Virus record (IMG/VR): IMGVR_UViG_3300009027_000028
Span: 1-26,809 of that record
DNA from: a virus
DNA length: 26,809 nt
Direction: 5' to 3' (one strand)
Shown in pieces: positions 1-26,809 of the stretch (the first letter of the stretch is position 1; each line of letters starts with the position of its first letter). The notes below the pieces were generated by a model, which saw only the letters and a program-made list of their open reading frames with translations, made no database searches and was not told where the DNA came from. The position numbers and the translations under genes were made by a program.

Positions 1-153
1 ACTTACCTAACATTGTTTGTCAAGCCTGCCTAGTAAGCAAAAATAATTGAAAATAATTGTTGAAATGATACGCATGAGAGCGTATATGTTTTGGTGTCGG
101 GCGGGAAACCGCCCCACAAATTAGAAATCAAACTAAATTAGAAAGAAGCGTAT
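1..153 (+). promoter_or_regulatory. Structured leader upstream of the ParB-like gene
   Basis: No convincing gene lies here. The first 60 bases are AT-rich, with a weak promoter-like arrangement (TTGTCA at 17-22 and an AT-rich stretch at about 40-48), but no clean -35/-10 pair. Two perfect hairpins follow. One has ATACGC/GCGTAT arms at 68-73 and 80-85. The other has GGGCGG/CCGCCC arms at 99-104 and 109-114 closed by a GAAA tetraloop. The 10-mer AGCGTATATG occurs at 79-88 and again at 147-156, where its ATG is the start of the next gene. The first copy opens a 12-codon reading frame (86-124) spanning the second hairpin. A structured 5' untranslated region or attenuator is the likeliest reading. 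There is no U-run after the hairpin, so a simple terminator is unlikely. Confidence 0.4.
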
Positions 154-930
154 ATGATTAATTCCGAGGTCATTACAATCACTCCAGAACAAGCCAAGCT
201 TTTTCTGGCACACAACACCGAGAATCGCAGGTTAAGCAAGAGCCGTGTTAAAAAATATGTAAGAGACATACAGGCTGATCTCTGGAAACTGAATGGCGAA
301 AGCATTAAAATGTCAGATCGAGGCGTTATTCTGGACGGCCAACATCGATTGGAAGCTATTGTTCTGGGTAACAAACCAGTCGAGACTGTGTTTATCTCCG
401 GTATCCCGCACGATCATGGCGTGTTTGAAACAATTGATGCAGGTGCCCCGAGAAGTGCGTCTGACGCAATGAGGTTGGATGGCATGAAGTATACTACACT
501 GATTCCTGCGATAGTCCGAGCTGTCGCCGATTATGACTCAGGAAGGTCTTGGGATCGATCAATGAGTCATGTTGAGGTCAAATCAATCATTGACAGTGAT
601 TACGAGAATCTTGCCAATGCAGCAAAGGCGGCGGAGGAAATGAAGCATGTGGTTCTCCCGAGCGTGTGGGGTGCGTTCTTCTATATGGCTTCGAGAAGGT
701 GGCCAGAATCGACTATTAACTTCCACAAACAAGCCAGTCAGATGGTCAGCATCTGCTCGGGATCGCCAGTGCTCGCACTCAATAAGGCATTATCGCAGTT
801 ACCCGGAAAAACTAGAACTGACAAGATTAGTATTATCGAGAGATGCATTGTCGCGTTCAATTCGTATCTTCAGGGTCAGCAATTAGCCAAGATCAGATTG
901 AGCAAAAAACGTGCACAGATTTTGAAATGA
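154..930 (+). CDS. ParB/Srx-like DGQHR-motif phage protein
   Basis: A 258-residue protein. Its N-terminal third resembles the ParB/sulfiredoxin-like fold: a predicted strand and helix (residues 5-45, including NRRLSKSRVKKYVRDI) lead to the signature DGQHRLEA at 61-68. Related proteins occur in phages and conjugative elements as stand-alone DGQHR proteins. Some ParB-fold members bind or hydrolyse nucleotides or cut DNA, but the activity of this family is not established. The C-terminal two thirds are mostly helical with no motif I recognise. There is no ParA partner, so plasmid-type partitioning is not supported. It is first in the + strand operon, its start follows an AGAAAGAAG purine run, and its stop overlaps the next start as ATGA. 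Confidence 0.75.
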   Translation: MINSEVITITPEQAKLFLAHNTENRRLSKSRVKKYVRDIQADLWKLNGESIKMSDRGVILDGQHRLEAIVLGNKPVETVFISGIPHDHGVFETIDAGAPRSASDAMRLDGMKYTTLIPAIVRAVADYDSGRSWDRSMSHVEVKSIIDSDYENLANAAKAAEEMKHVVLPSVWGAFFYMASRRWPESTINFHKQASQMVSICSGSPVLALNKALSQLPGKTRTDKISIIERCIVAFNSYLQGQQLAKIRLSKKRAQILK

Positions 931-1106
931 ACAATGACATACCAAAAGTCAGCGAAGCCGAAGAAGGCTTTTCTGGCTATATAAACCACGAACAATGGCA
1001 TCGCGCCTTCCGACTATTTTGGAAGAAGCGAGGAATCACTGAGTATACATTTAACGGACAGGCTAATAATGAACGAGACACTACAGACACTACTGAAAAC
1101 CTTTGA
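927..1106 (+). CDS. Small hypothetical protein (59 aa)
   Basis: This start is chosen because ATG at 927 overlaps the upstream TGA as ATGA, the usual junction in this genome. An in-frame start further upstream would run deep into the ParB-like gene. The product is 59 residues, acidic at both ends, with a central aromatic/basic stretch (HEQWHRAFRLFWKKRG, residues 21-36) that could form an amphipathic helix. No family is recognised. Its last 38 bases overlap the start of the next gene in another frame, so the two are probably translationally coupled. Confidence 0.55.
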   Translation: MNNDIPKVSEAEEGFSGYINHEQWHRAFRLFWKKRGITEYTFNGQANNERDTTDTTENL

Positions 1107-2217
1107 GGATTTGCTTTCGCTACCGGAGCAAGTCTCAAAACTGAGGCAATCACATGCGGCGAGCTTGCAGACTTTGCAGGCGCAGGTTGATCAGCTTCAG
1201 ACCCCGAGAACAGCACCTACGGGTTTGATGCGCTATCACTATGAACTGGACCCCAAAGATCCTGACGGCAGTTGGGATCGCATCGTGAAGGAAGGCCAAG
1301 CGGAGCAGAGGAAAGACTTCTTGGAGGGAGAGGCATACTGGACGAGCAAGCAGGGGAAATCCCCATCGGGTTACGGGTGGTTTGGGTCTGTGTCCATGCC
1401 AGTTATCACGCTTGTGGCGACAGCACCGGAGTATAACTTCAGGCGCACAAAACGACTCCCCGGTAGGTTCAGACTGTGGTCACCTACGAGGTGGGGAAGT
1501 ACCTTGCGGTTCCACTGTGATGAGGGTCCGACTCTGCGTGACAACTGGACAAACTCTGAGGGGATAGCCTACGGGTTCAAGACCAATGCACCGATTGGGA
1601 TCTACGTGGAACCTACCACGTATGTGGACGATCAGTTCCACGTAAGACCTTTTGAGCAGTCTATTGAGAACTGTCTTCTTGTCGCTCACAACGGCACTCT
1701 GCCGATATATCTGGCCGACAATCAGGATCGGTTTTGGATCAGGGACTGCAATATCCAACAGCACCAAGGCGCACAGGTTGGGATCAAGCATGGGCCACCT
1801 ATCGAGACGAGCAGCCTCCGACAGGCACCCATGGCCAATGTGTATCTGGCAGATCCGAAGTTCATCGATTTGCAGATGGAGGGCCCACACAACGCACAGC
1901 GGCCACAGACTGCGATCTTCGCGGCTGGAAACAACATCCACATGCGGGGCTTGAACCTGTATGGCTGGCTACAGGGTCCGTATCTCCATGGAGGCATGAA
2001 CCGCTACGTGCAGGTGCAGGTCCACAAGTCCAATACCCATGATGGAAGACAGCCACTGCCTCTGCACGAGGTGTGCGGGGTGACACTGAACAAATACCTG
2101 CCCGGAGAGGTAGCTGATTGTGTGGGTGCGGGTGTGGCGAAGTATGTCCCGGCTGCGTATGTGGCACCCTCTACCCTCGGAACGCACAGGAAGGGGGAAG
2201 GTTTGTATGGAGGCTGA
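1069..2217 (+). CDS. Beta-helix-like phage protein, possible spike or fibre
   Basis: A 382-residue protein. Residues 1-45 form a predicted coiled coil with leucines and glutamines in heptads (SLPEQVSKLRQSHAASLQTL). The rest is rich in Gly, Asn, aromatic and short beta stretches. Repeating patterns such as NGTLPIYLADNQDRFWIRDC and AAGNNIHMRGLNLYGW resemble the stacked turns of right-handed parallel beta-helix (pectate-lyase-like) proteins. A trimeric coiled coil followed by a beta helix would suit a receptor-binding spike or depolymerase. However, the gene sits with lysis and accessory genes rather than with the virion operon at the other end of the window, and no catalytic site is evident. 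The start has an AGG six bases upstream. Treat the fold as inference. Confidence 0.5.
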   Translation: MNETLQTLLKTFEDLLSLPEQVSKLRQSHAASLQTLQAQVDQLQTPRTAPTGLMRYHYELDPKDPDGSWDRIVKEGQAEQRKDFLEGEAYWTSKQGKSPSGYGWFGSVSMPVITLVATAPEYNFRRTKRLPGRFRLWSPTRWGSTLRFHCDEGPTLRDNWTNSEGIAYGFKTNAPIGIYVEPTTYVDDQFHVRPFEQSIENCLLVAHNGTLPIYLADNQDRFWIRDCNIQQHQGAQVGIKHGPPIETSSLRQAPMANVYLADPKFIDLQMEGPHNAQRPQTAIFAAGNNIHMRGLNLYGWLQGPYLHGGMNRYVQVQVHKSNTHDGRQPLPLHEVCGVTLNKYLPGEVADCVGAGVAKYVPAAYVAPSTLGTHRKGEGLYGG

Positions 2218-2299
2218 GGAGAACTTTTTAAAACAGAAATCTGTTTACTCAGGCATCACATTACAAGCTGAGGTTTTACGTGGAGGTCAGAACCAATGA
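2207..2299 (+). CDS. Tiny ORF, 30 aa
   Basis: A 30-codon reading frame beginning MEAEENFLKQKSVYSG. A strong purine-rich ribosome binding site (AAGGGGGAAGG) ends about six bases before the ATG. It overlaps the end of the preceding gene by 11 bases, and its TGA overlaps the next ATG as ATGA. No family is recognised. The ribosome site and the coupling on both sides are the arguments that it is translated. Confidence 0.5.
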   Translation: MEAEENFLKQKSVYSGITLQAEVLRGGQNQ

Positions 2300-2400
2300 C
2301 GGTATCCATCCACATTGAATACACGGGTGTAAACGTGTATAAATGGGACCATGAAAACAAAACACTGCTGGAGAATGCGATTGAGGAGGTTGAACAATGA
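2296..2400 (+). CDS. Tiny ORF, 34 aa
   Basis: A 34-codon frame (MTVSIHIEYTGVNVYKWD...) with a clear GGAGG at 2282-2286, nine bases from the ATG. Start and stop both lie in ATGA overlaps with neighbours. The product is acidic toward the C-terminus, and its first half is consistent with short beta strands. Function unknown. Confidence 0.55.
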   Translation: MTVSIHIEYTGVNVYKWDHENKTLLENAIEEVEQ

Positions 2401-2576
2401 TATCACACACGTGGCGAGGAAATAATACCGACGGCAACCAAGACGCACTGGTGCATAAACTGGATGACATCGGCTTAAGTGAGGCGGCAGAATTAATCTG
2501 CGACCTAGACGAAAAGCTTACCAAGGCACTTGAGAAGTTGCAGGTGGCTGAGGATTTGCTTAACGAGAGGGATTAA
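2397..2576 (+). CDS. Small helical protein, 59 aa
   Basis: A 59-residue protein beginning MISHTWRGNNTDGNQ. GAGGAGG lies seven bases before the start, one of the best ribosome binding sites in the window. After residue 20 it is a continuous acidic amphipathic helix (LDDIGLSEAAELICDLDEKL), probably a coiled coil. It is coupled to the upstream gene by an ATGA overlap. In position and character it resembles a lysis-accessory or regulatory phage protein, but no family is recognised. Confidence 0.6.
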   Translation: MISHTWRGNNTDGNQDALVHKLDDIGLSEAAELICDLDEKLTKALEKLQVAEDLLNERD

Positions 2577-2577
2577 C

Positions 2578-2658
2578 ATGGAACCACTAACAATATTTGC
2601 ATCAGGTCTGGCACTGGGAACGGTGCTGGGGATTATCATTTCAATGTTTATTGAATGA
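2578..2658 (+). CDS. 26-aa single-span membrane miniprotein
   Basis: The complete frame encodes 26 residues, nearly all one hydrophobic segment (FASGLALGTVLGIIISMF, residues 7-24) flanked by a glutamate at each end. GAGAGG lies about seven bases upstream of the ATG, and the stop overlaps the next start as ATGA. The GxxxG-like small-residue spacing (G10, G14, G18) could support helix packing. It lies four genes before the exported cell wall hydrolase, so a holin-like or lysis-modulating role is possible. At 26 residues it is far shorter than known holins, so this is only a suggestion. Confidence 0.55.
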   Translation: MEPLTIFASGLALGTVLGIIISMFIE

Positions 2659-3002
2659 AAACTATGAAGACACAAGAAAACAAATGTAAACCAGCCTCAC
2701 TGCTGGAGATCGATGACAGCTACGTGCAGGCCACATGGCGTCACCCACAAGCATCTACCGAAATCATCGGGATCTACCGACTCAACCCAGACGAGGTAAG
2801 TTGGTCCCTATCACAGCCCATACGTGGGCCGTGGAGTGTGATTAGAGACGGTAAGGTGGTCAATGACCATACCAACTACACAGAGGCTTACAACGCCGCC
2901 TCAGTGCATGCCATGGCTCTATTCGAGCTACTCAATAACCAAGGCCCATCCGCAGTCAAGCAGGCATGGGCAGTGGACGGTGGCACTGTCTATGATCTGT
3001 GA
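2655..3002 (+). CDS. Hypothetical phage protein (115 aa)
   Basis: A 115-residue soluble protein with alternating beta-like segments (EIIGIYRLNPDEVSWSLS, WSVIRDGKVV) followed by a helix (EAYNAASVHAMALFELLNNQ). No family is recognised. The ATG overlaps the stop of the 26-residue membrane ORF (ATGA). There is no good ribosome site of its own, so it probably depends on coupled translation. An internal ATG at 2664 is an alternative start. The stop overlaps the GTG start of the next gene. Confidence 0.6.
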   Translation: MKTMKTQENKCKPASLLEIDDSYVQATWRHPQASTEIIGIYRLNPDEVSWSLSQPIRGPWSVIRDGKVVNDHTNYTEAYNAASVHAMALFELLNNQGPSAVKQAWAVDGGTVYDL

Positions 3003-3190
3003 AGCACACTATCACATTCAAACTCCCTCAAGAGCGGGAGCAACTGGAGATCCACCTTAAAGCGGTGGACAATGCCAGCATTCTCCAAGAATTAGACGAG
3101 ACCATGCGTGGCTGGCTGAAACATGGCTTCCCAAAATGCTGCACACTGGAATCCATCGCTCAGCATGTCCGGGACATGATCAACGAATGA
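2999..3190 (+). CDS. Small conserved phage protein, TLPEE/LxELD type
   Basis: A 63-residue protein starting with GTG, overlapping the upstream stop as GTGA. The pattern KHTITFKLPQEREQLEIHLKA, then ILQELDETMRGWLKHG, ending in a helix of the form ...IAQHVRDMINE, matches a small protein I recall from many phage genomes (TFxLPEEqxEFxxA...LxxfDxxLRxxxKyg...IRdxLxE). Its function is unknown. Two predicted helices are separated by a loop containing a Cys pair (residues 47-48). It lies directly before the endolysin-like gene. Confidence 0.65.
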   Translation: MKHTITFKLPQEREQLEIHLKAVDNASILQELDETMRGWLKHGFPKCCTLESIAQHVRDMINE

Positions 3191-3603
3191 AATACTTGAT
3201 CTCAATTATGGCTGTGATGATCGCCTCGGTTGCTTCTGCAAGCGACATCGTCTCAATGACGATCCTCGCAGAGGCCCGGGGCGAGGGGCCAGACGGAATG
3301 GCAGCAGTGGCTGCCTGCATACAGCAACGATCCCTGAATAGGTCCATGACACCGGAGGCGGTCTGCCTCGAGAAGAAGCAGTTCTCATGCTGGAACGGCA
3401 AGCGTCCTTCGGATCTCGAGTACCTGCTCAAGCTGCCTCAAGCGAAAACCGCCAATTGGCTATCCAAAAACCTGCACAAACTCAACCGAGCCAAAATCGG
3501 CTACGCTGACCATTACCACGCCGACTACGTCAAGCCGTATTGGGCTAAAGGCAGGCAATCGACAATAAAAATAGGCAAACACATTTTCTACAAACTTAAA
3601 TGA
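3187..3603 (+). CDS. SleB-type cell wall hydrolase with signal peptide
   Basis: A 138-residue endolysin candidate. The start at 3187 is chosen because it sits in an ATGA overlap and opens a Sec signal peptide: MKYL, a hydrophobic core, then ASA as the probable signal peptidase site after residue 18. The mature part matches the SleB/CwlJ hydrolase family (Hydrolase_2). It has AEARGE with the presumed catalytic Glu29 and an AAVAACIQQR helix. It also has QFSCW at 65-69, HYHADYVKPYWA at 109-120, and IGKHIFYK near the end. Family members cleave peptidoglycan glycan strands. A cleavable signal implies export by the host Sec system, unlike holin-dependent lambda-type lysis, though a retained signal-anchor form is possible. 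Confidence 0.85.
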   Translation: MKYLISIMAVMIASVASASDIVSMTILAEARGEGPDGMAAVAACIQQRSLNRSMTPEAVCLEKKQFSCWNGKRPSDLEYLLKLPQAKTANWLSKNLHKLNRAKIGYADHYHADYVKPYWAKGRQSTIKIGKHIFYKLK

Positions 3604-3782
3604 AAACCATCGAAGCACACTGGGACCCTGAAGGGATGATGCCGCCTGACGCAGATCCGCAGGAGGAATACGACAATTACAGGGATTTCGCCAAGCGATC
3701 CCATGATCTGACAGGACTAACTGGCGAAGAGTTCACTCTCGAAGACTTCAGGGAATACATAAATGGAATCGAACCACTTTAA
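3600..3782 (+). CDS. Small acidic hypothetical protein (60 aa)
   Basis: A 60-residue, strongly acidic protein (many Asp/Glu: PDADPQEEYDNYRD, GEEFTLEDFREYI). It is coupled to the hydrolase gene by an ATGA overlap and overlaps the next start by 20 bases. No family is recognised. Being acidic and soluble, it could be a regulator or inhibitor, but nothing in the sequence decides this. Confidence 0.55.
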   Translation: MKTIEAHWDPEGMMPPDADPQEEYDNYRDFAKRSHDLTGLTGEEFTLEDFREYINGIEPL

Positions 3783-4053
3783 TCTTAAAGCAGTGTTCTG
3801 CGCCGTCGATGAAGATCGGGACACCGTTGTCCTGACCATCAATGGCGAGGAAGTTTCGACTAGGGAGGCTGTTGTCACTTTATGCGACAATTACGGCATG
3901 ACGACACGGGATCTGGCTACACTCATGGCCGTTCCCGTCAGAACAGTCGAGGGATGGAGATCAGGAAGACCCAGCTCCATCCTGAACCGAATGAGGCTGG
4001 GTCGAGCTGCTGAGAAACTGTCAGAGGCTAATCCTCCTCAGGAGTTCCCTTGA
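3763..4053 (+). CDS. Helix-turn-helix protein, probable regulator
   Basis: A 96-residue protein. AGGGA lies eight bases before the ATG. Residues 37-70 read as a helix-turn-helix: LCDNYGMTTRDLATLMAVP, then the recognition-helix-like VRTVEGWRSGRP. A TVExWRxGRxxP-type helix is typical of Cro/C1-like and YdaS-like DNA-binding proteins. The N-terminal 30 residues (AVDEDRDTVVLTINGEEV) look like a small beta unit. It closes the + strand operon and overlaps the convergent 87-residue gene by 26 bases. It may regulate the operon. The operator is not identified. Confidence 0.65.
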   Translation: MESNHFNLKAVFCAVDEDRDTVVLTINGEEVSTREAVVTLCDNYGMTTRDLATLMAVPVRTVEGWRSGRPSSILNRMRLGRAAEKLSEANPPQEFP

Positions 4054-4291
4054 GAGCATCGGCATACAGGTTCTGTAAAGCGAAATACAGATCCTGTATT
4101 GCCGAGAGCCTGCCCGCAAAATAGTGGCGATCCTCTGAAGACAGGCCGTGGCCAGACACATTGCTGGACTCGGCTTTGATCAATTCGTTCAACACCACAT
4201 CCAACGCCTTTCTCACCGGGTGCTCTTCCTGTAGCGAGAATGCTTCCAGAAGCCACGGTTCGTGGCCTGCAAACCTGTATTCGTTATGCAT
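4028..4291 (-). CDS. Small hypothetical protein downstream of portal (87 aa)
   Basis: An 87-residue, mostly helical, acidic protein ending GTPEED. It starts eight bases inside the end of the portal gene. A seven-residue near-repeat (IQDLYFA then LQNLYAD, about residues 65-78) suggests an amphipathic helix. No family is recognised. It is the last gene of the packaging operon and overlaps the convergent regulator gene tail to tail. A small portal-associated or scaffolding-related role is only a guess from position. Confidence 0.6.
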   Translation of the reverse strand: MHNEYRFAGHEPWLLEAFSLQEEHPVRKALDVVLNELIKAESSNVSGHGLSSEDRHYFAGRLSAIQDLYFALQNLYADALKGTPEED

Positions 4292-6368
4292 TTGGGTTAA
4301 CTCCTATTCTTCCGATCTGCGCGTTCTGTTGTTGAGTCAAACTCATCTGCAGGTTCTGCGCGAATGACTGAACCAACTGCGAGAACTGCTCGTCAGCTTC
4401 CATTTGCTGCTGGTATTTAGGGTTGTTTTGTATGATCTGCTGAAGGAACTGCATTTTGATCCCAGCAGACGGATCGTTCTCAACGTATCGCGGCTGGTTG
4501 CCAAGGGCCATCAGCGCAACCTGATTGTTCATGTCGTCGTACATTTTCTGGCTGGCCTCTGCCTGCTCGATGACGAGTTCATCGGCCAGCGTTGGATCGA
4601 TAACCTGCAGTTTCTTTCTGATGAGCTTCGTTCTGTCAACGATCCCCATGGTGTCTTCTGGTAGCACAAACTGAGAAATAGCCTGAAGTTTTTTCTCGAC
4701 GAATTCGTTATCAAGTTCACGCACGTCAAAATGCAGTGTGAAGTTAAATTTACGTGGGTCTCTGGGAAGGGCCATGTTGGTCCCCGTGACTGTGGCGAAC
4801 CTCTCGTCGGTGTCGAATACCTGAGTCAGATCCCAGACTCGACCAATGACAGATGTCATGTGCCTGAGCCATCTGTGGACATATGCCTGCTGCCTTAGCT
4901 GCGTCTCTACTGCTGGAACAGCAGCGTTCGGCCTTCCGAAGTATCTGTCAGTCCGCTGCTGGATGTGATCCATCAGCGCGAACGCTAAGTCAGCCCCTCT
5001 TCGGGGAGACTCCATCCACGTAATGTCACCCGGACGCTGCTCGGAGACCTGAACACCCGGGCCAACCTTGATTCTCTGTCCGTATCGAAGCGGAACTTTT
5101 AAGGGTGGCAGTGTCTCAAAGCTTGACCTGTCAAAGACCATGTCAGCTTGAGCCTTGTATTCAGCCTGCCACGTTTTGACGATTTCTGCGACACCACGTG
5201 ACTCGATAGGGCTGCGTCTCGTTTTTTCCCGTGTGAATGACTCGAATGGATAGGTATCTCCTGCCTCTGTGACGAGCTTATGCTCAGCGTAGACCTCGTT
5301 TCCCTTGGAATCCTTCTCCATATAAGGCGAGAACACGGTCATGTATACACCCGGGGTCCCTGTGTCTGTCACTCTGCGACTATATGCATGGATGACTTCG
5401 ATCAGGTTTGTCTTCTCGTCCATCCGCTCAGTAGAGCCCAGCACAGGGCTCAGGCCCTGATCCCACACTTGCGAGCTCCTGCCTGCTGTCCGCTTAACCT
5501 CGTCCACCCATTCCCTGCTCCACTCACCACTGGCCGCCTTTTCTTCCAGCTCAGCCACGGTGTAGTATTCCCTGCGGAATATGGCTCGAGCTCTCTGGAG
5601 ATCATTCGTTTCTGGCGGAAACAGAATCTCGTGGTATGGGCGAAGAGCAACAATCCGAGGCTGGTTCCGAGCCATCTCGGGAAGCTCGAACGTGGTCTCT
5701 CCGTCACGCACGATGTCGCGGATGTGTTTGAGTGCTTTCGATCTGGTCAGTCCGTCATTGCTGGCGACAAGCAGATCCGCCAGATACTCCTCTTGATCCT
5801 GCAGCACAGCGGTCAGAGCATCGACTTGTTGGGGGGCATCTACTCCGAGGAAACCGGAGAGGGTTTGGAGGTTTATTGTGCGCGGGGTCTGGGCATAACT
5901 ACGATCCCAGATAACATGAAGGACGCTCCAACCATACTGTGCGGCATATTCTGCATGCAGCTCCAGCTCTTCTTCCCAACCGGGCTGCATTAAAGTGCTC
6001 AGCATCCATCGCAGGTAGAGCCCAACTGCGGATGCCTGTTTGTGATCGGCGGCCTCAACTCCAGCCACATTAAGTGCTGCTCGGCTGATAGCAGATGTGG
6101 AGAGGTTAACAATAAAACTGCAGACCTCGTCAGCCAGCCTGATCCGAGTGTCACTGGCCCCTTCCCACGGGAATGGCTGCCTGCCCAGATCCTTGGCATG
6201 TTTTTTTCCGTCGCGGCTCTGTCCTGCCCATGTAGCAAATCTAGTCTCGTCGGATTCGCGGACACGGTAAGTGATCCTCTCATCGGAATAAGCTCTTCGG
6301 TATTCCGAGCAGAGCTGGTTTATGTTGGGCTCAGTGCTAAGCTGCAGCCGATCGTCAATAGTGTTCAT
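4284..6368 (-). CDS. Portal protein
   Basis: A 694-residue portal protein, the dodecameric ring at the capsid vertex through which DNA is packaged and ejected. Recognition rests on overall pattern and position. The N-terminal RQPFPWEGASDTRIRLADEV stretch is typical of large podovirus-type portals. It is followed by a helix-rich clip/stem region and a Gln-rich C-terminal helix (about 640-690, with FLQQIIQNNPKYQQQ and SLTQQQNAQIGRIG). It starts one base after the large terminase stop, the canonical terminase-portal order. The length is comparable to P22-like portals (about 700 aa). Here it ends a replication/packaging operon; the expected protease, scaffold and major capsid genes do not follow. 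Confidence 0.85.
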   Translation of the reverse strand: MNTIDDRLQLSTEPNINQLCSEYRRAYSDERITYRVRESDETRFATWAGQSRDGKKHAKDLGRQPFPWEGASDTRIRLADEVCSFIVNLSTSAISRAALNVAGVEAADHKQASAVGLYLRWMLSTLMQPGWEEELELHAEYAAQYGWSVLHVIWDRSYAQTPRTINLQTLSGFLGVDAPQQVDALTAVLQDQEEYLADLLVASNDGLTRSKALKHIRDIVRDGETTFELPEMARNQPRIVALRPYHEILFPPETNDLQRARAIFRREYYTVAELEEKAASGEWSREWVDEVKRTAGRSSQVWDQGLSPVLGSTERMDEKTNLIEVIHAYSRRVTDTGTPGVYMTVFSPYMEKDSKGNEVYAEHKLVTEAGDTYPFESFTREKTRRSPIESRGVAEIVKTWQAEYKAQADMVFDRSSFETLPPLKVPLRYGQRIKVGPGVQVSEQRPGDITWMESPRRGADLAFALMDHIQQRTDRYFGRPNAAVPAVETQLRQQAYVHRWLRHMTSVIGRVWDLTQVFDTDERFATVTGTNMALPRDPRKFNFTLHFDVRELDNEFVEKKLQAISQFVLPEDTMGIVDRTKLIRKKLQVIDPTLADELVIEQAEASQKMYDDMNNQVALMALGNQPRYVENDPSAGIKMQFLQQIIQNNPKYQQQMEADEQFSQLVQSFAQNLQMSLTQQQNAQIGRIGVNPNA

Positions 6369-6369
6369 C

Positions 6370-8034
6370 TCAATAACTCAAAGTCTCCGTGCTATATTCC
6401 ATTTTCCTCGGGACGTATATCGGGTCCATCAAAATCAGATACCTCAGGGCGTCTACCGGGTCTTTACTAGCACCCTTCTCGCCATCTGAGTTTGTCCACG
6501 TCCTCAGACTGTAGATCAGGTTCTGGCACTCCCGCGACACATAAAGCTTGGGCTCATTCAGGATGCTGATCTCCCTGCTCATGTCATAAGCGAACAGGTT
6601 ATTCACCAGAGCACAGCTCTCATCGATGTGAGCCATGGCAGATGGAACAAACAATAACCCATTCTTTGTAACCTCTCCACCAGCTCCCCTGTCAGGGTTA
6701 GCCAGCAGGTCAATGAGACTCTGGTTATGCTCCCTCTGCCCAATAACTGCTGTCCGACCTGCTCTCGGGTCAATATACCTCTCGTGTATGCCTCCATCGT
6801 TGACCTCAAGCTCTCGGATCAGCTTTTTGTATTGGTCAATGTTCCTCCCACAGTCCGCAGTCTGTGCTGGTCCCTTCTTACCATCGAGCTTTTCACTCGG
6901 GACAGCCCACTCCCCGTAGTTTGCCATGTCGGGCCACTCCCTATAAATAAACACCCGCCCAAGGTCGTCCACTTTCGCCCAGAGCATATACCAGTTCCGA
7001 TCCCCCGGGGTAGGGTCCACGACCATATAATTGGTCCCCTCTCTGGGGATATGAGAAGGTTCAATAATGTTGCGATCCGTAAACCTCGGGAATTTCCCAA
7101 CCACAGGGTTGCTGACATAACCATAGGCCCTGATCTCTCTCTCCTCTCTCGTCCTGCCCTGCAGCGTCTGCTGCATCCGATCAAACGGCGAATACGGGTT
7201 CCACTCAGAGAAAAACCAAAAGATCTGCCCAGTTCCACTTCTGGTCCTCGCCTTATAAGGCATGTGACCTTTAGGCACCCCAGCCAGTGGACTATCATCG
7301 CCCCCGATCAGCTTAGCAGGCTTCGTCTCCTCAATAATAGCCCCCTCCATAGCATCCTTTACGGTGCTCGTATACCCGTCGATCGGCGTGAATGTCACAA
7401 CCATCTTCCCCTTCCTGCTGATCAACCTGTATTTGAGGGTCTGTATCCACGCCATCGGAACCAGCTCATCGCACCAGATCAAGTCCAGCTCTGTCCCCTC
7501 CATAGATGACAGCTCCTGAGAGTAGTTCTTAAACCAGCACTGACTACCGTTGGGGGCCACAAACGTTTTATTACTGAAGCCATTTTTCTGGCTGAATCCG
7601 ATGTTAACCACCGCCCTCTGGCCTGTCCGCTGTTCCTTCCATGGCAGCGGCAAATAGTCGTAAACATACGGCTGCTGGACCTGCACAGAGCTGTCATGTG
7701 TGCTATGGCAGCACCAGACAGCACTCCTGTGCTTATTGGCAAGTGTGCGGACAACCCTCGAAGCCATATAGCGTGATTTGCCTCCCCGGTTGCCACCAAA
7801 TATGTAGACGATGTCTATGTCCGGGTCCTCCAGCGCATCATCGGCATCCTTCCAGTGTCGGAACAGACCTTTGGTGTTATGCCAGTCAGAGCCATAATTA
7901 AAGGGATCTGCCTTCTCCCTTCGAATCAGCTCGTCCCTCTGCTTGACATACTGCTCCAGCACACCAGCAGAGTCCATAGCCTGAGCCTCCTCGCGAGTGG
8001 GGATCGGGAACACTGGATGGGGAGTCCATTTCAT
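6370..8034 (-). CDS. terL: Terminase large subunit
   Basis: A 554-residue packaging motor and nuclease. The ATPase domain has a Walker A GGNRGGKS (80-87), a Walker B LIWCDE (185-190, with D189 and catalytic E190) and a coupling motif TFTP (214-217). The RNase-H-like nuclease domain shows the expected acidic residues in VVDPTPG (D340), IDPRAGR (D422) and KDPVDALRYL (D525/D528). The protein cuts concatemeric DNA and pumps it through the portal. All motifs are intact. The gene lies two bases after a small basic ORF and one base before the portal gene. Which packaging strategy (cos or headful) is used cannot be read from the protein by eye. Confidence 0.93.
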   Translation of the reverse strand: MKWTPHPVFPIPTREEAQAMDSAGVLEQYVKQRDELIRREKADPFNYGSDWHNTKGLFRHWKDADDALEDPDIDIVYIFGGNRGGKSRYMASRVVRTLANKHRSAVWCCHSTHDSSVQVQQPYVYDYLPLPWKEQRTGQRAVVNIGFSQKNGFSNKTFVAPNGSQCWFKNYSQELSSMEGTELDLIWCDELVPMAWIQTLKYRLISRKGKMVVTFTPIDGYTSTVKDAMEGAIIEETKPAKLIGGDDSPLAGVPKGHMPYKARTRSGTGQIFWFFSEWNPYSPFDRMQQTLQGRTREEREIRAYGYVSNPVVGKFPRFTDRNIIEPSHIPREGTNYMVVDPTPGDRNWYMLWAKVDDLGRVFIYREWPDMANYGEWAVPSEKLDGKKGPAQTADCGRNIDQYKKLIRELEVNDGGIHERYIDPRAGRTAVIGQREHNQSLIDLLANPDRGAGGEVTKNGLLFVPSAMAHIDESCALVNNLFAYDMSREISILNEPKLYVSRECQNLIYSLRTWTNSDGEKGASKDPVDALRYLILMDPIYVPRKMEYSTETLSY

Positions 8035-8036
8035 AT

Positions 8037-8300
8037 CTAATATCTGTCAAGCCTCTGGGGCCTGCCCTTGCAATAAAGCTTACCGCTGCCCTGCTCCACC
8101 CACACAGGGATTCTGAGCCCCTTCTGGAACGGAGCACTGTCAGACACTCGGACAAGCCCCAAAGAAGTCTCCAGCAGCCTCTGGTTCATAGGCCTGCCAG
8201 TCACAGTAGCCTCCATAGGCTCCCTGCCAGCCTTCCAGCGTAATTCAGCCGTATCCAGACCCGTCCTGCGGATCGCTTTGCGCTTGCGTTTAGTCTTCAT
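8037..8300 (-). CDS. Small basic protein upstream of terL (87 aa)
   Basis: An 87-residue, very basic protein (MKTKRKRKAIRRTGLD...; C-terminus KGRPQRLDRY). It ends two bases before the large terminase start. The Lys/Arg-rich N-terminus suggests nucleic-acid binding. The rest contains short beta-like segments (GLRIPVWVEQGSGKLYCKG). No family is recognised. The ribosome site is poor: AGGAAA lies about 14 bases upstream. It could be a packaging accessory, given the pac/cos-like gap immediately upstream. Confidence 0.6.
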   Translation of the reverse strand: MKTKRKRKAIRRTGLDTAELRWKAGREPMEATVTGRPMNQRLLETSLGLVRVSDSAPFQKGLRIPVWVEQGSGKLYCKGRPQRLDRY

Positions 8301-8488
8301 TTAAGTCGCTGTTTCCTGATAGGACGCACAGTAGGTGTTGAGGCTAAGAAGGATAGGTCCTTTTGTCGATTATTGTGCGAGGGGAGATCCGCAACGGAAT
8401 CGCTGATTATCCGAGAATCCTGACCCCCTCCCCCCCTGTTTGTCCGTTTTCTTCGCACAATATTTATTACGTTTAGAGATAGGCTTGC
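8301..8488 (-). promoter_or_regulatory. Candidate packaging site (pac/cos) in gap between terminase genes
   Basis: This is 188 bases without a gene, in an otherwise gap-free operon. A perfect 10-base inverted repeat, TATTGTGCGA at 8371-8380 and TCGCACAATA at 8453-8462, encloses 72 bases. Those 72 bases contain a C run broken by one T (8423-8435), which is a G-run on the operon strand. Small-terminase recognition sites are commonly in or next to the terminase genes, and G/C-rich cores flanked by repeats are typical of cos regions. A promoter or operator for the terL-portal part of the operon is the alternative. No clear -35/-10 pair was seen. Confidence 0.4.
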
Positions 8489-8974
8489 CTAACTTTTCTC
8501 TTCTATCACCTCAGCATCAACAACTTTCGCTGGCTTGCAGCTTTCAATCATCTCTCGCAGAGTTTGATCCGACAGATTTATTGTCTCATGTCTAATAGTT
8601 GTACTAGGTTTCCCCATTATGGTCTCAACTTTATCGATTAAGATTCCTAGTGTCACGGGTAACTTATCGGGCTTCAGCTCTCCTGACTCTATTGCTGCCG
8701 AAAGCTTCTCTAATGCTGAATCCCTCGTCTTTATAAGGTCGCTGAGGAAAGCCTCTTGTGCCTTGGGATCTCTTTCTGCCTGCTTAACAATTTCTGCTGC
8801 CAACTGCGGGCTAACCCCGAACACTTCTGTCAGGGTTTCAGGTCCGAAACCCTTCTTAGCTGCCTTTACTACTGAGTCATACCGCTCAGGGTCTGTCTTC
8901 TTCAGCCTTGACCCTGTATAGCGTTTGATTCCTGAAGCCTCCAGATCAGGATTCCATTTAGTTTTAACACCCAT
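8489..8974 (-). CDS. Probable terminase small subunit
   Basis: A 161-residue basic-to-acidic protein. An N-terminal region (SRLKKTDPERYDSVVKAAKK) leads to a helix-turn-helix-like stretch GFGPETLTEVFGVSPQLAAEIVKQA (about residues 42-66). Long helices follow, with a charged C-terminal tail (VVDAEVIEEKS). Small terminases have this plan: a DNA-binding N-terminal unit, a helical oligomerisation core and an acidic tail that contacts the large subunit. Position, two genes before terL and beside a non-coding gap, supports the call. There is no obvious ribosome binding site before the ATG. Confidence 0.5.
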   Translation of the reverse strand: MGVKTKWNPDLEASGIKRYTGSRLKKTDPERYDSVVKAAKKGFGPETLTEVFGVSPQLAAEIVKQAERDPKAQEAFLSDLIKTRDSALEKLSAAIESGELKPDKLPVTLGILIDKVETIMGKPSTTIRHETINLSDQTLREMIESCKPAKVVDAEVIEEKS

Positions 8975-9054
8975 AAGAGGTGAAGTTGGATCAAGTTCTG
9001 TGTGTACACTTCTGCCAACCTCCCAGCCGAGCGTACATATTTTCAGCCTCTAAG
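8975..9054. other. Short gap before the small terminase gene
   Basis: Eighty bases between two - strand genes. It contains GTGTACAC (9002-9009) and the 10-mer AGCCTCTAAG (9045-9054), which recurs in the divergent region at 14439-14448 in the same orientation. I could not assemble a convincing promoter. GGGAGG on the - strand (about 9020-9025) is too far from the small terminase start to be its ribosome site. Confidence 0.3.
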
Positions 9055-9474
9055 TCAATACGTTTGAAATTCTTTTATTGGTATGTATGAGCAGATGGAG
9101 GTGTCTTGAGGATCTTCTCGGTCGGATCTGCCACCTACCATCCACTCTGTGTGAGGGATGTTCATGTCTATGCAGCCTAGAACGTCTGTCCACTGGACCC
9201 ACAGCCTACAGTCTATGTCTGGGTGTATGGCAGCGTATGAGGCGGCATTCCTGAGCTTGTGAACGTCTATGAGGTAGGTTTCGTGCAGGGTTGATGGAAT
9301 GGTCCTGCACTTGATCTCAACGAGGCCTGTGATCAGTCCCTGTTTGGTGACTGCGTAGTCGAAGGAGTCACGTGGAGGCAGCTTGATTAGGGCTGCTCCT
9401 GTGATCTCCTCGATCCTCATTTTGACGAGTGTCTCTCGATCCCTGTCAGCCTGTGACTCGTAGGTTTGTCGCAT
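9055..9474 (-). CDS. PD-(D/E)XK-like nuclease, small
   Basis: A 139-residue protein. An N-terminal helix (RDRETLVKMRIEEITGA) precedes the core DSFDYAV...GLVEIKCR. Asp39 and Glu53-x-Lys55 fit the PD-(D/E)XK nuclease active site, with a conserved upstream Glu in the first helix. The beta strand after EIK and the helix YLIDVHKLRNAASYAA match the usual alpha/beta fold. Such small phage nucleases act on branched or foreign DNA, but the substrate cannot be read. The gene overlaps the dNMP kinase gene by 29 bases. An inactive or structural role is possible, because the motif is short. Confidence 0.6.
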   Translation of the reverse strand: MRQTYESQADRDRETLVKMRIEEITGAALIKLPPRDSFDYAVTKQGLITGLVEIKCRTIPSTLHETYLIDVHKLRNAASYAAIHPDIDCRLWVQWTDVLGCIDMNIPHTEWMVGGRSDREDPQDTSICSYIPIKEFQTY

Positions 9475-9976
9475 ATTTCAGCATATTGATTATGTTAGTT
9501 TTGAGGTGTTGTTGGGTGGAGTCGTTGTCGATGGTGTAATCTGGTTTGATGCTGTCGATTGCTGTCTCTGACACGTGGTGGTCGGAGGAGTCATCGAACC
9601 CCGGGCGATTGATTTTGACTACGATGCCGCCAAGGGAGCGAATCCACTCGGCCTCCAGCGGGAACCTGACATCATCACACACCATGACAGTGGTGAATGG
9701 GGAGTATTGTCGCCACGTGTGGTTTGCTCGCTTGACCCAGTAGTCGCTGCCGAATAGCTGCTTCATTGCCTCGCCATAGGTTTGAAGGACTGGCCTGATG
9801 GTCTCCTTGTTTTTGTCGTCGATTGGAACACCCATGAGTCCCTGTATATCGAGCTTGATAGGTGTGGCTAGGGAGATCCTGACCGAGTCGCACTGCATGA
9901 GGTCCAGTATGATGTCTGCAGCGGTAGACTTTCCACTGCGTTTCTTACCTGATAAACCAATGATGGTGTGTGTCAT
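9446..9976 (-). CDS. Deoxynucleoside monophosphate kinase
   Basis: A 176-residue P-loop kinase. Walker A is GKKRSGKST (residues 10-18). VCDDVRFPLEAEWIRSLGG carries the acidic D and R pattern of phage dNMP kinases, and INRPGFDDSSDHHVSE resembles the substrate-binding lid (compare IxRPG...HxSE in the T4 gp1-like family). The enzyme phosphorylates dNMPs to dNDPs to supply phage DNA synthesis. Its ATG overlaps the helicase stop (ATGA), so its product would be made with the replisome proteins. The length is shorter than T4 gp1 (about 240 aa) but typical of small phage versions. Confidence 0.85.
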   Translation of the reverse strand: MTHTIIGLSGKKRSGKSTAADIILDLMQCDSVRISLATPIKLDIQGLMGVPIDDKNKETIRPVLQTYGEAMKQLFGSDYWVKRANHTWRQYSPFTTVMVCDDVRFPLEAEWIRSLGGIVVKINRPGFDDSSDHHVSETAIDSIKPDYTIDNDSTQQHLKTNIINMLKYATNLRVTG

Positions 9977-11262
9977 AGGGATGGAGCAACGTCTGTTTCG
10001 GTTGACTTGTCGATTGGATCAAATCTACCGCACCATTTAGTCCACTCCAACTCTATTTTTCCGGTCTTCCCGTGGCGATTCTTTCTGACGATGAAGTCTA
10101 CCCGGCTGTCGTTGGCCTTATCTGGCTGGTGCAGGAAGCTGACGGTGTCAGAGTCCTGTTCAATTGCCCCAGACTCCCTCAGGTCTGACAAAGCGGGAGC
10201 CCTCTCAGAGAGGTCTATGGCTCTGTTCATCTGGCTAAGGGTTATGAAGGGAACACCTGTCTCCATGGCGGCCATCTTCATAGTCCTTGAAATGTCGCTT
10301 ATTTCGACAACTTTGTTCTGGTTGCGGTAGGCTGGTGGAACAATCTGAAGGTAATCGACGATGAAAAGCTTGACGTTCTTCTCTCGAGCCATCCTGCGTG
10401 CCATTGATCTGATTCTGTTGGCGTTGATCTGAACATTGTCCTCAATGGTGACAGGAAGTTTGGCACAGTATCCAGCTCCTTCGACGATCTTGTTGACATC
10501 ACCTCTGCCGGACTCCTTATACCATCCAATGTCCTCCCGAGTGTAGTTACTGAGAAGCCGAGCCCCGATCTGATCGAACGGCATCTCGAAGGTAAAATAG
10601 ACAACGTGTTCCCCACGTGAGGCAGCCTCGAGCATGAGCTGGACAGCGAATGCCGACTTACCACAACCCGGTCTCGCGGCGATTGTATTCATAGAACCCG
10701 GTTTAAATCCTCTCAGGATCGTGTCTAAGGGGGGTATCCCTGTTTTGCAGCCTGTGTTAGGCAGACCGTTAGGAAACGCAGCCTGAAGGCCATCTATGAA
10801 GCCTAGCCAGCCTTCTCGCTGATCAGTCATCCCAGAGCTGGCCTTTGTGACCTCATAGAAGTCGTTCTCGAGATTCTGCATGAGCTCCTTAGCTGGTATG
10901 TCTTCTGAGAAGTTCTCAAGGGCGTTCCAATACCTCTGAAAGACGTTCCTCTTGAGTCTGGTCTCCTCGAGGCGAGGGTAGTGGTAGGACAGCATACTTG
11001 GGGAATATCCCTCAATGCACATTTTGTTGACCAGCATCGCGGCGGATTTAACCTTATCCCGAACGCTTATGTAGTTCACCTCGATGGACTGCTCTGAGAG
11101 ACTACAGGCAGCCTCCCACAGTTTCCTGTGGTTTATGCCGTGGAAATGGTCTGCAGTGACACCGAGATCCACGGCCCTGTCAAACCCTCCCTCAAGAGCA
11201 GCACCAAGAACAGCGTCCTCATCAGCGGAGCTGTGGGGAATCTTCCAGTCACTCAGCCCCAT
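9973..11262 (-). CDS. Replicative DNA helicase, DnaB-like
   Basis: A 429-residue hexameric helicase. The N-terminal domain (about 1-145) includes HSSADEDAVLGAAL, as in DnaB. The RecA-like C-terminal domain has Walker A ARPGCGKSA (196-204) and catalytic Glu in FTFEMP (about 226). It also has Walker B LFIVDYLQIV (299-308), SQMNR (343-347), DLRESGAIEQDSD (360-372) and the arginine-finger-like VRKNRHG (392-398). It unwinds DNA at the fork. The gene follows the initiator gene with a 14-base overlap, the same initiator-helicase order as in lambdoid and P22-like phages. No separate helicase loader or primase is recognised in the window. Confidence 0.92.
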   Translation of the reverse strand: MGLSDWKIPHSSADEDAVLGAALEGGFDRAVDLGVTADHFHGINHRKLWEAACSLSEQSIEVNYISVRDKVKSAAMLVNKMCIEGYSPSMLSYHYPRLEETRLKRNVFQRYWNALENFSEDIPAKELMQNLENDFYEVTKASSGMTDQREGWLGFIDGLQAAFPNGLPNTGCKTGIPPLDTILRGFKPGSMNTIAARPGCGKSAFAVQLMLEAASRGEHVVYFTFEMPFDQIGARLLSNYTREDIGWYKESGRGDVNKIVEGAGYCAKLPVTIEDNVQINANRIRSMARRMAREKNVKLFIVDYLQIVPPAYRNQNKVVEISDISRTMKMAAMETGVPFITLSQMNRAIDLSERAPALSDLRESGAIEQDSDTVSFLHQPDKANDSRVDFIVRKNRHGKTGKIELEWTKWCGRFDPIDKSTETDVAPSL

Positions 11263-11800
11263 GACTGCCTCCTCTCAAAGCCTGACCAATAAGGAAGCCT
11301 GCGGTAAGTCCAGCGTAGTCCTTTGAGACCCTGATCCTGTGCTCCATCTCAGGATCAATATCAGTAGTAGTAGTTCTTTTCTTTAGTTCTTCATTAGTTA
11401 TAGTCGCACTGTGCGACATTTTTGTCGCAGAAAACGACAGTTTGTCGCTTAAAATAGCAAGACCGACCATATCTTGGTGTGTGCTGTCGGGGTTTTTTTC
11501 TGTGGAATTGTCGATTTCTGCGACATTTCCTTTATCGTTAACGCTTGGTCTGGTCATAGTCTGTCCGTGTTCGGTGAGGAACAACTTCCTGCCGTCTTTC
11601 CGTATCCAGCCAGAGTCGATCAAACAGGTCAATGCCCTGTATGCTGTGGCTCGATGGACACCTATGTTTGTCGCTAATTTAGACACTGACTCCCAGCATC
11701 CGTTTCCTCCGTCTCTCATGCTTATGTAGCAGTAGACTGTGAATTCTATTGGTGAGAAGCCCTGTTTAAACAGGTCCTCGGGTATGAATGGACGTTTCAT
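11249..11800 (-). CDS. O-like replication initiator, winged helix
   Basis: A 183-residue protein. ATG 11800 is chosen over an upstream frame extension because it overlaps the previous stop as ATGA. Residues 10-75 form a winged helix: SPIEFTVYCYISMRD, then ESVSKLATNIGVHRATAYRA as the helix-turn-helix, then LIDSGWIRKDGRKLFLTEHG as the wing. Residues 85-150 are a polar, low-complexity linker with no clear fold, and the C-terminal 35 residues are a basic helix. This matches phage replication initiators of the lambda O / DnaD-like kind: DNA-binding head, linker, partner-binding tail. It directly precedes the DnaB gene. The linker DNA carries the iteron array described separately. A transcriptional regulator is the alternative. 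Confidence 0.7.
   Translation of the reverse strand: MKRPFIPEDLFKQGFSPIEFTVYCYISMRDGGNGCWESVSKLATNIGVHRATAYRALTCLIDSGWIRKDGRKLFLTEHGQTMTRPSVNDKGNVAEIDNSTEKNPDSTHQDMVGLAILSDKLSFSATKMSHSATITNEELKKRTTTTDIDPEMEHRIRVSKDYAGLTAGFLIGQALRGGSHGAE
11361..11528. other. Candidate replication origin inside the initiator gene
   Basis: Five GTCGC/CGAC elements alternate in orientation. Forward GTCGC occurs at 11403, 11424 and 11444; reverse GCGAC occurs at 11413 and ACGAC at 11434. Starts are 10, 11, 10 and 10 bases apart, so all lie on one helix face. Overlapping palindromes result: GTCGCAC-T-GTGCGAC (11403-11417), TGCGACA-TTTT-TGTCGCA (11412-11429) and CGACA-GTT-TGTCG (11435-11447). Another pair, GTCGA at 11510 and GCGAC at 11520, again lies 10 bases apart. 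Beside the array on the helicase side is an AT-rich, strand-asymmetric tract at 11361-11402. Lambda ori likewise lies inside gene O as iterons beside an AT-rich, purine-skewed tract. Confidence 0.5.
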
Positions 11801-12105
11801 TTTCTCGATACGGTTTGTTTGATCTGTTCGGCCAGCTCCCGTCCTTCCGGGCCACATGACCTCAATCCCTGAACTAGAGACATCGCTAATCCCTTGTTCA
11901 GTTTCTTAGACAATAAAGCCTCCCAGCAATACTTTAAGTATGAATCAGTTTCATAGCTATAAGTGCTCGCAGGGAGGTGCACTAATTCTGGGTCAATGAC
12001 CTCTCCTTCTGATGGATAGTAGAAGGATTTGGCCTTAAACCTGTCGCAGGCCTGCTGTATAACCTCAGGGAGCTTGTTCCAGTGATCTCTGCGAAGGTAT
12101 TTCAC
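11797..12105 (-). CDS. Hypothetical protein between exonuclease and initiator (102 aa)
   Basis: A 102-residue soluble protein linked by 4-base overlaps to both neighbours (exonuclease upstream, initiator downstream). The N-terminal half (RRDHWNKLPEVIQQACDRFKAK) is helical and basic. The middle has an aromatic loop (STYSYETDSYLKYCWEALL), and the C-terminus is helical. No family is recognised. Its placement in the replication/recombination operon suggests a DNA-metabolism accessory role, but no motif shows it. Confidence 0.6.
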   Translation of the reverse strand: MKYLRRDHWNKLPEVIQQACDRFKAKSFYYPSEGEVIDPELVHLPASTYSYETDSYLKYCWEALLSKKLNKGLAMSLVQGLRSCGPEGRELAEQIKQTVSRK

Positions 12106-12935
12106 AGCCGATCATACACGTTCAAGACCAGTGGCTCGTGCGGCGTATAATCGGGCCACACAGAGAGCTTCAGACAGCTCTCCAGTGTGCTGTAGGCCTC
12201 GTCAAGCTGCTCCTGAGCCACCTGACGGTCATTATCTGTGAACTCCACAATACAGCTATTGTATGGCCACTCTGTCTCGACCACGGCCCAGTACCACTTG
12301 TCGATTTTGAGCCCAGCCTTCGCTGCAATGTTTCGATAGTTGACTTCCTGCCAAGCGTATTTCAAATTTCGGGCAGTTCGTTTGAACTCGAGAGGTTTCG
12401 CGCCACCTTTTCTTGTGGTCTTGAGATCAATCACAGTGGAGCCTGAGAGCATGTCAATACGGCATTTAGTGTCCACGCTTCCATGAAAATTTTGCGCGAA
12501 CACGCTCACCTCAGAACTGAAGAACTTGATGTCTCGGACAATGGGTAGACTGTAGAATCTGTCAGAGATCGCAACAGCCCTGTCGTAGTCATCCTGTTTT
12601 ATGATCAGCTTTCCGGAAGCTTCCTGCTCCTTCCACCACTCCTTATTGACTTTAAGACGTTTGTCCTGCTTGTCTGGTGGACATATGCTGTGCAGTGCAT
12701 CGAATTGATCGCGCTCAAGAATATAACTGTGACAAAGGCGGCCAAAAGCCATTGCCGTGCTGTCCACCCTCGGAGCCTGACCTGTGATTTTCCCGTGAAA
12801 CTCATTCGGGTTATCGATCAGTTTAAGGTCGCTGGTGGAGAGGGCTGAGTCAGCCCGGTAGACTGACTCAGCTAGGTCGTTGTAGACCCCGCTCTTAAAA
12901 TTAGAACGGAGCATCTGTTGTTTCTTCAAAAACAT
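12102..12935 (-). CDS. RecE/RecB-family exonuclease (PD-(D/E)XK)
   Basis: A protein of 277 residues from ATG 12935, which has AAAGG eight bases upstream. A GTG at 12953 or an ATG at 12914 are alternatives. Motifs in order: FGRLCH (the GxxxH helix, about 64-69), KCRIDML (Asp161), VIDLKT (Asp170, Lys172) and WQEVNY (QxxxY, Gln196/Tyr200). These define the RecB/Cas4/RecE nuclease branch, which resects double-stranded ends. Next to an SSB-like gene and a resolvase it forms a phage recombination module, although no annealing protein (RecT, Beta or Erf) is recognised. The start overlaps the SSB-like gene by 35 bases. Confidence 0.8.
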   Translation of the reverse strand: MFLKKQQMLRSNFKSGVYNDLAESVYRADSALSTSDLKLIDNPNEFHGKITGQAPRVDSTAMAFGRLCHSYILERDQFDALHSICPPDKQDKRLKVNKEWWKEQEASGKLIIKQDDYDRAVAISDRFYSLPIVRDIKFFSSEVSVFAQNFHGSVDTKCRIDMLSGSTVIDLKTTRKGGAKPLEFKRTARNLKYAWQEVNYRNIAAKAGLKIDKWYWAVVETEWPYNSCIVEFTDNDRQVAQEQLDEAYSTLESCLKLSVWPDYTPHEPLVLNVYDRL

Positions 12936-13488
12936 GACCTTTACCTTTCGCACTCATGAACTCGGGGGATTCGGAGATTTTCTTCTGCATCCACTGGGGA
13001 ACTTTGTCCCAGTTTTTAAGTTCGGCAGAAATCTCGAACACGAACGGATCGCTGGTGACCTCACCACACGGCAAGCCCTCTGGCATTATCGAAAGCCCGG
13101 TGATGTTGTCGTAAACCTGCTCGTCTTTACCCGGGCGGTGGACAATGGTCGCCAGTGTTGCCCTGCCCAGCAGCTCGGATAAATCGATGCCGCTTTCCAT
13201 TTCAGACTTAGTCAACTGCTTCCCCTTAATCGCTACCACGTACTTGCACAAGGTAGACTTCTGGTTCAATGAGGATGTCACTATGACACTTCTAGACAGC
13301 GACACGGGACCATCATCCTCTTTGAATGTGTGTTTCTTGTTCGGGAACTCGAACAGAAAACCAATTTGCTTTTTAGGTCCGTAGAATGTCTCTTGAGTCC
13401 CCAAGTCTACTAGCCCGACAAGAACAGCCACGTGGCTTCCTTCGGATAGCATTACTCGATCTTTACTCTTCTCCATTTGTATCTTCAT
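12901..13488 (-). CDS. SSB-like OB-fold protein
   Basis: A 195-residue protein with a good ribosome site (AAAGGA about seven bases before ATG). The pattern GSHVAVLVGLVDLGTQET, then IGFLFEFP, then RSVIVTSSLNQKSTLCKYV, then IDLSELLGRATLATIVHRPG, then YDNITGLSIMPEG fits a phage OB-fold family found beside RecE-type exonucleases, thought to bind single-stranded DNA. The last residues, EETTDAPF, resemble the acidic tip of bacterial SSB (DIPF), the docking site for recombination and repair enzymes. The family call is from memory of pattern, while the tip is seen directly. Its role would be to coat ssDNA and recruit the neighbouring nuclease. Confidence 0.65.
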   Translation of the reverse strand: MKIQMEKSKDRVMLSEGSHVAVLVGLVDLGTQETFYGPKKQIGFLFEFPNKKHTFKEDDGPVSLSRSVIVTSSLNQKSTLCKYVVAIKGKQLTKSEMESGIDLSELLGRATLATIVHRPGKDEQVYDNITGLSIMPEGLPCGEVTSDPFVFEISAELKNWDKVPQWMQKKISESPEFMSAKGKGHVFEETTDAPF

Positions 13489-13865
13489 TTTGATTCCTTT
13501 TGTTTATTTATTTGTATCCATTCCTCCAGTGCTTTTATGTCCGCGCACTGGAAAATTCTAAGCAGGTCTTCTGCCTGTAAAATAGCGATCCACTTTCCGT
13601 GGTTTTTCTTCCAGACCACCACAGGTATCTCTGTGTCTCGAGCATCCCCTTCTGCCTGTGCGATCCAGTCTCTAATTAATGCCTTCTCTGTGTTTTTAAC
13701 CTCCCAGTGAACAGGCAGGTCTTTACAGGAAACGTCAGGGCTGTCGTGGTTCTGCTGCGACTGGTGGAACCCTGTTCGGCGAGCATCAAATCCGAAATAC
13801 TTCAGGATTGACACCCACGCCCGCTCACCTCGAGCACCTTTCTGTTTACTGTTGATCTTGCTCAT
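13485..13865 (-). CDS. Holliday-junction-resolvase-like PD-(D/E)XK nuclease
   Basis: A 126-residue nuclease with the Hjc-type order: KGARGERAW (Glu14 in the first helix), SPDV (Asp44), HWEVKNTE (Glu55-x-Lys57) and a following helix WIAQAEGDA, then the strand PVVVWKKNHGKWIAIL. This is the arrangement in archaeal Hjc and many phage resolvases that cut four-way junctions before packaging. It is coupled by ATGA overlap to both the SSB-like gene and the upstream unknown. A general endonuclease of the Mrr/VRR type is the alternative. The active-site residues appear intact. Confidence 0.75.
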   Translation of the reverse strand: MSKINSKQKGARGERAWVSILKYFGFDARRTGFHQSQQNHDSPDVSCKDLPVHWEVKNTEKALIRDWIAQAEGDARDTEIPVVVWKKNHGKWIAILQAEDLLRIFQCADIKALEEWIQINKQKESK

Positions 13866-14374
13866 AAAACGTATATGTGACCGTATTTAAGATCCTGTTT
13901 CCCTCCGCGCAGAACGCAGACGTGATTAAACGCTTTTGCTGCTTTAGCTAGAGCTCGCTCGGACTCCCTGAGACACCACTCCACGTTCGTGACCAAGCCA
14001 TACTGAGACCGCCACTTGTGGTCCGTATCCGGAATCCACTCTGTGATCATGTCTGGCCAATATGGAGGTAGTGTGCGATCTGGGATCTGAGTGACGATTT
14101 CAGGCGCATCCGCGCGAACGCCAGAAACATATTCACGCAGGTGCAGAGCCCATCGGTAAAACGACTCACCCCTCAAGCTCTCGACATAGAACCAGTCTGC
14201 CCTGCTGGTCTCCTCGTTGCATCCATTTCGAGCCACAACGGCAAAACTGGCCCCACTGAGCTCCCGCAGAAGCCAGTGACTTATGCGCCGAGTGGTTGTC
14301 GGCTCCTTAATGCTTTGGTCGCCTGTAAATTGTCTGATGATCTCTGCGGGTTGCACGTGTTCAGGCTCGCACAC
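13862..14374 (-). CDS. First gene of the replication operon, unknown (170 aa)
   Basis: A 170-residue protein starting at GTG 14374, with GGTGG six bases upstream. Seen features are a helical, basic middle (TTRRISHWLLRELSG), tryptophan-rich stretches (GESFYRWALHLREYV, PPYWPDMITEWIPD) and a C-terminal helix ending in a Gly-Lys-rich tail (RGGKQDLKYGHIYVL). No family is recognised. Being the promoter-proximal gene of the early operon, it may be an early host-takeover or regulatory protein, but this is positional inference only. Its stop overlaps the resolvase ATG. Confidence 0.65.
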   Translation of the reverse strand: MCEPEHVQPAEIIRQFTGDQSIKEPTTTRRISHWLLRELSGASFAVVARNGCNEETSRADWFYVESLRGESFYRWALHLREYVSGVRADAPEIVTQIPDRTLPPYWPDMITEWIPDTDHKWRSQYGLVTNVEWCLRESERALAKAAKAFNHVCVLRGGKQDLKYGHIYVL

Positions 14375-14607
14375 CTTTCCACCATTGACAAGTTTTTTTC
14401 TTAACCCGCAGAAGAAGCAGTGTGGGATGTCGGAAATTAGCCTCTAAGCCGACTACTTAGAGGACAATAAATTTCAGTCCCGACCCTCAAGTGTCCGAGG
14501 GGTGTGACTAAAAAAACTTGACAAGATGTTACAGATCCACACGAACAGCCTTCAAGGCTTCCTTGTCTTTTATTGCATGACAAGGCTGTCTGTATGATAG
14601 TTATCAC
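14375..14607. promoter_or_regulatory. Divergent regulatory region with nested inverted repeats
   Basis: This is 233 bases between the leftward replication operon and the rightward glycan cassette, with no gene. An 11-base perfect inverted repeat, CAAGTTTTTTT (14389-14399) and AAAAAAACTTG (14510-14520), encloses a shorter perfect hairpin, CCTCTAAG (14441-14448) and CTTAGAGG (14456-14463). Each outer arm overlaps a TTGACAAG (14385-14392 and 14518-14525). Further right are CCTTGTC/GACAAGG (14561-14567, 14579-14585) and TGATA-GT-TATCA (14595-14606) just before the first cassette ATG. TTGACA elements suggest sigma70-type -35 sites, but no well-spaced -10 was found. Promoters for both directions are expected here. 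Confidence 0.55.
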
Positions 14608-15585
14608 ATGAACTTGCTATATTTGAGTGTGCATGAAGTGCAGGAGTACGATGATTTAAGGATGTTTGCTGAAATACCGAATATCACAGTGATGCCCATC
14701 GGCAGGTATCACCAGAAAAACGCATCCGGACTAAGGCCATCTTTAAACAATGAATTCCCTGATTCATGGCGTAAAAGCTGGGCAACAATTAAGGGGACCG
14801 AAGAACAACCAGACCAAAGGTTTCACATAACATCTGAAGCAGTAAAGCCGTTTGATGTTATTATGGTGAATCATCTATGGGAATGGTTGTTTGGCAATTT
14901 AGAAGCCTTCCAAGGGAAAACAGTGATCTGGCGTGACATTGGTCAAATTGTTGACACATGCGAGGATTACTGGATAGCGGAGGCAGCAAAACACGGTGTT
15001 AAAATTGTTCGATACTGGGATGGATACCAAAGCAGACCAAACTATGCAGGTCATGATGCCGTGATTCCATTCGGCAAATTTGCTGGAGACTTTAAGAGGT
15101 GGAACGGACAGAAGTTAAGTGTCTATGGCATTTGTCAGCACTTTGTGAATAGAGGGGCAGCGTGCAATAAACAAATATTTGATAAAGTCGAAACCAAAAT
15201 CCCAATGTCAATGAACGGAGCCCACAACGGGAAGCCACACAAAAGCTACGAAGAGATCCTTCAAGACATGGCTGATCACCGCTTAATGGTTTATGGTGGC
15301 ACTCGCCCAGCTCCATACACGTTGGCCTTGATGGAAGCGATGTTCACAGGTATCCCCGTTTTCACGATGAAGGATTTAGGGTGGCCGAGCGCAATGGAAG
15401 AGCTGTTAACTCAAGAGCAGCTATGCGACACCGAAGACGAGCTGGTGAACAAGCTGGAGTTCTACATGAGCAAAGGTGATGAAACACTTCGCAGGATAAG
15501 CGATCACCAGAGATATATAGCGATGGAAAAGTTTTCAGCTTTTAATGTAATGAAGCTGTGGGATAATTTCTTCAAGACAATATGA
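14608..15585 (+). CDS. Glycosyltransferase, GT-B fold (GT4-like)
   Basis: A 325-residue enzyme. The C-terminal half has the donor-binding signature of GT4/GT1-type transferases: GGTRPAPYTLALMEAM (230-245, Glu243 as the EX7E-type acidic residue) followed by TGIPVFTMKDLG. The N-terminal half is a Rossmann-like acceptor domain (MNLLYLSVHE; FDVIMVNHLWEWL; KTVIWRDIGQIVD). It would move a sugar from a nucleotide donor to an unknown acceptor. It has no membrane segment. It is first in a four-gene cassette and overlaps the methyltransferase gene as ATGA. Sampled GC of the cassette is near 42%, lower than most neighbouring stretches, hinting at separate acquisition. Confidence 0.75.
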   Translation: MNLLYLSVHEVQEYDDLRMFAEIPNITVMPIGRYHQKNASGLRPSLNNEFPDSWRKSWATIKGTEEQPDQRFHITSEAVKPFDVIMVNHLWEWLFGNLEAFQGKTVIWRDIGQIVDTCEDYWIAEAAKHGVKIVRYWDGYQSRPNYAGHDAVIPFGKFAGDFKRWNGQKLSVYGICQHFVNRGAACNKQIFDKVETKIPMSMNGAHNGKPHKSYEEILQDMADHRLMVYGGTRPAPYTLALMEAMFTGIPVFTMKDLGWPSAMEELLTQEQLCDTEDELVNKLEFYMSKGDETLRRISDHQRYIAMEKFSAFNVMKLWDNFFKTI

Positions 15586-16166
15586 ACACCGAAAAAGTAT
15601 ATGAATGGTTTGAGCCGTATCGTAAAAAGTCTTGCAGCAGGTTTGAAACTTTTAGGGGTGCGCTCGCTCACATTAAATCAAGCGATCCTCTTATCGTTGA
15701 GACTGGCACTGTCAGAAAGGTAGAGGACTACGGTGCCGGGTATTCAACATACATATTTGGTGAGTATGCTTCATTGTTTGGGGGAAGAGTTATATCAGTT
15801 GACATTAGCCCAGACAACATAAGGACAAGCAGGGAATGCACGAGTCAGTTCAAGGACTTCATTACACATGTCGAAGGAGATTCCATGCAATACTTGAATG
15901 AGTCAAAGTTGATGATTGATTTGCTTTACCTAGATTCATTGGACTGCCCAGTCGATGGTGACGCAAGCGATGCCCAAAGACATAACTTTTTAGAGTTTCT
16001 TGCTGCGGAAAAGTGTTTGCATGAAGAGTCTGTTGTTTTGATAGATGATTCTGGAGGATTCTCGAATGGAGGAAAAGCAAGGTGGACTGAAATATACCTT
16101 GAGGCAAGGGGATGGAATCCGGTGATCCGTTCACATCAGTCTCTTTGGGTCAGGAACGCGAAATGA
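15582..16166 (+). CDS. Class I SAM-dependent methyltransferase
   Basis: A 194-residue enzyme with a Rossmann methyltransferase core: IVETGT (38-43), GGRVISVDISPDNI (67-80, with the acidic SAM-ribose residue Asp74), VEGDS (97-101), LLYLDSLD (114-121) and VLIDDSG (152-158). The VETGT...YLDSLD...IDDSG pattern fits the Methyltransf_24-like group that often works on sugars or glycans. No DNA-methyltransferase catalytic motif (DPPY or similar) is present, so a restriction-evasion role is not supported. Translation is coupled to the preceding glycosyltransferase. It could methylate a sugar as a cap or tailoring step; the substrate is unknown. Confidence 0.8.
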   Translation: MNTEKVYEWFEPYRKKSCSRFETFRGALAHIKSSDPLIVETGTVRKVEDYGAGYSTYIFGEYASLFGGRVISVDISPDNIRTSRECTSQFKDFITHVEGDSMQYLNESKLMIDLLYLDSLDCPVDGDASDAQRHNFLEFLAAEKCLHEESVVLIDDSGGFSNGGKARWTEIYLEARGWNPVIRSHQSLWVRNAK

Positions 16167-16170
16167 TGTC

Positions 16171-16713
16171 ATGTTTAAAAGGCTGCTAGTTGGTAGTGCT
16201 CATTACGTCCCCGATTGGTGGAACGAGAATGGGTCGAAGTTCGAGAGGGTATGTTGCATCAACAACTCAATAAGGGTTGTGAAAGAGAAGCACGATGTGT
16301 GGTATGTGTCAGAGGACTACTTCATGCACAATAATTATGACATGAAAAAAATACTTGATGGGTGCCTAGATGAAGATTTCTTTATCAGGATAAAATCTAT
16401 CATGTCCCGGGCTCCGCACTGGTATTCCTGCCCCGGCAATGGCACTATGCTTGTGAATGCCTGCCGTGACATATTGAACAATGCTACAATGTCAGGTGAA
16501 CAAACCGAGCTATATCTCATTGGATGCGATCTCGATTACTCCGGTGATAAAACTCACTTTTACGATGGAGGAACCCCGGACCCACGAAGAATACCGGACG
16601 ATGTACTGAAGGGACACCTTGACAAGTTAACCTCTGACTATGTGCCTTATCACAGAATATATAACCTCGGACCACAGCCAAGCTTCCTGCCGTTCCCTGC
16701 TGGGAAGATATGA
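16171..16713 (+). CDS. Possible GT42/DUF115-like glycan enzyme
   Basis: A 180-residue protein four bases after the methyltransferase. NNSIRVVKEKHDVWYVSEDYF resembles the early nucleotide-binding part of DUF115/sialyltransferase-like proteins. PGNGTMLVNACRDILNNA (about 88-105) followed by TELYLIGCDLDYSGDKTHFY (112-131) matches their G-S/T-x-x-x-x-A helix and LiGxDxxY...H pattern (GT42 sialyltransferases and MptE-like proteins). It is short for these families (usually 250 or more residues). It may use a CMP- or UDP-sugar donor, but this assignment is tentative. It has no transmembrane segment. Confidence 0.45.
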   Translation: MFKRLLVGSAHYVPDWWNENGSKFERVCCINNSIRVVKEKHDVWYVSEDYFMHNNYDMKKILDGCLDEDFFIRIKSIMSRAPHWYSCPGNGTMLVNACRDILNNATMSGEQTELYLIGCDLDYSGDKTHFYDGGTPDPRRIPDDVLKGHLDKLTSDYVPYHRIYNLGPQPSFLPFPAGKI

Positions 16714-16720
16714 TTAACCT

Positions 16721-17359
16721 ATGGATTCGCTCAGCATACACTGCACGTCCACAAAGCACAGCATGTGTTTGTACAGGGATGTATTCCTTCCGTCTTACAT
16801 TCAGCACTGCTCTCACATACCTCACACGCTTAACATGCATCCGGGCCCGGAGGGAGGTAACGGAAATCACGGATCTGCGGAATGGTTTTTTGGGACCAGA
16901 GGCAAACTGGAGTTGTGTTTATTAATGTGCGAAACCAACCCATCACAAGCTGTGTGCATATCGGACGTAGACATGCTTTGGGTTGGAGACCCGCAAAGAG
17001 AGCTGAGCGAGATCGAAGCGAACGAGATATATGTTACCCGCGACAGTCTGCTGGATAAAAGAATCAATTCCGGGATCATTGCATTCAGGCCTAGCGACAA
17101 AGTGTTCTCAATGCTCACGTGCGCTCTGGATTATTCACGCATAAACAATTTGGATGATCAGTGTTCAATGGAGGCCACCCTGAAGACCAGAATGCTGTCA
17201 TTAGATTTCTGCAATACAAAGACGGTTGATGGAACGATACAGCGTGATCATGTGTGCTTTCACCCGACAGTCTCACAGCCAAGCGAAGGCTTAAGTAGTG
17301 CATCAAAGAAAATGTCACACGTTGCGAATTATCTTTCACGTTTTGGAAATACGCATTGA
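16721..17359 (+). CDS. Glycosyltransferase, GT-A-like (Nucleotid_trans type)
   Basis: A 212-residue protein. VCISDVDMLWVGDP (78-91) contains the DxD metal/nucleotide-sugar motif (Asp82, Asp84) at a strand end. INSGIIAFRPS (115-125) is the conserved NSG-xx-F loop of GT-A transferases in the nucleotide-diphospho-sugar transferase group. LDDQCSMEATL is the usual acidic D-Q helix, and CFHPTVS supplies a late His. These residues make an active retaining-type enzyme likely. The length is near the minimum for the fold. It ends the cassette, 118 bases before a strong terminator-like hairpin. No ribosome site is well placed, so coupled translation is likely. Confidence 0.7.
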   Translation: MDSLSIHCTSTKHSMCLYRDVFLPSYIQHCSHIPHTLNMHPGPEGGNGNHGSAEWFFGTRGKLELCLLMCETNPSQAVCISDVDMLWVGDPQRELSEIEANEIYVTRDSLLDKRINSGIIAFRPSDKVFSMLTCALDYSRINNLDDQCSMEATLKTRMLSLDFCNTKTVDGTIQRDHVCFHPTVSQPSEGLSSASKKMSHVANYLSRFGNTH

Positions 17360-17476
17360 CACATAATCAAACTTGATCAACACTGCTTCTGCCCTCCCGA
17401 TCCGTTGTGGTGAGGGGATTTAGGGCTTCCCGGAAACCTATTGGGTTCTTGGACAGTGATACGACGACATCGCTAT
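17360..17476. other. Non-coding spacer downstream of the glycan cassette
   Basis: About 117 bases with no gene and no tRNA-like cloverleaf. It contains the short palindrome TTGATCAA (17374-17381) and a G-rich patch. I see no promoter or repeat worth calling. Confidence 0.3.
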
Positions 17477-17523
17477 CGCCCCGCCTCCACAAGCTGCTGG
17501 ATACAGTATAAAGAGGCGGGGCG
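17477..17523. terminator. Hairpin between convergent operons
   Basis: A perfect 11-base inverted repeat, CGCCCCGCCTC at 17477-17487 and GAGGCGGGGCG at 17513-17523, with a 25-base loop. It sits between the end of the + strand glycan cassette and the end of the - strand virion operon (stop at 17531). GTTTGCGTTT follows on the + strand, a weak U-rich tail; on the - strand there is no U tract. A bidirectional terminator or transcript-end stabiliser is the best explanation. The long loop is unusual for a factor-independent terminator. Confidence 0.6.
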
Positions 17524-17530
17524 TTTGCGT

Positions 17531-20500
17531 TTACTGCTGCGACAGGTGCCGCTCTGCTGCCTCTACTGACTGGAACACAGGGCCGATGCGGCGTCCTGTG
17601 GGGCCGTAGACCCTCACACCTGCCCTGCTTGAGGTCTGGACCGCACGATGACCTTCTGGGGTTGTATAAATAGCTCCTCCGCGATTATTCAGGGAGCGTT
17701 GAGGTGAGAACCTGTTGGCTTCACTGCGGATTTGTTCCTGCTGCTTAGTCCTTGCAACACCGTAATCAGACCTAAGCTTAACAGGGCTCTTGTAAGATCG
17801 AGGATCAAGTGATGCCTCGGTCAGCACAGGCTGCATTGCTTCTTCAGTGAGGCCTTTAAGAGCCATCACCCTGCTGACGTTGGCTCCGATCTTGCCCTCA
17901 GGCGTTATTTGCTGCCCCGGCTTCATGATGCCTGACTCTTCATCAATTCGATTGGTGAACGAATCTCTCAACAAATCAAATGCACTCATTCTGCCCTTGA
18001 TGTTGGATATTGACTTCCCTAGCACTCCGTATTGATAAGCTGGATGCACTGGGAGGCCTAAGTCTTTAGGATTGATGATTGGGGTAGGGGCAGATTTATC
18101 AAACTGAATGACCTTTACGATGTCGCCTGTCCTGTATCCTTGATCATCCTTGTAGGCGTTGAGCTTGTCATACATGTCCTTCCAGAAGATTCCACCATAC
18201 TTCTTCTTGTAGTCATTAGAAGCAACCTGCTGCCACATCGTCTTCCTGCCGCCGAAAGTCATCTCTGGTAAGGCTTCCTCAATGTGTTCAATGGACTTGA
18301 ACTCGAAGCTCTCCCATTTTGACGGGCCTTTAGGGGTGAACTTCTTGCCCTTTGCTTTGGCCTTTTCAGCTTCCAGTTTATTGGATTTTAATCGCTCTGC
18401 CTTGGCTTTCTTCTGGATCATAGCAGAAGCCTTCTTCAGAATCTGCGGCAGGTCTTTTTTGATCTGAGGGTTCTGCTGCATGTCATACTTGAACTCCTCG
18501 AGCATGACCTCGGAGTAGGTCTTGTTGCCAGCAACAGACTCCTCCTTCTGCAGGACTACGAGCCCTATCCCGTCAGTTTGCCGGATAGCCCTTTCGAGCT
18601 GAGAAGCAATCGATCCACCCTCAACTGCCCACGCTATGGTGCCTTGATTGTCTGCCAAGTCAGGATGATCAGGTCCGCCGCGAAGCTCAAACACACGTCC
18701 TGATCTGGCAGTGTACTCACCAACCTTCATGCGGTCAGCCATCATGATGAACGCCTTCTTCCCGGCGAGCTGCTTAATGTCGTAGCCCGGGTCATTCGTG
18801 GCAGGGCTGAACCTAGCCATCACACCCGGCGTGAGTGAGACCACTCCGTTCAATATGGTTCCTGATTCAGAGGGATCATTCAGCTTCCGCTGAACAATTG
18901 ATGGTCGATCTGCTGCAGGCGAGAACCTGACACCTGCTCCTTGTGCAGGCTCATCTCTCCTAGATATATTTATTTCCTCACCGTTCCTTGTCTTGATCTT
19001 GATGTCCGCATCATTGAATGCGACATAATTGAAAGTCTGAACTTCCTCTCCCGAAGCTTTCCTTGACATTCCGTCCTTGTAATTAATGCCTTTGATTCCG
19101 TAAACATTCAGCAGATCAGAAGCATTCTTTTGGCGATCTTTTATGGAGTCACCGACGAATTCCAATGCAGCATATATTTTTTGCCCCGTTAAGCTTTTTC
19201 TCATGGGCCTTTCGTCAAACGAGTATGTGCCATGGATTTGCTCAAACAATTTAGCCATCTTCAATTCTTTGGATCGATAGAAGGTGTCAAAGGCGAGGCT
19301 GTCTGGATGTTGTGGGTCGTCTTGTAAAAGAGCCGCTTCAGCGAGTCTTTCGGATTCGTCTAAGAATGATTTATAATTGTCCCTCGTCACCCCTAAAGAT
19401 TCTGCCATTCGATCAATAGAACTCTTAACGAAATCTGACTGGTTGTCATAGTTCTCGTCCCATTTGATCAGCGTGGATTCGTCAGCATCAAAGTCCACCT
19501 CATACAGGTTGCCTTTTGGCTCAGTAATGGAATCCTTGCTGGCTCCTTTATTCCTTTCGTAAAAGTCCATCAACCTAATCACAGGCTCATTCACAGAATC
19601 TTTGAGCCTAAAGATTGAATACTCAACTTGCTGCCTAACGTAGTCTGTGTCCAGCCCCTCTTTGACTCGTTGAAAGTAAGACTTGATGTAGCTGTGCAAG
19701 TCAGCCTCAAGCGGACCAACATTGAACTCCCAGCCGGGAGGCATCAACTCATTGTTCACCACCATGTCTGGTGTCAATGTATTCCTGTAGTGGTCTGCGA
19801 CCTTCCTGTCTTCAGCAAAATAGAGACCATAACCATAAGCCGTGGCCCCTTCACCTGTGCCAATCTTTGACAAGCTGAACTCGTCAAACTTGTGTGGAGA
19901 TCCATGATAAGCAGGAACGAACCGTATTGTTCCGGGTGCAGTTGTGAATCCACCGTTGGCTGCCATGGAATACGGTTTATCAGAAACTGTCCTAGATCCT
20001 CCAATGGGAGTAAAGTGTGTCTGTGCTCTCTGGTATGCAGACTCCGAGAAAGAGACGATCGGCCTACCTTCTTTTTGCTGCAACGCCACAATGCGATCCA
20101 GACGAAAACTGCGCCAAGGAAAATCTTTCCCGCCTTCAAACAACCTCCTTTGTCTGGCTGTCATTGTGCCTTCTGGAACCTCAGGATTTCCTTTAACGTT
20201 TCGCACACTTAGAATCTTGTTCAGGAAGTCACTCTTACGCTGCGAGCCCAGAACTTCAGCGGTCCTCTTCTCACCAGATCTCAGCGCGTTGATGTAGCTG
20301 TGCAGGTCCAAGAACATCTGAGCCTCTGAACCGAAAATCTTCTGCATCTCCGCAGTCTGATTGTAAAGCCTGCTGGCTTTCGACTCAGTGAGGCTCATGT
20401 CTAATACACGTGTAGTGATCGTTCCAGTGATAGGGCTGACCACGATGTCATAAAGCAACGCATTCCGGTTGCTTATGGGAAGATTCTTTGCTCGCGTCTT

Positions 20501-22891
20501 ACCGAGCTTCGTCTTCATTGTGGAGGCTCCGTATGTCACGTTCACATACTGATCTGCTTCATTGATCTTTGAGTATTCTGCCAGAGCCTTCTTTATCGTG
20601 TCATTAATCAGAGGCGAATCCAACAAAGCCTGAAGCTGGCCAGCACTAAAACGAGCCCCTCTGTAGCTACCGTCTGGCTGTCTTGTCAGCCCTCCTTCCC
20701 CACCTACTTGATCCAGAATGTTTGTGATGGTTCTGGCTCGTTCCTTGGCTATCTTCTTCTGCTCAGAGTCGCCCATGATGACACGCTTTCCGCTCCGGTC
20801 TGTCTTGGCGACTCCCATGGCCTCCATCTCTCGGAATGTATCGTCGTCTGACAAATCGACCGCGCTATAGGTCTTGACTGGCTCGTCCATGGAGAGGTCC
20901 ACCTTCCTGCCTGCTTCCCTGCGAGCCTTGACGAGGTCTCGCATAGCAGAATCAAGCCTTCGTGACTGGCGGATCTGCTGGCCGAAGATCGGGCTCTGGA
21001 AGGCCTCATAAACGCGATCCAGTTTGCCTTTTGTGAAGCGATCAAAGACGCCCTTGAGACCTTCTGCAAAGCTGCTTCCAGAAAAGATGTAGTTGCTGTT
21101 TTTCCCTTTGATGAAGTTGGCGAAATACTCTGCCCCCATCTCCTCTAGAATGTAGTCTACCTTGGCCTGAGAAGATCCCCCCATCTTCTCTTGATACCTT
21201 TGGCTGATGTCTATCTGCTTGCCCAATCTGTTCTCGTAATCCCGAATGAAATCATTCACCTGTTCTGGTGAATACATACGGCCAATCGTGTTCTTGATTG
21301 TGCTGACCATCGCATCGAAGCCATCCAGCCGCGCCATAGCATGAAAGGTTTCATGAAGCATGGTCTGAGCGTCTGCGTTGACGTTCAGGTATACGACAGG
21401 CTTGCCGTCCTCCTCACCCAAAAACCCTGCAGCGTCCCCGAGCTTAGTTCCTTTTTGGTCAACCACGAAGTCAGGGTCCACGTGACGCACTGTAGCTGAT
21501 CCCTGTAGAAGGATCTGCTCAGCATCCATTCGAGCTATCCGGTCTTCTCGGCTAGAGATGCCAGCCAGACGCTCCCTGTCCTCCACGGACTTTGTCTCAA
21601 TCCACCTTCCGTAGTCGCTGTCCTGAGCGTTCCGCAGAGAGGCCCCAGTCAAGCCTTCGACACTCCTCCCCAACGTGGCACCGCCTGCACCAAGAACTCC
21701 GCCAGAGCCTATACCCTGAGCGAGTCCCTCGAGCCCACCAGAAGCGAGACCGATGCCTCCACCGATAGCTCCACCAATGACTGCACCAGTTGCCGCTCTG
21801 CCTGCGTAGTCTACTGGTCTGTCAAGGAACTGCAGCCTTCCTGCAAGCTTGCCTGCGATCGTATCAGGCTGATGCATGTGCACACGAGCCATTCCTCCCA
21901 GTCTGGTTGGGGTGTGAGACATCGCTTCACCAAAACCTGTGAGAAGTCCTCCTGCGACATCCAGCAGTGTCGGTGTTGCCACTGCGGCCCCGACAAGGCC
22001 TGCAGTTCCTCCACCGACGACACCTCCCGCGACAGCAGCAACAACGCCACCGGGCACCACTACATTAGCTAGTCCACCAGTGGCCTCATCTATGATCTCT
22101 GTCGCTCCCTTAACTCGGTTCTTGGCTCCCTCAATGAGTCCTCCAGTGTATTCGGAGGCGATCGATGCTGCTCGACCAGCCGCCCTGACCGGAGCCCCGA
22201 GTGTTCTTGCAGCAGCACGACTTGCTTTGGATGCGAGCTTGCCTCCCGGGACAAAGAATTTAGGATCGATGAACTCACCAGTGAGCTCGGCTGCTTGAGT
22301 GTTGATTTTGGCAAGGTCAAGTTTGGCTCCAGCCATGCCTGCCCAGTCAGCATATTCATTCCACGCCGACTTATCACCTCGCTCAATGGCACCTCGAACA
22401 TTTTGAAGCTCCTTTAATTTTACGAAATTGTTATACTGATTCGTCGTCTCGTCCTCGCTGACTCCGCCAAAAGCATCGATCTTAGATCCGATGTATCCTT
22501 TGGCCATCTGGATCAGGGTCTCAGTGTCGTAGGTGCCTCGAGCTGCTCCCTCCAGAAATGTTCTGGCAGATGTCCCCGGATCAAATATGTTGACATATGT
22601 CCGCACGGCATCTGGCAGGTTGTTAACGATTCGCGCCGCTGTGTCTACAGCAGCTTCGGCCACAACTCCGGGGACCTGACCCCAAGTCATGTCAGGACGC
22701 GCCTGCTTATAACGGACAAAGTCCTCCCGGGTCAGGGAGGACGATGGCGTTTCAGGATTGTCAAATCGAGCTACCAACTTTTCATCCGGCTCAGGGTAGT
22801 CTCGATTAATGATGTCCTTGATCCTGTCCTCAGACATCTGGTCTGGGAACTCTAAATTGACACCATAGTCCTCAAGATAGATTTTCTGCAT
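17531..22891 (-). CDS. Giant polyvalent virion protein: zincin plus ADP-ribosyltransferase-like module
   Basis: A 1786-residue protein. ATG 22891 is chosen because it abuts the upstream stop (TAATG) and the next residues, DYGVNLEFPDQMSEDRIKDI, are a typical internal-virion-protein N-terminus. Gly/Ala-rich hydrophobic stretches at about 271-318 and 366-418 could cross a membrane during ejection. HETFH at 513-517 is an HExxH zinc-protease motif, with Glu584/588 as the possible third ligand. Residues about 990-1299 match the phage ADP-ribosyltransferase-like module: YHGSPHKFDEFSL (His996), GYGLYFAED (Tyr1024), and a late NYVAFNDADIKI. Another conserved-looking module lies at about 1368-1468 (KKAFIMMADRMKVGEY, ELRGGPDHPDL, GTIAWA). 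RFSP/RFSA tetrapeptides separate modules. Phages inject such polyvalent proteins with their DNA; the targets are unknown. Confidence 0.75.
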   Translation of the reverse strand: MQKIYLEDYGVNLEFPDQMSEDRIKDIINRDYPEPDEKLVARFDNPETPSSSLTREDFVRYKQARPDMTWGQVPGVVAEAAVDTAARIVNNLPDAVRTYVNIFDPGTSARTFLEGAARGTYDTETLIQMAKGYIGSKIDAFGGVSEDETTNQYNNFVKLKELQNVRGAIERGDKSAWNEYADWAGMAGAKLDLAKINTQAAELTGEFIDPKFFVPGGKLASKASRAAARTLGAPVRAAGRAASIASEYTGGLIEGAKNRVKGATEIIDEATGGLANVVVPGGVVAAVAGGVVGGGTAGLVGAAVATPTLLDVAGGLLTGFGEAMSHTPTRLGGMARVHMHQPDTIAGKLAGRLQFLDRPVDYAGRAATGAVIGGAIGGGIGLASGGLEGLAQGIGSGGVLGAGGATLGRSVEGLTGASLRNAQDSDYGRWIETKSVEDRERLAGISSREDRIARMDAEQILLQGSATVRHVDPDFVVDQKGTKLGDAAGFLGEEDGKPVVYLNVNADAQTMLHETFHAMARLDGFDAMVSTIKNTIGRMYSPEQVNDFIRDYENRLGKQIDISQRYQEKMGGSSQAKVDYILEEMGAEYFANFIKGKNSNYIFSGSSFAEGLKGVFDRFTKGKLDRVYEAFQSPIFGQQIRQSRRLDSAMRDLVKARREAGRKVDLSMDEPVKTYSAVDLSDDDTFREMEAMGVAKTDRSGKRVIMGDSEQKKIAKERARTITNILDQVGGEGGLTRQPDGSYRGARFSAGQLQALLDSPLINDTIKKALAEYSKINEADQYVNVTYGASTMKTKLGKTRAKNLPISNRNALLYDIVVSPITGTITTRVLDMSLTESKASRLYNQTAEMQKIFGSEAQMFLDLHSYINALRSGEKRTAEVLGSQRKSDFLNKILSVRNVKGNPEVPEGTMTARQRRLFEGGKDFPWRSFRLDRIVALQQKEGRPIVSFSESAYQRAQTHFTPIGGSRTVSDKPYSMAANGGFTTAPGTIRFVPAYHGSPHKFDEFSLSKIGTGEGATAYGYGLYFAEDRKVADHYRNTLTPDMVVNNELMPPGWEFNVGPLEADLHSYIKSYFQRVKEGLDTDYVRQQVEYSIFRLKDSVNEPVIRLMDFYERNKGASKDSITEPKGNLYEVDFDADESTLIKWDENYDNQSDFVKSSIDRMAESLGVTRDNYKSFLDESERLAEAALLQDDPQHPDSLAFDTFYRSKELKMAKLFEQIHGTYSFDERPMRKSLTGQKIYAALEFVGDSIKDRQKNASDLLNVYGIKGINYKDGMSRKASGEEVQTFNYVAFNDADIKIKTRNGEEINISRRDEPAQGAGVRFSPAADRPSIVQRKLNDPSESGTILNGVVSLTPGVMARFSPATNDPGYDIKQLAGKKAFIMMADRMKVGEYTARSGRVFELRGGPDHPDLADNQGTIAWAVEGGSIASQLERAIRQTDGIGLVVLQKEESVAGNKTYSEVMLEEFKYDMQQNPQIKKDLPQILKKASAMIQKKAKAERLKSNKLEAEKAKAKGKKFTPKGPSKWESFEFKSIEHIEEALPEMTFGGRKTMWQQVASNDYKKKYGGIFWKDMYDKLNAYKDDQGYRTGDIVKVIQFDKSAPTPIINPKDLGLPVHPAYQYGVLGKSISNIKGRMSAFDLLRDSFTNRIDEESGIMKPGQQITPEGKIGANVSRVMALKGLTEEAMQPVLTEASLDPRSYKSPVKLRSDYGVARTKQQEQIRSEANRFSPQRSLNNRGGAIYTTPEGHRAVQTSSRAGVRVYGPTGRRIGPVFQSVEAAERHLSQQ

Positions 22892-24315
22892 TATCGTGAT
22901 TCCAATTGACCCGACATTCCGTAGGTGAGAGTTTTGTCCACAGAGCCCTGTGCTTGACCTGACCACATCCCTGACGGCTGCTGCCAAGAGATTAGAGCTG
23001 CGTTCTTAGCCAATCCCCTCTCAACTTTCTTCAGTAATGTCTCAAGTGCTGTTTTATTGGATGATGACAGTGACCAGAATTTGGTTGGGTCTCTGATAAT
23101 AGACTTGAGCAACTCTTGTTCAGTATCAGTTACAGCACCCGGTCCTACGATCTCTTTACGCAAAGCTCCCTGCAGCGCCCCCTGAAGAACTCCTGCTTCA
23201 CTCCTTAGATCAAGCGATGTCCAAGGAGAGTCCATCTCGTTGATCTCAAGAAGTCGCTTAATTCCTGTTTGCGCCTCAGTAGCTGATATAAGAACTTCCC
23301 TGAAGTCTTTGGCGATTTCAGGACTAGGTGCAACTCCATATCCAGTGACCGTGCTGGCCCCTATCTCGCGCTCAAGCTTCATAAGGGAAATCTGATCCGA
23401 TGGAGTCAGCTTGTCCTGTTTAGCGTAGAGCATCTCATATAGATTCTTTGCTTGCGTGGGGTATTTTTCAGCGAGCTCAGGGATGTTCTCAGAGACACGC
23501 TTCATCACTTCCTTGCTGGTCTCAAGCCTAGTGTCACCCTCTGCAGCCTGAATTCTGAGAATGTCTAAGTCTCTGGCTGCTTTCTGGACCTCTGGTGAGG
23601 GCTCAAGTGCTGGCTCAGGTTCCATGGGGCTCTGCGGCTGGGGTGCAGGTGAAGGTGTTTCGGTGTCTGTGATTTGTCTAGGGCCGAGTCTACCACCTCT
23701 CCTCATAGCTTTCATCTCCTCTCTCATCTGAATTTCTGGAGACCTCCCAGACGGCTTAGAGGGAGCAAAGGTGTCTTGCAACGACATTACTGGGACTCTG
23801 TCTGGATCGTATTGTTCAGCAAAAGCCCTAGCTCTAAATCGCTCCTCAGTGGTCCTACCTGTTGGTTTTGATGGAAACTTAAACTTCGGCCTAAACTCTC
23901 CCTGCTGCGCTTGAATCAGTCTCTGCTCTGCTGCTGTGATTTCTGGCCCGAAGTCTCTTTGGACCTGCTGTGGCTGGAATGCTCGCAGCATATCAGAATA
24001 AAAGCCTTGAGCCTCTTCTTTCTCACGCTGAGCTGCGATCTGTGGATACATCTGAGCATAAGCAGCCAGCTCTGATGCTTCCATGCCTTTAAGAAGATCC
24101 TGATCGGCCCCGAGTGCTGTCAATGCCTCTACAGTCCCTTTCTTGAACTGTTCACGCCTCTTCATCTCCTCTTTGCGTTCAGAAAACTTCTTGATCCCCT
24201 CACCGAGGCTTGCACCAAATCCTGCGATACCTGCACCGAGAAGTTCTCCAACTCGAGACCTCTCGGTAGGCTGGACGATTCCCTGTCCTTGATATGTCTG
24301 CTGTGAAAATGCCAT
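22891..24315 (-). CDS. Helix-rich internal virion / structural protein
   Basis: A 474-residue protein rich in charged helices (SERKEEMKRREQFKKG; EREIGASTVTGYG) with a Pro-rich linker (about 225-250, PSPAPQPQSPMEPEPALEPS). The C-terminal part, EIVGPGAVTDTEQELLKSII then TKFWSLSSSNKTALETLLKK, is a pattern I associate with phage internal or ejection proteins (GxGAxSdxEqxLL...DPTxxxSL). Its stop overlaps the giant gene's ATG, so both are probably made in similar amounts and packaged together. The N-terminus (GELLGAGIAGFGASLGEGI) is a short amphipathic Gly/Ala helix that may insert in membranes. Confidence 0.6.
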   Translation of the reverse strand: MAFSQQTYQGQGIVQPTERSRVGELLGAGIAGFGASLGEGIKKFSERKEEMKRREQFKKGTVEALTALGADQDLLKGMEASELAAYAQMYPQIAAQREKEEAQGFYSDMLRAFQPQQVQRDFGPEITAAEQRLIQAQQGEFRPKFKFPSKPTGRTTEERFRARAFAEQYDPDRVPVMSLQDTFAPSKPSGRSPEIQMREEMKAMRRGGRLGPRQITDTETPSPAPQPQSPMEPEPALEPSPEVQKAARDLDILRIQAAEGDTRLETSKEVMKRVSENIPELAEKYPTQAKNLYEMLYAKQDKLTPSDQISLMKLEREIGASTVTGYGVAPSPEIAKDFREVLISATEAQTGIKRLLEINEMDSPWTSLDLRSEAGVLQGALQGALRKEIVGPGAVTDTEQELLKSIIRDPTKFWSLSSSNKTALETLLKKVERGLAKNAALISWQQPSGMWSGQAQGSVDKTLTYGMSGQLESR

Positions 24316-24319
24316 AACT

Positions 24320-25393
24320 TTATCCGATCAGTTTCTTAATACGTGAGTCCATCCACTTTTTTATGGAAGGCTTGAGCCACTCATTCTTTGACAGCCAGCC
24401 AGCGAATCGTTGACCGTGCTTAATGTAAAGATTCCTGAACCATCCCGGAGAATCATTGAGAAGCCACTCCCGGAACAATACCCACATAGGATTACTTATC
24501 CCGTAAACCTCACGAGCAACCCAGCACTCAGGAGGAGCAGCAGACGGACGGCCTGCAAATCCACCAAGGATGCTTCCCGCTGCCTGTAGGCCTGCTCCGG
24601 CAACTCCTGCTCGAGCATTGGCAGATGCTATGCTCGCATTAAGTGCAGCATTGTAGTTACCAGCGGCCAGACTGCCAGCATAGGCTGACTCTGGGTTGAA
24701 GACCTGCTGCGGAGCCATTCCTTGACCTTGTGCAGCGAGGCCTTGACCAGCAGCGATACCCACTCCGGGTCTACCGAGAATAGCCATGAACGGATCTGCA
24801 GCAGTGGCTGCGTTTAAGCCTACCATCTGCTGTGCGAAGGCCTGCCGCCGTCTCTGTAGCTGCTCAGCCTGCAGACCCTTGACAAGGGATTCCTGACTGA
24901 TGTCTGACACGCCAAAACCCATTCCACGAGCAGCCTGAGCCCCTCGGACCTGCTGCTCAAGCTCTCTGGCCATAGATGGAGGCAGAGATGCTCCTGCAGC
25001 CAGTTCCTGCTGTGCCTGCCTGTTCAACTCTGACATCAACGCAGCCTGCTCAGGATTGGCCTGCCTGAAGGCCTCAGTGGCCCTCTGACCGAGTCTCTCG
25101 ACTGCAGCGATGTCTCCTTCTCGAGTTACATCAAGGCCAGCCACATCGGCTCTGGCGAGCCCGGGCATAATGTCTTGTTGATACAGCTCAAGTAAACCGG
25201 GCTGACCTTCGCTTCCGCGCATGAGATCCCTCAAGACCTGCAGGTTCAGGCGGGCCTCTGCTGGCCTGCCATATTCCTGACTGGCTTCAGCAGCAAACAG
25301 GTCAGGGGCCAAATCTATTTGAGCCTCTAGTGTCTCGCGTGTCTCCTTGCCATAATCCCGAGGCGGAGGTGCCTCTGCGCTATACATTCCCAT
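24320..25393 (-). CDS. Internal virion/structural protein with CFI-box-like C-terminus
   Basis: A 357-residue protein. Residues 1-270 are Ala/Gln/Gly-rich helices and turns (RQAQQELAAGASLPPSMARE; GQGLAAQGQGMAPQ), as in phage internal or tail-needle-like proteins. The last 70 residues differ: CWVAREVYGISNPMW, then FREWLLNDSPGWF, then HGQRFAGWL, then IKKWMDSRI. This matches the shape of C-terminal CFI-box-like domains (C-[FW]-[IV]-A-x-x-[AV]-Y-G ... R-x-W/F ... Y ... G) that are appended to unrelated proteins, including phage proteins. Its role is unknown. The gene overlaps the upstream one by 14 bases and sits four bases before the next. Confidence 0.6.
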   Translation of the reverse strand: MGMYSAEAPPPRDYGKETRETLEAQIDLAPDLFAAEASQEYGRPAEARLNLQVLRDLMRGSEGQPGLLELYQQDIMPGLARADVAGLDVTREGDIAAVERLGQRATEAFRQANPEQAALMSELNRQAQQELAAGASLPPSMARELEQQVRGAQAARGMGFGVSDISQESLVKGLQAEQLQRRRQAFAQQMVGLNAATAADPFMAILGRPGVGIAAGQGLAAQGQGMAPQQVFNPESAYAGSLAAGNYNAALNASIASANARAGVAGAGLQAAGSILGGFAGRPSAAPPECWVAREVYGISNPMWVLFREWLLNDSPGWFRNLYIKHGQRFAGWLSKNEWLKPSIKKWMDSRIKKLIG

Positions 25394-25820
25394 GGTAGTT
25401 GTCTTGTTGGTATTCTCTGTGCAATTGGCTAAACTCTCTCATCGCATTCCACCCGCCACATAGGTAGACGACTGCGAAGATCACCTCGTGGTAGTGGCTC
25501 TTCAAAACATCCGAGTGGACTCTCTTGACCTCGTCCTCGGACTGCTCCCATCTGTTCGCATCGAGCCACGCACTGCAGCTCACAATTATTATTGGCATGA
25601 GGAAGTTACTGTGGGCCTGATAAAACGGGTTGGAGCTCAGCTCCAGCATCCACTTCAACTCAGCCTCAATAAGCTTCTCATCAGACTCCACCTTCCCGAG
25701 GTCGATCATGTCGTCAATGTCATGTGACCTCTCGGCAAACATTTGAACAAAGTCCCACGCTTTCTCGTTGTTATGAGTCAGCCTTAGGAAGTCGCTCTTT
25801 ATGGAGTAGTCAAAATTCAT
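25380..25820 (-). CDS. Conserved phage hypothetical protein (146 aa)
   Basis: A 146-residue helical protein. FLRLTHNNEKAWDFVQMFAE, then HDIDDMIDLGK, then WMLELSSNPFYQAHSNFLMP, then WLDANRWEQSEDE and SDVLKSHYHEVIFAVVYLCGG fit a small phage protein I recall next to fibre and internal-protein genes (pattern NEKAvdFl...hxxDDlID...NPFYxxxxxxLxP...wxxANrfE). Its function is unknown. The acidic DDxxD-like motif (residues 36-40) could bind a metal. It overlaps the fibre-like gene as ATGA and its downstream neighbour by 14 bases. Confidence 0.65.
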   Translation of the reverse strand: MNFDYSIKSDFLRLTHNNEKAWDFVQMFAERSHDIDDMIDLGKVESDEKLIEAELKWMLELSSNPFYQAHSNFLMPIIIVSCSAWLDANRWEQSEDEVKRVHSDVLKSHYHEVIFAVVYLCGGWNAMREFSQLHREYQQDNYHGNV

Positions 25821-26806
25821 CGGTGACCAATAAGTTCAAAGTAGGCCTTGTCCCCGTTACCTGCTGCATGCCCACTACGCATCACCCATCTTAACTTAAT
25901 GATTCCACTCTCAAGCCTTGGCACTTTAATCAATGATCGAGAAAACTCAGTGCGATCTACTGCGCTGACTTGATGACTCCATTTCGTGATCAGTGGGATA
26001 TACTTTGAGCCATCATAGACCCCGAGAGAAACGTGGCTTCCCTCTACGGGGAGCAGTTCGACAGAGATCAAAAGCTCGTTAACATCTGTGTCGAAGTCGC
26101 TGATCCCGGAAGAGTATGCTGCGTTGATAGCGACAGTATTGATGCTGAAGTCAGAATAAAATCCATCGTTCAGGCCAGATGCGCCTCCACCTACAATAGC
26201 AGTGGTGTAATCGATCCCGCTAAGTCTCCAGTCAGACCAAATCGATGATTGAGATGTCGCAGGTGGACTTTCAGCAATTACAACACCATCACTTGACCAA
26301 GTTGATGAAGTTGAGAATGTGCTTTTACCAACGGTGTCGTGCAGCTTGTATGAGTTGCTTGTCTGCGACTGCCATGAAGCGACTCCGCCAGAAGCGACAA
26401 TGATCTGATTGTCTAGGCCAGCGGATATTTGATCGACTGTAATCGTCCCAACGCCTGCCTGAGCTGACCACTCTGGGTTCGCTCCAGCCCCTTTAGTCTT
26501 CAGGAACTGTCCGTCAGTCCCCGGGGATAGCTTCACGAGATCGCCGTCCGCATTATAATACAATAGCTGACCATGAGTCCCCGCCTCTAGCTTTGTCAGG
26601 CTGAGATTGTGATCATTGATCTTGCTGTTTATGTTGATCCCCTGCTCGAGTTTGACAGTAGTCACAGATCCGTCTGCTATCTGCGCGGAGCTGACAGAAC
26701 CTTCCAAAGTGATGGCAGGGGCTCCAAGCAGGTTAAGCTTCGGGTATGTGATCTTCTCGCCTTCAGAGAAGGTGTATCCTTTTCCAACTACAACTGAGAG
26801 TGCCAT
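25817..26806 (-). CDS. Tail fibre / virion adsorption-type protein
   Basis: A 329-residue protein whose ATG is only three bases from the window edge; the start may be genuine, but upstream context is missing. The N-terminus (GEKITYPKLNLLGAPAITLEG) is typical of phage fibre proteins. It is followed by short Ser/Thr/Gly beta repeats: TLEGSVSSAQIADGSVTTVK, AGTHGQLLYYNADGDLVKL and SPGTDGQFLKTKGAGANPEW. The SVSSAQIADGSVTTVKLE and GQLLYYNADGD/GQFLKTKGAG units are fibre-like beta motifs. The C-terminal half, with FSRSLIKVPRLESGIIKLRW, is probably a globular lectin-like or jelly-roll head. It would sit at the host-contact end of the virion. A head-decoration protein is less likely. Confidence 0.65.
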   Translation of the reverse strand: MALSVVVGKGYTFSEGEKITYPKLNLLGAPAITLEGSVSSAQIADGSVTTVKLEQGININSKINDHNLSLTKLEAGTHGQLLYYNADGDLVKLSPGTDGQFLKTKGAGANPEWSAQAGVGTITVDQISAGLDNQIIVASGGVASWQSQTSNSYKLHDTVGKSTFSTSSTWSSDGVVIAESPPATSQSSIWSDWRLSGIDYTTAIVGGGASGLNDGFYSDFSINTVAINAAYSSGISDFDTDVNELLISVELLPVEGSHVSLGVYDGSKYIPLITKWSHQVSAVDRTEFSRSLIKVPRLESGIIKLRWVMRSGHAAGNGDKAYFELIGHR

Positions 26807-26809
26807 AAT

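Follow-up and report, generated by a model that had tools for sequence, protein, structure and literature searches.

An exchangeable cassette of glycosyltransferase and methyltransferase genes in an uncultured tailed phage

The DNA analyzed here, called the window throughout, corresponds to an IMG/VR virus record of 26.8 kb, a tailed-phage contig from an uncultured virus of bacteria. It carries a compact four-gene cassette, termed cassette A, at a site where closely related phages carry an unrelated set of glycosyltransferase (GT) and methyltransferase genes. The locus is an exchangeable phage genomic island, in which near-identical flanks give way abruptly to unrelated genes, and what is new is the exchange of whole unrelated GT/methyltransferase sets at one site among closely related phages. 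We consider it probable, if only just, that this exchangeable cassette uses host nucleotide sugars to build a short methylated glycan, with virion proteins as the most likely carriers. The comparative evidence comes throughout from metagenomic contigs. Feature coordinates are collected in Table 1.

Table 1. Features of the cassette locus (window coordinates).
Feature	Position	Strand	Basis or remark
Left edge of exchanged block	14499..14526	+	Conserved flank ends ...GTGTGACTAAAAAAACTTGACAAGA; four-relative alignment, blastn breakpoint 14526
Leader hairpin, cassette A 5' untranslated stretch	14561..14585	+	7-bp stem; RNA fold of 14540-14610
ORF1, GT-B glycosyltransferase, 325 aa	14608..15585	+	Predicted via homologues passing PF13524
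ORF2, SAM-dependent methyltransferase, 194 aa	15582..16166	+	Methyltransf_24 (Pfam, 2.4e-6)
ORF3, 180-aa protein, no assigned family	16171..16713	+	DUF115/GT42 resemblance at motif level only
Segment deleted in relative L001	16172..17190		~1 kb; blastn and L001 sequence
ORF4, putative GT-A glycosyltransferase, 212 aa, DVD motif	16721..17359	+	Nucleotid_trans (Pfam)
Right edge of exchanged block	17346..17376	+	Conserved flank begins CGCATTGACACATAA; alignment and blastn breakpoint
Hairpin between cassette and polyvalent gene	17478..17522		10-bp stem, -28.1 kcal/mol, z -4.1

Genes recognized in the window include those for a large terminase, a DnaB helicase, exonuclease VIII, a dNMP kinase and an 1818-aa polyvalent-type protein. 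The cassette stands outside the core operons, flanked by the recombination operon and the polyvalent gene and on the strand opposite to both; ORF calls across the window place its four + strand genes (14608-17359) between two - strand operons. ORF1 shares its last 4 bases with ORF2 (ATGA, 15582-15585), and the next two gaps are 4 bases (ORF2-ORF3) and 7 bases (ORF3-ORF4). The nearest gene on the left runs from 13862 to 14374 (- strand), and the nearest on the right is the large polyvalent ORF (17531-22987, - strand), which is convergent with the cassette. GC content is 0.449 (44.9%) in the cassette vs. 0.508 (50.8%) elsewhere in the window; with rank 3 among 482 sliding windows of 2.75 kb, the cassette has essentially the lowest GC at that length. 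Both the tight packing of the genes between operons of the other strand and their low GC had been described in the original prediction, made from the sequence alone, and both are borne out. The same prediction bounded the cassette by a hairpin and a regulatory region. The hairpin is present on the right and is terminator-like, but has no clear T run, and its stem arms also occur in three relatives (L013, L014, and L016). The proposed regulatory region corresponds to a 233-base gap on the left that holds the leader hairpin (fold z of -2.5 for the whole 71-nt leader, 14540-14610); a search of this gap for sigma-70 promoters gave no convincing match.

A second contig (G001) matches the left part of the window at 99.97% identity over the 11.8 kb compared and overlaps its right end as well; overlap at both ends points to a circular map of ~38.4 kb. 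The virion operon on G001 encodes an SU10-type major capsid protein and a 758-aa tail protein with a lectin-like domain, together with a second GT-B gene (343 aa; Glyco_trans_1_4, 6e-15; PHROG "glycosyltransferase") that adjoins the gene for a 741-aa structural protein. This virion-operon GT-B gene is found in all four lineages checked (G001, G002, G003, and G006). No gene for a flippase, polymerase, nucleotide-sugar synthesis, base modification or integrase was recognized in the window and G001, where many ORFs have no assignment, and none of the four cassette proteins has a membrane or hydrophobic span (maximum 19-residue Kyte-Doolittle mean of 1.09). Family scans and hydrophobicity thus agree with the earlier claim that no flippase, membrane protein or polymerase accompanies the cassette.

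The case for exchange rests on the flanks. One relative (L016, identical to L011) is 93-96% identical to the window in most aligned flanks by blastn; its alignment breaks at ~14526 and resumes at ~17346-17347. Another (L009) is 92% identical and aligns up to ~14526. Past GTGTGACTAAAAAAACTTGACAAGA, cassette A (in the window and L001) and a different set, cassette B (in L016 and L009), part ways, and at the other side the last gene of either cassette ends on a stop codon that belongs to the flank beginning CGCATTGACACATAA. Cassette B occupies positions 12234-14456 of L016, in the same place and orientation as cassette A, and consists of three genes with the methyltransferase last. The first encodes a GT-A-like protein of 290 aa, itself without a Pfam match, whose homologue in L015 shows sub-threshold similarity to GNT-I/MGAT2; the second a GT32-like protein of 237 aa (Gly_transf_sug, 3.5e-4, barely under the cut-off); and the third a SAM methyltransferase of 215 aa (1.8e-8). 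L009, whose left edge and cassette orientation agree with those of L016, holds only the start of cassette B before the contig ends. The more distant L015 (65-81% identical to the window) has homologues of all three cassette B genes beside its polyvalent gene. The GC content of cassette B (0.455) is similarly low, and phmmer detected no pairwise similarity between cassette A and cassette B proteins. The description of the cassette as inserted, offered in the original prediction, is now better supported: in close relatives, the exact same site is occupied by a different GT/GT/methyltransferase set.

Cassette A also occurs in a trimmed form. L001 is 94% identical to the window and retains ORF1 and ORF2, but a deletion with an 11-base near-repeat at its joint removes all of ORF3 together with roughly three quarters of ORF4. 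The 3' quarter of ORF4 remains, which suggests a loss in L001 and not an ancestral state. Between the window and L001, dN/dS is 0.12 for ORF1 and 0.25 for ORF2, indicating purifying selection; the array is therefore not due to chance. Synonymous divergence in ORF1 and ORF2 taken together (30.5 changes over 312 sites) is lower than in five flanking genes (164.5 over 777; Fisher p of 3e-6), a pattern that movement of the cassette between lineages would be expected to produce.

The direct Pfam match of ORF1 is weak (Glycos_transf_1, E of 0.08). Its predicted membership of the GT-B family is established through homologues, two of which (L034 and L035) pass PF13524 (Glyco_trans_1_2) with 27.2 and 32.8 bits against a curated cut-off of 25. 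In three planctomycete proteins (these two and L037), the N-terminal part is homologous to ORF1 (E of 5e-33 to 2e-30) and the C-terminal part to ORF2. An independent search with the ORF1 family alone found two more full-length homologues in a planctomycete family, one with an FkbM-like methyltransferase as its C-terminal partner (L119) and one with a GT34-like GT-A domain (L120), both partners being below the Pfam cut-off. These two disprove the expectation that every full-length ORF1 homologue is fused to an ORF2-type methyltransferase; the partner varies. Fusion of the ORF1 family to a methyltransferase or a GT-A-type module is thus recurrent, and enzymes of these kinds are predicted beside ORF1 in the phage. 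Beyond the starting homologue, no further full-length one was found in 392 Planctomycetota and 292 Cyanobacteria genomes, nor any more in 149 genomes from the phylum of a Rhodospirillales relative. An AlphaFold model of ORF1 (five sequences) had a pTM of 0.44, too weak to confirm a GT-B fold, and Foldseek with this model returned generic Rossmann or barrel proteins as best matches (TM 0.2-0.25), so we make no claim about its fold; phmmer against PDB sequences gave only crystallin matches, which are meaningless.

ORF2 belongs by profile match to Methyltransf_24, and methylation of oxygen is its putative activity; it also matches phrog_24975 (2.1e-34). Scanning the ORF2 alignment against species genomes yielded 80 loci, about half of them in Pelagibacterales and the others in cyanobacteria, planctomycetes, Chlamydiae and Proteobacteria. 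The original prediction would have been countered by homologous cassettes that always lie within complete polysaccharide clusters. The planctomycete loci, judged by eye from short translations, have a few GT- or FkbM-like neighbors and no evident complete cluster of this kind. The ORF2 homologue of cyanophage P-TIM68 does lie within a large sugar cluster, and the ORF2 family is thus used in both settings.

The remaining two proteins are less firmly placed. ORF4 matches Nucleotid_trans at 1.2e-4 (22.6 bits, barely over the cut-off of 22); it has no phage relative, and L001 is the only viral contig it matched. For ORF3, neither Pfam nor NCBIfam gives a family at E<=1, the PHROGs matches are weak and of unknown function, and no relatives turned up among PDB sequences, phages, viral contigs or species genomes. 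Its motif GNGT...LYLIGCDLDY...HFY resembles DUF115/GT42 proteins, which serves as a lead. Similarity to the PF01973 or PF06002 profiles was not found with ORF3 as a single-sequence query, there being no relatives from which to build a profile; the absence of PF01973 from ten genomes bearing ORF2 relatives carries little weight. An AlphaFold model of ORF3 made without homologues (pLDDT 34) was set aside. Of the four identities first proposed, then, the GT-B and methyltransferase assignments stand, the GT-A assignment stands marginally, and the GT42/DUF115 label of ORF3 is unproven, since no relative is detectable.

A short methyl-capped glycan, as first suggested, is still the best reading of this gene set, and we infer the sugar chemistry, order of action and acceptor as follows. 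Host nucleotide sugars would serve as donors from which ORF1 and the GT-A-type ORF4, perhaps helped by ORF3, transfer a small number of sugars; O-methylation of one of these by ORF2 would give a short methylated glycan. Glycosylation would take place in the cytoplasm, ahead of assembly, on at least one virion protein of the phage itself: the enzymes are soluble, no flippase or polymerase accompanies them, and a second GT lies in the virion operon, which makes virion proteins the most likely acceptor. The block is exchanged as a unit for a non-homologous cassette of similar type, with recombination in the conserved flanks as the presumed route. Given block swapping and trimming to ORF1 and ORF2, lineages would differ in their surface glycan. 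One may go further and suppose a virion glycotype switch, that is, a dedicated site at which unrelated GT/methyltransferase sets replace each other or are trimmed; we hold this more tentatively, as a possibility we would not bet on. Were it true, near-identical phages would carry different methylated glycans, with altered adsorption, defence evasion or predation as the potential benefit, and the switching would parallel, in phages, the exchange of O-antigen clusters seen in bacteria.

Several points weigh against this reading. The cassette is not beside capsid or tail genes, unlike the set in mycobacteriophage Firecracker described below, ORF3 lacks a functional assignment, the ORF4 match is marginal, and soluble GTs could equally act on the host lipopolysaccharide (LPS) core. 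Modification of the host surface is the alternative that survives best, although we judge it unlikely: the soluble transferases would act on the LPS core, or on some other glycolipid assembled in the cytoplasm, by lengthening and methylating it, one possible purpose being to keep out superinfecting phages. Because the core oligosaccharide is made on the cytoplasmic side, this route would need no phage flippase. Soluble GT and methyltransferase families are in wide use for LPS and polysaccharides, the cassette is its own transcription unit away from the virion genes, and block exchange fits an arms race over receptors. However, no integrase was recognized among the genes of the window and G001 (many of them without assignment), and conversion is of less benefit to a phage that is purely lytic; the cassette proteins include no membrane partner; and the described GT/methyltransferase parallel, in Corndogvirus, is reported to act on virions (PMC11600133).

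Glycosylation of an intracellular host or phage protein, such as a defence protein or polymerase, in counter-defence or takeover seems improbable to us. The variable cargo site does adjoin the polyvalent gene, which has an ART-like stretch (below cut-off), but several transferases with a methyltransferase suggest an oligosaccharide and not inactivation by a single sugar, and the Pfam, PHROGs and NCBIfam scans turned up no family of the toxin or defence type. Slightly less probable again is that the genes are selfish or neutral passenger DNA with no role for the phage; low GC and the exchange and deletion among relatives would suit such DNA, but the purifying selection on ORF1 and ORF2 argues against it, as does replacement by a set of matching function instead of random genes. 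Glycosylation of modified bases in phage DNA, raised in the original prediction and compatible with the dNMP kinase, is very improbable, because no hydroxymethylase, thymidylate-synthase-like or other base-modifying enzyme was recognized among the scanned ORFs of the window and G001, and Methyltransf_24, to which ORF2 and its relatives belong, is broad and not DNA-specific.

The favored reading, a short methylated glycan on virion proteins, has a described parallel. Corndogvirus, the cluster O mycobacteriophages, encode an O-methyltransferase and three tandem glycosyltransferases that are reported to modify capsid and tail tube (PMC11600133). The original prediction, which knew of no described phage system with this exact combination, is therefore not supported on that point; the kind of cassette had been recognized correctly, its novelty had been overstated, and the earlier interpretation is partly supported overall. 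In both sets one methyltransferase stands in tandem with small GTs and no flippase is present. The Firecracker genes gp33-gp36 match cassette A in gene number and size range, and gp33 (194 aa) falls, like ORF2, into the broad family Methyltransf_24. However, phmmer found no pairwise match at E<=10 between gp33-gp36 and the proteins of cassette A or B. The Firecracker set also lies in line within the head operon, between portal and protease, whereas the cassette here is intergenic, reversed and swapped between lineages; and virion modification is reported for Corndogvirus, whereas for the present cassette it is a prediction. Cassette A thus has the Corndogvirus-type composition of a methyltransferase with several tandem soluble GTs (ORF3 being without assignment), but with no homology and another location it would be Corndogvirus-like in working and not a homologous member. 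If the strategy holds here with unrelated enzymes and block exchange, surface glycans could be a fast-evolving phage trait generally.

Other known systems are less close. Gtr serotype-conversion clusters likewise consist of phage-borne glycosyltransferases, but their GtrA flippase, GtrB bactoprenol transferase and membrane-bound specific transferase are absent here according to family scans and hydrophobicity. The planctomycete fusions are single chains encoded on chromosomes, whereas the phage has separate genes. Marine phage metaviromic or flexible genomic islands, in which nearly identical genomes have adjoining regions of completely different genes, were described by Mizuno 2014 (PMC3909814); a term search of that paper gave no mention of glycosyltransferases or methyltransferases, whereas the exchanged sets here are functionally matched glycan genes with sharp edges. 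Cassette A, cassette B and the trimmed form, all in closely related backgrounds, make a natural set for testing the function of phage glycans.

Sequence is exchanged not only at the cassette site but also inside the neighboring polyvalent gene (− strand, 17531-22987 of the window). Contig alignment places unrelated sequence in L016, a close relative, where the window has positions 18930-20011, and the same gene of L016 carries a further insertion of ~600 bp near window position 17713. Two other related contigs, L013 and L014, have a ~580-bp insertion at 18915-18930. The polyvalent protein thus contains a second swap zone, in which whole internal domains appear to be exchanged.

Eight related contigs end in or at the cassette (window 13944-17556; see table below), in a sampling biased towards the cassette region; polymorphism at a site that interrupts assembly would be expected to produce such a pattern. 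Just outside both cassette edges lies the motif TTGACA, in shared sequence (14519-14524 and about 17357-17362). The left copy could be a −35 box and the right copy part of the stop context; alternatively, both could be a trace of the exchange mechanism. In the distant relative L015 (3291-8373), the recombination operon is apparently inverted relative to the polyvalent gene, and a set of the cassette B type (the unrelated glycosyltransferase/methyltransferase genes found at this site in L016 and L009) lies between them.

Outside the cassette, a GT-B glycosyltransferase gene of the virion operon adjoins a structural protein of 741-745 aa in all four lineages examined (L025, L024, L018, and L020). 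The replication operon encodes a deoxynucleoside monophosphate kinase (DNMK); no base-modification gene accompanying it was recognised.

Genes and ends of related contigs (window positions unless a contig is named).
Feature	Position	Context
DNMK gene	9446-9976	Replication operon; family match 2.6e-20
GT-B glycosyltransferase gene	L025 5538-6569	Embedded in virion operon of G001, near-identical to the window
End of L007	13944	
End of L012	14227	
End of L003	15008	
End of L013	17420	
End of L014	17433	
End of L001	17476	
End of L017	17556	
End of L009		Inside cassette B

Relatives of the cassette methyltransferase (ORF2) are common in Pelagibacterales genomes, which account for roughly half of 80 loci (L029-L108).
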